Positions 1 to 64,000 of a stretch of 64,000 nucleotides of DNA are shown here, piece by piece. The stretch comes from an uncultured Fretibacterium sp. (GTDB taxonomy: Bacteria; Synergistota; Synergistia; Synergistales; Aminobacteriaceae). The position numbers and the translations under genes were made by a program. The notes beneath the pieces are model-generated. The model did no database searches, had not been told where the DNA came from, and worked only from the letters and a program-made list of their open reading frames with translations. Within the stretch, counting starts at the first letter, position 1. Each line of letters starts with the position of its first letter. Location: contig CAMHMH010000001.1 of the NCBI GenBank assembly GCA_946186205.1, forward strand, positions 496,001 through 560,000, read 5' to 3'.

Positions 1-42
1 GGGGAAATTTTTTTTACCGGCTGAATCAACGGAGGCAATACC

Positions 43-1908
43 ATGAAGGAAGGCTACAAATATTTTGCGTTCATAAGTTACAGCCACAAAGATAAGAAGG
101 TTGCCAAGAAGCTGCAAAGGAGGCTTGAAAGTTATCATTTGCCGTCAGCGTTGAAGAAATCAAATCCGAATCTCCCGAAAAATCTCAAGCCAGTATTTAT
201 TGATGAATTAGACCTTGTAGCAAAAGGGACTCTCAAGACAGCACTTCAGGATAATCTGAGACGGTCAAACTATCTGATTGTCATATGCTCGCCAAGCAGC
301 GCGAAATCACCGTACGTTAATGATGAAGTGAAGTACTTTATCGACAGCGGAAGGACGGATCATATTATCCCGCTTATCGCTGAGGGAGTGCCGCATTCAG
401 GAGACCCGCTTACGGAATGTTTTACGCCCGCGATTTTGGGATTGCCGCGTGAGAATGAGCTTCTCGGAATCGATTTGCAGAAGTTCGGAGCATACGAGGC
501 TTTTATCAGGGTCATTGCTGCGATGCTCCGGCTTGACTTGGACGAGTTTTCAGCAAGGAACGCAAGAGAACGCAAGAAGAAAGCTGTCATATTCACATCG
601 CTGGCGGCCGTGCTGATGATTGCGGCGGGAATCATAGTCAGGTATAACATAGACTTCTTCAATGAACTTATTCACAACGACTCGGCACTGTTTAACATCG
701 GAACAAGTTACTATAACAATCATGATTACGCAAAGGCAAAAGCATGGTTTGAGAAAGCAGCTTCCAAAGGCAACGCAAACGCGCAGTACAATCTTGGTTT
801 CATGTATGATGAAGGCAAAGGAGTATCACAGGACTATATTGCAGCTGCGGAATGGTATCAGAAGGCAGCAGACCAAGGACACGAAAAAGCACAGGGCCAG
901 ATTGCAGCAATGTACTACAGGGGACGCGGAGTCAGCCAGGATTACGCAATAGCCGCAAAATATTTTGAGCTTGCCGCTGAACAAGGTGATGAATCTGCGC
1001 AGATTATCACAGCCGCTATGTATTCCGGCGGTATAGGAATCGAACAGGATTACTCAAAGGCTATAAAGTGGTATGAAAAAGTTTCAGAGCAGGGGAATGT
1101 AACAGCACAAAATCAGCTCGGCACTATGTACTATGAAGGCCGGGGAGTCTCTCAGGATTACACGAAAGCCGCAAAATATTTTGAGCAGGCAGCGCAGCAG
1201 GGAGATTCAAACGCGCAATATAACCTCGGCTCTATGTATTACGATGGCATTGGAGTCGGACAGGATTATACAAAGTCTGCTGAATGGTATCAAAAAGCCG
1301 CTGAACAAGAACATGAAAAGGCACAGTATGAGCTTGGCACTATGTACTATGAAGGCCGGGGAGTCTCTCAGGATTATGCAACAGCCGCGAAATATTTTGA
1401 GAAAGCAGCCGCGCAAGGTCATGCGGAGTCGCAGAGCATTATTGCTTCAATGTACATGAAAGGCTTGGGCGTGGAAGAAGATCATTCTGAAGCTATAGAA
1501 TGGTACAAAAGAGCAGCGGACAACGGCAGAGCTTCGGCGCAATATTTTCTTGGGCGTGCATATCAGCGGGGGTTTCAGGTAAAGCAGGATTACGCAAAGG
1601 CAGCAGAATGGTACGAGAAAGCAGCAGTCCAGAATCACACGGACGCTCAATATAATCTTGCTCATCTTTACGGACAGGGATTAGGAGTTAAGCAGGACTA
1701 CACGAAGGCGGCTCAATGGTATAAGGAAGCTGCTGACAATGGCAAGAGCGACGCGCAATATATTCTTGGTCTCTTCTACAGTCATGGCGCAGGAGTCCCG
1801 AAAGACACCGCAAAGGCAGCAGAGTATTTCACAATGGCAGCTGAACAAGGGCACGAGGACGCAAAATCACAGCTCGAATCATTATCCCGCTACATAAAGG
1901 AGGAATAA
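43..1908 (+). CDS. TIR domain - transmembrane - Sel1-repeat protein
   Basis: The 621-residue protein has three parts. Residues about 5-150 form a TIR fold: the opening FISYSHKD motif, then FIDELDL, then IVICSPSSAKSPYVNDEV with a conserved Glu where bacterial TIR enzymes carry their NAD-cleaving Glu. One membrane helix lies at about 180-200, just after a basic stretch (RERKKK), which predicts that TIR stays in the cytoplasm. Residues about 215-615 hold eleven Sel1-like repeats of about 36 residues (pattern AQYNLGxMYYxGxGVxQDYxKAAxWYxKAA), probably outside the membrane. GGAGG at 31-35 sets the ATG at 43. The next gene begins five bases after the stop, so co-transcription with sugar-acid genes is likely. 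TIR-Sel1 fusions occur in many gut bacteria and may serve signalling or defence. That role is inference; the domains are clear. Confidence 0.88.
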   Translation: MKEGYKYFAFISYSHKDKKVAKKLQRRLESYHLPSALKKSNPNLPKNLKPVFIDELDLVAKGTLKTALQDNLRRSNYLIVICSPSSAKSPYVNDEVKYFIDSGRTDHIIPLIAEGVPHSGDPLTECFTPAILGLPRENELLGIDLQKFGAYEAFIRVIAAMLRLDLDEFSARNARERKKKAVIFTSLAAVLMIAAGIIVRYNIDFFNELIHNDSALFNIGTSYYNNHDYAKAKAWFEKAASKGNANAQYNLGFMYDEGKGVSQDYIAAAEWYQKAADQGHEKAQGQIAAMYYRGRGVSQDYAIAAKYFELAAEQGDESAQIITAAMYSGGIGIEQDYSKAIKWYEKVSEQGNVTAQNQLGTMYYEGRGVSQDYTKAAKYFEQAAQQGDSNAQYNLGSMYYDGIGVGQDYTKSAEWYQKAAEQEHEKAQYELGTMYYEGRGVSQDYATAAKYFEKAAAQGHAESQSIIASMYMKGLGVEEDHSEAIEWYKRAADNGRASAQYFLGRAYQRGFQVKQDYAKAAEWYEKAAVQNHTDAQYNLAHLYGQGLGVKQDYTKAAQWYKEAADNGKSDAQYILGLFYSHGAGVPKDTAKAAEYFTMAAEQGHEDAKSQLESLSRYIKEE

Positions 1909-1913
1909 TCATC

Positions 1914-3224
1914 ATGAAGATCATACACGGCGGAACGGTCTCAAAACTTCTGGCAGGAGTCCCAATCCCGAAAATGTTCCGCGCAAAACAAACTTTCCCC
2001 CGCGAGTCTATTAACCCTTCAGACATTCCCGCAAAAATTTTTGACGAGTTATCACGCGAGCCGTTCATCAGCAAGATAAAGCCCGGAATGAACATCGCAA
2101 TCACAGCAGGCAGCCGGGGAGTCGCAAACGTCGCAATCATCACAAAAGCAATCGCCGATTTCGTGAAGTCCCGCAACGCAGTCCCGTTTATCGTTCCCGC
2201 AATGGGCAGCCACGGAGGCGCAACCGCCCAAGGACAGCTTGAAGTCCTCGAAGGCTACGGAATAACGCCGGCTTCAATGGGCTGTGAGATCCGCTCAAGC
2301 ATGGACGTTGTTCACCTGGGACTCTCTGACACTGGGCAGAATGTTTATATCGATAAGAACGCTTACGAGTCAGACGGGGTTATAGTGTCGTGCAGATTGA
2401 AGCCTCATAACGCATTCAGGGGGAAATATGAGTCAGGCCCGTGCAAAATGCTCGCTGTAGGACTCGGAAAGCAGAAGGGAGCTGAGCAGGTTCACAGCGC
2501 GGGAATGAATCACATTGCCGAAAATATCCCATCAATCGCAAGAGTCATCATCGACAAAGCACCAATACTTTTTGCCCTTCCATGTATCGAGAATGCTTAC
2601 GATGAAACTTGCAGGCTTGAAGCAATAGACGCACCCGACATTATGACACGTGAGCCGGAACTCTTGAAGCTCGCTTTCTCACTCATGCCGAAAATTATTG
2701 CGGGTGAGTGCGACGTTCTTATAGTTGACGAGACCGGGAAGAATTACAGCGGCACGGGAGTCGATCCTAACATCACTGGAACATTCTCGACTGAATACGC
2801 GACTGGAGGAGTCAAAGTTCAGCGGACATGCTTCTTGCGGCTGAGCGAAGAGAGTCACGGAAATGCTTTAGGAGTCGGACTAGCCAGCGTGATAACAAAA
2901 AGATTCTACGAGGCAATAGACCCTGAAATGATGTACCCGAATTGCATAACGTCAACAGTGCTTGCGAGCGCGCGTATACCCTGCGTTGTTTCGACGGACA
3001 AAGAAGCGGTTCAGATGTGTATACGCACATGCACGGGCATCGACAAAGAGAATGTCCGAGTCATCCGAATCCCTAACAGCCTTCACATCGGGCATATCAT
3101 GATGAGCGAGGCATATTACCGTGATGTCATGGCTGGAAAATTTGAGGGACTCAGCGCGGAGAGTCAGCCGGAAGAATTATTGTTTGATGACAATGGGAGA
3201 CTCTTAACGCCTATATTACGGTAA
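1914..3224 (+). CDS. LarA-like (DUF2088) lactate racemase-domain protein
   Basis: This 436-residue protein carries the N-terminal signature PAMGSHGGATAQGQ at about residue 97 and a later KPHNAF...ESGPCKM block that resemble the His and Lys nickel-pincer positions of LarA. The length is close to LarA (about 424 residues). The substrate is unknown: the family contains racemases and epimerases of 2-hydroxy acids besides lactate racemase. A strong AAAGGAGG lies at 1897-1903, inside the end of the TIR gene, 10 bases before the ATG. The neighbour downstream is galactarate dehydratase, so a role in interconverting a sugar acid is attractive but inferred. No larBCE cofactor genes are seen in the window. 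Confidence 0.8.
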   Translation: MKIIHGGTVSKLLAGVPIPKMFRAKQTFPRESINPSDIPAKIFDELSREPFISKIKPGMNIAITAGSRGVANVAIITKAIADFVKSRNAVPFIVPAMGSHGGATAQGQLEVLEGYGITPASMGCEIRSSMDVVHLGLSDTGQNVYIDKNAYESDGVIVSCRLKPHNAFRGKYESGPCKMLAVGLGKQKGAEQVHSAGMNHIAENIPSIARVIIDKAPILFALPCIENAYDETCRLEAIDAPDIMTREPELLKLAFSLMPKIIAGECDVLIVDETGKNYSGTGVDPNITGTFSTEYATGGVKVQRTCFLRLSEESHGNALGVGLASVITKRFYEAIDPEMMYPNCITSTVLASARIPCVVSTDKEAVQMCIRTCTGIDKENVRVIRIPNSLHIGHIMMSEAYYRDVMAGKFEGLSAESQPEELLFDDNGRLLTPILR

Positions 3225-3280
3225 AATATTCGCATTCCACAAAAACAATCAGCAAAAAATTTCAGAGGAGGGGAAAAACT

Positions 3281-4792
3281 TTGCGCGATTACGTGAGATT
3301 AACAGACCGCGACAATGTAGCAGTAGTTACCCGCGACATGTCAAAAGGCACTGAGATAATGCCCGGGCTTGTGCTTCTTGACGACATACCGCAGGCGCAT
3401 AAATTCGCATTGTCCGACATTCCCAAAGACGGCGAAATCATACGCTACGGAGTCGTTCTGGGCTATGCGCTTGACCCGATAAAGCGCGGGGCATGGATCA
3501 ACGAGCATATGTTACGGCTTCCCGTCTCGCCTTCCGTCGACAATATGACTTGGGGGAAAAATATTGTTACAGATCTTCCAGAAGCACCGCGAAAAACTTT
3601 CATGGGCTATAAGAATCCCGACGGCTTTTACGCAGGCACCCGGAACATTCTCGGCATTCAGACAACTGTTCAGTGCGTTCAGGGAGTTCTTGACGTTGCT
3701 GTGAACAGAATCAAGAATGAGCTGTTGCCCAAGTACCCGAATGTTGATGATGTCGTTGCTGTGAATCATGCTTACGGCTGCGGGGTTGCAATCAATGCAC
3801 CGTTCGCGAAATTCCCGATTAGGGCGTTGCGGAACATTGCGAGGCATCCTAATTTCGGCGGTCAGTTAATGGTTGTGTCATTGGGCTGTGAGAAGCTGAC
3901 TGTTGATATGCTTGTCGACGCTGATAACAACACGCCCGAAAATGTGATAGTGCTTCAAGACTGCAAGGGCTACAACGCAATGATTACGGCGATAATGAGC
4001 ATGGCCGAGAAAAAGTTACAGGCACTCAACGAGAGACGGCGCGAGGAATTGCCGCTAAGTGATTTGCTTGTTGGCATGCAGTGCGGGGGAAGCGACGCTT
4101 TTTCGGGAGTCAGTGCTAATCCTTCGGCGGGCTATGCGGCTGACATGCTCGTTCAGGCAGGAGCTACCGTGATGTTCAGCGAGGTAACAGAAGTAAGAGA
4201 CGGCGTTCACTTCATCGCAGAAAGGTGCGTAAGTGAGGAAGTCAAGAACAAACTTGCTGACGAAATGAGATGGTACGACTCATATCTTGACGCGGGGAAT
4301 GTCGACAGAAGCGCGAACCCTACACCCGGCAACAAGAAGGGAGGACTAAGCAACATCGTCGAGAAAGCAATGGGATCAATCGCGAAATCAGGAACGAGTC
4401 CGATTGTCGAGGTCTTATCACCCGCCGAGCGTCCCACAAAGCACGGAATGATTTACGCGGCGACTCCTGCAAGCGATATGGTGTGCGGACCCTGCCAGCT
4501 TGCGAGCGGAATCGGATTGCAGGTTTTCATGACGGGACGAGGGACTCCCTACGGTCTTGCGGCTGCTCCTGTGATAAAAGTCTGCTCACGCAACGAGATG
4601 AAAGATCAATGGCCTGACGTTATCGACATAAGCGCGGGTGCTGTTGTTACTGGCGAGAAAACAATCGCTGAAGTCGGCACGGAGCTGTTCAACTTTATAC
4701 TTGATGTTGCGAGCGGAACAAAGAAACCCTACACAGAACAGTACGGGCTTCATAACTTCCTGTGCATCTTCAACCCTGCCCCTATAACGTAG
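3281..4792 (+). CDS. garD: Galactarate dehydratase (UxaA/GarD family)
   Basis: The protein removes water from D-galactarate (mucate) to give 5-keto-4-deoxy-D-glucarate. It has 503 residues: an N-terminal SAF-like domain (residues 1-75) and a large dehydratase domain. Long stretches match E. coli GarD as I remember it, including YGCGVAINAP, VGMQCGGSDAFSGV, ANPTPGNKKGGL and IYAATPASDMVCG, and fit GarD better than altronate dehydratase UxaA. The start is TTG at 3281 after GAGGAGGGG at 3265-3273; no ATG sits in a better place. The enzyme that would cleave the product (GarL or similar) is not next to it; a DapA-superfamily lyase lies 12 kb away. A weak hairpin follows at 4806-4828. Confidence 0.9.
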   Translation: MRDYVRLTDRDNVAVVTRDMSKGTEIMPGLVLLDDIPQAHKFALSDIPKDGEIIRYGVVLGYALDPIKRGAWINEHMLRLPVSPSVDNMTWGKNIVTDLPEAPRKTFMGYKNPDGFYAGTRNILGIQTTVQCVQGVLDVAVNRIKNELLPKYPNVDDVVAVNHAYGCGVAINAPFAKFPIRALRNIARHPNFGGQLMVVSLGCEKLTVDMLVDADNNTPENVIVLQDCKGYNAMITAIMSMAEKKLQALNERRREELPLSDLLVGMQCGGSDAFSGVSANPSAGYAADMLVQAGATVMFSEVTEVRDGVHFIAERCVSEEVKNKLADEMRWYDSYLDAGNVDRSANPTPGNKKGGLSNIVEKAMGSIAKSGTSPIVEVLSPAERPTKHGMIYAATPASDMVCGPCQLASGIGLQVFMTGRGTPYGLAAAPVIKVCSRNEMKDQWPDVIDISAGAVVTGEKTIAEVGTELFNFILDVASGTKKPYTEQYGLHNFLCIFNPAPIT

Positions 4793-4803
4793 ACAATAAC
4801 ATT

Positions 4804-4845
4804 TGCCCTCTTGCTGAGAATGTGAGGGGGCTATATTCTCTTCAG
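4804..4845 (+). terminator. Possible terminator between convergent garD and NTP_transf_5 genes
   Basis: CCCTC and GAGGG pair across a 13-base loop (about 4809-4831) directly after the garD stop and in front of a T/C-rich run (TATATTCTCTT). The stem is short and the T-run imperfect, so efficiency is uncertain. Confidence 0.45.
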
Positions 4846-5919
4846 AAGTTCCGACTCACTCTCGAAAACTTTGCCGCGAATATTAACAAGGGCTTTTATC
4901 ATTCTGTGAAGCGCGAGAAAAGGATAAAGCACTTTGTATTTTCCGAGTGAAGGATAAATATCTCTCATTGCTTCTTGCGGAATGAAAATTCTTGCGAGGA
5001 TGTATTTTATTTTTCCCGTTATGCCTCCGCCGTATTTGGCCGTGTTGTTTGCGACTCTGTTCTGAACGTTCCCGAAAGCCCCGGAGCCGACAATATAGCA
5101 AAGCATATCGCGGTTGTATGACTCTTTCACGCCTCCGAAAAGATTCATCGCAAGAGTCCGAATGTCTTTCTCAAAGTCCGAAATTCCGAGAGCGTTCACT
5201 TCACGCATAACGTAATCAATATCCATATCAGCCCAGAATTTTTTGATGAACACATACTCATCTGTGAGTGAGCGAAGCCCCGTCCCGCCCCGCGAGTAGT
5301 GCCGGTATCCGTGAGCTGTCATATACACGTAGAAATCTTCAGGCCGGAAATGATACCCGTAATTGTTCCCGCTGTCCTTTATCAGCCTGCCTTTAACGCC
5401 GGAATAATACGCGCTGAATCTCTCCTCGTGAAGCAATCCCCTGTGAAGCTCGAACGTGAACAGAGAATCCCTGCTGTAAATGTCGTGCCTTCCGAGCGCA
5501 AACGATTCGCACACAAAGCCGAGTCCCTCCATGATGCTACGAACGTCAGCAGCCTTTGAAGCGTCGATCAGAATATCGCGGTCAGTCATTTCCCTCATCC
5601 CTAAGCGCGGGTAACAGTCCTTAAGCACTGCGCCTTTCAGAGGCATGTACCATACCCCAGAGTCCTCAAAGCAACGCAGAATTTTCACGCTCAGAGAGTC
5701 ATAATACATTGTCATTCTTACTGAGGAAGCAATCTTTGACTTCACAATCTCGTTGCTGACTCCTGCGTTTTCAAGCGACATTGAGACGAGCGCGCTTATC
5801 ATGTGTCTTGACGCGAGGGAGATTACGCCGCTGATGTCATCAGGGATTATTGCCGGGTCTGGTGCTGTGTCATTTACGGCGCATGAGGCAAGATATATCA
5901 CTGTGTCAGCTGTATTCAT
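4831..5919 (-). CDS. Nucleotidyltransferase-fold protein (NTP_transf_5 family)
   Basis: This 362-residue protein has the core of the NTP_transf_5 family: LKGAVL at about residue 98 followed by MTDRDILID, where the D-x-D pair would bind metal in a polymerase-beta-like nucleotidyltransferase. The activity of the family is not established. The ATG at 5919 overlaps the stop of the PqqD-like gene by four bases (ATGA), and that gene overlaps the polyprenyl synthase gene in the same way, so the three proteins are translationally coupled. NTP_transf_5 and PqqD-like proteins are often neighbours in peptide-modification loci. Here no precursor peptide was found, so the substrate is open. Confidence 0.75.
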   Translation of the reverse strand: MNTADTVIYLASCAVNDTAPDPAIIPDDISGVISLASRHMISALVSMSLENAGVSNEIVKSKIASSVRMTMYYDSLSVKILRCFEDSGVWYMPLKGAVLKDCYPRLGMREMTDRDILIDASKAADVRSIMEGLGFVCESFALGRHDIYSRDSLFTFELHRGLLHEERFSAYYSGVKGRLIKDSGNNYGYHFRPEDFYVYMTAHGYRHYSRGGTGLRSLTDEYVFIKKFWADMDIDYVMREVNALGISDFEKDIRTLAMNLFGGVKESYNRDMLCYIVGSGAFGNVQNRVANNTAKYGGGITGKIKYILARIFIPQEAMRDIYPSLGKYKVLYPFLALHRMIKALVNIRGKVFESESELLKRI

Positions 5920-6176
5920 TCGTCAACCGCGCCTATTCCCCTCAGAATTTTGACAGCCCGTTTCACGTCAGCTTTCACGGTCTCATAAGGAGCGTCATAT
6001 TCTTCAAGCATTGCCCGCGTGATTTCCTCCTCGCTTGTGTCATGTGAGAGAAGAGCGATAATGCCGCCGAGAGTCTCATTGCCTCTGATCATTCCAGTGA
6101 AGCCAGAATCGACAGGCGGCAAAATGTACGTGTCATTGTCCTTTGAGTATGTGAGGAAGTTATCTTTGAGTCTCAT
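5916..6176 (-). CDS. PqqD-like peptide chaperone (RRE fold)
   Basis: An 86-residue protein with the usual size and pattern of PqqD-like proteins: a beta-rich start (DTYILPPVDSGFTGMIRGNETLGGII), an acidic helix rich in Glu, and a closing helix DVKRAVKILRGIGAV. Such proteins are RiPP recognition elements that hold a leader peptide for a modifying enzyme. It is the middle gene of a three-gene overlap cassette, with four-base ATGA overlaps on both sides. No radical SAM maturase or Cys-rich small peptide is adjacent, which is unusual for PqqD. Confidence 0.78.
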   Translation of the reverse strand: MRLKDNFLTYSKDNDTYILPPVDSGFTGMIRGNETLGGIIALLSHDTSEEEITRAMLEEYDAPYETVKADVKRAVKILRGIGAVDE

Positions 6177-7201
6177 CGTGATATGTAGTCGAGCATTCCG
6201 CAGATAATATCTTTATGGTGCTGTGAGATTCTCATTCTGCTTACGGAGTCCCGCGAGTCAGTGATGTACTTCATGAGCAATGACTCCGCTGAAGAATGCG
6301 CCCCGCTTCCGTCAAATAATTTCCGCACTCGTTCATTGTCCTCTTGCGTGCAGTTCCCTTTTCCGTAAACCGAGTCAAATTCTTTCATTTCGTCATCTGA
6401 TGCCTTGTCCCTGAAGTATGACGTTAATACTGTCTTCTTACCTTCCTCAATGTCTGAGAGGTTGCTTTTTCCTGCGTCCTGAACATTTCCGTAAATCCCG
6501 GTTATATCGTCCTTAATCTGGAACGCTATACCCATGAGCCTGCCGAGATCCTCAATGTCAGCGAGAAGACTCTTATTCCCTCCTCCGAGTATCGCGCCTA
6601 ACTGAAGAGGGCCCGTGAACGTGTACCATGATGTTTTCATCTCGTACATTGTGAGGATGTCAGCAAGCGAATACTCATCATCATACGAAAGCTCAATATC
6701 TTTAAGCTCGCCGGCAATGGTGATCTTGAAGACCTTGCTTTGATTCTCGACAGCCCGGAGTTTCAGTGAAGAGTCAAAGTTAGTGAGTGTCAAAGCGTCA
6801 TATGCTGCGACGATTCCGACATCACCGAGGCAAATTGCTTTTGAGATTCCCGCCTGATTATTTCCGAGTGCCGCGTACATTGAGGGCCTGCCCCTGCGCA
6901 AAGTGCTTTTGTCGATAATGTCATCATGCATTAGGATTCCGTTCTGGAAAAATTCATAGGACAGTGAAGCGGTTATTATGTCATTGTCAGTCTCACGGCC
7001 TGCGAGATTATAGCCAAGAATAACGAGGAATGCGCGCAGCCTTTTTCCGCCGTTCATGTGCCCGTTGAAAGCGTCAATATATTTCTTCATGAAGCTGTGA
7101 TTTATGTCATTGAAGATATTGCCGGGAGTCTCCCCTGAAAGAAGAGCTTCAATTTTTGACCAGTAATCGCTGAACAAGTCCTTGAAATTATCCGTTGACA
7201 T
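6173..7201 (-). CDS. Polyprenyl synthetase family protein
   Basis: A 342-residue trans-prenyltransferase-like protein that should condense isopentenyl diphosphate with an allylic diphosphate. GGKRLRAFL (about residue 52) and the first Asp-rich motif HDDIIDKSTLRRGRPS are intact. The second motif reads QIKDDITGIYGN, so the last Asp of DDxxD is replaced by Gly. This may change activity or chain length. It is first in a coupled cassette with PqqD-like and NTP_transf_5 genes, not in an isoprenoid operon (no dxs, xseB or ispA context), which suggests a special product or a prenyl group donor for a peptide. The SD is weak (AGGT). A TATAAT box on this strand lies at 7240-7245. Confidence 0.82.
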   Translation of the reverse strand: MSTDNFKDLFSDYWSKIEALLSGETPGNIFNDINHSFMKKYIDAFNGHMNGGKRLRAFLVILGYNLAGRETDNDIITASLSYEFFQNGILMHDDIIDKSTLRRGRPSMYAALGNNQAGISKAICLGDVGIVAAYDALTLTNFDSSLKLRAVENQSKVFKITIAGELKDIELSYDDEYSLADILTMYEMKTSWYTFTGPLQLGAILGGGNKSLLADIEDLGRLMGIAFQIKDDITGIYGNVQDAGKSNLSDIEEGKKTVLTSYFRDKASDDEMKEFDSVYGKGNCTQEDNERVRKLFDGSGAHSSAESLLMKYITDSRDSVSRMRISQHHKDIICGMLDYISR

Positions 7202-7239
7202 TAATATTACCTGCTTTGCTTTTGAGATGAGATACGAAC

Positions 7240-7245
7240 ATTATA
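7240..7245 (-). promoter_or_regulatory. -10 box upstream of the polyprenyl synthase cassette
   Basis: On the minus strand the sequence reads TTGTGTATAAT 39 bases before the start codon, between the ruvX terminator and the gene. The -35 region is not recognisable. Confidence 0.45.
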
Positions 7246-7255
7246 CACAAGCAAA

Positions 7256-7292
7256 AAGAAATCCCCTCTCAGAGATTCAAGAAGGGATTCAA
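7256..7292 (-). terminator. Terminator after ruvX
   Basis: On the minus strand AATCCCTTCT and an AGAGGGGATT arm pair with a one-base bulge and are followed by TTCTTTTTGC. It sits directly after the ruvX stop and separates it from the downstream cassette. Confidence 0.65.
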
Positions 7293-7295
7293 TTT

Positions 7296-7715
7296 TTACC
7301 TGTGAGACTCTAACCAGTCCTGAAGAATTATTACCGCCGCGACTTTGTCGACATTCTTTTTGCGCTTCCTCCGTGAAGTGTCAGCCTCAATCAGAGTCCT
7401 TTGCGCTATGACCGTCGTGAACCTCTCATCCTGAAACACGAACTCGATTCCGGGGTATTCGGTTCTGAGCTGCTGAATGATTTCTGAGACTCTCGAAGCT
7501 GACTCGCTGTCTTTTCCGTCAGTCCTCAAGGGCAAACCTGCAACGACAATTTTCGGGTCATAAGTCTTCACTGCCTCGTCAAAATTTTTGCGCCACTCAT
7601 CATTTTGAGCGTTCCAGACTCCGAGTCCCTGAGCGATTATTCCGAGAGGGTCAGAAATTGCAGCACCGATTCTCACAGTCCCAATATCAAGCGCAAGAAC
7701 ACGGCCGTTAATCAT
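7296..7715 (-). CDS. ruvX: Putative pre-16S rRNA nuclease / Holliday junction resolvase-like RuvX (YqgF)
   Basis: A 139-residue RNase H-fold protein of usual length. Motifs are LALDIGTVRIGAAISDP at the N-terminus, VVAGLPLRTDG in the middle, FQDERFTT and the C-terminal KVAAVIILQDWL. In E. coli YqgF processes the 5' end of 16S rRNA precursor. The ATG at 7715 overlaps the stop of the protease gene by eight bases. It lies downstream of alaS, a common order (alaS-yqgF), here interrupted by the protease gene. Confidence 0.93.
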   Translation of the reverse strand: MINGRVLALDIGTVRIGAAISDPLGIIAQGLGVWNAQNDEWRKNFDEAVKTYDPKIVVAGLPLRTDGKDSESASRVSEIIQQLRTEYPGIEFVFQDERFTTVIAQRTLIEADTSRRKRKKNVDKVAAVIILQDWLESHR

Positions 7716-10110
7716 TTTTCCTGAAGAACATCAGCAAGAGTGCGAACGCTCCGAAGATCCCCGCGCTGCATCCGCTGTGTGATGAGTTGACTATACGAAC
7801 AGGAGTCGGAGTCTCATCTTCCGATTCAGTTTTGGGAGCCGGGGTTATGTCTTTTGAGTCTGTGTCAGTGCCAGGAGTCTTGTCATCTGATTCCGTTTTT
7901 GGAGTCGGAGTCGGCGGTGTCGGTTGTTCGTCATCTGATTCAGTTTTGGGTTCTGGTTCTGGTTCTGGTTCTGGTATGTCATCATCATCGTCGTCGTCCC
8001 AGTATTTTTTCTCGTCATACTTTGTGTCTTTGTCTCTGCTCTCTGCATAGGTGAAGTGCATTATAGGAAGCTCACCCGTAACATGCCCGGACTTGTAGAA
8101 GACATCATAATATCCTTCAGGAATATCAAGCGACACAAGATCAAGTACTACAGCTCCGTCCGCACTTGCTGTAACGTTAAGAGGCCCGTAAACAGCGTAA
8201 TACATTCCGTCTTTGTCCCTGAAGAACATATCAGGCTCATAGCCCGCCGGGAAAAACGTATTAGGATCAGCCGACTCGACTTCGGGCAGGTCTTCAATCA
8301 CTATAATGTCATAGCTTTCATTGTCATCGCTGATTATTATCGTGTTGTCATCGCTCACGTTTTCATTTTCGAGGCCGTCAATGTAAACGAAATATGCATC
8401 TGCTCCCGTGCCTTCTGAGAATGTATTGCTGTCATTGCTCACAAGTGTTGCTGTGATTCTTCTGCCCTCATAATATGGGCCAGGATTATGAGCTTTGATT
8501 CCTTCTTCCGGCACGGTAACTTCAGGGAAATCACGCACTTCAATTCCGTAAAATGTTTGCGGTTCAGCGTCTTCTGAGATTGGCTCATCGTCAGAAACCA
8601 AATCAACAGTGAAAGCCTTTATACATGCGTTCATAGGGTAGACATATGATATGCCGTCTCTGTCTTTCAGCGTGTAATATGCTCCGTCCCGCCAAACATT
8701 CTGGCCAGAAAAGTAGAAGTATGTTTCACCCTCTCTCACAAGCGCATAGTCAGTTACTTTTTTCAGCGCAGTTTCTACAGATATAGGGGCGTTTTTGTCG
8801 GAGTTTGAAGCGCGGAGAACTATTGAGAAATAATCTCCCTTTGTCATTGTGGCGGGGGGATCAAATTTCAGCGTATGATAGCCCGGAAGGTGATACTTTG
8901 CGCTTGCAGTTGCTATGATGTCCCCGCTTGTTATGTTATTGCCGGGGTGTTCATCTCCGTAACTTATTGCGGAAATCTCGACATTTGCATCCATTCCCGT
9001 TGTGTAGAATCCTGCCTCAATGAGCTGTTCACCGTCTGAGCGGACTCGGAATACATTTGCTGCCTGAGAGTAAGTGCCGGCTTTAGCGATTCCCCATAGT
9101 TGGCAGCTTCCGAGGTCGTCCCAGTAATAAGCGTGCATATTCGGATTAGCTTCTTCAACGGTGTACGCTGTGCCTCCTCTGATTCCCTGCTCGTAGGATA
9201 TCCAGAAATACCCGCCATCGCTCCAATTGCTGCCCCATGAGTTACGGATGAGCCATGCACCGGGCTTGCTGGGTTTGTCGAAGCCGAAATTCTCTGCGGG
9301 GAAATTGTCATCCCATCCCACAGCGAGAACAGCATGATTCGTTGCCTTATTGGGATCATTTCTCCTGTCCCTTGAGTCGTCGCTCTTGCTTGGGTCTGTG
9401 AAGAAGTATGCGTTATGCTCTTTGTTGAGATATTTTTTGTCTTCTGCGTGCCAGTATCTTACGTAGAGTCCGCCCTTATTCATTATGAGCTGCTTAATCT
9501 CGTTCCTGTTTTCCTCTTTGAACATAAGTCTGGAGTATGTATTAGAGAAGTTTTCAGCCTCCGTAAGACGCAAAATCGGAGTGTACTTGCTGAAGGGCAA
9601 TGCGTCATCGCTGAGAAGGTCTGCTGATTCTTTCGAGGCATATTTCTTGTAGGGCAGCTCATCTTCAGAGACAGGCCCCCACGTCAAGCCCTCAGAGATC
9701 CCGCGAGTAAGAACCGCAAGAGGCTCAAAGGGACGGCCTCCCCTCTTGAGTGCCTGAAGCGCTGTAGGATTATCAACTACGTACTTGTCTCTTACTGTCG
9801 TTGTGAATCGCTGATACTTAACGGGATTCTTGAACGCCGCCCATACAAGATGAAGCTCCGATAGGTCTATAGACTCTGCTGAAGTGTTCAGGAAGTTGGG
9901 TATCTCGTCATTGCTCAGCTGCATGAGATAATTTGTCTCAGAAGCTCCAATAGCCGCATGTGCCCAGCATGTTCCGAAAGGACTCTGATTCCTCACGGGA
10001 GGCACGACACCTTGATTGCGGAGGTCAAACGAAACAGGAAGATCATCCGCAAACGCACTCCCGGTTAACATGGCCGGAAGCAAAAACAGTAACAGCAAAA
10101 ATTTTTTCAT
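7708..10110 (-). CDS. Papain-like C1 protease with lectin-like region and Synergist-CTERM anchor
   Basis: An 800-residue exported protease. A signal peptide spans residues 1-21 (MKKFLLLLFLLPAMLTGSAFA). The C1A domain follows at about 23-330: oxyanion Gln42, nucleophile Cys48 in FGTCWAHA, His near 257 in NHAVLAVGWD, and Asn near 289 in IRNSWGSNW. A beta-rich region as in lectin-like C1 peptidases follows at 330-500. A Pro/Glu/Thr/Asp-rich linker with repeated KTESDDE and EPEP units spans about 685-770. The last 25 residues (SSHSGCSAGIFGA, hydrophobic run, RKND) match the Synergist-CTERM sorting signal. The protein is probably displayed on the cell surface to degrade host or dietary protein. 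GGAGGAG lies eight bases before the ATG. Confidence 0.9.
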   Translation of the reverse strand: MKKFLLLLFLLPAMLTGSAFADDLPVSFDLRNQGVVPPVRNQSPFGTCWAHAAIGASETNYLMQLSNDEIPNFLNTSAESIDLSELHLVWAAFKNPVKYQRFTTTVRDKYVVDNPTALQALKRGGRPFEPLAVLTRGISEGLTWGPVSEDELPYKKYASKESADLLSDDALPFSKYTPILRLTEAENFSNTYSRLMFKEENRNEIKQLIMNKGGLYVRYWHAEDKKYLNKEHNAYFFTDPSKSDDSRDRRNDPNKATNHAVLAVGWDDNFPAENFGFDKPSKPGAWLIRNSWGSNWSDGGYFWISYEQGIRGGTAYTVEEANPNMHAYYWDDLGSCQLWGIAKAGTYSQAANVFRVRSDGEQLIEAGFYTTGMDANVEISAISYGDEHPGNNITSGDIIATASAKYHLPGYHTLKFDPPATMTKGDYFSIVLRASNSDKNAPISVETALKKVTDYALVREGETYFYFSGQNVWRDGAYYTLKDRDGISYVYPMNACIKAFTVDLVSDDEPISEDAEPQTFYGIEVRDFPEVTVPEEGIKAHNPGPYYEGRRITATLVSNDSNTFSEGTGADAYFVYIDGLENENVSDDNTIIISDDNESYDIIVIEDLPEVESADPNTFFPAGYEPDMFFRDKDGMYYAVYGPLNVTASADGAVVLDLVSLDIPEGYYDVFYKSGHVTGELPIMHFTYAESRDKDTKYDEKKYWDDDDDDDIPEPEPEPEPKTESDDEQPTPPTPTPKTESDDKTPGTDTDSKDITPAPKTESEDETPTPVRIVNSSHSGCSAGIFGAFALLLMFFRKND
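7789..7990. repeat. In-frame coding repeats in the protease linker (TTCTGG hexamers and KTESDDE units)
   Basis: About four TTCTGG hexamers near 7949-7972 encode EPEPEPEP on the minus strand, and longer units encoding KTESDDE recur three to four times. Unit lengths are multiples of three, so length change would alter the linker but not the frame. Confidence 0.8.
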
Positions 10111-10142
10111 GATAAGTACTCCTCCATTTGTGCAAAGAAATA

Positions 10143-10172
10143 TCCCCTCACCGTTTCTTGATGAGAGGGAAA
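10143..10172 (-). terminator. Probable terminator after alaS
   Basis: On the minus strand CCCTCTCA and TGAGGGG can pair around a loop of about a dozen bases, followed by ATATTTCTTT. It lies between alaS and the protease gene. Confidence 0.5.
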
Positions 10173-10177
10173 AATAA

Positions 10178-12814
10178 TTACGCCTTGACCTGTGATTTCA
10201 CAAGCTCACGAATACGCGCTAATGCTTCGTCAAGTTTTGAGCCTTCACGCCCTCCTCCCTGTGCTAGATTTTTGCGCCCACCTCCTTTACCGCCGAGAAT
10301 CCTGCACGCTTCCTTCACGAGATCGCCGGCATTGACTCCCATGTTCACGGATTTCTCATCGGCCATGACTACGAGCTGGCACGACTCATCACTGCTGACT
10401 GACGCGAGAATTACCGCGTTTGCTTCAGGTATTGCCCGTGCTTTGTCGCCGATGTCCCGTAACATGTTCGCGTGGATTTCCGGGAATCTCCCAATCTGCA
10501 ATAAGACTCCGTTGACCTCTTCACGCTCTAGGAATCTCTCTGAGTTGTCGAGAAGCTCGCGCAATTTCGCCGCCTGAATCTGTGATTTCATTGTCTTCAC
10601 TTCATCAACGAGTGCCCTTGCTTTGTCGGCGAGTCCGTCCTCGTCTGTCGATAATAGAGCGGTCATTGAGTTTCTCAGCGCAAATAATTTCTGCAATAAC
10701 TCAAGAACATTCATTCCCGTTACGGCAAAAATTCTCCGAGTCCCTGAGCCGATACTCTCCTCGCGTAAAATCTTCAAGCTCCCAATATCGCCCGTTCGTG
10801 AAACATGAAGCCCTCCGCATAACTCCATCGAGAATCCCGGAACGTCAACAACCCTCACAACGTCGCCGTATTTCTCATCAAAGAGTGCCTTAGCTCCAAG
10901 AGACTGCGCTTCATCTTTCGAGTGCTCAGAGATATTCACTTCAATGTTCGCTAAAATTTCGGCGTTGATGATTCTTTCGGCCTCTGCGATTTCGGAGTCT
11001 GTTACGGCTGAATGATGTGTGAAGTCGAAACGCAAGAATTTTTCCGTAACGAGTGATCCCGCCTGCCTGACATGACGACCCAATACGCGCCCTAATGCTT
11101 CATGCAGTAAGTGAGTCGCCGTGTGATTACGCCTGATTGCGGAGCGTCTCTCATCGTCAGCAAAACTCATTACTTCATCGCCGACTCGAAGCGTTCCGGG
11201 AGTCTCAGCTTTAACGGTGTGCACTGTGATTTTCCCGTGAGGAATCGTATTGAGGACTCGCAGCGTTAATCCGTTCACCTTCATTTCTCCAGTGTCGCCG
11301 ACCTCGCCGCCTCTTTCAGCGTAGAAAGGAGTCGTATCAAGAACAATCTCAAATTCTCCGGGAGCGTCAACAGAGTCGACCCGGCCTTCTTTTGTTACGA
11401 GCGCGATAATTTTTCCTGAGTCGGCTGACTTGGTGTAGCCCGTGAAATTTGTTGCTCCCGACTCGTTCTCAATTTCGAGATATACATCACCGGCAAGCGC
11501 GCTTTTCTTCTGTTTGCTTGAAGCTCTTGCGCGTTCTTTCTGCTCATTCATGGCCGACTTGAATCCGTTTTCGTCAACCGTGAAGCCCAATTCCCCGGCC
11601 ATTTCGCGAGTCAGTTCCGGCGGGAATCCGTATGTATCATAGAGAGTGAAGATGACATCTCCGGGAATCTCTGTAGCTCCGTTTGCTTTGAGGCGTGATG
11701 TCTCTGCGTCAAAAAGTTCTGTGCCCTGCTTGAGTGTCTTGTTGAATTTCTCCTCTTCAAGCGTGATTATCTGCTCGATAACCGGGCGTTGAGTTATGAG
11801 TTCACGATAAGGATTGCCCATAATGTTTATCAGAATCGGCATGTACTCATTAAGGAAGAGTCCTTCAAACCCTAAGAGCTTTCCGAATCTCACAGCACGA
11901 CGAAGCAACCTGCGCAATACATACCCCGGCCCATCGTTTGAGGGCAATACTCCGTCAGCAAGCATGAAGGCAACACTCCGAACATGATCGGCGATGACTC
12001 TTGCGGCCATGTCATCACGCGGATTTTTCCCGTAAGTTATTCCGGCGCGCCTGCATGTATGATCGATTAACGGCGTGAACAAATCAGTCTCGTAATCCGT
12101 ATCGACTCCCTGAATCACTGACGCGAGTCGCTCAAGTCCCATCCCTGTATCAATATTCTTGTGAGGCAATAAGGGCATTGAGCCGTCCTTCTGCTTGTCG
12201 AACTGAGTAAAGACGAGATTCCATATCTCCATATACCTGTCGCAATCACAGCCGACTCCGCACGTGGGCTTCCCGCATGAATACTTTTCGCCGCGGTCGT
12301 AATATATCTCGCTGCACGGTCCGCAAGGCCCTGTATCACCCATGAACCAGTAATTATCATCCTTCCCGAAACGGTAAATTTTGCTTTCAGGCAGGAACTT
12401 GCGCCACACATTGAAGGCTTCATCATCGTCAAGATAGATTGTCGCGTAGAGTCTTTCAGGGTCGAGTCCGATTCGCTCCGTCAGAAATTCCCACGCCCAT
12501 GTTATAGCCTCGTTCTTGAAGTAGCTTCCCCATGTGAAATTTCCGAGCATCTCAAAGAACGTATGATGTCTCGCAGTGCGTCCGACATTCTCAATGTCAT
12601 TCGTCCGCACACACTTCTGGCACGTTACGACACGGGGGTATTCAGGCTCTTTTATTCCGAGATAATACGGCTTGAGGGGAACCATTCCGGCAATCGTGAA
12701 AAGCAATGACGGATCTTCAGGGACGAGGGAAAAACTTGGGAGGTGCTTTGCGTCTTTTTCCTCCCAGAACTTTATGAACATCTCGCGGAGTTCGCTGGCT
12801 TTTCGGTACTGCAT
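10178..12814 (-). CDS. alaS: Alanyl-tRNA synthetase
   Basis: Charges tRNA-Ala with alanine. The 878-residue protein has normal length (E. coli 876). Class II catalytic motifs are near the N-terminus (SFSLVPEDPSLLFTIAGMVPLKPY, given here only as the start of motif 1, and TFFEMLGNFTWG). The editing domain has NHTATHLLHEAL and CGGLHVSRTGDIG with zinc-binding His/Cys. The C-terminal Gly-rich domain has GGKGGGRKNLAQGGG. The start is ATG at 12814, one base after the stop of the slipin gene, with AAGGAGG inside the slipin 3' end; a longer frame back to 12850 would lie within slipin and lacks an SD. Last gene of dnaJ-acpS-slipin-alaS. Confidence 0.97.
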   Translation of the reverse strand: MQYRKASELREMFIKFWEEKDAKHLPSFSLVPEDPSLLFTIAGMVPLKPYYLGIKEPEYPRVVTCQKCVRTNDIENVGRTARHHTFFEMLGNFTWGSYFKNEAITWAWEFLTERIGLDPERLYATIYLDDDEAFNVWRKFLPESKIYRFGKDDNYWFMGDTGPCGPCSEIYYDRGEKYSCGKPTCGVGCDCDRYMEIWNLVFTQFDKQKDGSMPLLPHKNIDTGMGLERLASVIQGVDTDYETDLFTPLIDHTCRRAGITYGKNPRDDMAARVIADHVRSVAFMLADGVLPSNDGPGYVLRRLLRRAVRFGKLLGFEGLFLNEYMPILINIMGNPYRELITQRPVIEQIITLEEEKFNKTLKQGTELFDAETSRLKANGATEIPGDVIFTLYDTYGFPPELTREMAGELGFTVDENGFKSAMNEQKERARASSKQKKSALAGDVYLEIENESGATNFTGYTKSADSGKIIALVTKEGRVDSVDAPGEFEIVLDTTPFYAERGGEVGDTGEMKVNGLTLRVLNTIPHGKITVHTVKAETPGTLRVGDEVMSFADDERRSAIRRNHTATHLLHEALGRVLGRHVRQAGSLVTEKFLRFDFTHHSAVTDSEIAEAERIINAEILANIEVNISEHSKDEAQSLGAKALFDEKYGDVVRVVDVPGFSMELCGGLHVSRTGDIGSLKILREESIGSGTRRIFAVTGMNVLELLQKLFALRNSMTALLSTDEDGLADKARALVDEVKTMKSQIQAAKLRELLDNSERFLEREEVNGVLLQIGRFPEIHANMLRDIGDKARAIPEANAVILASVSSDESCQLVVMADEKSVNMGVNAGDLVKEACRILGGKGGGRKNLAQGGGREGSKLDEALARIRELVKSQVKA

Positions 12815-12815
12815 G

Positions 12816-13619
12816 TTACGCTTTGTCCTCCTTGCGTGTGAGCCTGTCAATGAACGGCTGAATCAAGTCGACAGGAATCGGGAAAAATGTTGTAGTGTTT
12901 CTCTCGCCTGAAATTTCTCGTATCGTCTGCAAGTAACGAAGCTGTAATGTTACGGGTGATGACTCCATCTTGTGAGCAGCCTCCGAAAGTTTTTCCGCCG
13001 CTTGAAGCTCGCCTTCTGCCGCAATGATTTTCGCTCTGCGTTCTCTCTCTGCTTCTGCCTGACGCGCCATAGCCCTCTTCATTCCGTCGGGTAACTCAAG
13101 CTCTTTCACTTCAACCGCGCTTACTTTGATTCCCCACGGGTCTGTACGTTCGTCAATGATGTTCTGCAACTCCTGGTTGATTTTCTCCCTTGATGACAAT
13201 ACCTCGTCAAGCTCAACTGCTCCCACAACTGAACGTAACGTTGTCTGAGCAAGCTGGCTCGTCGCGACGATATAATTCTCAACCTCGACGACTGATTTCG
13301 CCGGGTCAAGAACGCGGAAATAAACGACAGCGTTAACCTTTATTGCTACGTTGTCCTTTGTGATTACTTCCTGAACAGGCACATCAAGAGTCAGAATCCT
13401 CAAGTCAACCGTAACAGCCTTGTCGATGAACGGAACAATGAAGACGATACCGGGCCCGCGGCTTCCTACGAGTCTTCCGAGCCTGAACAAAACAATCCGC
13501 CTATATTCGGGAATGATCTTGATTGCTGACGAGAGAATGAGCAGAAATATGAAGCCCGCTATGAAGAGGCTGCCGAGACTTGAAAGAATGCTGCCCGCGT
13601 CGCTTATGTCGATTACCAT
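12816..13619 (-). CDS. Slipin / SPFH (stomatin-like) membrane protein
   Basis: A 267-residue stomatin-family protein. One N-terminal membrane helix (about 14-34) is followed by the SPFH domain ([48 protein letters not shown]) and a coiled-coil rich in Ala/Glu/Arg ([22 protein letters not shown]). Family members organise membrane microdomains and often pair with an NfeD protease; no NfeD is seen. AAGGAG lies eight bases before ATG 13619. It is embedded between acpS and alaS with gaps of one to three bases. Confidence 0.9.
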
Positions 13620-13622
13620 ATG

Positions 13623-13991
13623 TTATTCTCCTTCCTTTTTGTCGATTACTACGAATGCCAATGCGTAATCTTTCTCATGAGTTATTGATACGAAAATTTT
13701 TGCTGACGGAATCACAAGCCCGCCCGTTACCCGTATGCTTGGTACTCCGTCCGTGTGAATGAGCGCGAAATTTCCCCCGAACATCACAGAATGAAGTGAT
13801 TTCCCCGAAGCCTTGCAGAAAGCCTCACGCGCCGCAAATCCTCCCGCGTAGCTCTCGTAACGACGAACACCTTTTGACTCACAGTAAGATATTTCCTCCG
13901 GGCTGAAGACTCTGTCTCTGAAGTGCTGAGACGTTAAAGCCTTCTTCATTCTCTCAATGCTGCAAAGGTCCGCGCCTATTCCTGAAATCAA
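13623..13991 (-). CDS. acpS: Holo-[acyl-carrier-protein] synthase
   Basis: Transfers 4'-phosphopantetheine from CoA to acyl carrier protein. The 122 residues have family length and motifs: GIGADLCSIERM (metal-binding Asp) and FAAREAFCKASGK (catalytic Glu/Lys), ending with VSITHEKDYALAFVV. The start codon is TTG at 13991, overlapping the TGA of dnaJ (TTGA), with AAGGGG upstream inside dnaJ. Confidence 0.93.
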   Translation of the reverse strand: MISGIGADLCSIERMKKALTSQHFRDRVFSPEEISYCESKGVRRYESYAGGFAAREAFCKASGKSLHSVMFGGNFALIHTDGVPSIRVTGGLVIPSAKIFVSITHEKDYALAFVVIDKKEGE

Positions 13992-15115
13992 CTGAATAAC
14001 CCCTTAAACCATCCTTTGAGGCCGGAGTCTTCCTCGCTTACTGGTGCTTTCATCTCATCAGCAAGGGACTTGATTAACTCGCGCTGTTTGTCGGTCAGTT
14101 TCTTGGGTATCTCGATGAAAACATGAACGTACAGATCTCCGACGGCCTTTGAGTTAAGGTGGGGCATTCCTTTTCCTTTGACCTTGAGAATTTGCCCGTG
14201 CTGAGTCCCTGAAGGCACGCTGAGTAATTCCTCTGTTCCGTCAAGAGTCTTGATTTTCGCCTCAGTCCCTAATACGGCCTGCGGGTATGTCAGAATCAAT
14301 CTTGTGTGAAGGTCTGCGCCGTCCCTCTCAAAGTCCGGGTGAACTTCAACGTCAATGATCAGGTATAAATCTCCTGCCGGGCCTCCGTTGATACCTGCCT
14401 CGCCTGCTTTGGGTATTTCGATTCTGTTGTTTGTTGTTACGCCGGGGGGGATTTTGACTTCAAGCGTATGTTTCTTGCGGATATTCCCGGAGCCGCCGCA
14501 CTCGTCGCACTTGTCGCGAATGATTTTCCCGGTGCCATGACAATCAGGACAAGTCGTAATGCTCATGAACTGCCCGAATATACTCTGCTGACTCTGCCTG
14601 ACCTGCCCCCGTCCATTACAGCGCGGACAAGTTTCGGGCTTTGTGCCGGGTTTCGCGCCTGTACCGTTACAGTGCTGGCAAGTCTCCCACTTCATCACGT
14701 CAATATCACGCGTGACTCCCTTCATGGCCTCAAGCAATGTTATGTGAACAATCTGCTCAATGTCATCACCCTGCCTCGGTGAATTTGCAGAACGACTCCG
14801 CGAGCTGAAACCGCCGAATCCCCCGCCGAATGCCTGAGCGAAAATATCACCCAAGTCGCCGAAATCAAACCCGCCCATGCCGCCGAACGGATTCGATTTT
14901 GGATCAGCCGTCCCGAACTGGTCATACTTTGCGCGCTTCTCCGGGTCATTCAGCACAGAGTAAGCCGCGTTAATCTTCTTGAACTTCTCTTCTATGTCCT
15001 TGTCTCCGGGATGTGAATCGGGGTGATACTGATGGACTAATTTCCTGTAAGCCTTCTTGATGTCCTCCTGTGAAGCGTTTCTTGGGACTTCAAGAATCTC
15101 GTATAAATCCTCCAA
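13988..15115 (-). CDS. dnaJ: Chaperone DnaJ
   Basis: Hsp40 co-chaperone of DnaK. It has 375 residues: J domain 1-70 with HPD (HQYHPDSHPG), Gly/Phe-rich region with the GGFDFGDLGDIF type of sequence, four CxxCxGxG zinc repeats (CQHCNGTG, CPRCNGRG, CPDCHGTG, CDECGGSG) and a C-terminal substrate-binding region. The start is TTG at 15115 behind GGGAGG (10-base spacing); translation begins MEDLYEILEV. dnaK and grpE are not in the window. It heads the dnaJ-acpS-slipin-alaS run. Confidence 0.96.
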   Translation of the reverse strand: MEDLYEILEVPRNASQEDIKKAYRKLVHQYHPDSHPGDKDIEEKFKKINAAYSVLNDPEKRAKYDQFGTADPKSNPFGGMGGFDFGDLGDIFAQAFGGGFGGFSSRSRSANSPRQGDDIEQIVHITLLEAMKGVTRDIDVMKWETCQHCNGTGAKPGTKPETCPRCNGRGQVRQSQQSIFGQFMSITTCPDCHGTGKIIRDKCDECGGSGNIRKKHTLEVKIPPGVTTNNRIEIPKAGEAGINGGPAGDLYLIIDVEVHPDFERDGADLHTRLILTYPQAVLGTEAKIKTLDGTEELLSVPSGTQHGQILKVKGKGMPHLNSKAVGDLYVHVFIEIPKKLTDKQRELIKSLADEMKAPVSEEDSGLKGWFKGLFS

Positions 15116-15141
15116 ACGTTAATAGCCTCCCTAAAGAAATA

Positions 15142-15172
15142 CCCCCCGCATTAACGCACGAGGGGCAATTAA
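15142..15172 (-). terminator. Terminator after the coiled-coil gene
   Basis: On the minus strand CCCC and GGGG arms with inner GC pairs enclose a small loop, followed by TATTTCTTTAG. It separates the coiled-coil gene from dnaJ. Confidence 0.6.
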
Positions 15173-15183
15173 TATCCTTGTGC

Positions 15184-16458
15184 CTAGCGTGAACGCCTGC
15201 TTCTTGATTCGAGTCTGCGTTTCAGTTCCTGCGCCGGACGGTAATCCGCGTTAATCTCAAGCGCACGGTTCGCCCACTCTAATGCCTCGTCGCGGCGGTT
15301 GCGGAGTCTCTCAGCTGCGAGTCCTGCCCAATATGCCGCAAGGTAATTAGCTGTCGGTTCTGCCTCAAATGCCTTTGTGTATTCCTCTAAAGCCTGAGTG
15401 ATTCTGTTTGAGCTGTAACGGCTGTATGCTTCTCTCTGCATTGCGATTAATTCCCGGCGTTTCTGAGCGGGTATCTTGTACGTGAGAATCATGGCCGCTT
15501 CCGTTGAGCTGTTCGGGTCAAAAGCTGGCAATTCCTTTATGAGTGTCTCAAGCTCGTTAATGTCGGCCGCTTTTCTTGCTGACTCTGCTTCTCGTTTCAT
15601 GAGCGCGGAATCTCTCTCGCCTAATGACTTTGTAGCATCCGTTAATTTCTTGTTGTTAGCTTCAAGCTCTGACTCTCTTGCGCTGAGGTCTGACTCTTTC
15701 TTTGCGAGCTCTGACTCGTGTGCGTTGATTTTTTCTGTTGACTCGGCTAATTTCTTTTCGTTCTCGCTGACGGCTGACTCTCTTCCTGCTACAGCCTCTT
15801 CACGTTTCTTGAGCTCCTCATTCCTTGCGTTAAGGTCTGACTCTAACTCGCTGAGTCTCGCTCCTGTTGCTTCACGTTCTGTTAATGCTGCCTCACGTTT
15901 TACGAGATCTGCCTCGCGTGCTGTGAGTTTGTCTGCCTCTTCCTTTGCTGAGATTTTAGCGTTGAGTTCAGCTTCACGGGCTGCAAGGTCTGACTCTCTT
16001 TTCGCAATGTCAGCTTCTCTCCCTGCAAGCGCGGATGATGCCTCCGTAAATTTCTGGCTCTCCTCTGCAAATTTCATCTCCCGGCGCGCTAATTCGGCTT
16101 CCCGTGCTTTGAGGTCTAATTCACGTTTGGCCATTTGATTCTCGCGTCCTAAAAGTGATGTGCTTATCCCGGAAATTCTGCGGGCTTCCGCGTTAGTCCT
16201 TCTTGCTGTCTCTGCTGAAGTTTTTTCCTGCTGAATGAGTTTCGACTCTCTCTCGGCTAAATCGTTCGCTAATTCTTCAAGCTCTGCTGCTTTCTGGTTG
16301 ACGGCGTTTTCTCTGAGAGTCATTTCATCGGGCTGTGAGTCCTGAGATAATACGGCGGGTGCTTCTGTGTCTGCTGAAATTGTTTCGTCATTATCTGCCC
16401 ATGCTGAAGGGACAAGAAACATTACCAACAACATCAACAGTGCTGTCTTCCTGAACAT
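15184..16458 (-). CDS. Exported coiled-coil protein with C-terminal TPR-like segment
   Basis: 424 residues, no assigned family. Residues 1-21 are a signal peptide ending SAWA. Residues about 45-310 are almost pure Ala/Glu/Arg/Lys/Leu with recurring RESDLAAREAEL-type units, a long coiled coil. Residues about 330-415 look like tetratricopeptide helices (RITQALEEYTKAF, DEALEWANRALEIN). The tail is Arg/Ser-rich. A GGGAGG lies before the ATG at 16458. A periplasmic structural or scaffolding role is plausible but not shown. The antisense 220-residue frame over it is an artefact of the biased codons. Confidence 0.75.
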   Translation of the reverse strand: MFRKTALLMLLVMFLVPSAWADNDETISADTEAPAVLSQDSQPDEMTLRENAVNQKAAELEELANDLAERESKLIQQEKTSAETARRTNAEARRISGISTSLLGRENQMAKRELDLKAREAELARREMKFAEESQKFTEASSALAGREADIAKRESDLAAREAELNAKISAKEEADKLTAREADLVKREAALTEREATGARLSELESDLNARNEELKKREEAVAGRESAVSENEKKLAESTEKINAHESELAKKESDLSARESELEANNKKLTDATKSLGERDSALMKREAESARKAADINELETLIKELPAFDPNSSTEAAMILTYKIPAQKRRELIAMQREAYSRYSSNRITQALEEYTKAFEAEPTANYLAAYWAGLAAERLRNRRDEALEWANRALEINADYRPAQELKRRLESRSRRSR

Positions 16459-16546
16459 ATTAATATCCTCCCTGTGTGAATGGATTTTTATGCGTTAATT
16501 CTATAATAAGCGCAAATTTTTCACAAACAGCCTTAATTTTTCAGTG

Positions 16547-16552
16547 TATAAT
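16547..16552 (+). promoter_or_regulatory. -10 box (TATAAT) upstream of the DapA-family gene
   Basis: GTGTATAAT lies 48 bases before the ATG at 16600. No good -35 hexamer is visible at normal spacing. Confidence 0.5.
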
Positions 16553-16599
16553 AAATTTACCGCAAAAAATTTTTTCACATTGAAAGGGGACATCATTGC

Positions 16600-17490
16600 A
16601 TGTTCAAGCCGAAGGGTATCGTTATACCTGTCGTTACTCCTATTGATGATGACGGGAAATTCAAAGAGGACGAGTACAAGAAGCTGCTTCAGTATTTCAT
16701 TGACAACGGGATTCACGGAGTCTTCCCTTTCGGAACGTCGGGTGAGTTCTATGCGTTCGACAACGGGTTCTACCGTCATGTCCTCGAAGTAACCTGCGAA
16801 TATGCGCGCGGGAAAATGGACATCTACGCAGGAGCGAATCACATCACGCCGAAGGGAGCAATCGAGCTCGCAAAGATAGCAGAAGAATGCAAAGTAGATG
16901 CTCTCAGTGTATTAACGCCTATGTTCGTCAGCCAGACTCAGAACGAGTTAGAGATCTACTACAGGAAGATTGCTGACGCTACGAGCCTTCCGATAGTGAT
17001 CTACAACAACAAGCCTAAGACAAACGTAACCGTAACACCCGAAACGATTCAGAAGCTCGCGAAGGTCAAGAACATAATAGCCGTGAAAGACTCAACAGGC
17101 GACATGACGAACAGCGAGGAATATATACGGCTCACGAGAGACAACCCGGAGTTCTGCGTGTTAATGGGACGTGATACGCTGATATACGCGGCGTTGTGGT
17201 ACGGTGCTGCCGGGGCAATCACATCATGCGGGAACATTGCGCCGAGAATCGCTGTCGATATTTACGAGAACTTCAAGGCCGGGAAATATGACGAGGCATT
17301 AGAGGCACAATTCAAGCTGAGTGAATTGCGAATTGCCACGAACATGGGCAGCTTCCCCGTCGTAATCAAAGAGGCTCTGAACATGATCGGCTACAACGTA
17401 GGGAAATGCGCCGAACCGATTCAGCCCCTTACGCCTGAACAGCACGCAAAACTTGAAGCTGTGATGAAGAATATCGGATTGCTGAAGTAA
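16600..17490 (+). CDS. Dihydrodipicolinate synthase / N-acetylneuraminate lyase superfamily aldolase
   Basis: A 296-residue TIM-barrel class I aldolase. The Schiff-base Lys is in IIAVKDSTGD (about residue 162), the Tyr in IVIYNNKPKTN (about 134), and the GTSGEF loop (about 46) corresponds to DapA GTTGE. The substrate cannot be set by eye: candidates are dihydrodipicolinate synthesis, a 2-keto-3-deoxy sugar acid, or sialic acid cleavage. Galactarate dehydratase is in the window, but 12 kb away, so a link is only a suggestion. It stands alone, with AAAGGGG 10 bases before the ATG, its own -10 and a clear terminator. Confidence 0.85.
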   Translation: MFKPKGIVIPVVTPIDDDGKFKEDEYKKLLQYFIDNGIHGVFPFGTSGEFYAFDNGFYRHVLEVTCEYARGKMDIYAGANHITPKGAIELAKIAEECKVDALSVLTPMFVSQTQNELEIYYRKIADATSLPIVIYNNKPKTNVTVTPETIQKLAKVKNIIAVKDSTGDMTNSEEYIRLTRDNPEFCVLMGRDTLIYAALWYGAAGAITSCGNIAPRIAVDIYENFKAGKYDEALEAQFKLSELRIATNMGSFPVVIKEALNMIGYNVGKCAEPIQPLTPEQHAKLEAVMKNIGLLK

Positions 17491-17505
17491 GAGAGCGAGA
17501 ATTGA

Positions 17506-17538
17506 GTCCCCCTTGTGATGTTGCAGGGGGGATTTTGT
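17506..17538 (+). terminator. Terminator after the DapA-family gene
   Basis: TCCCCC and GGGGGGA arms around a 13-base loop, followed by TTTTGTT. It also lies at the 3' end of the convergent restriction-modification gene. Confidence 0.85.
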
Positions 17539-20500
17539 TATTCACCGCTCAGAATTTCACACTCAATAATTTTCATGGCTTCGCGCTCAAGGTTATACGC
17601 CTGAAATCTTTTCTCGTTCGCACAAAGCGCAAGGGAGTTTATACGGCTCTGAATCTCTTTGTCCCTCAGAAACGGAAAAGGCACGGAAGCTACATGCTCA
17701 TCATTAATTTCATCGATAACAGCACCGTATTTATACCTCCTCAATAATTCGCGCCCCCATTCTGACGCAAGAAATACATACGCATACCCGGTAATATCAT
17801 CTGACGCGGGCAATACCCGTATAATGTGTTCGCTTGCTGTCCATCCGTCCCAATGCTCCGGCACAAGCGCGGTATTTCCGATAGTCCCGCTCCGTGTGAT
17901 TAGTATCATGTTCGTGTGTATCGTTAATTCTCTGCGTATTCTGTCTTCATGCTGTGAGAAGGATAAATATTTTTTGTCGGCCGGGTCAAGCTCGCCTAAC
18001 TGTTTTCCGCCGATGAACACAGCCCCGTAACCCTCATCAACATACACGCGCTTAGACCTTCCCGGCAAAAGTATATCCCTGCTGACTCTCTCATCACCGA
18101 GCGTTAAGACTTCCCCGGCGTTTTCCTCAATATGCCTCACGATTTCCCGGAAAAGCGGCGAATGGTACGAAGCCTCAAATCTTCCTGACCTGAGAAAATC
18201 ATCGCTGCTTACCTCGAACGTGAGAATATCCCCGTAATCTGTCATGCTGTCAATCGGAGGGAGTCCAAGCTCACGGACTAAGAGCGACTCTGCCTCATCA
18301 AGCATGATGTTTGACTCGTCTCTGAGGGCGTAAGACTGCGTTATGAGTTCGTGAATCTTACGGCGGATTTCTGCGGGCGCGTCAGGTATGGGAATGTCGT
18401 TAAGGTGTTCGGGCGTTATGTGCTGAATGACTGCTCCATATGCCAATGACTGTAGAATTTTCTGACATTGCCGGCTTCTGAGATACGCATAAACATAGCC
18501 GGAGTCCTCAGCGTTATTGCAGTCGATTCTTAACGCATGAGAATTGATACATTTTCCGTCAAGAGTTTTTGAGATGTAAGCGACTCTTCCTATTGTGCCT
18601 GAACGTGATATTAATATCTGTCCTTCGCGGACTATGAACTCTTCAATGTCTGAAGCCTTACGCGAGTATAAATAGCTGTCTGTTTTCGGCTTAACGTCAA
18701 GCATTTCTGAAGAGCTATAAAACGGGTGCGCTGTCTTTGTGTGAATGACTCTTCCTTCACGCCCGCAAAGGTAAACTGATATAAGCTCCCCTAATCGTAT
18801 TGCCGGAAATTTCCCGCTCTCTATAATTCTTGCGGCGTTTATCGCTTCATCGTTGAAGATATTAGCCTCAAGCCGCAGATTTTCCCCCGCTAATATCTCA
18901 TTGAGTCCAACAGCGCAGCACTTTATACCCTCACGCCCTGTAAAAGAATTTTTTTTTTGCCACTCCCTGAAAATCTCAGCAAGAAATTCTGTCTGGTCAT
19001 CAGGGATTCTTTCGGGTTTCCCGCCGATGTCGCGCAAAACAATCTCGCTTCCGTCCTTGTCGCGTTTGTAGAGGGGATTCCCGCGCCTGTCATGCCCTAC
19101 TCTGTCAATGCAGGCCATGAAGATTTTGTACGATGCTATATGATGGTTCATTGCCTCGCTGTCTTTCTGCCTCTGCGTTTTCTTCTGAAGGATTAATATA
19201 GAAGTCTGCGTGCCGTTATGAGGCTGGAAAGTGTCAGGCGTTAAATCAATGCTTGCGATAACAGTATGGTTTACGAGAATCCATTGGCGGATGTAACCGA
19301 GACTCGGTGAACCTAGAATCGAATCGGGAAGAATGATTCCCATCCGCCCGCCTTCTTTGAGGAACTGCGTACACCTTTCGACAAAAAGAATCTCAGGGGG
19401 AACTGAGGACTGTAATTTATCAGTCATTTCCCAGCGTCCTGAAACTTTATCGCGCTTCCATGAATGAGCGAGTTCAAACTGTTCGAGAATGTAATCATCT
19501 CTTATTGGAATTTTGCTGCCGAAAGGAGGATTCGTAACAATGACATCGAATAAATTTATCGTCCTGTGATTCCTGATTGAGCTGCTTTGAATGCCGAGCG
19601 CGTTTGCGAGCTGTGATTTGAACTCGTCCGGCCACATGTGCGGAGGGAGGAGCGAATTTACCTGCAATATATTTCCGCTTCCGTCATTGTTCATGACCAT
19701 GTTCATTTTCGTAGCCTTCACTAAGTCCGGGTTAAGGTCAAAGCCGAAATACTGACCCGACATAATTTCGTTCTTGCGTCTGTTAAAGTCCGTGTTGAGA
19801 TTCGAGTCCCAGAGGTCAAAAGGAATCCCAAAAGCCTCTTCATATTCGCGGCGCAAGGTTTCCATTGTGTGAGTCATGGCCGTAACGAGGAAGCCGCCTG
19901 TACCGCATGAGCTGTCTAAAACTTTCTCATCGAGTCCGGGATTAATCATTTCAACGGTCATTCTCATTATGTTTCGCGGGGTGAAAAATTCTCCTCTGTC
20001 GCCCCTGAGATTCGCGCCTACAATTTCCTCGTATGCTTTTCCCTTGATGTCAATGTTCGTGTTAAGGAGGCTGTAACCCTGGAGTTCGCTGACGATATAA
20101 GCGAGGCTTCTGGGAGTAAGCTCTATGAGGTCTTTTGCGTCAAAGATTCTGCCGTAACGTTTCTTTACTTCGCTGAAGATATGAGCGATACGGTTTTTCA
20201 CGGCTAATTGTCCGTCAGGGTTTGAGCGTTCCTGCGATGTTGCGTAAAACTCAAGGGATTTCAGGTTGTTATGCTCGTCATAAATCTTGCAGAAAATAAT
20301 CTTGAGGAACTCAAAGAATGCCGGCTGCTTTTGGAGTCCGTCATTGGCGTAAATATGATTGTGGCATGTCCTGAACACGAACAGTAAATTATCTGATGAA
20401 GCATCGCGGAGGCTTGAACGTTTCGGCCTGTCAATGTCTTCTATGTTGCCGTTTGCTGAAGGTATATCATTGTACGGGATTATATCAGGAACGCCTGAAG

Positions 20501-20891
20501 GGAGCTTGACTTTTCGGAATACTGCCCTGTAAATGCTGTTAGTCCACATTCCCCACTCGCAGTTAGGGCAGAGGTTCATATAAGATTTTAGCTGTTCGAT
20601 TCCTTCTTTTGAATTTTCGGGAGGGATTGAGTCTTTCTTGCATTCGATTATGATTTTGATTGTGTCTTGGGTATGTTCTTGTATGCTGGAATCCCAGATT
20701 ACTATATCGGCGCGGATTCTAGTCGTCCCGTTTCTGAGTGAATATTCTATTTGTATCTGAGCGGCTTTGTATTTCAGCTCATGAATCAAACGGCGTTCAA
20801 TAGTCTGCCGCACATATTCTTCCGGGGTGTCATTTCTAGGCTTACCGTCAATGTAATCTGCTATTTTCCCTTCAGGTATCACAATATCCAT
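17538..20891 (-). CDS. Single-chain restriction-modification-specificity enzyme (type IIG / fused type I-like)
   Basis: An 1117-residue fusion. Residues 1-130 resemble the HsdR N-terminal nuclease: Asp62 in RADIVIW and Glu83-x-Lys85 in IECKK form a PD-(D/E)xK centre. Residues about 230-620 are an N6-adenine methylase: motif I DSSCGTGGF (326-334) and motif IV NPPF (454-457). Residues about 690-870 and 900-1110 are two HsdS-like target-recognition domains; both contain the ISRSGTIG/ITRSGTIG type loop and a conserved AYGAVIQHI or KYGAVIDEI segment. Nuclease, methylase and both half-site readers are thus on one chain, so a bipartite target is expected. No helicase motor is present. SD GGAGG is rather distant (16 bases). 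It is a stand-alone gene. Confidence 0.87.
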   Translation of the reverse strand: MDIVIPEGKIADYIDGKPRNDTPEEYVRQTIERRLIHELKYKAAQIQIEYSLRNGTTRIRADIVIWDSSIQEHTQDTIKIIIECKKDSIPPENSKEGIEQLKSYMNLCPNCEWGMWTNSIYRAVFRKVKLPSGVPDIIPYNDIPSANGNIEDIDRPKRSSLRDASSDNLLFVFRTCHNHIYANDGLQKQPAFFEFLKIIFCKIYDEHNNLKSLEFYATSQERSNPDGQLAVKNRIAHIFSEVKKRYGRIFDAKDLIELTPRSLAYIVSELQGYSLLNTNIDIKGKAYEEIVGANLRGDRGEFFTPRNIMRMTVEMINPGLDEKVLDSSCGTGGFLVTAMTHTMETLRREYEEAFGIPFDLWDSNLNTDFNRRKNEIMSGQYFGFDLNPDLVKATKMNMVMNNDGSGNILQVNSLLPPHMWPDEFKSQLANALGIQSSSIRNHRTINLFDVIVTNPPFGSKIPIRDDYILEQFELAHSWKRDKVSGRWEMTDKLQSSVPPEILFVERCTQFLKEGGRMGIILPDSILGSPSLGYIRQWILVNHTVIASIDLTPDTFQPHNGTQTSILILQKKTQRQKDSEAMNHHIASYKIFMACIDRVGHDRRGNPLYKRDKDGSEIVLRDIGGKPERIPDDQTEFLAEIFREWQKKNSFTGREGIKCCAVGLNEILAGENLRLEANIFNDEAINAARIIESGKFPAIRLGELISVYLCGREGRVIHTKTAHPFYSSSEMLDVKPKTDSYLYSRKASDIEEFIVREGQILISRSGTIGRVAYISKTLDGKCINSHALRIDCNNAEDSGYVYAYLRSRQCQKILQSLAYGAVIQHITPEHLNDIPIPDAPAEIRRKIHELITQSYALRDESNIMLDEAESLLVRELGLPPIDSMTDYGDILTFEVSSDDFLRSGRFEASYHSPLFREIVRHIEENAGEVLTLGDERVSRDILLPGRSKRVYVDEGYGAVFIGGKQLGELDPADKKYLSFSQHEDRIRRELTIHTNMILITRSGTIGNTALVPEHWDGWTASEHIIRVLPASDDITGYAYVFLASEWGRELLRRYKYGAVIDEINDEHVASVPFPFLRDKEIQSRINSLALCANEKRFQAYNLEREAMKIIECEILSGE

Positions 20892-20920
20892 AAGCCTGTA
20901 AAATTTTCCTCCCGTGAAAT

Positions 20921-20954
20921 AAAAAAACTCCGCAGCGTGATTTAACTACGGAGA
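20921..20954 (-). terminator. Terminator of the liv operon
   Basis: On the minus strand CTCCG and CGGAG arms enclose a 16-base loop and are followed by seven T. It lies 35 bases after the livF stop. Confidence 0.8.
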
Positions 20955-20988
20955 ATTTTACACTACAGCTTCAATTTTTGCACAAAGA

Positions 20989-21699
20989 CTAACCGCCGAG
21001 ATAAGCCTTTCTGACTTCCTCCGATGCTAGAAGCTCCTGCCCTGTTCCAGTCGTAACGATTCTCCCGGTCTCCATGACATAGCCCCGGCTCGCAATGCTC
21101 AATGCCATCTGCGCGTTCTGCTCAACAAGTAATATCGTCGCACCCGTCCTGTGAAGATCCGCGATGATCTCGAAAATCTGCTCGACCAATATCGGAGCGA
21201 GTCCCATTGACGGCTCATCAAGCATAAGCAGCTTAGGACGGCTCATCAATGCCCGGCCCATCGCTAACATTTGCTGTTCTCCGCCTGAGAGAGTCCCGGC
21301 TGTCTGAGTCATTCTCTCTTTGAGTCGCGGGAATAACGTATAAACTTTCTCAAGGTCTGCTGAAATGTCATCATTCTGCGTGAATGCTCCCATCTCTAAA
21401 TTCTCCTGCACTGTCATTTGAGCAAAGACTCTCCGTCCTTCAGGAACTTGCGCGAGTCCCCTCTCAACGATTTTGTGAGGCGCAACCCTCGCTAACGACT
21501 CGCCCAAGAATGACACGCTCCCGGTTGCAGGGTGAAGCAAACCCGAAATAGTGTTGAGAGTTGTTGACTTACCCGCGCCATTCGCGCCGATCAACGTTAC
21601 TATTTCGCCCTCGTAAACCTCGAATGAGATTCCTTTGATTGCGTGAATGCTCCCGTAATAGACGTTAATATTCTCTACCTTCAATACTGGGTCTGACAT
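20989..21699 (-). CDS. livF: Branched-chain amino-acid ABC transporter ATPase LivF
   Basis: 236-residue ATPase of a high-affinity leucine/isoleucine/valine importer. Walker A GANGAGKST (about 37), signature LSGGEQQ (about 137) and Walker B LLMLDEPSMGLAP are intact. The length matches LivF. AAGGAGG lies before the ATG. Last gene of livKHMGF, two bases after livG. Confidence 0.95.
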   Translation of the reverse strand: MSDPVLKVENINVYYGSIHAIKGISFEVYEGEIVTLIGANGAGKSTTLNTISGLLHPATGSVSFLGESLARVAPHKIVERGLAQVPEGRRVFAQMTVQENLEMGAFTQNDDISADLEKVYTLFPRLKERMTQTAGTLSGGEQQMLAMGRALMSRPKLLMLDEPSMGLAPILVEQIFEIIADLHRTGATILLVEQNAQMALSIASRGYVMETGRIVTTGTGQELLASEEVRKAYLGG

Positions 21700-21701
21700 T
21701 G

Positions 21702-22541
21702 TTACGCCTCCTTCTTGCGCCCTAAATACGCCTCAATAACAGCGGGGTTGCTCTGAATCTCATCGGGAGTCCCTTTTGCTATTACATGGCCGAAATTGAG
21801 AACGCAAATTCCCTCGCAGATGTTCATCACCAGACTCATATCATGCTCAATCAACACGATTGCGATCTGGAACATCTCATGAACCTTCCTGATATTGTCC
21901 ATCAAGTCGGCAGTCTCTGAAGGATTCATACCGGCGGCAGGCTCATCAAGCAATAACAGTGAAGGATTCGTAGCCAATGCCCTCACGATTTCGAGTCGTC
22001 TTTGCGCCCCGTAGGGAAGTGAACCGGCAGGAGCGTCGGCCATGTGCTGCATGTCGAAAATAGACAACAGCTTCAACGCTCTTCTGTGCGCGGCAACTTC
22101 CTCGCGCCTGTAGTCAGGGAGTCTCAATATTGCGCTCAACATGTTATAGTGCATCTCATTGTTCATGGCCGTTTTAACGTTGTCGATTACGCTCAAATTC
22201 TTGAAGAGTCGTATATTCTGAAACGTCCGGGCGATTCCGGCTTTGTTGACCTGGCGTGTGTCCATTCCGTGAGTGTCCTGGCCGTTGAGCAGAATTGTTC
22301 CTGTCGTGGGCTGATATACTTTCGTCAAAAGGTTGAACACTGTAGTTTTTCCCGCGCCATTAGGGCCGATCAATCCGACAATTTCCGTGCGTCCTACAGT
22401 AAGGTTGAAATCCTCAACAGCCTTAATGCCTCCGAGAGTGATACCGAGCTTCACGCATTCGAGAACGGGCGAGCGTCCTGCGTCCCTCTCAGGAAGAATT
22501 GTTGTTGATGGGACTGGTACATATTTCGTTTTTGCCTTCAT
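21702..22541 (-). CDS. livG: Branched-chain amino-acid ABC transporter ATPase LivG
   Basis: 279-residue ATPase partner of LivF. Walker A GPNGAGKTT, signature LPYGAQRRLEI (the Q-rich variant usual for LivG) and Walker B LLLLDEPAAGMNP are visible, as is the LivG-type switch IVLIEHDM. An extra 25 residues precede the usual start, but AAGGAGG is placed for the ATG at 22541, so the extension is probably real. Confidence 0.95.
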   Translation of the reverse strand: MKAKTKYVPVPSTTILPERDAGRSPVLECVKLGITLGGIKAVEDFNLTVGRTEIVGLIGPNGAGKTTVFNLLTKVYQPTTGTILLNGQDTHGMDTRQVNKAGIARTFQNIRLFKNLSVIDNVKTAMNNEMHYNMLSAILRLPDYRREEVAAHRRALKLLSIFDMQHMADAPAGSLPYGAQRRLEIVRALATNPSLLLLDEPAAGMNPSETADLMDNIRKVHEMFQIAIVLIEHDMSLVMNICEGICVLNFGHVIAKGTPDEIQSNPAVIEAYLGRKKEA

Positions 22542-22544
22542 GGT

Positions 22545-23603
22545 TTAATCTTCCTCCTTGCGCCTGAAAGGGTTTAATCTCGACAGAAATTCTTTTATCT
22601 CAGCGTTATTAGTGGCAAGCATCATCACAATTAAGACGATGGCATAAAGAAGCATTCTGTATTCTGAGAAGCTCCGCAACTTTTCCGGCAATATAGTTAA
22701 GACAGCCGCCGCGATAATTCCGCCTAACATATTCCCTTGTCCGCCTAACACTACAAAGACAAGTATCAATATCGAGGTGTTGAAGTCAAACTTATTCGCG
22801 ACAATCGTAGAATAGTTCATCGCGAACAATGCCCCCGCCGCGCCAGCAAGAGCCGCCGACATCACGAAAGCCATCATCTTGTACTTCGTTATGTCGAGGC
22901 CGATACTTTCAGCCGCGATTCTGTCATCACGTATTGCCATGAACGCACGCCCGGAACGCGAGTTCACGAGGTTGAAGACGATCATCAGCGCGATTATGAG
23001 GAGGATTGCTCCTGCCGGGAATGTCGCGATTTTCTGAATGCCGCTTATACCCATAGGCCCCCGGATTATGAGCTTGCCTCCGGGTAATAGCCTCGTTGTG
23101 TCTGACAACATGCTCATCTGAATCCCCTGCGAGTCGATCCCCATGTAAAAATTGTTGAGAATGCTCTTGATGATTTCACCGAATGCAAGCGTAACAATAG
23201 CAAGGTAATCACCCTTCAGCCGCAAAACAGGAATCCCGATGACGAACCCCGCGAACGCCGCGAAAATTGCCGCGACAATCATAGCTATTGCGAGCCGTAC
23301 CGGGGCGAACGGTATAACGCCCTGAAGAAGTATTGCTGTTGCGACTCCTGAGAACGCTCCGACGGACATAAATCCCGCGTGGCCTAACGACAATTCGCCG
23401 AGGATTCCGACAACGAGATTCAGCGACACGGCCATGACCATATACGCGCAAATAGGCACTAACATTCCGCGCATTGACGAGCTTAAAAATTTTGTGCTGC
23501 TCATAACCTGACACACTATATACGCGATTATGACAACAGCATACGTTAAGTAAATCTTTCTTGCTTCGGCGCGCTTTAAGTTTATGAGTCTCCGCATTGT
23601 CAT
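22545..23603 (-). CDS. livM: Branched-chain amino-acid ABC transporter permease LivM
   Basis: 352-residue inner-membrane permease with eight or more hydrophobic helices. Family segments include NLVVGILGELSLGHAGFMSVGAF and, near residue 130, LRLKGDYLAIVTLAFGEI. Gap of three bases to livG. The charged tail NPFRRKEED is cytoplasmic by expectation. Confidence 0.94.
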   Translation of the reverse strand: MTMRRLINLKRAEARKIYLTYAVVIIAYIVCQVMSSTKFLSSSMRGMLVPICAYMVMAVSLNLVVGILGELSLGHAGFMSVGAFSGVATAILLQGVIPFAPVRLAIAMIVAAIFAAFAGFVIGIPVLRLKGDYLAIVTLAFGEIIKSILNNFYMGIDSQGIQMSMLSDTTRLLPGGKLIIRGPMGISGIQKIATFPAGAILLIIALMIVFNLVNSRSGRAFMAIRDDRIAAESIGLDITKYKMMAFVMSAALAGAAGALFAMNYSTIVANKFDFNTSILILVFVVLGGQGNMLGGIIAAAVLTILPEKLRSFSEYRMLLYAIVLIVMMLATNNAEIKEFLSRLNPFRRKEED

Positions 23604-23607
23604 TAAT

Positions 23608-24489
23608 TTACACCTTCTCCTGCGTCATTTTTCCGAGCAAGCCGGCGGGTTTCACGAGCAATACGACAATCAGCACTCCGAACACTACCGCGTCTGATAA
23701 CTGACTCGAAATATAAGCCTTCGCGAAAATCTCAATCACTCCGAGCATAAGCCCTCCCAAAAATGCGCCGGGTATTGATCCTATTCCCCCGAACACTGCC
23801 GCCGTGAATGCCTTGATTCCCGGAAGAGACCCCGTTGTCGGCATCAGCGTGGGATAAGCCGAGCACAACAACGCCCCTGCAACCGCCGCGAGTCCCGAAC
23901 CTATTGCGAACGTCATCGAGATTGTAGCGTTTACATTTATTCCCATGAGCTGGGCCGCTCCTTTGTCCTCTGAACATGCCCGCATTGCTTTTCCCATTTT
24001 CGTTTTGCTGATGAAGAGAGTCAGAACGGCCATGATTACGAGACATGCAATAATTGTTAGTGCTGTGATGTGTGAGATGGATAATTCGCCGTCAAAGAGC
24101 TTGAATGACCCGCGCCCTACAATTGACGGAAACACTTTAGGATTTGACGACCATAATAACAATGCTGTGTTCTGCAAAAAGTAACTCATTCCGATTGCCG
24201 TAATCAATACTGCTAGGGAAGGTGCCTGCCTCAATGGCTTATAGGCTAGACGCTCTACAATCATTCCGAGAAGAGTGCAGACTATCATAGCAATAACGAC
24301 TCCGATAAAGGGATTCAACTCGTAACGCGCAACAGCATAGAAGCATACATACGCGCCGACCATAATCACATCACCGTGAGCAAAATTTAGCATTTTCGCT
24401 ATTCCGTAGACCATCGTATAGCCAAGCGCAATGATCGCGTAAATACTGCCGAGGCTTATACCGCTTATGAAAAAATTTAGGAATGTCAT
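23608..24489 (-). CDS. livH: Branched-chain amino-acid ABC transporter permease LivH
   Basis: 293-residue permease; the start GISLGSIYAIIALGYTMVYG and the MLNFAHGDVIMVGAY segment are typical of LivH. It follows an apparent attenuator downstream of livK and precedes livM by four bases. AAGGAGA is correctly placed before ATG 24489. Confidence 0.95.
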   Translation of the reverse strand: MTFLNFFISGISLGSIYAIIALGYTMVYGIAKMLNFAHGDVIMVGAYVCFYAVARYELNPFIGVVIAMIVCTLLGMIVERLAYKPLRQAPSLAVLITAIGMSYFLQNTALLLWSSNPKVFPSIVGRGSFKLFDGELSISHITALTIIACLVIMAVLTLFISKTKMGKAMRACSEDKGAAQLMGINVNATISMTFAIGSGLAAVAGALLCSAYPTLMPTTGSLPGIKAFTAAVFGGIGSIPGAFLGGLMLGVIEIFAKAYISSQLSDAVVFGVLIVVLLVKPAGLLGKMTQEKV

Positions 24490-24506
24490 ATATATCTCCT
24501 TATACG

Positions 24507-24553
24507 AAAAGAGCAGCCGGAAATTTTTACTTGTGGCCGATATTCCCGACTGC
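24507..24553 (-). terminator. Attenuator-like hairpin between livK and livH
   Basis: On the minus strand GCAGTCGG pairs with CCGGCTGC (eight pairs including one G-U) over a 25-base loop, followed by TCTTTTCG. Partial termination here would leave more binding protein than transporter. Confidence 0.5.
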
Positions 24554-24602
24554 CCGCAAAATTTTCAAGTGTTAATCTGTGTGATTGGGATTGTGAGTCT
24601 GA

Positions 24603-25724
24603 TTAGTCAAGTCCGACATACGCGCCGTTCTTTATGACCATGCCTTTGGGGTCTTTCGTTACTTCGCCGTTCTTAGCCCATCTGACATTTTCGCCCGTAA
24701 CGCCGTTGAATGTCATTGTCGTGAACTGCTCAATCATTTTCCCGCAAAGATCTTCCGCGCTCATATCGGGAGTCGCACCGGACTGTGCAAGCGCCTGGCA
24801 GTAAGCATATACGCAGTCATAGCCATCCGCCGCGAACTGATTCGGAATCTCGCCGAATTTCTCCTGATACTTCTTGACGAATTTTTGCGTCCTCTCGTCT
24901 TTTGCGTCAGCGTTAAACGGAGTAAGGAGCATAACGCCTTCTGCCAATGACTTGTCGAAGCCTTCCATTGTCAATATGCCGTCCATACCGTCAATGCCGA
25001 ACCATTTCGGAGCATATCCCATCGCCTGAGCCTGTGCGAGAATCAAACTTGCGGGCTGATAATACATCGGAAGGAATACGAGTTCCGCGCCTTTGTTCTT
25101 TGCGTCCGTGAGCTGAACGGAGAAATCTGTGTCGTTACCGTCCGCGAATGCTGTCTCGCTTACGATTTCGAGTCCATGCTTGCCGGCGTTCTCGACAAAC
25201 GTATCACGGACTCCCTTTGAGTAGACATCATCATTCTTCCAGATAACCGCGACTTTCTTTGCTAACTTCTTTTCGCCGATGTACTGCGCTGACGCTGTGC
25301 CCTGGTTGGGGTCAACGAAGCACATCTGAAACACGTTGTCTTTTCCTTCTGTTACTGCTGCTGATGACGCTGACGGAGTGAGGGCGAAAATTCTGTCCGC
25401 GAAATTCTCGGCTGCTGTTGCTTCAGCGGGCTTTGACGTTACGGAGCCTAAAGAGATCTGCATTCCCCAGTCTTTGAGGGCGTTATATGCGTTGACGGCC
25501 TTCTCTGCGTCGTGGGTGTCGTCCTCATAACGGAGGTCAAATTTTACGTCAATGTTCATTGCGTTGATCTCTTCCGCCGCTATCTGTGCGCCTCTCATGG
25601 CTGCCGTGCCGTAAATCGCCGCGCCTCCCGTAAGAGGGCCAGTGCCGCCGATCTTGAACGCCGCGCCAAATGCACAAGCTGACATTGCGAGAACGAGCAG
25701 AGCAGATACAAATATTTTCTTCAT
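24603..25724 (-). CDS. livK: Branched-chain amino-acid ABC transporter substrate-binding protein
   Basis: 373-residue periplasmic binding protein of Leu/Ile/Val-type importers. The preferred start, ATG 25724, gives a signal peptide (KKIFVSALLVLAMSACAFGA) and has AAGGAG 11 bases upstream; a longer frame from 25784 places 20 unrelated residues before the signal. The mature part begins FKIGGTGPLTGGAAIYG, standard for the family, and has the RYEDDTHDAEKAVNAY and DVYSKGVRDTF segments. Ligand preference among amino acids cannot be told. Confidence 0.93.
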   Translation of the reverse strand: MKKIFVSALLVLAMSACAFGAAFKIGGTGPLTGGAAIYGTAAMRGAQIAAEEINAMNIDVKFDLRYEDDTHDAEKAVNAYNALKDWGMQISLGSVTSKPAEATAAENFADRIFALTPSASSAAVTEGKDNVFQMCFVDPNQGTASAQYIGEKKLAKKVAVIWKNDDVYSKGVRDTFVENAGKHGLEIVSETAFADGNDTDFSVQLTDAKNKGAELVFLPMYYQPASLILAQAQAMGYAPKWFGIDGMDGILTMEGFDKSLAEGVMLLTPFNADAKDERTQKFVKKYQEKFGEIPNQFAADGYDCVYAYCQALAQSGATPDMSAEDLCGKMIEQFTTMTFNGVTGENVRWAKNGEVTKDPKGMVIKNGAYVGLD

Positions 25725-25816
25725 CGCGTGAATCTCTCCTTGCTGTGAATTTATGCTTAACCTGAGAATTTCTTTCACGGCCATGTGAGACTCTCAGGGT
25801 TAAAGCCTCTGAATAC

Positions 25817-25845
25817 AAAAAAAACGGCCTGTTGAGTTCAGCCGC
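25817..25845 (-). terminator. Terminator after the tRNA-Ser/tRNA-Arg pair
   Basis: On the minus strand CGGCTG and CAGGCCG arms enclose a seven-base loop, followed by eight T. Confidence 0.85.
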
Positions 25846-25863
25846 TTTCATCATTCGCAATAT

Positions 25864-25940
25864 TGGCGCGCCAGGCAGGATTCGAACCCACGACCTAAGG
25901 CTCCGTAGGCCTTCGCTCTATCCAGCTGAGCTACTGGCGC
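25864..25940 (-). tRNA. tRNA-Arg(ACG)
   Basis: The cloverleaf folds with acceptor GCGCCAG/CTGGCGC, D arm GCTC..GAGC, anticodon stem AAGGC/GCCTT with loop CTACGGA (anticodon ACG) and T arm containing GGTTCGAAT. Discriminator G and CCA are encoded. Confidence 0.95.
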
Positions 25941-25942
25941 AA

Positions 25943-26037
25943 TGGCGGTGGGTGTGAGATTCGAACTCACGATAGAAGTTTTAGCTCCTATACTCACTTA
26001 GCAGGCGAGCGCCTTCGACCTACTCGGCCAACCCACC
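25943..26037 (-). tRNA. tRNA-Ser(GCT)
   Basis: Acceptor GGTGGGT/ACCCACC, anticodon loop CTGCTAA (anticodon GCT) and a long variable arm typical of class II tRNA-Ser. T arm contains AGTTCGAAT; CCA is encoded. It is two bases upstream of tRNA-Arg and co-transcribed with it. Confidence 0.95.
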
Positions 26038-26059
26038 ATTTACGCAAAACAGCGAATAT

Positions 26060-26086
26060 ATTATAACGGGGATAAATTATTGTCAA
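26060..26086 (-). promoter_or_regulatory. Promoter of the tRNA-Ser/tRNA-Arg unit
   Basis: On the minus strand a consensus TTGACA (26086-26081) is followed by TATAATAT (from 26065), 15-17 bases apart. It overlaps the TTG at 26080 that would otherwise open a longer methyltransferase frame. Confidence 0.75.
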
Positions 26087-26106
26087 ATGCAAATCTTCTC
26101 ACAGTG

Positions 26107-26112
26107 TATAAT
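26107..26112 (+). promoter_or_regulatory. -10 box of the methyltransferase gene
   Basis: CAGTGTATAAT, divergent from the tRNA promoter. Transcription from here would start near 26119, supporting a coding start downstream. Confidence 0.55.
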
Positions 26113-26151
26113 TTTGACGGACGAAACTTTTTCGGAAGGAATGAGAAAATT

Positions 26152-26775
26152 TTGGGACTGCTCGGAAAATTCTTCAGCAACGCAGGAAAGCCCGCCGGGT
26201 TTATGGGACGCATTATGATTTGTGGGATGAATATCTTTCACGCAAGAGTCGCGCATTGGGGATTGTCCCGCGTGAACATCAATGAGCCTTCAGAGATCGC
26301 CGAGCTTGGCTGCGGGGGCGGGAAAAATATCCGGGACTTGCTGAACAAATACCCCTCTTCACATGTTACGGGACTCGATTACTCGCCGCTGTCTTTGCAG
26401 AAAGCACGGGAGCATAACGCCGACATGATTGCCGCCGGACGCTGTGAGATTGTCGCGGGTGATGTGTCTGCGCTGCCGTTTGATGATGAGAGATTCGATC
26501 TTGCTACAGCGTTTGAGACTATATATTTCTGGCCGGGACTCGTGAAATGTTTTGAGGAAGTAAGGCGCGTGCTTAAACCGGGAGGGCATTTCGTTATCGT
26601 GAGCGAGTCAGACGGCAAGGACAAGCCGAGTCAGTGGTTCAGCAGTATAATTGATGCTATGAATCTTTACACGCCGGAAGATATAGAGAGCGCGTTAAAG
26701 TCTGCTGGGTTCAACAACATTCACACGGAACATCACGAGTCGCATTCATGGATAGCAATCACTGCCGAAAAATAA
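26152..26775 (+). CDS. Class I SAM-dependent methyltransferase
   Basis: 207 residues with the Rossmann-type SAM-binding site ELGCGGGKNIRDLL, the acidic end of strand 2 in VTGLDYSPLSL, and GDVSALPFDDERFD, as in Methyltransf_11/25 proteins. The substrate is unknown. The start chosen is TTG 26152 with GGAAGGA 11 bases upstream; the frame stays open back to TTG 26080, but that part overlaps the gene's own -10 and the divergent tRNA promoter. The start also matches the family, whose members begin just before a segment like FFSNAGKPAGFMG. No partner gene is adjacent. Confidence 0.82.
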   Translation: MGLLGKFFSNAGKPAGFMGRIMICGMNIFHARVAHWGLSRVNINEPSEIAELGCGGGKNIRDLLNKYPSSHVTGLDYSPLSLQKAREHNADMIAAGRCEIVAGDVSALPFDDERFDLATAFETIYFWPGLVKCFEEVRRVLKPGGHFVIVSESDGKDKPSQWFSSIIDAMNLYTPEDIESALKSAGFNNIHTEHHESHSWIAITAEK

Positions 26776-26820
26776 AAAGTGCGAAAATGAATCACTGTTT
26801 CAATGAAAAATTTTTGTGTG

Positions 26821-26829
26821 TGATATAAT
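26821..26829 (+). promoter_or_regulatory. Extended -10 promoter of the heptamer-repeat leader
   Basis: TGATATAAT (TGn plus TATAAT), 34 bases before the GTG at 26863. AAAGGTG at 26847-26853 is the matching ribosome site. Confidence 0.65.
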
Positions 26830-26862
26830 TCGTGAAAATTCCAATGAAAGGTGTAGACAAAA

Positions 26863-26940
26863 GTGTTTGATGTCGCTATAATCACGCATCACGCATCACG
26901 CATCACGCATCACGCATCACGCATCACGCCAATAGTCTAG
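26863..26940 (+). CDS. Short leader ORF containing the heptamer repeat (25 residues)
   Basis: GTG 26863 has an SD (AAAGGTG, nine bases upstream) and an extended -10 promoter. It reads MFDVAII then repeats of the ITHHASR type and stops at TAG 26938-26940. With seven heptamers the frame closes 33 bases before a terminator. With a repeat number of 5, 8 or 11 it would instead run through the terminator and stop at 27045-27047, overlapping the ATG of the ATP-grasp gene at 27041. Translation is inferred; the frame arithmetic is read directly. It could also be the remnant of a gene whose body was lost. Confidence 0.5.
   Translation: MFDVAIITHHASRITHHASRITPIV
26881..26929. repeat. Seven perfect tandem copies of ATCACGC
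   Basis: 49 bases, no mismatch. A unit of seven changes the reading frame with each gain or loss. It lies within the first codons of the leader ORF. There are no spacers, so it is not a CRISPR array. Confidence 0.97.
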
Positions 26941-26973
26941 CCTTTTCTCAAGACATACATAACGATTGTAACA

Positions 26974-27009
26974 CGCTCCGCAGGGAAATGAATCCTTCGG
27001 GGCGTTTTT
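26974..27009 (+). terminator. Intrinsic terminator between the leader ORF and the ATP-grasp gene
   Basis: CGCTCCGCAGG pairs with CCTTCGGGGCG (ten pairs, one mismatch) around a nine-base loop and is followed by TTTTTGTTG. Its place 32 bases before the ATP-grasp start, downstream of a promoter and a short ORF, is that of an attenuator. Confidence 0.82.
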
Positions 27010-27040
27010 GTTGTGTGAAAGTCTTGGGGAGGGCCGCAAA

Positions 27041-28045
27041 ATGTTAGGAGGCATTAAGAGACTCATAAAGTCGACTCTTCTGACAGATTCTCACCCGTTC
27101 TTGATGTCGATGTACCACAAGAGGCAGCTCCGTATTATGTCTTCAGCACTCGCAGAATATGACGCACATTCCCGGATGAGTTACGCGGAAATCGAGTCAG
27201 CAGTCGGCAGTCAATACCGCAAAATGTTCGGGAGGACTCTCAACTGGGATAACCCGCAGACATACAACGAGAAAATTCACGTGTCGAAAATCTACATGCC
27301 TGACCCGATAAAGACTCGACTCGCTGACAAGTATCTTGTGCGTGAATGGATCACTGAGCGAATCGGGAGCGAGTATCTGATTCCGTTATTGGGAATCTAT
27401 GACTCGTTCGATGAGATTGACTTTGACGCGCTGCCGGACTCGTTCGTCATCAAGTGCAATCATGATTCGGGAAGCTATACCATAGTGAAGGACAAAAGCA
27501 AAATTGATCGGGACTTTCTCAGGCGCAAGTATGATCTTTTCATGAGGCGTAATTTTGCGTGGATGGGCTGGGAAATGCATTACAGGGACATTCCGCGCAA
27601 GATTGTGATTGAAAAGTATATAGAGAGTGCTACGAACAATTATGAATTTCTGTGCTTTGACGGCAAACCGTTTGTATGCTGGGTTGACTTTGACCACCTT
27701 GAAGACCGCAGAAGAAATGTCTACGATATGAACTGGAATCTTATGCCGTTTAACATATCGGGCTGCAAAAATTATCCGTCATACGTTGAATGTCCTTCAC
27801 AGTTTGAGACCATGAAAGAATTTGCTGCTAAACTTTCTCGCGGTTTCAGCATGGTAAGAGTAGATTTTTATTTTGCTGACGGAAAAATATATTTTGAAGA
27901 GATGACGTTCTCAAGTGGCAGCGGTTTCAGTCTCATAAACCCGGACGAATGGGACTACAAACTCGGCGAGCTTTGGACGTTCGACAACACAGCCCGCGCA
28001 AAAGTCCTCGCAAAATATTCACGCCCGTTAGACTATCACCCGTAA
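27041..28045 (+). CDS. TupA-like ATP-grasp protein (surface polysaccharide type)
   Basis: 334 residues resembling the TupA-like ATP-grasp family found in teichuronopeptide and capsule loci. Visible are RTLNWDNPQTYNEKI at about residue 70, DSFVIKCNHDSGS and FEEMTFSSGSGF near the C-terminus, the last holding the likely metal-binding Glu. Family members probably ligate an amino acid or peptide to a glycan. The start ATG 27041 follows GGGGAGG at 27026-27032; an upstream TTG at 27008 lies in the terminator T-run. There is no separate promoter between terminator and gene, so expression should depend on read-through or on the leader. Ends at a shared hairpin with the histidine kinase gene. Confidence 0.78.
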   Translation: MLGGIKRLIKSTLLTDSHPFLMSMYHKRQLRIMSSALAEYDAHSRMSYAEIESAVGSQYRKMFGRTLNWDNPQTYNEKIHVSKIYMPDPIKTRLADKYLVREWITERIGSEYLIPLLGIYDSFDEIDFDALPDSFVIKCNHDSGSYTIVKDKSKIDRDFLRRKYDLFMRRNFAWMGWEMHYRDIPRKIVIEKYIESATNNYEFLCFDGKPFVCWVDFDHLEDRRRNVYDMNWNLMPFNISGCKNYPSYVECPSQFETMKEFAAKLSRGFSMVRVDFYFADGKIYFEEMTFSSGSGFSLINPDEWDYKLGELWTFDNTARAKVLAKYSRPLDYHP

Positions 28046-28046
28046 C

Positions 28047-28082
28047 AAAAAAGTGAGAGGCTGACTCCCGCCGGTCTCTCAC
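28047..28082 (-). terminator. Terminator at the end of the histidine kinase gene
   Basis: GTGAGAG and CTCTCAC arms (seven pairs) around a 16-base loop, with six T following on the minus strand. The hairpin also lies after the convergent ATP-grasp gene, but there the T-run is missing. Confidence 0.8.
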
Positions 28083-29467
28083 ACTTTCAACGACGCTTTA
28101 ATCTTCGTGCCTTCATTCGGTTTAGAGTCGATATGAAGAGTCCCGCCCATCAGACTCATTCTCTCGGTCATGCTCGCGAGTCCCCGATGACCTTCAACCC
28201 TCAAAGTTTCGTGATTAATGTTCCGCGAATCGAATCCCTTCCCGTTGTCTTCAATCTCAAGTATCAAGCTGTCATTCTCTTTCGTCAGCTGAATGTTTAT
28301 GTCTGTTGCCTGGCCATGACGCACAGCATTTGACACGGCCTCTTGTATGATTCGTAACAAGGACAGAATTTTATCGTTCTCAAGCGCGGCTTTGTCGGTC
28401 TCCTCGTCATAGTCCGTCATAATAACAACGTCATAAGCCTGTGAGAGTCTCTCTGCAAGCTCCGTTATTGCCTCGTTGAGTCCCAAATCCATCCACGGGG
28501 GCGCAAGCTCATCACAAAATGCGCGCAGCTCTTTCACGACAGCTTTCGCGATTATCTCAGTACGTCTGAGTCTCGATGTCTTGTTCTCGTCATCCTCAAT
28601 CATATGTATCTGCTGAAGCAGTGCCGTAACGTCCTGCAACGCTCCGTCATGAATCTCCCTGGCCATGTCCATACGCTCCTGCTCCTGCGCCTGAACTACA
28701 TCACGCACATAACGGTTGCGCAGATTATCACGCTCAATGGCCGCCTGCGCGTATCTCTGCAAAGCACTGTGTACGCTCGCAATCTCCTGTATCGTTCCTT
28801 CGGGCAGTTCTTCCGGGACATCTTTTCCGATTGTCATTCGGTCAATTTTTGAGACGAGAGAACGAAGAGGAGTCATTACTTTGCTCCACAGCAAACGAAT
28901 CGCAACAAAGCTAAGGAATGCCATCGCCACAATCAGAGCAGGCCATATCCTTACGACACCGACAAGGCCGCCGAGAAGCTGAGACCACGAAACCGCCGCA
29001 ATAACATAGCCGCCGCCGGGACGCTTCAGCGGGTAAATTGCAAGTGTGTACTGAGCCCCCTGCTTGTCTGAGACTCTCACTGCATGGCCGACGGGCAAAT
29101 CATTCTGCCATATCGACGTGATTATGTTGACCGAGCCGGGAGATGACACAATGACTCTTCCGTCCTGCGCTATCAATGCAACCCAGCCGGGTATTGACGG
29201 CCCCCACGAGAAAAACGGAAAATTAGTGAAATCATTCAGCACTGAGAACGTCCACACATCAGAGTCACCGCTGAGATGATAGCTCAGACTTTCGGCCAAA
29301 TCCTGAACGTAGGAACTCACAGCGGCTTCCATTGCCTGCTCCTGATTCAGCATTCCCGCAACCGCTACGAACACTACGGCGGCTGAAGGGAGAATTAACG
29401 CGCAAAGCAAAAAGGCCAGGAAGTGAGACCCTGACCCCGCAAATTTCTTCCGTAAGTATGAAATCAT
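28079..29467 (-). CDS. NarL-type sensor histidine kinase
   Basis: 462 residues. Membrane helices at about 17-38 and 165-188 flank an extracytoplasmic sensor region. A HAMP-like linker follows, then a HisKA_3 dimerisation domain with the phospho-acceptor His in MAREIHDGALQDV (about residue 265), and a HATPase_c domain with the N box EAVSNAVRHG and G boxes EDNGKGF and GLASMTERM. Its partner response regulator is eight bases upstream on the same strand. The signal is unknown. The SD is weak, suggesting translational coupling. Confidence 0.92.
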   Translation of the reverse strand: MISYLRKKFAGSGSHFLAFLLCALILPSAAVVFVAVAGMLNQEQAMEAAVSSYVQDLAESLSYHLSGDSDVWTFSVLNDFTNFPFFSWGPSIPGWVALIAQDGRVIVSSPGSVNIITSIWQNDLPVGHAVRVSDKQGAQYTLAIYPLKRPGGGYVIAAVSWSQLLGGLVGVVRIWPALIVAMAFLSFVAIRLLWSKVMTPLRSLVSKIDRMTIGKDVPEELPEGTIQEIASVHSALQRYAQAAIERDNLRNRYVRDVVQAQEQERMDMAREIHDGALQDVTALLQQIHMIEDDENKTSRLRRTEIIAKAVVKELRAFCDELAPPWMDLGLNEAITELAERLSQAYDVVIMTDYDEETDKAALENDKILSLLRIIQEAVSNAVRHGQATDINIQLTKENDSLILEIEDNGKGFDSRNINHETLRVEGHRGLASMTERMSLMGGTLHIDSKPNEGTKIKASLKV

Positions 29468-29475
29468 TGAACCAG

Positions 29476-30117
29476 TTATGCGTCCTCTAATAACTCTTCA
29501 AGCGTAACGACTCCGTACTTCAGAGCGAGCAATAATGCTTCAGTTTTGTTGCGTGAGCCGAGCTTGTCATATATTGATGCTAAATGAGTCTGCACGGTTC
29601 TTTCACTGATGAATAACTGCTTTGCCACTTCCTTGCTTGAGAGTCCCTTTGCGGCTAAGAGGAGTACTTCACGTTCTCTTACGGATAAAGGCTCCGGGAT
29701 AAAATCCTGCTCGCCCATCACTGAAGCTACTTCAGGGTCAAGATACAGACCGCCCTTTGCGACAGTGTTAATTGCTGTCGTTAATTCTTTGGGACTCACC
29801 GTCTTTAACACGAATCCCCTCGCCCCGGCTCTGAGTGAGGCGATAACATACTGCTGTGCGTCATAAGAAGTCAGCATTACGATTGCGGTCTTCAGTCCCT
29901 CATTCTTGACCTTCTGCGCTACAGTAACACCGTCATAACCCGGCATGCGAATATCAAGCAACGCTACATCCGGGTGCAGATCCTTTATTTTTTCCCAAGC
30001 GTCAAACCCGTCTTCAGCTTCCGCAACAAGTTTGAATGATTCCTCACGCCTCACAAATTCCGCAATCCCTGAACGTGTCAAAGGGTGATCATCTGCAAGC
30101 AAAATTCTTACAGCCAT
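29476..30117 (-). CDS. NarL/FixJ-family response regulator
   Basis: 213 residues: receiver domain with acidic DD pair (LLADDHPLTRSG), phospho-acceptor Asp in VALLDIRMPGYDG (about 53) and Lys in VLKTVSPKEL; then a LuxR-type HTH (LSVREREVLLLAAKGLSSKEVAKQL, first part only quoted as evidence for the fold). It pairs with the histidine kinase just downstream. Targets are unknown. Confidence 0.94.
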   Translation of the reverse strand: MAVRILLADDHPLTRSGIAEFVRREESFKLVAEAEDGFDAWEKIKDLHPDVALLDIRMPGYDGVTVAQKVKNEGLKTAIVMLTSYDAQQYVIASLRAGARGFVLKTVSPKELTTAINTVAKGGLYLDPEVASVMGEQDFIPEPLSVREREVLLLAAKGLSSKEVAKQLFISERTVQTHLASIYDKLGSRNKTEALLLALKYGVVTLEELLEDA

Positions 30118-30147
30118 AAATCAAATCATCTCCATCAATTTTTTCTG

Positions 30148-30714
30148 CTACATTCCGATTTCTTTCTCAACCGGCCTTAATGCCTTTATCGTTTCGGTTA
30201 TTACATCGTCGAGGGGCATATTCATTTTCTCCGCTCCCTGCTTTATGATGTCTCTGTTCACTCCGCGCGCAAATGCTTTATCCTTCCATTTCTTTTTTAC
30301 GGACTTAAGCTCAAGGTCAGCGAGTGATTTTGACGGCCTCACAAGCCCGGCGGTTATTATGAGCCCGGTAAGCTCATCAATCGTAAAGAGTGTGCGCTCA
30401 AGATTATTCGACGGCTCAACGTCCGTGCAGATTCCGAATCCGTGAGACTGTACAGCGTGTATTATGTCCTCGTCGACTCCTGCTTCACGCAAAATTCCCG
30501 GCGCAACGTGGCAGTGCGTATCAGGTTCGTGCGATGTCTCTTCCCAGTCTATATCGTGGAGGATTCCTGCAACGCCCCATAAGTCCGGGTTCTCGTTGTA
30601 GAGTCCGGCAAAGTGTCTCATTGCTGCTTCTACTGCGTGCGCGTGGTGAATGTGGGACTCTTCTTTGTTGTGCTGCATGAGAAGGTCATATGCTTGTTCG
30701 CGTGTCGGTATCAT
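30148..30714 (-). CDS. HD-domain hydrolase
   Basis: 188 residues of the small HD family. The metal-binding pattern is seen as H in HHAHAVEAAMRHFAG, HD in AGILHDIDWEE and later H residues in HCHVAPGIL and VQSHGFG. The family hydrolyses phosphate esters, often nucleotides; the substrate is not known. GGGAGA precedes ATG 30714. It is 30 bases upstream of the response-regulator gene and may share its transcript. Confidence 0.85.
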   Translation of the reverse strand: MIPTREQAYDLLMQHNKEESHIHHAHAVEAAMRHFAGLYNENPDLWGVAGILHDIDWEETSHEPDTHCHVAPGILREAGVDEDIIHAVQSHGFGICTDVEPSNNLERTLFTIDELTGLIITAGLVRPSKSLADLELKSVKKKWKDKAFARGVNRDIIKQGAEKMNMPLDDVITETIKALRPVEKEIGM

Positions 30715-30851
30715 TGGTTTTGTCTCCCTGAAAAATTTTCGGACTAATTATAGCTTGACGGCTTTATATTTTCGTATCACATTACGCTGATTTTTGCGCG
30801 GCGTGTATAATTCAAGCCATCAAACTTTCAAGGAGGCATTCACTTTTCAAC

Positions 30852-31754
30852 ATGCAGAAAATTATCTCAGCATTCATTCTCGGAGTCTTCATTTTGATTC
30901 CGTCAGTCTCATTCGCTCATGGCAATAACGAATCAAAGCCGGCAATCTTGGTTGTGTCATTCGGAACTTCACTGCCCGATGCAAGGCAAGCCATCAACAA
31001 TTTGGTTTACAATGTGAAAAATGAATTTCCCGGTTCTGAAGTGAGACTCGCTTTCACGTCAAACATAATACGCCGCAAGATTCTCAAAGAGCACGGCGAA
31101 TCGATTCCGAATCCGTCACAGGCACTCGCGCAGCTCAACGATGAAGGATATACCCATGTAACAATCGTCCCGACTCACATGATACCCGGCGAGGAGTTTG
31201 ACGAAGTGTGTGAAGTCGCTTCTGCATTCGGGAGCATGTCGGGCAAGTTCGGCTTTGAGTCTGTGAACGTGTGCAGCCCATTCCTTAACGGCGTGAAAGG
31301 CTGCGAGTCAGTAGCGGAGATTCTCATGAAGAGATTCGAGTCTCAGCTCAAGGACAAAGAGACCGGCATAATCTTAATGGGTCATGGAACGCCTGAGCAT
31401 TTCGCGAACGCACAGTACCTTCAATTGCAGCTCGCACTGAATCAGAGGGCTTACGGAAGATTCTTCATTGGCACAGTCGAGTCGGCTCCGTCAATTAATG
31501 ATGTCATGGCCGAACTGAAACGCAATCCCGGAATAAAGAAGCTCATTCTCTCACCGTTAATGATAGTGGCAGGAGACCACGCACAGAATGATCTTGCGGG
31601 CAAAGATGACCCAGACTCGTGGCTGAACATTCTCAAGTCAAACGGCTGGAAGAATATTGATACATACCTTGTGGGACTCGGCGAGGATAAGAATATGGCG
31701 CATGAATTATTGAGGAAGATACACGCGCTTAATGAGTCAGAAGACAGCAAGTAA
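30852..31754 (+). CDS. cbiK: Periplasmic sirohydrochlorin cobaltochelatase / metal-porphyrin chelatase CbiK
   Basis: 300 residues with a signal peptide (residues 1-22, ending SFA). The mature protein is a class II chelatase: ILVVSFGTS at the start, His in VPTHMIPGEEF, GHGTPEHFANAQY and the metal-binding His in MIVAGDHAQNDLAG. Exported CbiK forms are known in Desulfovibrio, where they are linked to haem or metal handling, not B12 synthesis. The next gene, a FecCD permease, overlaps by 23 bases, supporting a role in periplasmic metal or tetrapyrrole uptake. AAGGAGG is 16 bases before the ATG, longer than usual. A TATAAT lies at 30806-30811. Confidence 0.9.
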   Translation: MQKIISAFILGVFILIPSVSFAHGNNESKPAILVVSFGTSLPDARQAINNLVYNVKNEFPGSEVRLAFTSNIIRRKILKEHGESIPNPSQALAQLNDEGYTHVTIVPTHMIPGEEFDEVCEVASAFGSMSGKFGFESVNVCSPFLNGVKGCESVAEILMKRFESQLKDKETGIILMGHGTPEHFANAQYLQLQLALNQRAYGRFFIGTVESAPSINDVMAELKRNPGIKKLILSPLMIVAGDHAQNDLAGKDDPDSWLNILKSNGWKNIDTYLVGLGEDKNMAHELLRKIHALNESEDSK

Positions 31755-32685
31755 AATATTTTTCCCCGTAACACTTCTCATAATAATATCGGCTTGGCGG
31801 ATCTCTTCAGGCGAATGGGACATGACATTTTCTGAGGTGATCCGCTTTTTGCTGACTGAATCAGACTCGCCCGCGTCAATAGTGATTCGTTGCGTGAGAC
31901 TACCTCGACTCATCTGCGCGATATTTGCCGGGGGTATTCTCAGCGTATCGGGTGTAATATTGCAGGGCTTGCTGTCGAATCCATTGGCTGAACCGTACAC
32001 ACTCGGAATTGCTTCGGGTGCCGCGTTCGGTGCTGCTGTTGGGATTCTGTGCGGTGAATTTGCTGTGATGCCCTGCGCGTTTTGCGGTGCTGTTTGTGCG
32101 CTGACTCTAACGGGAGCGATTGCGCGCAATGGAGGACGTGAGAGACTCATTCTTGCGGGAGTGATCTCAAATGCTTTGCTCTCAGCCGGCGTAACGTTCA
32201 TGAAGTCGATTGCGGGCGAAAAGATTGGGGCTGTTGTCTTGTGGTTGATGGGAAGTTTTTCGGGAGCTTCATGGCGTGATGTATGGGCTGTGATTTCTGG
32301 AGCGTTGATTGTGAGTCTTCCTGCTTACGTGATGGGGAATGCGCTTGATGCAATGTCGCTTGGCGGTGAAAGGGCTTCGGCTTTGGGAGTGAATGAAAAT
32401 CTTGCGCGAGTGATTCTGCTTGCGTGCTCGTCAGTGGGTGTTGCGTTCTGCGTGAGCTCATTCGGCGTGATTGGTTTCGTGGGATTGATAGTGCCTCATA
32501 TATCACGGGGGCTTGTTGGCGCGAAGCATCGTAATGTGATTGTTCATTCGTTTGTGATAGGCGCGGTGATTATGACTCTTGCTGACGGACTCGCGCAGAG
32601 GCTCGGCGAGATTCCTGCGGGAGTGATTACGGCATTGACGGGAGGGCCTTTCTTCTGTTACGTTCTTGCAAGAAAGAATGTGTGA
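31732..32685 (+). CDS. FecCD-family (iron/cobalamin/haem) ABC permease
   Basis: 317 residues with about nine hydrophobic helices. Family signs: RLPRLICAIFAGGILSVSG, the GLLSNPLAEPYTLGIASGAA-type segment, and IGFVGLIVPHISR near the C-terminus. It starts inside the cbiK 3' end. A substrate-binding protein and an ATPase would be expected next, but the following gene is the repeat-led FkbM-like gene, so the transport unit is incomplete here. The lost parts may lie elsewhere or have been displaced. Confidence 0.9.
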   Translation: MSQKTASKIFFPVTLLIIISAWRISSGEWDMTFSEVIRFLLTESDSPASIVIRCVRLPRLICAIFAGGILSVSGVILQGLLSNPLAEPYTLGIASGAAFGAAVGILCGEFAVMPCAFCGAVCALTLTGAIARNGGRERLILAGVISNALLSAGVTFMKSIAGEKIGAVVLWLMGSFSGASWRDVWAVISGALIVSLPAYVMGNALDAMSLGGERASALGVNENLARVILLACSSVGVAFCVSSFGVIGFVGLIVPHISRGLVGAKHRNVIVHSFVIGAVIMTLADGLAQRLGEIPAGVITALTGGPFFCYVLARKNV

Positions 32686-32691
32686 TATACT
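32683..32691 (+). promoter_or_regulatory. Extended -10 promoter of the pentamer-repeat leader
   Basis: TGATATACT, overlapping the end of the permease gene. From here transcription would start near 32698, which leaves almost no leader for the ATG at 32704 but fits ATG 32724 with AAAGGA at 32707-32712. Confidence 0.6.
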
Positions 32692-32703
32692 TGCGAAAAA
32701 TAG

Positions 32704-33684
32704 ATGAAAGGACTCTTGACAAAATGGAAAATCGCGCCATACTTGACACGACACGACACGACACGACACGACACGACACGACACGACACGACACCCTGTT
32801 TGCGCTTTGAAGGCTCTGTAACGGGCGGTTTCTGCTGGGAGGAACTGACGCGGCGACGCTGGGAAGATCCCAAATGCCTTGAGCGTTACGGCTACAAAGT
32901 GTACTCACAGAATGACGAGGACGGAATCATTCAGGAAATCTTCAGGCGAATCGGAACAACAAACAAACGCTTCATAGAGTTCGGAGTCCAGAACGGACTC
33001 GAAAGCAATTGTCATTATCTTCTTCATAAAGGCTGGAGCGGCCTATGGATTGAAGGCTCATCGAAATACGTAAAGGAAATTCACGCAAGATTCAGGCCTG
33101 TGATAAAGTCCGGGCAGCTCAAAGCCAGAAACGCATTCATCACACGCGACAACATCAACGAATTATTCACAGAGGAAGGATTTACGGGTGAAATAGATCT
33201 GCTCTCAATCGACATTGACGGCAATGATTATTACGTATGGCAGGCAGTCAAAGCTGTGAAGCCTCGTGTCGTTGTGATTGAGTTCAACGGGAAATTCCCG
33301 CCCGATTTGGAGTGGAAGCAGGCGTATAACTCAAAACATGTTTGGGACGGATCAGACTGGCAGGGAGCATCGCTGAAATCATATGAGCTTCTTGGGCGTG
33401 AGCTTGGGTATCAGCTTGTCGGTACGAACTTCAACGGGGTAAACGCTTTCTTTGTTCGCGGGGATTTGGCCGGTGACAAGTTCATCACACCTGCGACGGC
33501 TGAGAATCTCTATAACCCTCTGAGGGCAGGCTTCGGATTCAGGTCTATACACCCTGCGCGTTACTGCCTTGTAGGCCAGCAAGAAGAATTAGGCGCGGGC
33601 AATTACGGCAAAGCTCCAAAAGGACTCAAAGGCACAATACGGAGAGCCATATTCAAGATCGGAAATGTTTGGCGCAACGGTTAA
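32704..33684 (+). CDS. FkbM-like methyltransferase with repeat-encoded N-terminus (putatively phase-variable)
   Basis: The 326-codon frame encodes RHDTT repeats (residues about 15-36) and then a methyltransferase-like body: YGYKVYSQNDEDGIIQEIF, RFIEFGVQNGLESN (SAM-binding type loop), GLWIEGS and LLSIDIDGNDYYVW (conserved Asp). Such proteins occur in polysaccharide loci. The frame-matching ATG 32704 has no SD and lies within a few bases of the predicted transcript start. ATG 32724, with AAAGGA 11 bases upstream, is better placed but is in another frame and stops at 32808-32810 with the present nine repeats. One more or two fewer repeats would join it to the body. The gene is therefore probably expressed weakly or not at all in this copy. 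Confidence 0.75.
   Translation: MKGLLTKWKIAPYLTRHDTTRHDTTRHDTTPCLRFEGSVTGGFCWEELTRRRWEDPKCLERYGYKVYSQNDEDGIIQEIFRRIGTTNKRFIEFGVQNGLESNCHYLLHKGWSGLWIEGSSKYVKEIHARFRPVIKSGQLKARNAFITRDNINELFTEEGFTGEIDLLSIDIDGNDYYVWQAVKAVKPRVVVIEFNGKFPPDLEWKQAYNSKHVWDGSDWQGASLKSYELLGRELGYQLVGTNFNGVNAFFVRGDLAGDKFITPATAENLYNPLRAGFGFRSIHPARYCLVGQQEELGAGNYGKAPKGLKGTIRRAIFKIGNVWRNG
32746..32794. repeat. Nine tandem copies of ACACG plus a partial tenth
   Basis: Perfect units from 32746 to 32790, then ACAC. A five-base unit shifts the frame at each slippage. It lies between the candidate start codons and the methyltransferase body. Confidence 0.97.
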
Positions 33685-33694
33685 AGGTCATAAT

Positions 33695-33731
33695 CTCCCT
33701 CAATGCTTTAATGCTGCGGGGGAGTTTTATT
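33695..33731 (+). terminator. Terminator after the FkbM-like gene
   Basis: CTCCC and GGGAG arms with a long loop, then TTTTATTT. It overlaps the stop of the convergent small gene. Confidence 0.6.
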
Positions 33732-33975
33732 TCTGTGAACGGGATAATAATTCTTCTGCGTAAGATGATGCTATGAATTTTCCGCCAATAATGAAAGGTG
33801 AGTCGCCGTAATGCTTCCAGCCTTCAAGGTCATAGCCTGACTCTTTGAGGGACTTGCGGACTATTTCGCGGCATAATGCTTCGGCCTGCTCGTAAGTGTC
33901 AAATTCTCCGGCCTTGTAGCGTTCGGATTCGTCCGTGAGGTGAAAATTGTCGTCAACCATCACGATATACTTCAT
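33727..33975 (-). CDS. Small conserved hypothetical protein linked to a PIN toxin
   Basis: 82 residues. The pattern KYIVMVDDNFHLTDESERYKAG, then GEFDTYEQAEALCREIV and DSPFIIGGKF resembles a widespread unnamed family of small cytoplasmic proteins. Its ATG overlaps the VapC stop by four bases (ATGA). Function unknown; it could be a third component of the toxin module or a passenger. Confidence 0.65.
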   Translation of the reverse strand: MKYIVMVDDNFHLTDESERYKAGEFDTYEQAEALCREIVRKSLKESGYDLEGWKHYGDSPFIIGGKFIASSYAEELLSRSQK

Positions 33976-34388
33976 TGCGGCAATGTCCAGTCTTCATGAT
34001 TGAGTCCGTCAATCCTGCCGAACTCGTTTATGTTGTTTGTTACGAGTATTCCTTTTCGGGCTAAAACTGTTGCGGCTATGATTGTGTCATTGTAGCCGAT
34101 TTTCTGCCCTCTGAGTTCAAGAGAGGCTCTCATTTTCGCGTAAGTCATGAGCATAGAGTCATCAAACGGAACAATCTCATACGGCATTAAGAAAGCAAGC
34201 GTTTCTGTAAGAGTCTCATTGCGCCGTTTGCTTTTCTCCGCGCCTACAAGCAGCTCACCTTTAACCACAGCCGGAATCTTTATGCGTTCAGGCTCTATTG
34301 CGTTGATTCTGTCAGCAAGAATCCCGAACGGCCTGCGCATGTGGAAAATGCAGATGTTGGAGTCGAGGTAGTATACGTTATTATTCAT
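33972..34388 (-). CDS. PIN-domain ribonuclease toxin (VapC family)
   Basis: 138 residues. PIN acidic residues are seen in YYLDSNICIF (first Asp), VKGELLVGAEKS (Glu), IGYNDTIIAAT (Asp) and VTNNINEFGRI. Such toxins cleave tRNA or other RNA. The start ATG 34388 has GAGGA 11 bases upstream and overlaps the stop of the preceding small antitoxin gene by eight bases; a longer frame to 34409 is possible. Middle gene of a three-gene unit. Confidence 0.85.
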   Translation of the reverse strand: MNNNVYYLDSNICIFHMRRPFGILADRINAIEPERIKIPAVVKGELLVGAEKSKRRNETLTETLAFLMPYEIVPFDDSMLMTYAKMRASLELRGQKIGYNDTIIAATVLARKGILVTNNINEFGRIDGLNHEDWTLPQ

Positions 34389-34560
34389 GCCCGGCTTCAT
34401 CCTCATCACGCGCGTAACCGTCAGGCGGCCTCACAAATGTTTCATCAGTTACAGAACCGGCTGTATTCATAACGTACTCATGCCATCCTTCGGGCGTATG
34501 GTAATCGAAAACTTTTACCATCAGTTTTTCTCCATTGTAATCAACTTCTTTGTAACGCAT
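34381..34560 (-). CDS. Putative antitoxin of the PIN module (59 residues)
   Basis: A small gene with a perfect AAAGGAGG seven bases before ATG 34560. The product begins MRYKEVDYNGEKLMVKVFDY and has an acidic C-terminus (RDEDEAGHE). It precedes vapC with an eight-base overlap, which is the position of an antitoxin. No known antitoxin DNA-binding fold is recognisable, so the role rests on context. Confidence 0.7.
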   Translation of the reverse strand: MRYKEVDYNGEKLMVKVFDYHTPEGWHEYVMNTAGSVTDETFVRPPDGYARDEDEAGHE

Positions 34561-34586
34561 ATTAATTCCTCCTTTGGGATATTGCG

Positions 34587-34595
34587 ATTATAGCA
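34587..34595 (-). promoter_or_regulatory. Extended -10 promoter of the toxin-antitoxin unit
   Basis: Minus strand TGCTATAAT, 27 bases before the antitoxin ATG, directly beside the citF terminator. Confidence 0.65.
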
Positions 34596-34596
34596 T

Positions 34597-34629
34597 AAAA
34601 AAAACTCCCTCCATTTTTCAGAAGGGAGT
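34597..34629 (-). terminator. Terminator after citF
   Basis: ACTCCCT and AGGGAGT arms (seven pairs, 12-base loop) followed on the minus strand by eight T. Confidence 0.88.
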
Positions 34630-34648
34630 CTCAGTCTCAAAGCGTCAG

Positions 34649-36220
34649 TTAAATCTCAAGCGGCTTAATCTTTCTCACAACGTCGAGAATTGTTCCGTCT
34701 CTTGCCTCAAGTATAGCTACTACTTTGTCTTCCCACTCTAAATCGTCGGGCCTTCCTACGAGTGAGTATGCCTTCTCCTGAAGCTGTTTGATCGGCACGT
34801 GCTTAATGCCTGCTTTGTCGAGTGCCTCGATGATGTCCGTGCGTCTCGGGTTGACCGCAGTCCCGAAATCCGTAACAACAACATCAACGCAGTCACCAGG
34901 AGTCGTAACCGTAACAACATGCTCGCAGATTGTCGCCATTCTTCCGCGTGTGAGAGGCGTAACGATGACGCAGCATTTCGCCCCGGCTGCTGTGTCAGGA
35001 TGTCCGCCCGGCGCGCCGCGCAATACTCCGTCCGAGCCTGTTATGACGTTGACGTTGAAATCTGTATCGACCTCAAGAGCCGCGAGAACAACGAAATCAA
35101 GTTTGTTGACGAACGCGCCCTTGTTCGCGGGGTTTGCATATTCGGAGGCTGTCATCTCAAAGTGATTCGGATTCGTGCGAATGTCCTCGATTGCTCCCGT
35201 GTCAAAGTCCTGAACGTCAATTATCTTCCCTACGAGTCCTTTTCTCTGAAGCTCGCAGATTGCCGCAGTGATTCCGCCGATTGCCCAAGCCATTTTGATT
35301 CCCTTCTCATTCATTAACGGCTCAAGGAATCTATTCACAGCGAGTGAGGGACCGCCTGCGCCAGTCTGGAATGAAAATCCGTCTTTGAACCAAGGGGTTG
35401 CGGCGATAACTTTTGCGGTGTTCTCTGCCATCATTAAGTCTCTGGGATTCTGAGTCATTCTTGCGGCGGCTGAAGCAATCTTCTTAGGGTTGCCGATCTC
35501 GTCGACCTTCACAACGTAATCAACATTGACTCCGTGTATGCTCGGCGGGAAATTCGGATAAGGCACAAGAGTGTCAGTGATAACTACAACTTTGTCTGCA
35601 TATTCTGAGTCGACAGCAGCATAGCTGAGGACTCCGCAGTCGCCCTTACCGCCTAATGCGCGGGCGTTTCCGTATTCGTCTGACGTAGGAGCACCGATGA
35701 ACGCAACGTCAATATGCACATCGCCTTCCTCGATTGCACGTACACGGCCTCCATGTGAACGGAGTATTGCGGGTGTCTTGAGCTTGCCATGTGAAACAAC
35801 GTCGCCCATCTTACCGCGTATGCCTGATGTCTGAATGCCCGTAACGATTCCCTGCTCTATGTATTCGGCTATAGGGTCGTGAGCATCTCCGAGACTCGAC
35901 GCGGCTATAGTGATGTCCTTTATGCCCAAGTCAACAATTTCCTTCATGACCATGTTCACAATGTAGTCGCCGTTCCTGAAGTGGTGATGGAATGAAACTG
36001 TCATGCCGTCTTTGATTCCGCAGGCTATAACGGCCTCACGGATTGAAGGAAGTAATTTGCTTTCCTGCGAGTTCTCGTAAATTCTCGTTGTAGGGCCGGC
36101 CTTCTTGATATATTTTCCGTCCCTGTAGCCTTTACCCTGATAGGGTTCGTACTTTCTTCCGTTCTTGAGCTGTACTGCTAATGCTTCTTCGGGTATCTCT
36201 CTTCCTACTGCGTTTTTCAT
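34649..36220 (-). CDS. citF: Citrate lyase alpha subunit (citrate:acetyl-ACP transferase)
   Basis: 523 residues, normal for CitF. It moves the ACP thioester from acetate to citrate. Seen are the N-terminal VGREIPEE, FHHHFRNGDYIVN, HGGRVRAIEEGDVHIDVAF and FQTGAGGPSLAV near the catalytic region. Last gene of citDEF, four bases after citE, followed by a strong terminator. Confidence 0.94.
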   Translation of the reverse strand: MKNAVGREIPEEALAVQLKNGRKYEPYQGKGYRDGKYIKKAGPTTRIYENSQESKLLPSIREAVIACGIKDGMTVSFHHHFRNGDYIVNMVMKEIVDLGIKDITIAASSLGDAHDPIAEYIEQGIVTGIQTSGIRGKMGDVVSHGKLKTPAILRSHGGRVRAIEEGDVHIDVAFIGAPTSDEYGNARALGGKGDCGVLSYAAVDSEYADKVVVITDTLVPYPNFPPSIHGVNVDYVVKVDEIGNPKKIASAAARMTQNPRDLMMAENTAKVIAATPWFKDGFSFQTGAGGPSLAVNRFLEPLMNEKGIKMAWAIGGITAAICELQRKGLVGKIIDVQDFDTGAIEDIRTNPNHFEMTASEYANPANKGAFVNKLDFVVLAALEVDTDFNVNVITGSDGVLRGAPGGHPDTAAGAKCCVIVTPLTRGRMATICEHVVTVTTPGDCVDVVVTDFGTAVNPRRTDIIEALDKAGIKHVPIKQLQEKAYSLVGRPDDLEWEDKVVAILEARDGTILDVVRKIKPLEI

Positions 36221-36223
36221 GAC

Positions 36224-37141
36224 TTAAAGATCCCCCTCGTAAATTCCGCTGGCTTTTGCTAACTTGATGACTCTTTCCGCACCAGGAACAAAAGCGATGT
36301 CAATCATTTTCCCGTTGTCGAGCGTGAAGACTCCGACTCCCTCTTTCGCGTGTTCACGGAATGCGCGCACAATCTTTTCTGCCTCGGCGATTTCCTTCTG
36401 AGTCGGGGCGAGCATTTCATGTACGATAGGAATCTGCTTCGGGTTGATGAGTGATTTGCCGTCAAAGCCCATCTCTACATTCTGCTTGACTTCAGCCTTG
36501 AATCCCTCGTCATCGTTCAGGTTCGTGAATACCGTGTCAAAGCACTGAATCCCCGCAGCCCTCGCAGCGTTGAGCATGAGTCCTCGCGCGAATAACATCT
36601 CTATTCCGCCGGGGATAACTTTGACCTGCATGCACTTGCGGTAATCTCCGCCGGATAACGCAACGCCGAATAATCTCGGTGAAGCCTGGCAGATCTCGTA
36701 AGCGTTAAGCACACCTTTGGGACTCTCAAGCGCGGCCATGAGGAGAGTCCTTCCGACCTCGACTCCGAACTCTTTCTCAGCTTCTGTTACTGCCGCGTCA
36801 ACTGTCTTAACGTCCTGAGCTGACTCAGTCTTTGCGATTCTGATTCCGTCGCAGCCGCCAGCAACGCAGACTCTTATGTCTTCCTTCCAGTGAGGAGTGT
36901 CGAGTCCGTTGATGCGCACGATAACTTCTGTGTCGCCGTAATCGATTTCCTTCAAGGCATGATAGAGTGAGAAGCGCGCGCTGTCTTTCTGGTTCTCTGC
37001 TACAGCGTCCTCAAGGTCGAGCATGATTGAGTCTGCCCCGTAAATGTATGCGTCCTTGATGAGTCCGGGCTTCTGAGCGTTCATGAACATCATCGTTCTG
37101 CGGAGACGGAATCTCTCCGGCTTCGGTCTCGGTAAACTCAT
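36224..37141 (-). CDS. citE: Citrate lyase beta subunit (citryl-ACP lyase)
   Basis: 305 residues of the HpcH/HpaI-CitE TIM-barrel family. It splits citryl-ACP into oxaloacetate and acetyl-ACP. Typical parts are RRTMMFMNAQKPGLIKDA, DSIMLDLEDAV (metal Asp/Glu), VIVRINGLDTPHW and GFDGKSLINPKQI. The ATG overlaps the citD stop by one base. Confidence 0.94.
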   Translation of the reverse strand: MSLPRPKPERFRLRRTMMFMNAQKPGLIKDAYIYGADSIMLDLEDAVAENQKDSARFSLYHALKEIDYGDTEVIVRINGLDTPHWKEDIRVCVAGGCDGIRIAKTESAQDVKTVDAAVTEAEKEFGVEVGRTLLMAALESPKGVLNAYEICQASPRLFGVALSGGDYRKCMQVKVIPGGIEMLFARGLMLNAARAAGIQCFDTVFTNLNDDEGFKAEVKQNVEMGFDGKSLINPKQIPIVHEMLAPTQKEIAEAEKIVRAFREHAKEGVGVFTLDNGKMIDIAFVPGAERVIKLAKASGIYEGDL

Positions 37142-37449
37142 TAGCGAATCACTCCTCCCCAGTCAAATTTGCCGTCCATGTCAACGCCGCATCCCCTGTA
37201 GAACGCGCACTCAACACGTGCTTTGATTGTGCAGTCCAACGCGCCGTGATCGTTCACGATGACTTTTGCGTTCTTCACGCCGAGTCTTTCGAGTGAGGCG
37301 AGGACTTCCGCTTTTATCTGCCTGCCGTACTGATTGAGAACAGAGCTTTCAAGGGTCAAATCGATTCCGCCGCTGTCTTTGGGTTCAAGCGTTATCATTA
37401 TGTCGCTCGACTCAAGAGTCCCGGCAGTGCCAACCGCTTTTAACTCCAT
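37141..37449 (-). CDS. citD: Citrate lyase acyl carrier protein (gamma subunit)
   Basis: 102 residues. The prosthetic-group Ser is in GTLESSDIMI near residue 14, as in known CitD. ATG 37449 is preferred over 37470 because GGAGGTG lies nine bases upstream. The enzymes that make and attach its dephospho-CoA-derived group (CitG, CitX) and the acetylating CitC are not in the window, so they must be elsewhere for an active lyase. Confidence 0.93.
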   Translation of the reverse strand: MELKAVGTAGTLESSDIMITLEPKDSGGIDLTLESSVLNQYGRQIKAEVLASLERLGVKNAKVIVNDHGALDCTIKARVECAFYRGCGVDMDGKFDWGGVIR

Positions 37450-37571
37450 AAGAACAAACACCTCCTGCAAAATTCGTGATGCCTCTGCAAATATCCCTGC
37501 GAAAAATTAACAGAGTCAGCAGACGCATTCAATGTAAGAAAATTAAATTGTCGTGGAAATAATCAACAAGA

Positions 37572-37589
37572 ATTTTATCACAAGCACTT
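37572..37589 (-). promoter_or_regulatory. citD upstream promoter and shared 15-mer (AAGTGCTTGTGATAA)
   Basis: On the minus strand the 15-mer runs into TGATAAAAT, an extended -10-like sequence, about 120 bases before citD. The same 15-mer with at most two changes occurs upstream of tctC and, inverted, at 37615-37629. Confidence 0.55.
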
Positions 37590-37629
37590 CAAATGAGAAT
37601 AGGCCGTGATGCAAAAGTGCCTGTGATAA
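37575..37629. repeat. Inverted repeat in the citD-Rpn intergenic region
   Basis: TTATCACAAGCACTT (37575-37589) and AAGTGCCTGTGATAA (37615-37629) are complementary at 14 of 15 positions with a 25-base loop. It may be an operator pair or an RNA hairpin. Confidence 0.75.
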
Positions 37630-37648
37630 TTCCATCATGCCGCGCTGT

Positions 37649-38569
37649 TTAACCGACAGTTACGGTAACACCGATTTTGCTGGCGATATTGTAAATTGCT
37701 TCCCTTGAGAGCCGGCTGATTTCCTCGATGAGTGTCAGCGGGAGATTCTTCTTGAGCATTTCAGAAACAAAACGCTCTTTTTCCTCGCTGCGACCTTCTG
37801 CGCGTCCTTCTTCACGTCCTTCTTCACGTCCTTCTTCACGTCCTTCTTCGCGGCCTTCCCTGAGAGTCCTGATACGCTCTTTTTCCTCGTCATATTCCGT
37901 AAGGTACATTCCCTTCACCTCCGCCCTGTGTCCCAACAAAAACTTCTTCACTAATGAATCATCAGGCATACCATCAACAGCAGCATCGACTGCCTCAGCG
38001 AGAGTCATTCCCGCCTTCTGATTTGCCCTTATCCCGTAGATAAACACCGCGTAATCATCGAGTGCCCTGCAAGCCTTCATCAGTTTAACGTTATGGCCGT
38101 AATTGATGTTGAGCATTCGCACGCGCACTTCAATATCTCCATCATCAGAACCAAACGCATCACTAAGCCGCAATATCTGTTCTTCCGGCTGTGCCTCCGT
38201 TCCGTTGTAGAAACATATACACTTGGGCTTAGGGAGTCGCTGAAGCCTCCTGCCATACCTGTATATGTCCCTGTCATTCATGTACTTGTCGTAAAGCTGC
38301 CCAGCGTGAAGGAAGAAACGTATCGGCATGTTGGGATTGAATGATGACTGATGCTCCCAGAGATTCATTACGTGCATTATCAGGAATGAGACATCGTTCT
38401 TCATGCCCATGTAGATTATGTCATCAATCGTATTGAACTCTATATCCTCCGGGTTAGTGTAGTGCGAATCATTAAGAGCGTTATACAGGCTTAACGTCCA
38501 TTCTTTATGATCAGGGTTGCCGAATATGAAACGGAATAATCTGTCTTTGTGCTTCTTTGCTGTCTGCAT
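37649..38569 (-). CDS. Rpn-family PD-(D/E)XK nuclease / putative transposase
   Basis: 306 residues of the recombination-promoting nuclease family. The N-terminus (KDRLFRFIFGNPDHKEWTLS) and the MHVMNLWEHQSSFNPNMPIRFF block are characteristic; the last resembles the catalytic E-x-Q region. The tail contains REEG units repeated four to five times, then a short helical end. Family members promote RecA-independent transfer of short DNA tracts. It sits between tctA and citD, splitting a citrate locus, with its own GAGGTG SD. Confidence 0.88.
   Translation of the reverse strand: MQTAKKHKDRLFRFIFGNPDHKEWTLSLYNALNDSHYTNPEDIEFNTIDDIIYMGMKNDVSFLIMHVMNLWEHQSSFNPNMPIRFFLHAGQLYDKYMNDRDIYRYGRRLQRLPKPKCICFYNGTEAQPEEQILRLSDAFGSDDGDIEVRVRMLNINYGHNVKLMKACRALDDYAVFIYGIRANQKAGMTLAEAVDAAVDGMPDDSLVKKFLLGHRAEVKGMYLTEYDEEKERIRTLREGREEGREEGREEGREEGRAEGRSEEKERFVSEMLKKNLPLTLIEEISRLSREAIYNIASKIGVTVTVG
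37795..37855. repeat. In-frame 12-base repeats (REEG units) in the Rpn gene
   Basis: CGTCCTTCTTCA recurs about four times. The period is a multiple of three, so copy changes keep the frame. Confidence 0.85.
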
Positions 38570-38582
38570 CTTATCACCTCAA

Positions 38583-38614
38583 TAACAAAATGCCTCCCCT
38601 GAAATGAGAGAGGC
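38583..38614 (-). terminator. Terminator after tctA
   Basis: On the minus strand GCCTC and GAGGC arms with additional pairs, followed by ATTTTGTT. It separates tctCBA from the Rpn gene. Confidence 0.7.
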
Positions 38615-38627
38615 AAAAATTTTCGTC

Positions 38628-40121
38628 TTACGCTTCTTTCTTCCTGAAAAGTGATGACACTATCGGCCACACCAAAAGCACAAGGCTAATCACCATGAGA
38701 GTCCCGGCAACAGGTCTCGCAAACATGTTCACGAGGTTGGCACGCGAGATAGTGTATGCCCTGCTGAAGTTCCCCTCGCATATCACACCGAGAACGAGTC
38801 CGAGAATCAATGCTGCGCTGTTGAAGTGGCACGCCGAAATCACGAGACCAATAACGCCAGCAATCGCCATGATTTTTACATCGGCAATGCTCATGTTCGT
38901 TGCGTATGATCCGATTATCGCAAGCATGATTATTATCGGCCCAAGATATGAATACGGCACCGCTAAAATCTGAGCAAACACTTTCGCAATCGCAATCGCA
39001 ACGATGACCATCAATATATTTGTTACGACCATTGAAGCAAACGTAGCACTGAGATATTGAGGCTGATTCACCAAAAGCAATGGTCCTAACTGCACGCCTT
39101 TAAGCACAAGCGCACTCATCATTACGGCAGCAGCATTACCGCCCGGGATTCCCAACGACAACAACGGCACCATTGCTCCGCCCGTTGCGGCATTGTTCGC
39201 GGTCTCTGAGGCAGCTATACCGTCAATAATTCCTGTTCCGAATTTCTCAGGGTGCTTTGAGAGTTTCGTCTCGCTTGAGTAACACAAGAATGATGCGATC
39301 GTTGCGCCTGCTCCCGGAAGTATGCCGATGATTGTCCCAATGATTGAGCATCTAGCGAGTAACCACTTTATGCCCCACCACTCGCGGAATGAAGGCATCT
39401 TTGTGTTTACGCTGGCTGTTCCCTCGTCGGCTGTGAGTTTGTCGCGCTTCTTCGTCTGCTTCAGCACTTCTGTTACGGCGAATATTCCGATTAACACGGG
39501 AATCATTTCGAGTCCCGCAATCAATTCACCGCTTCCGAATGTGAGTCGCTGCACCGCATACATAGGATCTTGTCCCACGCACGCAAGCAAGAGTCCCAAG
39601 AGGCCGGAGATTAACGTCCGCAAAATATTCTTGCTGTCGAGGCACGTAAGAATCGACAGTCCCATGAACGTAATCGCAAAAATATCTGACGGGCTGAATG
39701 ACAAAGCCGCCTGTGTGAGCTGGGGTGATAATGTCAGCATTGCGAGAGCCGAAACGAGTCCGCCGATTGCCGATGACCCTAACGCTATTCCGAGTGCCTT
39801 ACCCGCCTCGCCTCTTTGCGCCATCGGGTAGCCGTCAAAAGTCGTTGGTGCTGACGAGGGTACGCCGGGAATCTTGAAGAGTATAGCTGTAATGCTTCCG
39901 CCCGTTATCGATGAGCAGTAGACAGCCACAAGAAACACTATCGCCGGAACTGGCTGCATTGAGTACGTGAAAGGGAGTCCCAATGCAACCGCCATCGTCG
40001 CGCTGACTCCGGGCAATGCTCCGAATATCGTACCTACAACAATCGCAAACACTACCATCAAGAATGTGTAGGGATCCATTAACACGCTGAAACCGTTCGT
40101 GAATAATTCCCAAGTTGTCAT
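38628..40121 (-). CDS. tctA: Tripartite tricarboxylate transporter large permease TctA
   Basis: 497 residues with about twelve hydrophobic helices. The family hallmark is near residue 35-110: GALPGVSATMAVALGLPF, then GGSITAILFKIPGVP and PMAQRGEAGKALG. Together with TctB and TctC it imports tricarboxylates such as citrate using an ion gradient. GGAGGG is placed seven bases before the ATG. Next to citrate lyase genes the substrate is most likely citrate. Confidence 0.94.
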   Translation of the reverse strand: MTTWELFTNGFSVLMDPYTFLMVVFAIVVGTIFGALPGVSATMAVALGLPFTYSMQPVPAIVFLVAVYCSSITGGSITAILFKIPGVPSSAPTTFDGYPMAQRGEAGKALGIALGSSAIGGLVSALAMLTLSPQLTQAALSFSPSDIFAITFMGLSILTCLDSKNILRTLISGLLGLLLACVGQDPMYAVQRLTFGSGELIAGLEMIPVLIGIFAVTEVLKQTKKRDKLTADEGTASVNTKMPSFREWWGIKWLLARCSIIGTIIGILPGAGATIASFLCYSSETKLSKHPEKFGTGIIDGIAASETANNAATGGAMVPLLSLGIPGGNAAAVMMSALVLKGVQLGPLLLVNQPQYLSATFASMVVTNILMVIVAIAIAKVFAQILAVPYSYLGPIIIMLAIIGSYATNMSIADVKIMAIAGVIGLVISACHFNSAALILGLVLGVICEGNFSRAYTISRANLVNMFARPVAGTLMVISLVLLVWPIVSSLFRKKEA

Positions 40122-40133
40122 GATTTTTCCCTC

Positions 40134-40667
40134 CTACATTCCTAATGCTGACTGCACAGAAGATACAATGCCTTCAACGTAAAGCGAAAAATTCCGGCAC
40201 GCTTCTATCGTTCCCCGCGGCAAATTCACCGACAATAACACGCTGAACACGACATAAAGAACGAACGTTATCACAACAGAAAACACTGCGAGCCTGAACA
40301 CGTGAGTCTGTCCGAGCAGCAAGCCGTAAAGAAACAGCACAAGGCAGCACGTTGCCATATAGCCGAGGGGTTCAAGGATGAAACTTGCGCCGATGATGAT
40401 TGCCATTCCGAGCCAGCGTTTTACGTTGATGCTGAACATTGACGCGAACGAAAAATCCGGGTTGTTCCTGTTCTTGCGTATGATGTTGATGATGTTGATT
40501 GCTATGCAGATGAGTAACAGTATGATGATTGCTTTCGGCCAAACATCCGGCTTCAAGGTGTAAGGGTTGCGGGCTGTCCGGTCGGGTATGGGTGCTTCAA
40601 GGACGTGGAAGAAGTAAGAATAGAGGAGTCCCAGCCATAATAAAACGTTGCAGATTAATTCAAACAT
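40134..40667 (-). CDS. tctB: Tripartite tricarboxylate transporter small permease TctB
   Basis: 177 residues with four hydrophobic helices, as is usual for TctB. ATG 40667 is chosen because AAAGGAG lies seven bases upstream; the longer frame to 40715 runs into the terminator after tctC. The segment NPYTLKPDVWPKAI at residue 34 is typical. Confidence 0.88.
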   Translation of the reverse strand: MFELICNVLLWLGLLYSYFFHVLEAPIPDRTARNPYTLKPDVWPKAIIILLLICIAINIINIIRKNRNNPDFSFASMFSINVKRWLGMAIIIGASFILEPLGYMATCCLVLFLYGLLLGQTHVFRLAVFSVVITFVLYVVFSVLLSVNLPRGTIEACRNFSLYVEGIVSSVQSALGM

Positions 40668-40685
40668 TGATTGTCTCCTTTGCAC

Positions 40686-40712
40686 AAAAAAACGGGGCAT
40701 GACTTCACCCCG
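40686..40712 (-). terminator. Terminator/attenuator between tctC and tctB
   Basis: On the minus strand CGGGG and CCCCG arms enclose a ten-base loop and are followed by seven T. It probably lets the binding protein be made in excess over the permease. Confidence 0.82.
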
Positions 40713-40727
40713 CAATTTTCACATTTG

Positions 40728-41714
40728 CTATTTGTAGTAATCCTTCTTCAGCACGCCTTCTGATTTGAGGTAGTCAGAAAGCAGCTTGTAATCTTTCTCA
40801 CAGTCAGCGGCATATTCAGCAGGCCCGGCGAATCCAGGTCTCTCATCGTAGCAGCCCTGCACAAGGAACGCCTGCCACTGAGGATCTTGGGACGCTTTCT
40901 CAATCGCAGCGACAAGAACGTCAATAGCTTCCTGAGGCGTACCCTTCTTCGCGAAAATTCCCCTCGCAGGCCCTAACACCGAATTGATTCCAAGCTCAAC
41001 GGAGCATTCAACATCGGGGTAACGCTTCATTCTCTTTTCTGAGAGAGCGAGCAACGGAACAACATCACCGGCCGCAATGAGTCCTTCTATTTCGTCAGTG
41101 CCGGTAACCATGATGTCAATATGTCCGCCGACAAGTGCCGAGTTCATCTCAGAGCCAGAAGGATACGAAACATCGAGAATATCGAGTCCCTCAAGCGCCT
41201 GTTTCAATGACGCGCCATCAAGCCCCGTGCTTGTCAACATACCTACGCTGACTTCAAACGGATTCTTCTTGACGTACTCAATCATTTCTGAGAATGTCTT
41301 GTAGCCTTTGCGGTCCATTGCTTTCTTTGAGGCCGTTATTACGTTGATTGCGTGAACGAGTCTCGCTACGGGTACAAATTCGTCCTTGAAGTTCATTGAC
41401 GTTGTGCCCTGAATGTCCTGCATGAAAAGACTCTGAGTCCCAAGCATGTACGTGTAACCGTCAGCCGGCTGTTTGTACACATATTCGACAGCAGTGACTC
41501 CATTTCCGCCCGTAACGTTCACGACTTCAACCTCCTGACCGAGAAGAGGCTTGAGAAGATTCGCCATCGGTCTGAGAGTCGAGTCAGCTCCTCCGCCGAC
41601 ACCCCAAGGGCATACGATCGTAACTTTGCGCTCGAACTTCCACTCAGCAGAAGCGAACGCCGCGAATGACAGCACAAGCATAACAGCGAGCACTGAGCAT
41701 AAAAACTTTTTCAT
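40728..41714 (-). CDS. tctC: Tripartite tricarboxylate transporter substrate-binding protein TctC
   Basis: 328 residues of the Bug/TctC family. Signal peptide at 1-23 ending FASA; the mature protein begins WKFERKVTIVCPWGVGGGADSTLRP, whose WGVGGGAD loop binds the carboxylate. GGGAGG lies before the ATG. First gene of tctCBA. Confidence 0.93.
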   Translation of the reverse strand: MKKFLCSVLAVMLVLSFAAFASAEWKFERKVTIVCPWGVGGGADSTLRPMANLLKPLLGQEVEVVNVTGGNGVTAVEYVYKQPADGYTYMLGTQSLFMQDIQGTTSMNFKDEFVPVARLVHAINVITASKKAMDRKGYKTFSEMIEYVKKNPFEVSVGMLTSTGLDGASLKQALEGLDILDVSYPSGSEMNSALVGGHIDIMVTGTDEIEGLIAAGDVVPLLALSEKRMKRYPDVECSVELGINSVLGPARGIFAKKGTPQEAIDVLVAAIEKASQDPQWQAFLVQGCYDERPGFAGPAEYAADCEKDYKLLSDYLKSEGVLKKDYYK

Positions 41715-41768
41715 GAGAATATTACCCTCCCTGAAAATATAAATTGTGTTTGGAAATTTGGTACGCTG

Positions 41769-41786
41769 ATTTTATCACAGGCACTG
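41769..41786 (-). promoter_or_regulatory. tctC upstream promoter with shared 15-mer (CAGTGCCTGTGATAA)
   Basis: On the minus strand the 15-mer continues into TGATAAAAT, an extended -10-like sequence, 55 bases before the ATG. It differs at two positions from the copy upstream of citD, suggesting shared control. Confidence 0.55.
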
Positions 41787-41882
41787 AAAACTTGAACGCG
41801 CAAAAATTTCTGAGAGACTCAATCTGTGAGACTCAAAATGATATTGACGACTCAAAACGAGGGCTTCAAAAAATTTTCATCA

Positions 41883-41891
41883 TGCTAAAAT
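41883..41891 (+). promoter_or_regulatory. Extended -10 promoter of the DUF533 gene
   Basis: TGCTAAAAT, 40 bases before the ATG at 41931. Confidence 0.5.
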
Positions 41892-41930
41892 CTCAGTGCA
41901 TTAAAACTTTTCAGAAGGGAGAAATTCTTC

Positions 41931-42683
41931 ATGGATTTCATGAGTTTACTCGGCTCACTCGTTCAGGGAACAACAGCATCATCACCGGCAGCAAGCTCCA
42001 GAATGTCAAACGCAGGCGGAGGGATTCAGGATCTTCTCGGCTCATTGATGGGAGCAGGTCAGGCCGTCAAGAACAAAGTCGGAGGCGACAACCTCGCGGC
42101 AGGGGGAATAGGCGCGCTTCTCGGTGCGTTAATGGGCGGCTCAAAAAGCACAACGATGAACAGTCTCGGAGGCGGCATGATGGGCTTGCTTGGCATGATG
42201 GCGTATAAGGCTCTCAGCGGCTCAATGTCCGGGAAATCGGGCGCGGCTTCAGCGCAGGAATATTCACAGCCTCAGCAGACTTACGCGAGGGAGTACACAC
42301 AGCCTTCACCGCAGCAGCAGAACAGCGACGCAGAGATTATCATCACGGCCATGATTGACGCTGCAAAATCTGACGGACAGGTTGATCCCGCAGAACTCAG
42401 CAGGATTATGGACACAATGAAATCTTCAGGGATCGGCCAGGACGGAATCAACTACGTGATTCAGAAACTTCAGGGGCCTATGGAGACAGCAAAAATTGTA
42501 TCAGCCGTAAACGGTCGGCCGGAACTCGCAGCGCAGGTATATTCAGCTTCACTTATGGCGATTGATGTTGACACTGAAGCCGAAAGACAGTACCTCGCAA
42601 GACTCGCTAATGCTATGGGATTAAGCCCGGCAGTTGTGCGGAACATTGAGCAGCTCACGAACAATCCCGGGTCTCAGGCCTAA
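41931..42683 (+). CDS. DUF533 / TerB-like protein (YebE-like)
   Basis: 250 residues. The first 95 are rich in Gly, Met and Leu (GGIGALLGALMGG, GGGMMGLLGMMAYKAL), a Gln/Pro/Tyr-rich spacer follows, and residues about 130-245 form a TerB-like helical domain with acidic residues (AMIDAAKSDGQVDPAEL, ASLMAIDVDTEAERQYL). This is the layout of DUF533 membrane-associated proteins; function unknown. AGAAGGGAG precedes the ATG. Confidence 0.82.
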   Translation: MDFMSLLGSLVQGTTASSPAASSRMSNAGGGIQDLLGSLMGAGQAVKNKVGGDNLAAGGIGALLGALMGGSKSTTMNSLGGGMMGLLGMMAYKALSGSMSGKSGAASAQEYSQPQQTYAREYTQPSPQQQNSDAEIIITAMIDAAKSDGQVDPAELSRIMDTMKSSGIGQDGINYVIQKLQGPMETAKIVSAVNGRPELAAQVYSASLMAIDVDTEAERQYLARLANAMGLSPAVVRNIEQLTNNPGSQA

Positions 42684-43051
42684 GATATTCTCTTGCGGTT
42701 TATGAGATTCTCAACAAGTTTTGTGAAAAGCTCATAGCCTCTATCAGTCGGGGGAAGCTCGATCCTTGTGCCTTCCCCTTCAAATACTAACATCCCGTTT
42801 GCCCTCTGGCTCGCAGGAAGCAGAAGCCTCGCGGGACTCGTTATCTCTCTTCCGTCTGAACCAGCAACAATATCATCCGGCGCAACTCCGAGAAGATTCG
42901 CAAGCTCAATAATCCTCGTGCCGTTCGGTGTAGTCTCTCCTGCTTCCCAGCGTCTTAATGTCGCGATTGATACTCCGGCTTTCTCAGCAAGTGCTATCTG
43001 AGTGAGCTTAGCTTTTTTTCTCAGAAGCCTCAAATTTGATGAAATGCTCAT
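42680..43051 (-). CDS. XRE-type helix-turn-helix regulator
   Basis: 123 residues. HTH at 5-60 (LRLLRKKAKLTQIALAEKAG, then STLRRWE-like SIATLRRWEAGETTP). The C-terminal half (LVFEGEGTRIELPPTDRGYELFTKLVENL) has no named fold. ATG 43051 has GAGGG upstream; the frame stays open to 43312, but that extension would read across the birA operator and is rejected. Divergent from birA. Converges with the DUF533 gene, overlapping by four bases. Confidence 0.82.
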   Translation of the reverse strand: MSISSNLRLLRKKAKLTQIALAEKAGVSIATLRRWEAGETTPNGTRIIELANLLGVAPDDIVAGSDGREITSPARLLLPASQRANGMLVFEGEGTRIELPPTDRGYELFTKLVENLINRKRIS

Positions 43052-43131
43052 ATTTATACAGTCCCTCTTCACAAAAGATTGAATGACAAAATTATACCCG
43101 TGAAAATATCTTACCTGCAAGAATTTACGAA

Positions 43132-43164
43132 ATGTAAACCAAAAATTAACCGTCAAGTTTACAA
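43132..43164 (+). promoter_or_regulatory. BirA biotin operator
   Basis: ATGTAAACC, 15 bases, AGTTTACAA. This matches the known bacterial biotin operator TTGTAAACC-N15-GGTTTACAA at 16 of 18 half-site positions with exact spacing. The right half contains the birA -35 hexamer TTTACA, so biotinyl-AMP-bound BirA would block transcription of birA-bioY. Confidence 0.9.
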
Positions 43165-43186
43165 TCAAAAATTTCTGTGGTATATA
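43158..43186 (+). promoter_or_regulatory. birA promoter giving a leaderless transcript
   Basis: TTTACA (43158-43163), 17-base spacer, TATATA (43181-43186). The start of transcription would fall at about 43193, two bases before the ATG at 43195, and no SD is present. Confidence 0.7.
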
Positions 43187-43194
43187 TACCGGCC

Positions 43195-44178
43195 ATGAAG
43201 GAACAAATTTTGAACGCCCTCGAATCATGCAGGGGCGAATATATATCGGGCGAAGATTTAGCGGAGTCGCTAGGAGTAACGCGGGCGGCAGTGTGGAAGG
43301 CAGTATCATCACTCAGGAAGGAAGGACACAAAATTATTGCATTGCAGAACAAAGGGTATTGCCTCAAGTCATCATTTGACTCACTCACAGCAAGCGGAAT
43401 AGCTTCACACCTTAAGGCAGGCACAAAGGTAAAGGATATAACATGCCTGATAAAGACCGACTCGACGAATAATTTCGCCAAACACTTGGCACTGGGCGGA
43501 GGGACTCACGGAACGTTAATAGCTGCGGACTGTCAGACAGCAGGGCGCGGGAGAAGGGGACATAGTTTCGAGTCTCCTGCGGGAAAAGGATTGTACATGT
43601 CATTGATACTGAGGCCGGATTGCGACGCGGAAAAATTTCAGATGATAACGATTGCTGATGCTGTAGCTGTGTGCCTTGCTGTTGAAGACTTGTACCCTGA
43701 GTCGCGTGGGAATATCGGAATCAAATGGGTGAATGATGTCTTAATGCGCGGGAAAAAGATTTGCGGGATTCTCACTGAGGCTTTGACGGGTTTCGAGAGC
43801 GGAGAAATTGAGAGCGTCGTTACGGGAATCGGAATCAATGTATATCCCTGCGAGTTTCCAGAAAGCGCAGGCAATGCGGGATCTATTCTTGAGGATGACA
43901 AAGCGACATTCACACGCAATGAACTCTGCGCGAGGATTGCCGATTACATTATGGAGTTCGCAGAAAATCTTGATGACCCTGCAATCATATCCGAATACCG
44001 CAAACGCTCAGTCTTAACGGGGCATGAAGTCTCATTCATGAAGGGTGAAAAGAAATGTTACGGCCATGCTGACGGGATTGATGATACGGGAGGGCTTTTG
44101 ATTCGGAATGAGTCGGGAGAAACTGAGACTTTGAGATCTGGTGAAGTGTTTATGATACGGGACGAGGAGAAAGAATGA
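43195..44178 (+). CDS. birA: Bifunctional biotin-protein ligase / biotin operon repressor
   Basis: 327 residues. An N-terminal winged HTH (GEYISGEDLAESLGVTRAAV) allows repression; the ligase domain has GRGRRGHSFESPAGKGLYMS (biotinyl-AMP loop), IKWVNDVLMRGKKICGIL (catalytic Lys) and the SH3-like C-terminal domain. ATG 43195 is preferred over GTG 43177 because the -10 box overlaps the latter. The mRNA appears leaderless. The next gene, bioY, overlaps by four bases. Operator at 43132-43164. Confidence 0.94.
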   Translation: MKEQILNALESCRGEYISGEDLAESLGVTRAAVWKAVSSLRKEGHKIIALQNKGYCLKSSFDSLTASGIASHLKAGTKVKDITCLIKTDSTNNFAKHLALGGGTHGTLIAADCQTAGRGRRGHSFESPAGKGLYMSLILRPDCDAEKFQMITIADAVAVCLAVEDLYPESRGNIGIKWVNDVLMRGKKICGILTEALTGFESGEIESVVTGIGINVYPCEFPESAGNAGSILEDDKATFTRNELCARIADYIMEFAENLDDPAIISEYRKRSVLTGHEVSFMKGEKKCYGHADGIDDTGGLLIRNESGETETLRSGEVFMIRDEEKE

Positions 44179-44708
44179 CAAGACAAATAACACTCTGCGC
44201 GTTGTTCGCGGCGTTAATAGCGATAGGGACTCACATAAAGATTCCGACTCCGCTGCTGCCCTTGACGCTTCAGACTCTTTTTGTTGTGCTGTCTGGCTTG
44301 GTGCTTGGGAAGGAGCACGGGGCATTGAGCGTATGTGTTTATGTGATAGCGGGGCTGATGGGGCTTCCTGTTTTCACTGGCTCTGCGCTTAATCCTACAT
44401 TCGGGTATATAGTCGGCTTCATTCCGGGTTCATTCCTTGCGGGATATATAGCGGAAAGGTTCAGGCCGTGCTTCAAGACGTGGTTTCTTGGGGCAGTTGC
44501 GGGAATTGCTGTGATTTATGCGTTTGGGATTCCGTATTACTATCTTATGTCGAAATACTATATCGGCAATGAGCTTGGAGCAAAGACTCTGTTAATGTAT
44601 TTTGTGCTTATGCCGATGCCGGGGGATATAGCGAAAAGTGTTCTTGCGGGATTGATAGTTCAGAGGCTCGCGGTATTTTTCCCTGACAGTTTCACGTGGA
44701 AGAGATGA
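44175..44708 (+). CDS. bioY: Biotin transporter BioY (ECF S component)
   Basis: 177 residues, six hydrophobic helices. Family blocks are HIKIPTPLLPLTLQTLFVVL near the start, GLPVFTGSALNPTFGYI and GFIPGSFLAGYIAE. It takes up biotin alone or with the ECF energy module, which is not in the window. Coupled to birA by ATGA overlap, so a biotin auxotroph that imports and attaches biotin is suggested. Confidence 0.94.
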   Translation: MTRQITLCALFAALIAIGTHIKIPTPLLPLTLQTLFVVLSGLVLGKEHGALSVCVYVIAGLMGLPVFTGSALNPTFGYIVGFIPGSFLAGYIAERFRPCFKTWFLGAVAGIAVIYAFGIPYYYLMSKYYIGNELGAKTLLMYFVLMPMPGDIAKSVLAGLIVQRLAVFFPDSFTWKR

Positions 44709-44713
44709 GATTT

Positions 44714-44749
44714 CCCCCCTCTGCTGAAAGTTTGCGGAGGGGTTTTTGT
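44714..44749 (+). terminator. Terminator after birA-bioY
   Basis: CCCCTC and GAGGGG arms around a 15-base loop, then TTTTTGTT. Confidence 0.85.
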
Positions 44750-44758
44750 TCTGACGGT

Positions 44759-45502
44759 TTATATTTTGAGTGCCTGCAAAAATACAGGCTCATCACCTTT
44801 TCTGATTTCTGCCATCATAGGAACGACTCCAAGCATGGCCGGGAAAACAGGAAGGTAACGCAAATCTTTCAAGTTGTCCCGGTGATTGTGATACTCATCA
44901 GTGAAGATGTCTATATTTTGTTTCAGTTCCTCAATACCGAGCGTTGAAAGATAATCGAGCTTTGCAGGAACGATATAGTAATCGCTGGCGAGAATTGCAT
45001 TTTTCACCGTAGTGTTGAAAGTCGGCGGGCAGTCTATAAGAACGATGTCATAATCATTCTCAATCTCTTCAAGTGAGTGTGTGAGATAGCTGTGAGTTTT
45101 GAGGAAACTTGCGGAATACATTGTAGAGTTCTGAACGTTGATAAGCCCGGCAAGTTTCACGTCAATGTCTATGAGTCCTAAATGCGAGCTTATGAGGTCA
45201 AGAGTGCCGCTGCTGAAGGTGAGAATATTTCCCGGATTGAGATGTATTACGAGGTCTGAAAGTGAAATTATTTCGTCAGAACCTGTAATGATAGTGTCAA
45301 AATAATTCTTCAGAGTCTTTGAGTCTTTGTACTTGTCCCGCCAGTATTCAGGAGTCATAAAACTGAACGTGAGCTGAGTTTGAGGATCTAAATCTATCAT
45401 CAAGACTCTTTTTCCCTGCGAGGCCGCGTAAGCTCCAAGATTTGACGTGAGAGTCGTTTTTCCGACTCCGCCCTTAATGTTGATGACTGAGACAATCTTC
45501 AT
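44759..45502 (-). CDS. ParA-family ATPase, short form
   Basis: 247 residues. The deviant Walker A INIKGGVGKTT (about 7) and IDLDPQTQLTFSF (Walker A'), and IVLIDCPPTFNTT (Walker B) are typical of ParA/Soj. ATG 45502 has AAGGAG eight bases upstream. The end (KGDEPVFLQALKI) is short for the family, so the last helix may be missing. No ParB or centromere-like repeats were seen. Not in one transcript with the next ParA gene: a terminator and a TGCTATAAT promoter lie between. Confidence 0.85.
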   Translation of the reverse strand: MKIVSVINIKGGVGKTTLTSNLGAYAASQGKRVLMIDLDPQTQLTFSFMTPEYWRDKYKDSKTLKNYFDTIITGSDEIISLSDLVIHLNPGNILTFSSGTLDLISSHLGLIDIDVKLAGLINVQNSTMYSASFLKTHSYLTHSLEEIENDYDIVLIDCPPTFNTTVKNAILASDYYIVPAKLDYLSTLGIEELKQNIDIFTDEYHNHRDNLKDLRYLPVFPAMLGVVPMMAEIRKGDEPVFLQALKI

Positions 45503-45532
45503 GTATGCTTCTCCTTGTGTGTGGATTTTGCG

Positions 45533-45541
45533 ATTATAGCA
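45533..45541 (-). promoter_or_regulatory. Extended -10 promoter of the short ParA gene
   Basis: Minus strand TGCTATAAT, 31 bases before ATG 45502. Confidence 0.65.
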
Positions 45542-45564
45542 TGTGAATTTACCGCTCATTGCGC

Positions 45565-45597
45565 AAAAAAAATCCCCGGCAAATTTTCACCGGGGCA
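45565..45597 (-). terminator. Terminator after the long ParA gene
   Basis: CCCCGG and CCGGGG arms around a ten-base loop, followed on the minus strand by eight T. Confidence 0.9.
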
Positions 45598-45608
45598 TTT
45601 CGTCTCAT

Positions 45609-46922
45609 CTACATATACACTTCAACGGCTCCATTCTCGTCCCATTTCATGACGCACTTCAGAGGCTCTATGATCTGATCGGGGTACATCACCGGCCAGA
45701 ATGTCGGGGACTCATCGTTCAGAACGTAGAAAGTGTACCTGTCTTTGTCCGAGTCCTCGAAATCTTCCCGCAGTGAGTGAACCTCAATTTCTCCCCGCGA
45801 AACGTCATCAATAGGATTGAACAGCTGCGCCCACATTGCTTTCTCTGCATCGGGCAGCATGTCGAGAACGTCATCAATTATCCCCTGCACATATGGTGAT
45901 TTCGGTGTGATTGCTTTCGGCTCATTAATTGGCGGTGAAGGAGGCAGAGTCGGTTCTTCAACATCATCCGGGAGCGTCGGTATGTCGCCGGGATTCGTCT
46001 CTATGGTTTGCTCGCTGATGGAATCATCCGGGGACTCTGTGATTGCTTCCTCATGGACGGTTTCGGGTTCTGGTTCTGGTTCTGGCTCATGGGAAATTTC
46101 TGCGGGTTCAGGCTCTGAGACTTCAACGACGGGAGCAGCAGCAGGAGCAGGAGAAACATTGCCGCCCTCAAAACGCCTCATAAATTCCCGGGCAACTTCC
46201 CTGTAGCACTCCGCGCCTTTTGACTTAGGGTCATACTCGATAACCGACATTCCCATGCTTGACGCTTCATCGATTGTGATGTTCTGCCGTATGTAATTCT
46301 CAAACAGCAAATCACCGAATGACTTCCTCACCTCGTCATGAATCTGCCGCGAAAGATAAAGCCTCGGATTGTAGTTCGTCATCAATATCCCGCAGATCTC
46401 AAGCTCAGGATTAATTTTCTCGTGAAATGTTTTCATGCAGCTGTCGAGAAGCCTCAGACCGTACAAGCTGTAGAAGCCTCCGTCCATAGGAACAATGATT
46501 TTGTTGCACGCCGCAAGAACATTCTGCGTGAAGATTCCGAGCTGCGGAGGACTGTCCAAGAGTATATAGTCGTAACGGTCAGCCTTGATTTTCGCGAGGG
46601 CATCACGAAGAGCCGTAACCTTTTTGATCGGCCCGTCATTATTCAGCTCGGCCATGACGAGATTCAGCGAGCTTGGTACAATGTCGATTCCCTCTTTGCG
46701 CTTGATAACATCATCCCATTCAGCAGCACCCGAAAGAAGATCGAACACTTGCGGATCTGTCTGCGAAACTCTCACACCGAAGCCCGCGCTTAAATTGCTC
46801 TGCGGATCCATATCGACAACGGCAACTTTTTTCCCTTCCTTTTTGAGTGCCGCCGCTATGTTCTGGCATGAGGTAGTTTTGCCGACTCCGCCTTTGAGGT
46901 TGCAGAATCCTATTATCATCAT
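45609..46922 (-). CDS. ParA-family ATPase with Pro/Glu-rich linker and C-terminal domain
   Basis: 437 residues. Residues 1-255 are a full ParA/Soj domain (CNLKGGVGKTT, VDMDPQSNLSAGFG, ILLDSPPQLG). Residues about 256-340 are a flexible Pro/Glu linker with EPEPEPEPE, encoded partly by TTCTGG hexamers. Residues about 345-437 form a further domain (GIIDDVLDMLPDAEKAMWAQLF, YTFYVLNDESPTFWPV) that I cannot assign. It follows the Ig/TPR gene directly (stop 46923, start 46922). The long tail is unusual; it may tether cargo. No ParB partner is present. Confidence 0.85.
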   Translation of the reverse strand: MMIIGFCNLKGGVGKTTSCQNIAAALKKEGKKVAVVDMDPQSNLSAGFGVRVSQTDPQVFDLLSGAAEWDDVIKRKEGIDIVPSSLNLVMAELNNDGPIKKVTALRDALAKIKADRYDYILLDSPPQLGIFTQNVLAACNKIIVPMDGGFYSLYGLRLLDSCMKTFHEKINPELEICGILMTNYNPRLYLSRQIHDEVRKSFGDLLFENYIRQNITIDEASSMGMSVIEYDPKSKGAECYREVAREFMRRFEGGNVSPAPAAAPVVEVSEPEPAEISHEPEPEPEPETVHEEAITESPDDSISEQTIETNPGDIPTLPDDVEEPTLPPSPPINEPKAITPKSPYVQGIIDDVLDMLPDAEKAMWAQLFNPIDDVSRGEIEVHSLREDFEDSDKDRYTFYVLNDESPTFWPVMYPDQIIEPLKCVMKWDENGAVEVYM

Positions 46923-48770
46923 TTACCTGTTCCCCTGCTTTCTGATAAAGTTTTCGACTTCAGCATTCTTATGTGTCTTCAGGCTGTCCCGGTAAAGCTC
47001 TAATGCTTCCTTAGTTTTTCCGGCCTTGAAGAGTGCGTTTGCTTCTGCGATTTGTTTGTTTGCCGCGTTCACAGCGTCTCTTTCTTTGAGTGCAGCGTCA
47101 AGCCTCGCTACCCATTTCTGCATCTCATCGGACGGGGCTATTCTCTGCGCCTTCCTGTAGAGTGCCGCGGCCTCGTCAATATCACCTTCAGCATACAAAC
47201 TGTCAGCCTCCTGAATGATTTTCTGAGCGTCAATCCTTGTGCCTATTCCGAAATCTTCAGGGCCTCTTATCACTGTGCCTGCCGGAAGTTTTACCCTGCT
47301 CAACTGCTGAAGTCTCTGCTTTGCGCGGTCAGTAGGCCATACGTTCATGCTCTCGGTGAATCGCTTAAGTGCTTCCTGATTCTGGTTGCGCTTCATTAGG
47401 TCGTCACCCTCGCGGTTCAATGCGTTTGCTTGTCGTTCGCGCCGTGATATTACGCTTTGAAGTTCCTCGATGTGCTGGCGTAATGTTGCGTCCGGGTTGC
47501 TCTGCACGCTGGCGGCGTAATGGTTCAGTGCCTCCTGCAATTTTCCTTCACGTTCGAGAGTGTTTCCTTCTCCTGCGTAACGGTCAGCATCAGCGATAAG
47601 TGTCAGCCTGTTGCGTATTCTGTTCATTCGGTCAATGACAGCATCATTTGATACGAGGGCTATGCTTTTCGCGTAATATTCGAGAGCGTCCTCGTACATG
47701 TTCTCATTGTCGTATGCGCTCGCCGTATCACGGAGCCAGTTTGCCTGCTGTACAAGTTTGCGGTGCTGCTCTGCTCTTTCCTCAGCGGCTTTGATTGTCC
47801 TTTCACCGTCATCAACAGGCCATATGATTTGTGCAATGCGCAAGTTCTTCAGCGCGTCATCAAACCTCCCTGCCTGCGTGAAATTCTCTGAGTCAGCCCG
47901 GAGCTTCTGTGCTTTCGTGTATCGTGAAAAATTTGCGTTCATTGCTCTGAGTCCGTCAGCAATTTCCGAGTCTCTCGGCGAAAGTGTTACGGCATGACCT
48001 GCAAGCTGTACCGCCTCTGAGTAGCTCCCGGAGTCCCAAAGCTCTTGTGCTTTCTTCCACGCCTGCCAAGCGTCGCGCTCCATTGATGACTCTTCATATG
48101 ATGAGACGGGCAAAGTTATTGTTACGGTATTTTCACCGCTGCCGAGCTTTATTCCCTGTGAGTTGAAAGCTGTTACTGAAATTTCGCTTGTGCCTGTGCT
48201 GCCCCGGCGTATAAATATTTCGTCCTTGTCATTGCTCGTTAATGCTGTCGCCGCGTCTGCGTTCCATTTGAACGAGTGCTGTCCCCTGAAAGGAGGATTG
48301 AGAGACGCGCGGAGCTTCACGGGACTATTTGCCAAGAGAATGTCCGGGCTTAATGAATAGTCTGAACGCTTAACGGAGTCCCAAAGCATAATGGGCTTTT
48401 CGACAACAACAGAAATATCAATTGTAAACTCTTTTGGAGTCACGAGCCTCTCTGATGTCGAAACAATATCGCCGTTCCTGTCAGCGAATGAAGCAACGAC
48501 TCTCACTGGTTCAGTGTCAAGCGGAGTGAACGCGCACTCAAGACCGCCGCCGCGAAGAGAAATGCGCGCAGGATTTTTGCCAGTCGTGGGAGTTACAGAC
48601 CATTCGACAGAACCGCCCGAAGGAACCTGCGAGGAAGTTACAGACATGACAGCCTGCTCTCCGACATGAGCATCACCGTTCATGTTTATTGACGGGGACG
48701 CAGCAAAAGATGAGCCTGCAAATAACAGCACAAGCAAAGCTGAACATGCAGGGAAAAATTTTATGCGCAT
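46923..48770 (-). CDS. Exported Ig-like / TPR repeat protein
   Basis: 615 residues. ATG 48770 has AGAAGGAGG upstream and gives a signal peptide (MRIKFFPACSALLVLLFAGSSFA). Residues about 25-230 contain two Ig-like beta domains. From about 250 to the end are tetratricopeptide helices rich in the pattern AxxLxxxGxYxEAL, such as YAEGDIDEAAALYRKAQRIAP and FKAGKTKEALELYRDSLK. A frame to 48911 exists but runs into the tRNA promoter. The protein is likely periplasmic or surface; partners unknown, although it is directly followed by the long ParA gene. Confidence 0.8.
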   Translation of the reverse strand: MRIKFFPACSALLVLLFAGSSFAASPSINMNGDAHVGEQAVMSVTSSQVPSGGSVEWSVTPTTGKNPARISLRGGGLECAFTPLDTEPVRVVASFADRNGDIVSTSERLVTPKEFTIDISVVVEKPIMLWDSVKRSDYSLSPDILLANSPVKLRASLNPPFRGQHSFKWNADAATALTSNDKDEIFIRRGSTGTSEISVTAFNSQGIKLGSGENTVTITLPVSSYEESSMERDAWQAWKKAQELWDSGSYSEAVQLAGHAVTLSPRDSEIADGLRAMNANFSRYTKAQKLRADSENFTQAGRFDDALKNLRIAQIIWPVDDGERTIKAAEERAEQHRKLVQQANWLRDTASAYDNENMYEDALEYYAKSIALVSNDAVIDRMNRIRNRLTLIADADRYAGEGNTLEREGKLQEALNHYAASVQSNPDATLRQHIEELQSVISRRERQANALNREGDDLMKRNQNQEALKRFTESMNVWPTDRAKQRLQQLSRVKLPAGTVIRGPEDFGIGTRIDAQKIIQEADSLYAEGDIDEAAALYRKAQRIAPSDEMQKWVARLDAALKERDAVNAANKQIAEANALFKAGKTKEALELYRDSLKTHKNAEVENFIRKQGNR

Positions 48771-48833
48771 GAAGATTAATCCTCCTTCTGTGAATAAAGC
48801 GTGTGAAAGTTTATGAATATCTCGATGATTGTA

Positions 48834-48839
48834 ATTATA
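48834..48839 (-). promoter_or_regulatory. -10 box of the Ig/TPR gene
   Basis: Minus strand AATGTATAAT, 63 bases before ATG 48770. No -35 recognised. Confidence 0.4.
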
Positions 48840-48855
48840 CATTGAAAGATGAGAT

Positions 48856-48884
48856 TTGCATTTTTGGGGCTGTGATAATATAAT
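48856..48884 (+). promoter_or_regulatory. Promoter of tRNA-Lys/tRNA-Glu
   Basis: TTGCAT, 17-base spacer, TATAAT (48879-48884), 30 bases before tRNA-Lys. Confidence 0.75.
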
Positions 48885-48914
48885 ACCCGTCGTTGTTTTG
48901 CGAATTGACATAAT

Positions 48915-48990
48915 GAATCGCTAGCTCAGTCGGTAGAGCACCGGACTTTTAATCCGGGTGTCGCGGGTTCAAGTCCCGCGCGATTCACCA
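48915..48990 (+). tRNA. tRNA-Lys(TTT)
   Basis: Acceptor GAATCGC/GCGATTC, anticodon stem CCGGA/TCCGG with loop CTTTTAA (anticodon TTT), T arm with GGTTCAAGT, encoded CCA. Confidence 0.96.
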
Positions 48991-48998
48991 TTAACACG

Positions 48999-49074
48999 GG
49001 TCCCATCGTCCAGAGGCCCAGGACACAGCCCTTTCAAGGCTGCGACGCGGGTTCGAATCCCGCTGGGACCGCCA
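48999..49074 (+). tRNA. tRNA-Glu(TTC)
   Basis: Acceptor GGTCCCA/TGGGACC, anticodon stem CAGCC/GGCTG with loop CTTTCAA (anticodon TTC), T arm with GGTTCGAAT, encoded CCA. Its 3' end is ten bases from the end of the convergent radical SAM gene. Confidence 0.96.
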
Positions 49075-49083
49075 CACTGTCAT

Positions 49084-50783
49084 TCATTCCCTTTCAAGCA
49101 AATAATACTGTAATACGTCCCTCACTGATTCTGACGCGCTGTTGATCTCGTCCGCTGTGAAAGTGTTGCGCTCAATGATCGTTTTTGCCTCGCGTGAGTC
49201 TGACTCGCTCAATGCACGAAATTTTGACAGCCATTCTTCAGCGAGCGTATGTTTATATTTCTCACGGTAAATTATGAATGTCTCAGGCATGTACAGTATC
49301 TCGTGAAATTCTTGAATGTCATGGCCGAATGCTGCCTCGAAAAATTCAACGCCCCTTCCGATTTTGCCCTTTGTCGAGTTCATTACAGCCTGAACTGCGC
49401 GGATAAATTTTTTGTTCCAGTATGCGCCGATATAGTCCCGGTTTCGGAAATATTGCGGGTCTCTCACAGGATGATACTTCATAGGGAAGGAATATATTTT
49501 CACGTCCAGCTCCTCGCACAAGTCAACGTTGATTCGCATTCGGCAATACAATTCTTCAGGCTTGTCATCAAAATTGTAGAGCAGGTAATTCGACAGGTCA
49601 TCGATTCCGCAGCTTGCCGCAATCCTCACGGCGCGTATGTATATATCCCTCTGGCTGTAATGATCAAATGCGATTCTCAGCGGGCGTATGTTTATCTCGG
49701 CGAGTCGTTTCATGTTCGAGTCGGTTATGAGTCTCGCGTCAATTCCCTGATTGAAGTCAACGTATCTTGAGCGTTTGACCGGGTGAAAGTATTTTGCTCT
49801 CAGCGGCCTGAAGTATGAGGCAGCAGAAAGAATCGATTCGGGCGATGCTGTTTCGGGGTAAATGAGTCCGAGCTTCTCACGCAAATGTAGAACTCTCCCG
49901 CGTCCTTGTCATTCATTCTTGAGGCTGTAAGATCATATATCCCGATAATTTTCCGGACGTAAGCTCTTTGATTGAGTCCGTCACGCAAATTCCCCAATGC
50001 TATTTCGTACTCATCCGGCGGAATGTATGAAGCATTTTTCGCAAACCCGCAGCGTTTAATCTCGTCAATAATTTCGTCAAACATATCTGACGCTAATACG
50101 TTATTGTCCATCAGCAGCAAATCTTTTCTCATCCCGTAATGCTCATCGATATACTTCAGCTGCTCATGAATGCCGCAGAATTTTTTGTACTCAGGCTCAA
50201 GAATAGGGACGGCGCAGAAAGGGCAATGACGAATACAGCCCCTTGTCGTGTAAGCGAAGTATGCGTCATGCGATGGGTAAATATATTCCGTCTCGTCAAG
50301 GATCGAATAGTCCTGAGGGAGCGAGTCTATTATGTCGGTGTTATCGCGGTCAATGACTCCCGGAGTGCTGAGCGTCCCGGTGATGGGTCTGATTTGAGTC
50401 TCGCGGAAAATTTCATCAGGCACGAGAGAAGCTGCGACTCCTCCGACAAGGATTCGGCCATCAGGTTTGAGGAATGATTTTGCGCCGTTGATCGTGTCGA
50501 TCGTTTCGTGCCAGCAGAAAGTGAAAAGAGTCGTGATTGCTATGATGTCGAATTTCGGGTAATCCTGAGTCCTGAATCGTTTGCGGAAATCCTGAATCAG
50601 AAACTCGCTGCTGAAGTTGCAGAAGCCGGGGATATTTTCGATGAGTGAAGATTTCCCGGTCTTTATGTATTCACGGAAGCGGGGGAAAAATTTTGCGAGT
50701 GATTTATCGCCGAGCTGTGAGAAAAATTCTTCGCTGAGTAAATTCAGTGCGAGTTCGCGAAGACTGCCCTTGAAGAATCGCAC
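49084..50783 (-). pseudogene. Cobalamin-binding-type radical SAM protein, split by a frameshift
   Basis: Two overlapping frames make up one protein. The upstream frame (50783 to 49800) has a B12-binding-like region (FDIIAITTLFTFCWHE, ILVGGVAASLVPDEIF) and the cluster motif CIRHCPFC. The downstream frame (49884 to 49084) carries the rest of the barrel: FNQGIDARLITDSNMKRL, RPLRIAFDHYS, LYNFDDKPEELY and SFPMKYHP. The homologous body appears to switch frame close to 49872-49880, so one base is probably missing. Either the gene is newly broken, or this is a sequencing error; recoding is less likely. The ATG 50783 is four bases after the GHKL ATPase gene. Last gene of the NurA-HerA-GHKL-rSAM run. 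Confidence 0.72.
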
Positions 50784-50787
50784 AGTG

Positions 50788-52203
50788 TCATTTGAGTGTG
50801 CTGCGTATTCGTTTGATGAGTCTTTCTGCTGTTACATTGTCAAGTGATGAGCGTATTACGTCAAATATTTTGTTCATGATTGCACGTTCACGCGGGGTAT
50901 ATTTCTGCGTATATGATTCTGTTCCGTAAATTTCAGCCTTGTATGCAAATTTAGTTTCTATTCGGTCAACAATCTTGCGTATGAGTCCTCCTTTTGCCCT
51001 GAGCTTTTCTATGTCTGCTCTTGCTTTGAGTCCTTCGTAAGGGTCATCAGCTTTCTTGAAGAGGTTATATGCCCGAGAGCTGTCGTAATATAATTTTTTG
51101 AGTTCCGTAAAATATTGCTTGATTTGCGACTCCAGTACTGACCATGAAGAATCATTGAAAATGTGTGTACGCTCTAAATTAAGTATACAGTTATCATACA
51201 CACAGAATAATTCACCTATGAAATAGTTTGTTCCTCTGTCTTCTTCAAATAATTTCTGTAACTCATATTCATCTCCAATCTGTATATTGTTCCTCCGCAG
51301 TCTTATTCCTCGCATAAGAGTCCCTTTCTTGATGACTCCCCTGAAGCACGACAGACCGAACCACATCCACGCAATAATATTCCCGTCATCATCGCTAAAA
51401 TCATGGAATGCCACATCAAAAATTTCATCACCGCCGATACTCGTAGAATAATTAAGGCTATACGGCTTGAATATCTGCTCATCGTTCAGGAAAATATCAT
51501 ACTCATCAATACGAAACTTCAGCTTCTCCGCGTGAATGTGAATTTTCTGGCGGAACGGTTCAAAGTTATTGCTGTAGGGAAGAGGAGCAGTGAATGACAA
51601 ATACTCTTTCACAACGGAATAATTAAGCAGCTCTTTGTTGTCGTCTTTGATTCCTTCAAGCTCAACAATAAAATAATGCTCGTCAGCCTCATCTGTTCTT
51701 TTTGTTTTGAACTCGCTGGTCATCATAAACACTTCTGAAGCTGTATACCTGTTGAAACCGCTATCCCTTTCGTCAAAAAGCCGGCGCATTTCTTCAGCAT
51801 CACATTCAAGCGTTGAGATAATATTCTCGCCGCGAAATTTTGCCGTGAACCTCAGAGTCTTACAATACCCAAGACCGCCGAGCCTCCCGATCCCGCGATA
51901 GCCGCGCGAGTCTCCTATCCTCTTGTCCGAGTCTCCTATGCTCATCATCACACGCTCAAAATCTGAAGAGCTTATACCGATCCCGTTGTCCGCAATTGCA
52001 ATCGTCCGCGTATCACTATGAAGCGTTATGTTGATTCTTCCCTCGCCCGGATGAAGTATTTTTTTCCTCACTGCAACGTCTACAGCATCGCAGGAATTTT
52101 GCACGTACTCACGGAATATCATACGCGAATCGCTGTACATTCCTGTTGTGAGACTTTCAAGCAAATGCGAGCCGAAAATTATTTCTTTATCACTCAATCT
52201 CAA
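50788..52203 (-). CDS. GHKL (Hsp90/MutL-type) ATPase
   Basis: 471 residues. The Bergerat ATP site is clear: REYVQNSCDAVD (Glu/Asn, about 30-42), IAIADNGIGISS (DxGxG, about 70) and RGYRGIGRLGGLGYC (glycine lid, about 100). The middle region resembles Hsp90-like proteins of unknown function and the C-terminus is helical and basic. It starts seven bases after the HerA gene. Such ATPases act as molecular clamps; in this operon it may gate or load the HerA-NurA machine (inference). Confidence 0.88.
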   Translation of the reverse strand: MRLSDKEIIFGSHLLESLTTGMYSDSRMIFREYVQNSCDAVDVAVRKKILHPGEGRINITLHSDTRTIAIADNGIGISSSDFERVMMSIGDSDKRIGDSRGYRGIGRLGGLGYCKTLRFTAKFRGENIISTLECDAEEMRRLFDERDSGFNRYTASEVFMMTSEFKTKRTDEADEHYFIVELEGIKDDNKELLNYSVVKEYLSFTAPLPYSNNFEPFRQKIHIHAEKLKFRIDEYDIFLNDEQIFKPYSLNYSTSIGGDEIFDVAFHDFSDDDGNIIAWMWFGLSCFRGVIKKGTLMRGIRLRRNNIQIGDEYELQKLFEEDRGTNYFIGELFCVYDNCILNLERTHIFNDSSWSVLESQIKQYFTELKKLYYDSSRAYNLFKKADDPYEGLKARADIEKLRAKGGLIRKIVDRIETKFAYKAEIYGTESYTQKYTPRERAIMNKIFDVIRSSLDNVTAERLIKRIRSTLK

Positions 52204-52210
52204 TCACTCC

Positions 52211-53872
52211 TTAATCATTAAACTGTTTGTATGCAGGGCGCGGAAAATTCACCTTCAGCAATGAACGGAACAAAGGACTCTGCAGCAAATATTCTCCCTG
52301 TTCGAGACGCAATAAAATGTTCCTGTAAGTTTCGGGAATGTGGCTGTAATCTTTTCCGGCTGACTCGATCGCGTTTGTCCTTCCGTAAGCATGAACAGCG
52401 CAGTTCCCCGTAACACGCGCGTTTATTCCGCTCCTGAACTGCTCCGCTCCGAACATTATCACACCTAATGACCTTCCGCGCTCCGTAACGTCAAGAATCT
52501 CACGCAGAACAGGCGAGCTTTTCGGCGCATCTTTCGAGGCGTATTTGTTAAGCTCGTCAATGAACACTATGATTCTTGAGGGGGGATTCACTCCTTCATA
52601 TTCTCCGAGTTTCAGACGGTATATAGCTCTCAGTGCGTCGCCGAATACAAACGCTTGCTTGTCCTCTGAGAGTTTCGCGATGTCTATCACTTTCACGTCG
52701 CCCGGCTTGATGTTCTTCATCTCATCTGCGAGTCTGCATTCATGATTTTCACTCACTGCCCTTTGCGCGAACATGTCATCATTCTTCACGGACTTGTTGA
52801 GAATGCGCTTGAACTTCCGCCAGCTTTGCACCGTAATTTCTCCTGCTGATGATGATTTGCCCTGCGACTTTTGCGAGAACGTATGCACCTTTTCGATGAG
52901 CTGAGTCCACGTCATGACCTGCTTATTTCCGAAATCAGAGTCAGAGTCATCAATTATCTTTGTGATTATCGACTCCATCGTCTGCAAAGGGTCATCAATG
53001 TCAGCAAACAGCATCTCCAGACTCTCGCGGTCATGCTCGTAGCAGTATTTGTACTTCATGAGTCTTCCGGCTTGTATATATTCGTCAATGTCATCCTGTG
53101 CTATGTATGTGCTTCTTCCTGAATGCGAGTAAGGGATGTAGTATTTCACGTTCCTGAATGGTGCCGCGCTCAGTCCCAAATCTTTGTAGCGTTTCCGTTC
53201 CGACTCACTGAGTCCGCCGGGAATATGAATCGCTGTAAGGTCTCTTCCCTTCACGTTGAAGATAACGAATGCTGTAGAGTCGTCCTTCATGGCCGCGTAA
53301 TATTCCTGAATCGATTTCAGCAGGAACATAGCGTATGACGTTTTAGCCGCAAGACCTGAGATTCCCGAAATATTCAGGTGCGCTCCTTCAGGGCCTAAGA
53401 GAAATTTTGCGTTCATCTTCACGGGCAGCGTAACTTCGTCGGGCGTTCCCTCGTACATTCTCAGAGATCCGCAGACAATGGGATTCTGAACTTCAGCGAG
53501 TCCCAATGCGTATATTATTTCGTCAGGCGATGCAAGATAGACGGGCGAGTCATTCCTCACAGGGGTATAAATATTTTTCGTGTTGAATGCTACGGAGGCT
53601 TCAGCGTAATTCATTCCGACTCGTAAAGTTGGTGACTCGATCTCAGTGTCTCCGAAATCATTTGAGATATAGCCGGAAAGAAAGCTCTGCGCGTCCGTAA
53701 TGTGTGAAATATTTCTGACAGTGCCGAAAGTAAACGAGCCGTCAATATGTTCAGCCTTCACGATGTCGAATGCACCGAGCCGGAAATCTGAGTCAGTCCA
53801 GAACGTAAATTTGTCCATTGTCGTCGGGTATTTCTCTGTCGCTGAGACTCTGCCGATGATTTTATCCCGCAA
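52211..53872 (-). CDS. HerA-type ATPase (DUF87 family)
   Basis: 553 residues. An N-terminal beta-rich HAS-barrel-like part (about 1-110) is followed by a RecA-like motor. The P-loop is the variant SGISGLAAKTSY (about 183), lacking the usual GKS/T but keeping Lys-Thr; Walker B is RIIVFIDELNKYA (about 432); the Arg-finger region is near TERGRSLGVIMFGAEQFRSG. HerA hexamers pump DNA and feed it to NurA. Located 18 bases after the NurA-like gene. Confidence 0.85.
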   Translation of the reverse strand: MRDKIIGRVSATEKYPTTMDKFTFWTDSDFRLGAFDIVKAEHIDGSFTFGTVRNISHITDAQSFLSGYISNDFGDTEIESPTLRVGMNYAEASVAFNTKNIYTPVRNDSPVYLASPDEIIYALGLAEVQNPIVCGSLRMYEGTPDEVTLPVKMNAKFLLGPEGAHLNISGISGLAAKTSYAMFLLKSIQEYYAAMKDDSTAFVIFNVKGRDLTAIHIPGGLSESERKRYKDLGLSAAPFRNVKYYIPYSHSGRSTYIAQDDIDEYIQAGRLMKYKYCYEHDRESLEMLFADIDDPLQTMESIITKIIDDSDSDFGNKQVMTWTQLIEKVHTFSQKSQGKSSSAGEITVQSWRKFKRILNKSVKNDDMFAQRAVSENHECRLADEMKNIKPGDVKVIDIAKLSEDKQAFVFGDALRAIYRLKLGEYEGVNPPSRIIVFIDELNKYASKDAPKSSPVLREILDVTERGRSLGVIMFGAEQFRSGINARVTGNCAVHAYGRTNAIESAGKDYSHIPETYRNILLRLEQGEYLLQSPLFRSLLKVNFPRPAYKQFND

Positions 53873-53890
53873 TTATATTCACTCCCATTT

Positions 53891-55000
53891 TCAGAACAGA
53901 TGCAGGAAACTTTCTGCGCTGATGTATTTTGACTGTATATATTTCTCCGTCAAGTAAACCGGGTAAATGTGGCTCATCCATCTTGAGTCATTTCCGTAAC
54001 AGACCGGGGTTCGTTCATTGATTATGTATGCGCTGAGTGTGTCAATTTCTGTGCTGTCGATTCTCTGGTTGTCGCGTTCGGATTGGGTAGTAAGAATCTT
54101 TTCGGCCTTGATGATTCCGCTGAAGACTGACTGAGACTCTGCTCTTTCACGCAGCCTTATGTACCACACAGCAAAGAGGGCATCACCGAAAATTTCCGGC
54201 CTGCTGTAAATCACCGCGTGTGTTCTGTGATACGCAGGAAGAGCGGCTATATATTCGGGGTCAATTTTTCCGTAACGGTTTGCGCATGACTGAGGATTGA
54301 AAGTTTTCGACAGGCCGACAACCCATCTGTAATTAGCGGGCGGCAATTGTGATTTCTTTCTGTACTCTAATGATCCGTCCTTGATGAGATAATTTCTGTA
54401 GTTCAGTTTCTTGATGAGCGACTCTGTGATTTCCTTCTCATTCTGAATCATTCTGTCTTGTATTGCGGCTGTAGCTTTGTCCTCGTAGGTCTCAGAATTT
54501 TTTGACGCTGAATAAGTTATGACCGCTGAAATTTCGAGTCCTCTGCGAATCATTTCGGGAGTCCCTGAAAGTTTGCTTGCCATTGCGGGGAAAAATCCGG
54601 GCTTGCCGTCTGGGTCAGAAATATCCGGGACTGCTATAACGATTTCGCGCCGTGAGATTTCGGGGATTAGTTTTCGGCTGACTCTCCTGCAAGCACCTGC
54701 TGAGATCTGCCCGGCGATTATGGGATAAATTGTATTGTTGTAGGAAATTTCCCCGGCCTTGAAGACTCGCCTTGAGCCGTCAAGAAAGTATGTCAGAATC
54801 GATTCGCCTGATGATAATTGCCTGCTCCTCTGCTGAAGGTCAATATATTTTTCCGTGTGTGATGACTCTGCTGAATGCCCGAAAAATGACGGTGATATTT
54901 CTTCCTCGTGAGGCTGTGAATCATCGAGGCAAAATTTTCCCGCCCCGAAATTTTTCCCGAACGTCTCAAGCGCAATAATATCGGTCAGTTTCTCGTGCAT
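53891..55000 (-). CDS. NurA-like nuclease
   Basis: 369 residues with NurA-type landmarks: YFLDGSRRVFK (motif I Asp, about 88), LIKDGSLEYRK (second Asp, about 206), VVGLSKTF (Lys) and a late HIYPVYLTEKYIQ (His). It is the usual partner of HerA in archaeal and bacterial DNA end processing. It is first in the operon, with an extended -10 promoter at 55036-55044. Identification is by motif order; overall similarity is low, so I keep moderate confidence. Confidence 0.72.
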   Translation of the reverse strand: MHEKLTDIIALETFGKNFGAGKFCLDDSQPHEEEISPSFFGHSAESSHTEKYIDLQQRSRQLSSGESILTYFLDGSRRVFKAGEISYNNTIYPIIAGQISAGACRRVSRKLIPEISRREIVIAVPDISDPDGKPGFFPAMASKLSGTPEMIRRGLEISAVITYSASKNSETYEDKATAAIQDRMIQNEKEITESLIKKLNYRNYLIKDGSLEYRKKSQLPPANYRWVVGLSKTFNPQSCANRYGKIDPEYIAALPAYHRTHAVIYSRPEIFGDALFAVWYIRLRERAESQSVFSGIIKAEKILTTQSERDNQRIDSTEIDTLSAYIINERTPVCYGNDSRWMSHIYPVYLTEKYIQSKYISAESFLHLF

Positions 55001-55035
55001 GTATGAATTTCTGCTTTCTTGTGGAATTTGAGCGG

Positions 55036-55044
55036 ATTATAGCA
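55036..55044 (-). promoter_or_regulatory. Extended -10 promoter of the NurA-HerA-GHKL-rSAM operon
   Basis: Minus strand TGCTATAAT, 36 bases before the NurA-like ATG. Confidence 0.65.
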
Positions 55045-55079
55045 TAGAAGCTCATTCCGATCGCAGAGGGCTCAAGCAC

Positions 55080-55106
55080 AAAAAAAGAGAGGCCGTTATA
55101 GCCTCC
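55080..55106 (-). terminator. Terminator after clpB
   Basis: GAGGC and GCCTC arms around a seven-base loop; on the minus strand seven T follow. Confidence 0.85.
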
Positions 55107-55125
55107 CTGTTTCAGTGTGAAGTGA

Positions 55126-57738
55126 TTAGATGAATGAGAATACGAGATTGCCTGACTTCACGTTAACGTTTACGATTGTTTTCTCCTTGATGCCTCCGCC
55201 GATCATAGCGCGAGCAAGTTTCGTCTCTACGTTGTGCGTAATGTATCTCTTCAGCGGCCTAGCTCCGTAAACAGGATCATACCCGGCCTCCGCAATGAAT
55301 GATATTGCCTCGTCCGAAAATTTCAGCTCTATCTGCCTGTCCGCGAGTCTCTCCTGCAAATGCGCGATGAGAATCTTCACGATCTCTTTCACCTCGGCCA
55401 TGCTAAGAGGCTTGAACAGTACAATATCATCAACGCGGTTCAGGAACTCAGGCCGGAAATGTTCCCTCAATGACTGCATGACTTCAGCGCGTGCGTTCGG
55501 TGTGATTGCTCCGTCATTAATGCCATCGATAAGACTCTGTGATCCTATATTGCTCGTCATGATTATCACGGTGTTCTTGAAGTCAACAACATGGCCGTGC
55601 GAGTCCGTTATTCTCCCGTCATCAAGTACCTGTAACAATATGTTGAAGACATCCGGGTGAGCCTTCTCAATCTCATCAAACAATATCACGCTGTAAGGCC
55701 GTCTTCTTACTGCTTCCGTTAGTTGTCCGCCCTCGTCAAAGCCTATATAGCCGGGAGGAGCTCCGACGAGTCTTGAGACTGAATGCTTCTCCATATACTC
55801 GCTCATATCGATTCGTATCATGTTGTCTTCTGAGTCGAATAATGCCTCCGCTAATGTCCTTGCAAGTTCCGTTTTTCCGACTCCAGTCGGCCCCAAGAAT
55901 ATGAATGATCCTATAGGGCGTTTAGGGTCTTTGATACCGCTTCTTGCTCTCAACACCGCGTCAGCTACGAGACTCACGGCTTCGTCCTGGCCTATTACGC
56001 GCTTGTGAAGTATCTCGTCAAGTTTCAGGAGTTTTTCGCGCTCGCCTTCAAGGAGTCTTGTTACGGGGATTCCTGTCCACCTGCTTACGATGTCTGCAAT
56101 TTCATCATCTGTCACTTCTACACGCAATAGCTTGTTGTCGTCCGAGCCTTTGAGAATGTCAGAGCGTTTTGCTTCCTGGCCTGCTAAGACTCTCTGCAGC
56201 CTCGGCAATTCACTGTTCTGTAACTCAGCTGCTAATTCCCAGTTGCCGTTGCGCTGTGCCTCATCAATCTTTGCTTTTGTCTCTTCTATCTGCCTTCTGA
56301 AGCTCTGTATGTCAGCAATTGCTTTCTTCTCGTTCTCGTATTGAGTCCTGAGAGTATTTTCTTCCGACTCGGCCTCTTGCAGTTCCTTCTGCAAAACTTT
56401 CAGGCGTTCCTTGCTTGCGTCATCCTCTTCATGCTTGAGTGAGACTTCCTCAATCTTGAGCTGCATAACTTTTCGTGCTGCCGCGTCAAGCTCTGAGGGC
56501 TGGGAGTCAATCTCCGTGCGAATCATCGCGCAGGCCTCATCAACGAGATCTATTGCTTTGTCGGGCAAGAAACGATTCGTTATGTACCTGTTCGACAATA
56601 CAGCAGCCGCTACAAGTGCGTTGTCCCGAATCACAACACCGTGATGCACCTGCAATTTCTCACGAATGCCCCTGAGAATCGATATTGTGTCCTCTACTGA
56701 AGGCTGCTCAACGTCAACGGGCTGAAACCTTCTCGCTAATGCCGCGTCTTTCTCGATATACTTTCGGTATTCGTCAGTCGTTGTTGCTCCGATGCAGTGA
56801 AGCTCCCCTCGTGCCAGCATGGGCTTCAGCATATTCCCCGCGTCAACAGCACCTTCAGCGGCACCGGCTCCGACGATCGTATGAAGCTCATCAATGAAGA
56901 GTATTATTCTTCCGTCGCTGCTCTTTATCTCATTGAGGACGGCCTTCAGTCTCTCTTCAAATTCTCCGCGATACTTTGCGCCAGCGATTAACGATCCCAT
57001 ATCGAGCGCAAATACTGTGCGTTCTTTGAGTCCTTCAGGAACATCACCGCGAACGATTCTCTGCGCGAGTCCTTCAACGATTGCTGTCTTGCCTACACCG
57101 GGATCACCGATTAGCACCGGGTTGTTCTTTGTCTTCCGTGAAAGGATTCGAATCACCCGGCGTATTTCGTCGTCGCGTCCTATTACGGGGTCAAGTTTGT
57201 TGTTCTTTGCTGCCTGAACCAAATCGCGCCCGTACTTTTCGAGAGCTTCATACGTTGCTTCAGGGTCTGCGCTCTGGACTCTCTGTGAACCTCTCACAGC
57301 GTTTAATGTCTTGAGGAAGTTTTCTTCATTGAGTCCGAAACGTGAGAAGATTTTTCCGCACGGCGTGTTGTTTCCTTCAGAGAGCATGGCAAGCAATAAA
57401 TGTTCAACGGAAATATATTCATCCTTGAGTGCTTTTGCTCTTTCGTCAGCGCGTGTCAAAAGCCTGTCGAGCCTCTGAGTGAGATAAATTTTTCCCTGCT
57501 CGACTCCTGAGCCTGTAACGCGGGGAAGTTTTGAGAGTTCATCTTCTGCTGCTTTCAAGATTTCGCCGGGGTCAGCATTCATTTTGCGGAGTATCTGCGG
57601 TATCAATCCTTCAGAGTCACGGAGCAATGCGCACAGCAAATGCTCACAGTCCGCCTGCTGATGATTGTATTCTGAAGCTATTGCCTGTGAGGCGGCTAAT
57701 GCTTCCTGACTCTTTCGTGTAAGTTTGTTAATGTCCAT
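55126..57738 (-). CDS. clpB: ATP-dependent disaggregase ClpB
   Basis: 870 residues. N-terminal Clp repeat domain (1-145), first AAA module with [13 protein letters not shown], a coiled-coil M domain (about 405-530), and the second AAA module with [12 protein letters not shown] and [23 protein letters not shown]-type pore/GYVG sequence. It works with DnaK/DnaJ to resolve aggregates. ATG 57738 is preferred over GTG 57750, which would abut its SD. A sigma-70 promoter (TTGCAA-N16-TATAAT) precedes; no CIRCE element is seen. Confidence 0.96.
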
Positions 57739-57773
57739 ACGAGAAATCACACCCCTTTAACCAAGTCTGACGA

Positions 57774-57801
57774 ATTATAGCTGACAATTATTTTATTGCA
57801 A
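57774..57801 (-). promoter_or_regulatory. clpB promoter
   Basis: On the minus strand TTGCAA (57801-57796), 16 bases, TATAAT (57779-57774). It lies back to back with the glycyl radical enzyme promoter region. Confidence 0.72.
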
Positions 57802-57857
57802 GAAAAATTTTTGTGATGCTGTAAAATATCATGAACAATCCCCAAGGAGGACATATC

Positions 57858-59906
57858 ATGAGCAAAGCAAAAGATTTTCTGAGGAAGTCTGTTTTGTTTG
57901 CGAAAAGAAAAACGCTCGGCACACTCTTAAAATTTCCGTTTATCGTAAACTCTAAGGCATTTCAGAATCACAAGGCCTCGTCATATTTCAAGAACGTAAA
58001 CCATCACCCAGACTCTTATCATGAAACTTCAGGCGAAAAAAGAATAGCTTACTTTCACGGCTCAAAGTCAGAACAGATTGCCGATATGCTTTCGATGATT
58101 CGCATACGAATTGAACCCGGCAAAAAGTTTCAGTGCTGGATTGACGAAGGACTCTATACTCCCTCAATCAACAGCATGATAGGAAATCTCTCGCCGAATT
58201 ATGAGCTTGTAATCGCAAATTCACTTCACGGACTCATATCACGCTATGAGGCTATGAACAACACCGTCGCAAGAAACAATGTAACAATCCTCCGGGCCGT
58301 TTGCAGTTACGCTGACAGGATAGCAGATGAGCTTGACTCTTCCGGACTGACTCAAAGCGCGGAAATTTTCAGGAACATGAAAGACAGCCCCGCGAAAAAT
58401 TTTGAGGAGGCATTGCAGAGAATATTATTATGGTCGTCAATATTCTGGCAGTCTCATCACAGGCTCGTGGGACTCGGAAGGCTCGACAAGATTCTCTCAC
58501 CGTTCATTGAGCCGGGAAAATCTCAGGAGAGAATCGAATTGATTCACGGTTTCTGCGAGGCTCTTCACAGGCATTACGGCTTCAAGAGCAACGGAATCGC
58601 AAAAGGTGATACAGGACAGATAATCATACTCGGAGGCGTTGAGTCTGACGGGAAATATTTTGCCAACGATCTGACTTATGACTTCATCAACGCATTCATT
58701 CAGCGCGGAGTCCCTGACCCTAAACTGCTTCTCAGAGTCTCGGCGAATATGCCCGGTGAAATTCTGCGTCTTGCTGTCGACTGCATAGCTTCGGGAATCG
58801 GCTGCCCTCTTCTTTGTGATGATGATGTTGTTGTTCCTGCGCTTGAGGATTTCGGATATTCACATGATGACGCATGCAACTATGTTGTCTCGGCGTGCTG
58901 GGAGCCTTTAGCTTACGGGAAATCGCTCGAACAGAACAATATCGGCAGCATAAATTTCGCGCAGGTTATAGCAGACGTTTACAGGGACAAAAATTTTGCC
59001 TCGCTGAAAGATTTTGACTCGCTCGTTGAAATGTACAAGTCAAAACTGAAGCTGCATATTCTGAAAGTGCTTCACGGACTCAACGCTGTACGATGGGAAG
59101 AAGAGCCGCTGTTTTCGCTTTTCACTGAAGGCTGCATTGAGTCGGGAAAAGATATGTCCCAGGGCGGAGCGGTCTACAATGATTACGGCGTTACGGCTGT
59201 CGGCATGTCAAACACTGTAAACTCTTTGCTGAATATCAAGTTTACAATCTTTGAGGACAGGAAATTTACTGCGGAAGCTCTCAGAGATGCAGCAATCAAT
59301 AATTACCCTGATGAAAGCATACGCGCATTTCTTGACGGCCATAAATATTTCGGCCGCGATGAAGATGATGTAATATCGCTGACGAATGAAATCACGGGCT
59401 TCACAGCTGGTCTTGTTGAAGGTTACCGCAATCCTTTCGGGGGCAGAGTGAAATTCGGACTCAGTTCACCGAACTACATCGAGGCAGGAAGATTCACGCC
59501 CGCGACTCTTGACGGAAGGAAATCCGGCGAGCCTCTCGGAGTCCATATCTCAAACCCGAAAGGAGTCCCATATACTGAGCTTGTGATGTTCGCTTCAAGC
59601 CTCAAATATTCGGGAGTAAGGAGCAACGGTAATGTGCTGGATTATTTTGTGTCGCCCGCAATACTTCATGATGAGCGCGAAAAGTTTTACGACTTCACAA
59701 AGTCAGCAGTGAAAGCCGGGTTCTTCCAGATGCAAATGAACGTTGTAGACAGTGCGAAACTCATTGACGCGAAGAAACATCCCGGGAAATATCCTGACTT
59801 GATAGTACGTGTGTGGGGCTTCAGCGCATATTTTGACGAGCTTCCGGAAGAGTACAAAGATGTCCTAATAGAGCGCGCATTGTCAGCAGAAAGCAAATCA
59901 GCATAG
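57858..59906 (+). CDS. Glycyl radical enzyme (pyruvate formate-lyase-like), unknown substrate
   Basis: 682 residues. The active-site Cys is in VVSACWEPLAYGKS (about 362) and the C-terminal glycyl loop reads RVWGFSAYFDELP (about 654). In known families the residue before the radical Gly is small (Ser, Ala, Thr); here it is Trp. The protein is shorter than most relatives (about 780 residues) and begins with a basic stretch. Start ATG 57858 has AAGGAGG seven bases upstream; the frame from 57831 overlaps the promoter. The activase follows after six bases. Flippase and MATE genes follow, not a microcompartment or choline/glycerol locus, so the substrate is open. Confidence 0.85.
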   Translation: MSKAKDFLRKSVLFAKRKTLGTLLKFPFIVNSKAFQNHKASSYFKNVNHHPDSYHETSGEKRIAYFHGSKSEQIADMLSMIRIRIEPGKKFQCWIDEGLYTPSINSMIGNLSPNYELVIANSLHGLISRYEAMNNTVARNNVTILRAVCSYADRIADELDSSGLTQSAEIFRNMKDSPAKNFEEALQRILLWSSIFWQSHHRLVGLGRLDKILSPFIEPGKSQERIELIHGFCEALHRHYGFKSNGIAKGDTGQIIILGGVESDGKYFANDLTYDFINAFIQRGVPDPKLLLRVSANMPGEILRLAVDCIASGIGCPLLCDDDVVVPALEDFGYSHDDACNYVVSACWEPLAYGKSLEQNNIGSINFAQVIADVYRDKNFASLKDFDSLVEMYKSKLKLHILKVLHGLNAVRWEEEPLFSLFTEGCIESGKDMSQGGAVYNDYGVTAVGMSNTVNSLLNIKFTIFEDRKFTAEALRDAAINNYPDESIRAFLDGHKYFGRDEDDVISLTNEITGFTAGLVEGYRNPFGGRVKFGLSSPNYIEAGRFTPATLDGRKSGEPLGVHISNPKGVPYTELVMFASSLKYSGVRSNGNVLDYFVSPAILHDEREKFYDFTKSAVKAGFFQMQMNVVDSAKLIDAKKHPGKYPDLIVRVWGFSAYFDELPEEYKDVLIERALSAESKSA

Positions 59907-59912
59907 ACTCAA

Positions 59913-60659
59913 ATGGCTGGAGAAAATATATTCCTGACGAACATACAGAGATTTTCACTTCACGACGGCCCCGGCATAAGGACGACAGTTTTTCTCAAAG
60001 GCTGTCCGCTTCATTGCCCCTGGTGCAGCAATCCCGAAAATGTTTACGGCAATGACGGGAAATATTGCACGCCCGAAAAATTACTGCGTGAGATTCTGAG
60101 GGACAAAATATTTTATGACGGTGATATTCGCGGCGGCGTAACCTTCTCCGGGGGCGAGCCTCTTTTGCAGATTGACTCGCTTGTTCCTGTTCTTGAGGCT
60201 CTGAAGTCTGAGAATGTTCACACGTCTGTCGAGACCTGCCTTTATGTCTCACGGAAAAATCTTGATACGGCCATGAAGTATATTGACCTGTTTCACGCCG
60301 ACATGAAGATCATGAATGCTGAGGGGGCTTTGAGGATTCTCGGAGGTGATTACGGTCTTTATCTCAGGAATCTTGACGCGCTGATGAGTGCAAGAAATGA
60401 TGTGATTGTGAGGATACCTGTTATCGGAGGATATACGGACAGCGCAGAGAATATTGAGTCCGTCAAAAAAATTCTCGCGCAATACGCCGGAAGCATTCAG
60501 CGTGTGGATCTCATCAAGGGGCATAACTTGGGAGCGTCAAAATACAGGAAGCTCGGACTTGATGAGCCATGCTGCATGGGAGTCAGCGATGAATTAATGC
60601 TGAAGTATGAGCGTGATATTTCGGGATTAGGTTTGACGGCAGAAATTTGCAGGATATGA
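59913..60659 (+). CDS. Glycyl radical enzyme activating protein (radical SAM)
   Basis: 248 residues. It generates the glycyl radical on the upstream enzyme using SAM. The cluster motif is KGCPLHCPWCSNPE (CxxxCxxC), with VTFSGGEPLLQ. Only one Fe-S motif is present; the ferredoxin-like insert of longer activases is absent. The SD is poor, pointing to translational coupling with the enzyme gene. Confidence 0.92.
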   Translation: MAGENIFLTNIQRFSLHDGPGIRTTVFLKGCPLHCPWCSNPENVYGNDGKYCTPEKLLREILRDKIFYDGDIRGGVTFSGGEPLLQIDSLVPVLEALKSENVHTSVETCLYVSRKNLDTAMKYIDLFHADMKIMNAEGALRILGGDYGLYLRNLDALMSARNDVIVRIPVIGGYTDSAENIESVKKILAQYAGSIQRVDLIKGHNLGASKYRKLGLDEPCCMGVSDELMLKYERDISGLGLTAEICRI

Positions 60660-60690
60660 GAATAACTATTCAGGAGGAAAAATCTGCTTA

Positions 60691-62151
60691 ATGGCAAAGA
60701 GTATCAAGAGGAATTATTTCTACAATACAGTGTACAGCATACTTACAGTGATTACCCCGCTGATAACTGCGCCGTACACTTCACGGGTGCTTGAGGCTGA
60801 CGGGATAGGAGCTATGAGCTTTGCGCTTTCTATTGTAACGTACTTTACATTGTTCGGCAGTTTGGGCACATGGAGCTACGGCAGCCGCGAGATCGCATAC
60901 GTTCGTGATGACCTTGAAAAGCGCAGCATTGTTTTCTGGGAAGTTGTTTTGTTCCGGGTAATCAGTACATTCATAGTGCTTGCTGTATATCTTGCCGCTG
61001 TTTATTTCTATGCGAAGTCCTACCGTATATTATTCTTCATTTTTGCGCTGAACATTCTCACTATTGCTTGCGATGTTACGTGGTTTTTTTTCGGGCTTGA
61101 AGAGTTTGGCAAAATAGTTTTCAGGAATATCATAATCCGGATAATTGATATTGCCTTTGTGTTTGCGTTCATAAAATCAAAGTCAGACCTTCCGCTTCAT
61201 GCTTTCGGTAGTGTTTTCTTCAATGTAGCCGGAACTGTTGTCATGTGGAAATACCTTCCTGCTTACATAAAGAAGCCCGATTTCAAATCACTTCACCCGT
61301 TCCGAAACATCAAGACTATATTCTCGTTATTTATCCCCGGGCTTGCGGTACAAGTCTATACAGTCTTAGACAAAACGATGATAGGGATTTTCACTGAAGG
61401 CACATTTGAGAATGGCTATTACGAGCAGGCACTGAAAATTTCAAAGATAGTGCTTGCGCTTGTAACATCTCTTGCGGGCGTGATGGTTCCGAGAATAGGT
61501 TACCTTTTCGCAAAGGGAGACCGTGAACAAGTCAGCTTCTTGATGTACAGGAGCTATAAATTTGTTCTTTGTGTCAGCGTTGCGCTTTGCTTTGGGCTTG
61601 TCGGAATATCGGACAATTTTGTGCCGTGGTTCTTCGGGCCGGGCTATGAGAAAGTTGCCGGGCTTCTCAAAGTTTCCAGCTTCTTAATAGTGGCAATAGG
61701 ACTCAATAATGCTACGGGCATTCAGTATTTCATTCCCACGAAACGGCAGAACCTTTTCACTTACTCAGTAGTAATCGGAGCGGCAGCAAACTTCACAATG
61801 AACATAATACTCATCAGAATGTACCAGTCATACGGGGCAATTATCGCGTCAGTTGCAGCTGAGACATTAATAGCAGCTATAGAGTTTTATTTTGTACGCA
61901 AAGAGATCAGCACGGGGCGCGTAATACTTTCAGGCACAAATTACTACATAGCCGGCGGAGTTATGCTCGCGGTATTGTTCTTCATGGGAAGCAGATTGAC
62001 TCCTTCTCCTGTTCACACATTCACGATGATCTTCACGGGGGCGGCAGTGTACGTGTCATTGCTTTTCATTCTGAGGGATAAATTCTTCCTCGAATATTCC
62101 GCAAAGCCTTTAGAGTTCCTCAAGAGAAAGTTTGCGAAACGTAAGGGATAA
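60691..62151 (+). CDS. Oligosaccharide flippase family protein (Wzx-like)
   Basis: 486 residues, about 12-14 hydrophobic helices. The N-terminus (NYFYNTVYSILTVITPLITA-type, PYTSRVLEADGIG) is typical of polysaccharide exporters of the PST/MOP superfamily. It would flip a lipid-linked glycan across the inner membrane. AGGAGG is 14 bases before the ATG. No glycosyltransferase is adjacent, so it stands apart from a normal O-antigen cluster. Confidence 0.9.
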   Translation: MAKSIKRNYFYNTVYSILTVITPLITAPYTSRVLEADGIGAMSFALSIVTYFTLFGSLGTWSYGSREIAYVRDDLEKRSIVFWEVVLFRVISTFIVLAVYLAAVYFYAKSYRILFFIFALNILTIACDVTWFFFGLEEFGKIVFRNIIIRIIDIAFVFAFIKSKSDLPLHAFGSVFFNVAGTVVMWKYLPAYIKKPDFKSLHPFRNIKTIFSLFIPGLAVQVYTVLDKTMIGIFTEGTFENGYYEQALKISKIVLALVTSLAGVMVPRIGYLFAKGDREQVSFLMYRSYKFVLCVSVALCFGLVGISDNFVPWFFGPGYEKVAGLLKVSSFLIVAIGLNNATGIQYFIPTKRQNLFTYSVVIGAAANFTMNIILIRMYQSYGAIIASVAAETLIAAIEFYFVRKEISTGRVILSGTNYYIAGGVMLAVLFFMGSRLTPSPVHTFTMIFTGAAVYVSLLFILRDKFFLEYSAKPLEFLKRKFAKRKG

Positions 62152-62156
62152 TCTTC

Positions 62157-63488
62157 ATGAGTCGTTACGAGCTGAACATGACGGGCGGGAGAATATGGTC
62201 AGTCCTTCTCGCTTTCACATGGCCGCTTCTCCTTGAGAATTTATTGCAGCTTCTCTACTACACAGCAGACAGCGTTATAGTCGGTCGTTATGTCGGAGTT
62301 CCGGCACTTGCAGCCGTAAGCGCAACGACTCACATCTGCGGAATGCTCGTAAGATTCTTCAACGGAACAGCAACAGGAGCAGGAGTCGTAATCAGCCGGG
62401 CTTTTGGCGCGAATGACCGCGAGAGACTCGCACAGTCCGTAAAGACAGCATTACTTTTGACTCTCATGGGCTGCGTGATTCTGACTCTCGTCGGCGTAAC
62501 ATTGTCGCGCTTCTTCCTCGAAATGATGTCGACTCCTCATGACGTTATCGGCGAGGCAGATATTTATCTCACGATTTATTTCGGAGGCATTTCGGGACTC
62601 CTCTTCTACAACATAGGCGGGGCGATTCTCCGTGCAATGGGCGACACAAAAAGGCCGCTGTTCTTCCTCATCGTTTGCAGCGTTCTCAATATCATTCTTG
62701 ATCTTGCGTTCGTGAAAGTCGGCTGGGGCATCGCAGGAGTCGCACTCGCAACAATAACAGCTCAGGCATTGTCGGCATGTCTCGTAATACGCGCTGTGAT
62801 TCATTCTGCGGGACTCTCCCGTGAATGGAGAATCGATTCTGAGATTGCACGCGAGATTTTGAGGATCGGTTTACCTTTCGGGATTCAAATGGCTGTCGTT
62901 GCTTTCTCAAATGTATTTGTTCAGGGATATATTAACGTTTTCGGAACGGCGTGCATTGCTGGCTGGGGAGTGTACGTAAAGTTAGACCAGTATATGATGC
63001 TGCCGATTCAGAGCATGGGCCAGGCTGTTACTGTCTTCACTGGTCAGAATCTCGGAGCGGGCAAACATGGCCGTGCTGTTTCAGGAACATGGACGGCACT
63101 CGGAATGATGCTCGTGATTTCGTCAGCAATTTCCTTCATGCTGTGCGTGAATGCTCCGCTTCTCTCGTCATTCTTCAGCCCCGACTCAGGTGTCATTCGT
63201 TACGGCTCAATGTTCATAAGAATGTGTACTCCTGTTGCTGTGATCTGCTGCTTCAACAACATACTTGCGGGGTACTTGCGCGGCGATGGTAATTCGAGAA
63301 TGCCAATGATAATTACTCTTTGCACTCATGTATTCTTCCGTCAGATTTATTTGTTCCTCATCACAAGAATCATCACCGATAATGTTTACGCTGTGGGGTT
63401 CGGTTACCCGGCGGGCTGGATATTGTGCGCATTAAGCATGACGCTTTACTATTTTCACTGGCAGAGGAAACGCGCTTTAAGCCATTAA
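62157..63488 (+). CDS. MATE-family efflux transporter
   Basis: 443 residues with twelve hydrophobic helices in two similar halves; the WPLLLENLLQLLYYTADSVIVG and GAILRAMGDTKRPLFFL segments are typical. It probably exports a drug or metabolite in exchange for sodium or protons. Six bases after the flippase gene; AAGGGAT precedes the ATG. Confidence 0.92.
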   Translation: MSRYELNMTGGRIWSVLLAFTWPLLLENLLQLLYYTADSVIVGRYVGVPALAAVSATTHICGMLVRFFNGTATGAGVVISRAFGANDRERLAQSVKTALLLTLMGCVILTLVGVTLSRFFLEMMSTPHDVIGEADIYLTIYFGGISGLLFYNIGGAILRAMGDTKRPLFFLIVCSVLNIILDLAFVKVGWGIAGVALATITAQALSACLVIRAVIHSAGLSREWRIDSEIAREILRIGLPFGIQMAVVAFSNVFVQGYINVFGTACIAGWGVYVKLDQYMMLPIQSMGQAVTVFTGQNLGAGKHGRAVSGTWTALGMMLVISSAISFMLCVNAPLLSSFFSPDSGVIRYGSMFIRMCTPVAVICCFNNILAGYLRGDGNSRMPMIITLCTHVFFRQIYLFLITRIITDNVYAVGFGYPAGWILCALSMTLYYFHWQRKRALSH

Positions 63489-63492
63489 AGTG

Positions 63493-63501
63493 TGATATTA
63501 T
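63493..63501 (+). promoter_or_regulatory. Extended -10 promoter of dprA
   Basis: TGATATTAT, about 41 bases before the ATG at 63542. Confidence 0.5.
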
Positions 63502-63541
63502 TTTCTGCAATCCCATAACAAAACGAGGTAAAAAATTTTTC

Positions 63542-64000
63542 ATGGACACCGCGACAAAAGCAGCGTTGCTTCTCAACAACATAAAAGCACCTTTCACGGC
63601 CTTCAAGAAATTGTGCGCTGATTATGACCCGGCGGAATTGTGGCACTCTGAGTCATTATGGGACGAGCTGAAACTCACTGAGCGGATGAAGGAGAGACTC
63701 GCAGGTTTCCTCGCAAAAGGCTGGGCAGAAAATGAAGACGACAAAATTTATGCTTACGATGCAAGATTCATCACAGCAAATGATTCTGAATATCCCCCAA
63801 GACTCTTAGACCTCAGAAGCAAAGCCCCTATAGGTTTATACGTTAAAGGCGGCGTGAGTCTTATGGATTTGTCTCTGCGTTCGGTCGCGATTGTCGGGAC
63901 TCGGAAGTGCTCAGTATATGCTGAAGGTGTTGCGGTGAATCTGGGCAAGTCATTGGCGAAAGCAGGAATACCAACACTAAGCGGAGGCGCAAAAGGAATC
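63542..64000 (+). CDS. dprA: DNA-processing protein DprA, N-terminal part (runs off the window)
   Basis: The first 153 codons are present. The N-terminal SAM-like region is followed by the Rossmann core start: SEYPPRLLDLRSKAPIGLYVKG, VAIVGTRKCSVYAEGV and LSGGAKGI, the ssDNA-binding site. DprA loads RecA on incoming DNA during natural transformation. GAGGT lies 12 bases before ATG 63542. The gene is cut by the window edge. Confidence 0.93.
   Translation, partial: MDTATKAALLLNNIKAPFTAFKKLCADYDPAELWHSESLWDELKLTERMKERLAGFLAKGWAENEDDKIYAYDARFITANDSEYPPRLLDLRSKAPIGLYVKGGVSLMDLSLRSVAIVGTRKCSVYAEGVAVNLGKSLAKAGIPTLSGGAKGI

Follow-up and report, generated by a model that had tools for sequence, protein, structure and literature searches.

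The window analysed here, a stretch of 64,000 nucleotides, corresponds to positions 496001-560000 of contig C1 in the 2.75-Mb genome of an uncultured Fretibacterium sp. (G000), and carries three genes arranged head to tail on its minus strand. The first (7201..6173) encodes a trans-polyprenyl diphosphate synthase of 342 aa (PPS; PF00348, E 5e-49), the second (6176..5916) a PqqD-like RRE protein of 86 aa (PF05402, E 6e-8) and the third (5919..4831) an NTP_transf_5 nucleotidyltransferase-like protein of 362 aa (PF14907, E 7e-39), all three matches being above the cut-offs. The gene calls agree with the original prediction that the genes overlap by ATGA at both joints, in each case over 4 nt. Operons often contain such overlaps; as overlapping starts alone prove no ratio, the accompanying claim that the products are made in equal amounts does not follow. 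Between ruvX and PPS, on the minus strand, there is a strong intrinsic-terminator-like hairpin with a T-rich tail (7290-7259, fold z -5.05). It separates the trio from the genes upstream, so that the three genes probably form their own transcription unit. Beyond the NTP_transf_5 gene, the opposite strand encodes a galactarate dehydratase, with a terminator-like hairpin of its own on the plus strand (4805..4831); no minus-strand terminator was detected past NTP_transf_5, as this hairpin folds no better there than shuffled sequences. In G+C content the trio (0.46-0.48) does not fall outside the values measured for other genes of the window, and composition thus gives no support to a recent foreign island.

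Relatives differ in the genes that follow ruvX, as judged from the 14 of 30 ruvX neighbourhoods that were read. In G045, the closest relative as judged by ruvX (86%), the cysteine-protease-ruvX pair is also present but is followed by other genes, and in G021 a small gene module is found between ruvX and the end of a galactarate-dehydratase-like gene.

The synthase matches PF00348, contains both Asp-rich motifs and retains the catalytic motifs GGKRLR, DDIID, KT and DDITG...GKS. The second Asp motif had been described as degenerate, and it does indeed read DDITG. However, DDxLG is present in all ten of the PPS relatives identified below, and the best solved relatives, a GGPP synthase (3lk5) and a (2E,6E)-FPP synthase (8f8f), carry DDLLG and DDVLG, respectively. 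DDITG is consequently a family trait, and a degenerate PPS is ruled out. The protein shares its Pfam family and the GGKR, DDxxD, KT and DDxxG motifs with these two synthases, but is distant from them in sequence (phmmer 105 and 102 bits), and it differs from solved DDxxG synthases in that its gene sits with a PqqD gene.

A search with the PPS protein gave matches in 128 of the 185 genomes of the phylum. Ten genomes, all of other genera, contain relatives with E values from 1e-49 to 1e-60, whereas the next best match reached only 2e-21; the full-length identity between these ten and the window PPS is 28-36%. In the tree the window protein falls outside the ten, on a long branch, and it possesses the C-terminal region common to the uppS-linked relatives. 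The relatives are encoded directly downstream of uppS in 9/10 cases (seven of eight genera), overlapping it in some, the sole exception being G073, and none of the ten has a PqqD or NTP_transf_5 gene beside PPS. A pattern scan of GTDB genomes, which reaches close relatives only, returned seven loci, none above 32% identity. With the Pfam profile, trans-prenyl synthases (PF00348) were detected in 33 of the 81 genomes of the family, and by the assignment from the phylum PPS-protein search these divide into 11 of PPS type (window included), 22 of IspA type and no genome that has both; in G078 a further, partial PPS-type match lies on another contig. Exactly one PF00348 protein, the PPS itself, was found in G000. 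Taken together, the relationship, the uppS linkage in the relatives and the status as sole such gene in G000 argue for a housekeeping enzyme, the simplest reading being that PPS supplies the primer for undecaprenyl phosphate. The enzyme would condense DMAPP with IPP to an allylic primer, presumably FPP or GGPP, which the UppS encoded elsewhere in G000 would then extend to undecaprenyl diphosphate.

The single UppS of G000 is encoded on contig C2 and PPS on C1, so that the two are not adjacent. Furthermore, 33 of the 43 genomes of the genus contain UppS and no recognisable PF00348 protein, and so do 24 of the 30 genomes that are at least 90% complete. The genus can thus evidently do without a trans-prenyl synthase, and since 33 of 43 genomes are in this state PPS is perhaps non-essential also in G000. 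Thirty-nine UppS sequences (five from genus genomes with an IspA type, 25 from genus genomes with neither type and nine PPS-linked; G000 and nine other genomes of the genus were left out) were compared for signs that UppS has adapted where a trans-prenyl synthase is lacking. Twelve columns separate the no-synthase from the PPS-linked group, the IspA-type genomes mostly siding with the former, and only in one column, where V and L are conservatively exchanged, do IspA-type genomes tend to differ from no-synthase genomes; no adaptation was found among the 39 sequences. In most of the eight genus loci read, uppS-cdsA is followed by a gene that we take to be dxr-like. Staphylococcus aureus tolerates the joint loss of IspA and HepT, for which a third enzyme has been postulated (PMC12345219), and the same paper describes the initiation of isoprenoid chains in bacteria lacking IspA as an open question. 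The genus genomes without a trans-prenyl synthase make this question testable.

The original prediction had tied a prenylated-peptide pathway to the conservation of the trio in other genomes. A neighbourhood search located the trio in one of the 43 genus genomes, namely G000, and PPS, PqqD and NTP_transf_5 occur together in no other genome examined. The relatives of PPS adjoin uppS instead, and a prenylated-peptide pathway from the trio is unlikely. As had been noted at the outset, no precursor is adjacent: within about 1 kb of the trio on the coding strand there is no precursor-like ORF with a ribosome-binding site. Likewise, no window ORF matches the precursor model built for the genus (see below), and none of the three trio proteins matches a peptide prenyltransferase. 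A genuine pathway to a prenylated or polyprenyl-phosphate-linked peptide, in which PqqD would deliver the peptide and NTP_transf_5 would join it via a phosphate to the PPS lipid, could draw on the exact translational coupling within what is probably one transcription unit. It could also draw on the lack of a trans-prenyl synthase in most of the genus, as PPS may then serve something else, and on the loss of kinase and peptidase described below, which could mean a changed chemistry. Still, trans-prenyl synthases of the PPS family make a free diphosphate, and to our knowledge none of the three families is a known peptide prenyltransferase. Together with the single occurrence of the trio, the absence of PqqD beside any PPS relative and the missing adjacent precursor, this renders such a pathway highly improbable. 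We give equally little credence to the variant in which the trio represents an offshoot of companion-peptide tailoring that has dropped the kinase and recruited a prenyl diphosphate synthase, the peptide being phosphate-linked to an isoprenoid lipid; if true, it would imply a membrane-anchored ribosomal peptide. In short, the RRE points to peptides and the prenyl synthase does not.

NTP_transf_5 proteins were found in 15/185 genomes of the phylum and in 11/81 of the family, all of the latter belonging to the genus of the window (11/43). The 13 places in the genus comprise ten complete cassettes (L014-L023), in which a P-loop kinase-like, a PqqD, a signal-peptidase-like and an NTP_transf_5 protein are encoded, one place truncated where its contig stops (L024), one gene fragment and the window itself. 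The fragment (L025:9870-10049) is located in G000 beside apparently broken genes that we take to be transposase genes. One of the complete cassettes (L019) is also carried by G000, on contig C2, and none of the cassette genomes other than G000 has a PPS of the window type. The kinase label is weak, the best matches to HPr-kinase models (E 0.021-0.066) being under the curated cut-offs, and the match of the peptidase to signal peptidase I (E 3e-11) is likewise under its cut-off. Among the four NTP_transf_5 matches of the phylum outside the genus, the neighbourhood read was that of G122, from another family of the order, where genes for a large repeat protein, a kinase, a radical-SAM-like protein, PqqD, an S26-like protein and NTP_transf_5 follow in a row (L177). 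The radical-SAM-like gene, labelled as such from its sequence, lies between those for the kinase and PqqD (L177:4147-8616). This locus shows that the cassette architecture also occurs outside the genus. In the literature searched, no paper on NTP_transf_5 came up under its Pfam names, and among the papers listed for PqqD together with a nucleotidyltransferase, an HPr kinase, S26, a polyprenyl synthase or Synergistota, none dealt with the cassette system.

Compared with the genus cassettes and L177, the PqqD and NTP_transf_5 proteins of the window are homologous and similarly encoded adjacent or near to each other. The window copy differs from the complete cassettes in having PPS and lacking kinase and peptidase, no trace of which was detected in the window by tblastn with the ten cassette kinases and ten peptidases. 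The window PqqD, one of two PF05402 proteins in G000, is 44-45% identical to those of L017 and L022, with L016 equally close (44%), and the NTP_transf_5 protein is 51% identical to its L017 and L022 counterparts. Both proteins group with L017/L022 in trees, the branching order inside this group being unresolved for NTP_transf_5. The predicted model of the latter (mean pLDDT 85.5) shows a borderline likeness to aminoglycoside and lincosamide nucleotidyltransferases (best E 1e-3). A sequence search of the PDB with it returned only antibody chains, which were taken as chance. Judged by sequence, then, PqqD and NTP_transf_5 appear to be a reduced copy of the four-protein cassette, and without two of its members the pair can at best act with the cassette on C2.

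The loss of kinase and peptidase also fits a different account, namely that PPS is a housekeeping enzyme and the PqqD-NTP_transf_5 pair a remnant in the course of being lost, lacking any independent function. The window PqqD breaks five otherwise invariant positions, as against 0-2 in the nine other rows of an alignment that comprised nine of the ten cassette proteins (L015 was omitted owing to its uncertain start). In addition, another NTP_transf_5 copy in G000 is the fragment noted above, and the complete cassette on C2 is available as a second copy. Conversely, both reading frames are open and the coupling is exact. The NTP_transf_5 protein keeps most residues conserved across the ten cassette copies and departs from otherwise invariant columns at three sites, no more than the complete-cassette copies themselves (0-5). 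A remnant is therefore considered unlikely, albeit with a real chance of being right.

The suggestion that the RRE indicates a ribosomal peptide is borne out by the relatives, in which PqqD/NTP_transf_5 cassettes co-occur with small peptides sharing a leader. In L015, L016, L017 and L022, one to four short ORFs with the pattern MxKxxYIPxExEVIxFxxEDVITxS precede the kinase gene, the leader pattern of the small peptides being YxxPExEVIxF...DVITxS. A profile built from nine of these ORFs (four genomes) matched 12/43 genus genomes at E 1e-3 or better. Peptides were present in 10 of the 11 NTP_transf_5 genomes versus 2/32 of the others (p 4e-7), and the association persists without the four source genomes (6/7 versus 2/32, p 6e-5). 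The two genomes with peptides and no detected cassette, G023 and G029, are 80% and 87% complete. The search for small ORFs with a conserved leader, as originally proposed, thus yielded shared-leader peptides in the relatives and none in the window.

The peptides are encoded either upstream of a cassette or dispersed over the genome. Twenty stretches around dispersed peptides, part of those found, were fetched (L122-L141), and 19 of their 21 peptides start at most 32 nt behind, or overlap, the gene for a large protein, mostly one with a secretion-type start; leader-type peptides behind large proteins were also observed at L017 and L022. The large proteins have a C-terminal domain in common with those encoded upstream of cassettes, as detected with a profile from seven cassette loci; none of these is among the 20 stretches, and five come from genomes that also contributed to the stretches. 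No Pfam name was obtained for this region in the four cassette-linked proteins scanned. Its predicted model (mean pLDDT 88.7) consists mostly of beta strands followed by two helices, with only weak structural matches, of immunoglobulin type. Three leader-type peptides are encoded in G000 (L122, L123 and L124), none of them in the window. The L123 peptide (L123:6224-6373), located next to genes that are presumably glpX-like, is without a large partner protein. Its leader, EYKPLEAEVI, is nearer to the L017/L022 type (EYKRLEIEV) than those of the other two, and our guess is that the window PqqD takes this peptide as its substrate. At a comparable place in G060 (L127), two large partner-type proteins and a peptide are encoded.

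In a complete cassette, PqqD would probably bind the leader YxxPExEVIxF. By analogy with paeninodin and pseudomycoidin, the kinase may phosphorylate a Ser/Thr residue, to which NTP_transf_5 may add a nucleotide- or sugar-derived group, and the peptidase would remove the leader. Having lost kinase and peptidase, the window pair could function only in trans, together with the complete C2 cassette. In Firmicutes, lasso peptides receive a phosphate from HPr-kinase-like enzymes and a sugar from a nucleotidyltransferase (PMC8498205); a rumen survey is cited alongside for lasso peptide tailoring (PMC7533575). The systems behind paeninodin and pseudomycoidin (PMC8498205) share with the present loci a PqqD-like RRE and a nucleotidyltransferase, and with the complete cassettes also an HPr-kinase-like protein. 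In contrast to the Firmicutes systems, the cassettes have a signal-peptidase-like protein in place of the PF13471 protease and their peptides are mostly encoded away from the enzymes, while the window copy lacks the kinase. None of the 43 genomes of the genus contains the lasso leader protease B2 (PF13471), which rules out a lasso peptide cluster as defined by its protease.

Polyprenyl phosphates are known carriers of glycans, and PqqD could accordingly be a scaffold for a non-peptide task shared with NTP_transf_5, for example on a nucleotide sugar or a polyprenyl-phosphate-linked glycan. In line with this, a glycan cluster on the Ruminococcus albus plasmid pRUMAL01 contains an NTP_transf_5-like protein (L176:8965-10074), 39% identical to a cassette member, and no annotated PqqD; the changed positions in the window PqqD would also fit. 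However, no glycan genes are found directly beside the window trio and PF05402 still recognises the window PqqD, which makes a scaffold role quite improbable.

The reading we favour, with a probability of roughly 0.6, is that two unrelated functions are combined in one unit, the primer supply by PPS and a reduced peptide-tailoring pair. The trio is then probably a local arrangement in which two unrelated, known kinds of gene stand side by side by coincidence. Several observations count against this reading. PPS is apart from uppS in G000 and translationally coupled to PqqD, a coupling that an unrelated gene would not need; the PPS relative in G073 has no uppS alongside; and the kinase label is weak, the peptidase label under cut-off and the fold match of NTP_transf_5 borderline. 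This verdict saves others from chasing a prenylated RiPP. Most of the interest lies in the surroundings of the trio: the cassette of kinase, RRE, peptidase and nucleotidyltransferase, whose peptides are dispersed behind large secreted proteins, and a genus that keeps UppS while its trans-prenyl synthases are mostly gone, are the weightier observations.

Further genes of the window were also inspected. The region 7708-10110 encodes a papain-like protease that carries a lectin-like domain and, at its C-terminus, a Cys-containing tail, which presumably resembles a Synergist-type sorting signal, and G045 has the same tail before ruvX. A nickel-pincer-cofactor isomerase (group 22) is encoded at 1914-4792 next to galactarate dehydratase, which suggests a sugar-acid route, and at 43-1908 a TIR domain is fused to many Sel1 repeats.

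Follow-up and report, generated by a model that had tools for sequence, protein, structure and literature searches.

A NurA-HerA-GHKL-radical SAM cassette as a candidate mobile anti-phage system, probably disabled or altered in an uncultured Fretibacterium

Introduction

What function unites a nuclease, a DNA motor, an Hsp90-like ATPase and a radical SAM enzyme in one compact operon? Such a run of genes lies between clpB and two tRNA genes in the window, i.e., the whole stretch of 64,000 nucleotides analysed here, and an initial annotation proposed that its products recognise or chemically modify DNA and then cut it. From the gene families and their surroundings, we consider the cassette a candidate for mobile anti-phage (anti-mobile-DNA) defence, a reading that we judge somewhat better than even, and the copy in this genome is probably a disabled or altered form.

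Results and discussion

Cassette layout and the broken radical SAM gene

The four coding regions occupy the minus strand with intergenic gaps of 18, 7 and 4 nt, in agreement with the initial annotation, and the extended -10 promoter named there was located upstream of them. The features are as follows.

55126..57750, minus strand: clpB, the opposite flank of the cassette site (ORF list, relatives' sites)
55036..55044, minus strand: extended -10 promoter element TGCTATAAT (exact-match scan)
53891..55000, minus strand: nurA, divergent NurA-family nuclease by predicted fold, 369 aa, intact (family fold model and motifs)
52211..53872, minus strand: herA, Deinococcus-type HerA translocase by sequence, 553 aa, intact (7f6d_B match, invariant columns, motifs)
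50788..52203, minus strand: GHKL (Hsp90-like) ATPase, 471 aa, intact (Pfam HATPase_c_3 and motifs)
49800..50783, minus strand: radical SAM pseudogene, 5' portion (alignment with L013, L014 and L015; PHROG 9298, E 1e-14)
49084..49884, minus strand: radical SAM pseudogene, 3' portion in a shifted frame (alignment; PHROG 9298, E 3e-15)
48999..49074, plus strand: tRNA-Glu(ttc), boundary and conserved landmark of the cassette site (ARAGORN)
48915..48990, plus strand: tRNA-Lys(ttt), conserved landmark of the cassette site (ARAGORN, relatives' sites)

The window contained a single exact match to TGCTATAATCCG (0.01 expected), and the extended -10 was kept 5' of the cassette in genome G037 and also 5' of a solo radical SAM gene in G062.

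Four complete genes had been described; however, only nurA, herA and the GHKL gene are intact, and the cassette of the window is not complete. Compared with intact relatives of ~600 aa (L013, L014 and L015), the radical SAM gene lacks ~104 nt at its 5' end, i.e., the start codon and the first ~34 codons, and a frameshift of one nucleotide lies near 49893; the 5' portion is in the native frame only to about this point. Because of these two lesions, we regard the gene as a pseudogene, and no second radical SAM copy was found in the window's genome (G000). PHROG 9298 matched both halves, and the CxxxCxxC motif, invariant in 35 of 35 family sequences, is kept in the 5' fragment. The family is therefore radical SAM as first described, but a cobalamin type is not supported: the DxHxxG motif occurred in 0 of the 35 members, and Pfam B12-binding reached E 0.06-0.25, far below threshold.

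The clpB/tRNA site in related genomes

Comparison of the clpB to tRNA-Glu interval showed that close relatives carry the cassette at this site in full, in part or not at all, some with stops. In the empty-site genome G048, clpB and tRNA-Glu are ~80 bp apart, and loss in close relatives occurred without replacement. The tRNA-Glu gene does adjoin the cassette, ending 9 nt from its 3' end, but its proposed use as an integration point did not hold up as an att site: its 3' end is not repeated on the clpB side or in the rest of the window, and no integrase lies within the window's cassette. There was no shift in GC content at the cassette. In the window's genus, the site lies by clpB and the tRNA genes and is not a defence island.

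Four genomes kept nurA, herA and the GHKL gene without an intact radical SAM gene (G000, G027, G029 and G052); the radical SAM gene is broken in G000 and G052, and G027 has the other three intact with the radical SAM gene absent. Thus, retention of the other genes does not strictly depend on the radical SAM gene. Conversely, G062 and G060 have solo radical SAM genes.

The cassette in this genome may then be a decaying relic without current function, which would be compatible with a defence role elsewhere. The two lesions fit this explanation, as do the partial losses, stops and empty site of related genomes. However, nurA, herA and the GHKL gene retain all their motifs, their dN/dS values against G037 are low (0.10-0.16), and the same three-gene state exists in G027. 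We therefore treat a relic as a serious possibility while leaning against it.

The motor, nuclease and GHKL proteins

The cassette nuclease is too divergent for Pfam and gave no Pfam match, the NurA model included. An earlier fold model built from 9 sequences was unusable (pLDDT 48), whereas the AlphaFold model of the family built from 43 sequences reached pLDDT 89. Its best two PDB matches in Foldseek were both NurA proteins, from Deinococcus (7f6d_G, E 1.6e-11) and Sulfolobus (2ygk_A, E 6e-8); the predicted fold thus identifies the nuclease as NurA, as the initial annotation had it. Identity to Deinococcus NurA, the closest fold match, was ~14% in the structural alignment, and the window protein contains the motifs FLDGSR (D74) and KDGSLE.

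The motor was likewise recognised as HerA, matching D. radiodurans HerA (7f6d_B) at E 8e-37 as a single sequence and E 5.5e-48 as a profile. K177/T178, D211 and D439/E440 are invariant across the family, and the Walker A Lys/Thr and Walker B Asp/Glu aligned to those of D. radiodurans HerA; by sequence, this is a HerA of Deinococcus type with intact motifs. Its P-loop had been called a variant, but GISGLAAKTS has the same form as GISGVATKTS of D. radiodurans HerA and is normal for bacterial HerA. The Walker A lysine of the D. radiodurans protein is reported to contact the beta-phosphate and to be necessary for ATPase activity (PMC9960219).

The third protein is an Hsp90-like GHKL ATPase, matching Pfam HATPase_c_3 (E 6e-11) with the N-box REYVQN, G1 DNGIGI and G2 GIGRLGG; its likeness to HtpG is confined to the ATPase domain. 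Weak GHKL matches in nearly all other genomes of the genus were considered as extra cassette copies and rejected, as they are HtpG-like proteins of ~620 aa.

Distribution and genomic context

The four families recur together in dozens of genomes. Of 61 genome loci that extended far enough upstream, 56 showed exactly NurA-HerA-GHKL-radical SAM on one strand, and the GHKL and radical SAM genes overlap by 4 nt in 22 of 50 loci. Across 50 loci, the pairwise distances of the four proteins correlated at r 0.80-0.88, against at most 0.19 in permutations; the four proteins co-evolve. Carriers belong to Synergistota, Bacillota, Planctomycetota, Chloroflexota and Chlorobiota and include a methanogen and prophage-like contigs, with the reservation that many loci come from metagenome bins, where mis-binning is possible. 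Each genome has one copy. HerA was present in 11 of 83 genomes of the window's family, in line with the patchy presence expected initially, and in 5 of 61 in a set of Desulfosporosinus relatives, and phyla are interleaved in the HerA tree. The cassette is patchy, horizontally exchanged and carried by mobile elements.

The initial annotation had also anticipated defence genes nearby, and neighbours of the cassette in other genomes were enriched in PADLOC families. The 122 neighbour proteins matched 268 PADLOC models at E<=1e-8, compared with 10 for the 115 proteins taken from these contigs as controls; the tally is by model rather than by protein, and one protein may be matched by several models of AbiE or type IV. 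At E<=1e-30 the numbers were 61 and 3, respectively, and the neighbour families were type IV REase, AbiE, AbiL, Pbe, HEC and PDC.

IMG/VR contigs yielded four full cassettes, three of which have an integrase gene downstream. At one of the IMG/VR loci (L206), the cassette stands beside phage recombination genes, behind LmuB (Lamassu, E 1e-232) and before PDC-S06 (a candidate defence gene, E 3e-195). In Marinitoga camini virus 1, genes for HerA and NurA and a homologue of the radical SAM gene lie near the resolvase. HerA was found in 2 of 50,697 sequenced phage records, and NurA in no plasmid. The main-family radical SAM profile matched nothing in viral contigs. A divergent profile, A13, matched 408 stretches there, of which the weaker ones mostly lack a nearby GHKL gene and resemble the usual radical SAM proteins of phages. 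Radical SAM genes of Bacteroides and methanogen viruses were rejected as system members, as neither GHKL nor HerA is annotated next to them.

Defence, repair or restriction

Conserved order, co-evolution, patchy and horizontal spread, and the defence-rich and prophage context support the defence reading, together with the intact motifs of motor, nuclease and GHKL protein and the recurrence of the GHKL-radical SAM pair with other partners. As in Deinococcus and archaea, HerA would assemble into a ring motor with an attached NurA dimer, and this complex would thread and degrade linear or broken double-stranded DNA. The GHKL ATPase may keep this machine in check, so that it does not perform routine end resection, and would license it by closing as an ATP-driven clamp or switch when it recognises invading DNA or an intermediate of replication. 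The radical SAM enzyme probably acts with GHKL on the recognition or activation side, where it could modify GHKL or the effector, or make a mark or signal that GHKL reads.

The same proteins could instead form a DNA-repair operon, in which HerA-NurA resects double-strand breaks, the GHKL protein is MutL/Hsp90-like and the radical SAM enzyme repairs a lesion. In sequence and fold, the motor and the nuclease are homologues of the Deinococcus resection proteins, there is a single copy per genome, and radical SAM enzymes are able to repair DNA, as does spore photoproduct lyase. HerA-NurA elsewhere has a repair role, which counts against a defence reading, as do the location of the site outside any defence island in the window's genus and the retention of the other genes where radical SAM is broken or missing. 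However, the cassette does not have the broad, conserved distribution of housekeeping repair genes; it spreads horizontally, close relatives lose it without replacement, prophage copies lie next to integrases and other defence genes, and its neighbours are strongly enriched in PADLOC matches. We therefore consider a repair operon unlikely.

Restriction-modification-like action, in which the radical SAM enzyme protectively marks host DNA and NurA-HerA-GHKL destroys unmarked DNA, appears quite improbable. Plasmid radical SAM genes beside those for DndB-like DGQHR and ParB-N hint at DNA modification, and the solo genes of G062 and G060 resemble orphan modification genes. However, the nuclease is not kept only with its modification enzyme: in the genomes with a missing or broken radical SAM gene, unprotected host DNA should be attacked. 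In addition, no sequence-recognition subunit was identified. Of the mechanism first proposed, a division into recognition by GHKL and radical SAM and destruction by HerA-NurA is indirectly supported, since the former pair recurs with other DNA-acting partners, but a simple modify-and-cut scheme that relies on the radical SAM enzyme for protection is disfavoured, given that the other three genes persist intact in G027 without it and in G000 with a broken copy.

It is very unlikely that the cassette serves phages or mobile elements (in recombination, end processing or superinfection takeover) and is now and then captured by chromosomes: the integrase-linked cassettes in prophage-like contigs and the Marinitoga virus agree with it, but the cassette is rare in sequenced phages and mostly chromosomal, and cargo fits better than a core replication role because of the accessory position beside Lamassu and PDC-S06.

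Comparison with known systems

The Deinococcus radiodurans end-resection complex (PDB 7f6d; PMC9960219) has a homologous motor with the same GISGxAxKTS P-loop and a DELN Walker B; unlike it, the cassette is linked to GHKL and radical SAM genes, mobile and patchy, in defence-rich surroundings. HerA-containing anti-phage systems, i.e., a HerA ATPase-nuclease complex (PMC11291478) and HerA-type ATPases (PMC10853773), resemble the cassette in joining a HerA-type ATPase to a nuclease or effector in an anti-phage context, whereas here the effector is NurA and the partners are GHKL and radical SAM. TmtA (Tiamat) and other GHKL-bearing defence proteins share only the GHKL ATPase domain (E 1e-6); TmtA is a single very large protein (profile ~1,400-1,800 aa), whereas the cassette GHKL has 470-530 aa and is part of a four-gene operon. 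Viperin-type proteins (pVips) are antiviral radical SAM enzymes, and the cassette shares with them such an enzyme with a proposed antiviral role. However, viperins are stand-alone modified-nucleotide synthases, whereas the cassette enzyme belongs to the PHROG 9298 family, has ~600 aa and is nearly always operonic with GHKL or a DNA motor.

Among the PADLOC 2023 models, the cassette matched no defined system, with weak mad8 and partial TmtA matches only, and its divergent copies matched no model. Our literature search for HerA or NurA combined with GHKL or radical SAM found no paper describing the combination. NurA-HerA-GHKL-radical SAM looks like an undescribed anti-phage system. If so, a system widespread across bacteria and archaea was missed by the defence catalogue searched, a DNA-resection machine would have been recruited for immunity and put under an Hsp90-like switch, and radical SAM chemistry, whose known part in immunity is mainly that of viperins, would enter a DNA-targeting system.

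The GHKL-radical SAM pair with other partners

Plasmids and prophages carry radical SAM-GHKL pairs with DGQHR/DndB-like, ParB-N, SNF2 and PIN-like genes. In such modules (L123-L125, L217, L218 and L223), the same two families are adjacent as in the cassette, with DGQHR, ParB-N, SNF2 or PIN-like proteins in place of HerA-NurA; the DGQHR/DndB-like-radical SAM-GHKL modules are apparently undescribed too. This change of DNA-acting partners suggests that the pair serves as a core for recognition or licensing, to which different effectors can be joined. We tentatively suggest, as a possibility we would not yet favour, that this core is common to a whole family of anti-phage systems yet to be described. 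In these, an invasion mark would be made or read through radical chemistry, whereupon the GHKL clamp would switch on the neighbouring DNA-acting effector (HerA-NurA, SNF2/ParB/DGQHR, PIN or HNH). Such a family would be the first defence class to be organised around radical SAM-GHKL signalling, and the exchangeable partners make the target sensed by the pair directly testable. At one locus (L069), HNH replaces GHKL.

Architecture and identity of the cassette

The cassette genes lie on the minus strand of the window, and the intergenic gaps of 18, 7 and 4 nt reported in the initial annotation were borne out.

55036-55044, minus: extended -10 promoter element, preceding nurA
53891-55000, minus: nurA
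52211-53872, minus: herA
50788-52203, minus: GHKL ATPase gene
49084-50783, minus: radical SAM region, after the GHKL gene

The radical SAM end lies 9 nt from tRNA-Glu. Beyond the tRNA pair, two ParA/MinD-type ATPase genes lie next to each other at 44759-46922; in the second, the C-terminal region is long, acidic and rich in proline.

HerA matched Deinococcus radiodurans HerA (drHerA) at E 8e-37 as a single sequence and 5.5e-48 as a profile, and its P-loop has the form common to cassette HerA and drHerA (GISGxAxKTS). According to PMC9960219, drHerA uses its P-loop lysine and Walker B pair to bind nucleotide and metal, and needs them for ATPase activity and resection; the equivalent residues of cassette HerA are invariant. 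A Pfam search matched the nuclease to no family. We built an AlphaFold model from 43 sequences (pLDDT 89.3), and its two best PDB matches were D. radiodurans NurA (7f6d_G, E 1.6e-11) and Sulfolobus NurA (2ygk_A, E 6e-8). The GHKL protein matched Pfam HATPase_c_3 (E 6e-11), its similarity to HtpG being confined to the ATPase domain. The radical SAM protein is a PHROG 9298 member; CxxxCxxC was kept in 35 of 35 relatives, and the family lacks the DxHxxG cobalamin motif, so the earlier description as cobalamin-type was not upheld.

Distribution and defence context

GTDB contigs were scanned with the radical SAM alignment, giving 245 relatives. In the best 80 of these, which we fetched, NurA-HerA-GHKL stood exactly before radical SAM in 56 of the 61 loci with at least 5.2 kb upstream. 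Record names placed the hosts in Synergistota, Bacillota (Lachnospiraceae, Oscillospiraceae, Selenomonadaceae, Desulfosporosinus and Syntrophomonadaceae), Planctomycetota, Chloroflexota, Chlorobiota and Cloacimonadota, and one in a Methanomicrobiales archaeon; some loci are metagenome bins, and two (L092 and L094) are identical yet under two phylum names. Distance matrices of the four proteins correlated over 50 loci (r 0.80-0.88; permutation maximum 0.19). Phyla were interleaved in the HerA tree, where starred branches force repeated changes. NurA was present in one copy per genome in 25 genomes.

Compared with PADLOC, 122 proteins neighbouring the cassette gave matches to 268 models at E<=1e-8 and to 61 at <=1e-30, whereas 115 control proteins taken far from the cassette on the same contigs matched 10 and 3, respectively (models, not proteins, were counted). 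Families matched by the neighbours included type IV restriction enzymes, AbiE, AbiL, Pbe, AriA, HEC and PDC; Pfam additionally detected GmrSD, SLFN/AlbA_2 and AAA/OLD-like neighbours.

Cassette-type HerA occurred on five IMG/VR contigs, four with the full cassette in order, and in two of these four HerA was only 39-42% identical to that of the window. The L206 cassette is flanked by LmuB ahead (E 1e-232) and PDC-S06 after (E 3e-195), and adjoins phage Gp2.5-like and exonuclease genes. An integrase lies directly 3' of radical SAM in L208, one short gene away in L209 and farther on in L207. Among 50,697 phage records, two carried cassette-type HerA, both also with NurA and radical SAM. One sequenced temperate phage, Marinitoga camini virus 1 (KP836355, 33.5-42.9 kb), encodes HerA and NurA together with a short (360 aa) radical SAM homologue, adjoining resolvase/regulator genes. 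In prophage-like contig L210 (3349-12125), a divergent NurA-HerA pair is flanked by a type IIG restriction enzyme on one side and a type II methyltransferase on the other, possibly a NurA-HerA restriction variant lacking GHKL and radical SAM.

Turnover at the clpB/tRNA site

Of the 83 genomes of the family, 11 carry HerA, and these belong to two of 20 genera. We compared the clpB/tRNA-Glu/tRNA-Lys interval in related genomes.

State of the clpB/tRNA site
G037, G026: four cassette genes intact
G052: radical SAM gene disrupted
G027: radical SAM gene absent
G029: radical SAM gene absent; stop in herA
G062: radical SAM alone, directly 3' of the leader and promoter that belong to the cassette
G060: radical SAM preceded by a small remnant of the GHKL 3' end
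G048: empty; clpB to tRNA-Glu about 80 bp
G047, G040: unrelated genes

The G062 and G060 sites are scars of a full cassette, since the leader and promoter or the GHKL remnant are left. The initial annotation took tRNA-Glu as a usual integration point; the tRNA marks the site, and no att-like repeat was found in the window. In six related genomes, the cassette/tRNA-Lys site has a P-loop ATPase gene (MFRKAERRKAKLRLAITGPAGSGKTYGALLIAQGL...) next to it (L014 13714-14625; L019, L020, L021, L024 and L026).

The window itself carries a damaged radical SAM gene. In relatives, the gene is one frame of about 600 codons starting inside or adjoining the GHKL gene end. At this junction the window lacks about 104 nt, a loss that takes in the start codon and about 34 conserved codons; the remaining sequence is split by a one-nucleotide frameshift near 49893. 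No second copy was found in the window's own genome. An assembly error could account for the frameshift, but hardly for the 104-nt deletion. Against G037, substitutions in the remainder are still those expected of a gene under constraint (dN/dS 0.10-0.14), indicating that the damage is recent.

Apparent exchange of the GHKL gene

Between the window and G037, identity was 74% for NurA, 83% for HerA and about 80% for radical SAM, but only 49-52% for GHKL, in which alone synonymous change was saturated. GHKL of the window (50788-52203) was 49% identical to that of the closest cassette (L013, 1954-3468), compared with 74-83% for neighbour genes. Between G029 and G052, all three proteins compared showed 83-86% identity. 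The GHKL gene alone was apparently swapped in one lineage, which would fit a recognition component under diversifying pressure. Several Clostridia carry a second, divergent GHKL gene 3' of radical SAM (L091 11915-14143, preceded by a 254-aa protein with no Pfam family; L099, L100 and L102 near 12.7-14.2 kb).

Proposed mechanism and novelty

In the simplest account, HerA-NurA would be a destructive effector, and GHKL together with radical SAM would provide recognition and licensing. A protective modifying role for radical SAM is disfavoured, because nurA, herA and GHKL are intact in the window's genome and in G027, where no intact radical SAM gene accompanies them. We propose instead that radical SAM may be an activator or signal maker, which would explain how either half can be lost harmlessly.

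The 2023 PADLOC models include none for the cassette, and no paper joining HerA-NurA with GHKL or radical SAM was found in the openly searchable literature; an earlier name is possible. Immune effectors coupled to HerA are already a known kind (PMC11291478, PMC10853773), and the radical SAM-GHKL core would be the more novel reading.

The radical SAM-GHKL core with other partners

On plasmids, radical SAM and GHKL matches coincide in alphaproteobacterial records (GHKL in 12; radical SAM in 14, two of the latter Bacteroides). Neighbours were DGQHR (Pfam DndB, E 1e-9), ParB-N, SNF2, PIN-like and sometimes a second GHKL. We searched viral contigs with a divergent radical SAM profile; among the best 23 matches (L213-L235), 13 had GHKL adjacent, accompanied by HerA-NurA in two cases and by ParB-N/SNF2-like genes elsewhere. 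At L069, an HNH-like gene (weak Pfam match) replaces GHKL.

A conserved module runs ParB-N, a small gene, SNF2 helicase, DGQHR (DndB-like) or ParB-like, radical SAM and GHKL on plasmids L123, L124 and L125 and viral contigs L217, L218 and L223; L123 and L124 additionally carry a PIN-like and GHKL pair. This module seems to be a second, undescribed system of defence type that has the radical SAM-GHKL core in common with the cassette.

L048 (6667-11833) carries GHKL-radical SAM without HerA-NurA near a RecT-family gene, apparently amid arginine-biosynthesis genes as judged by eye. The pair also occurs in prophage-like L224 (6365-11487) and L225; in L224 it is preceded by a 543-aa protein without family assignment, possibly another partner type.
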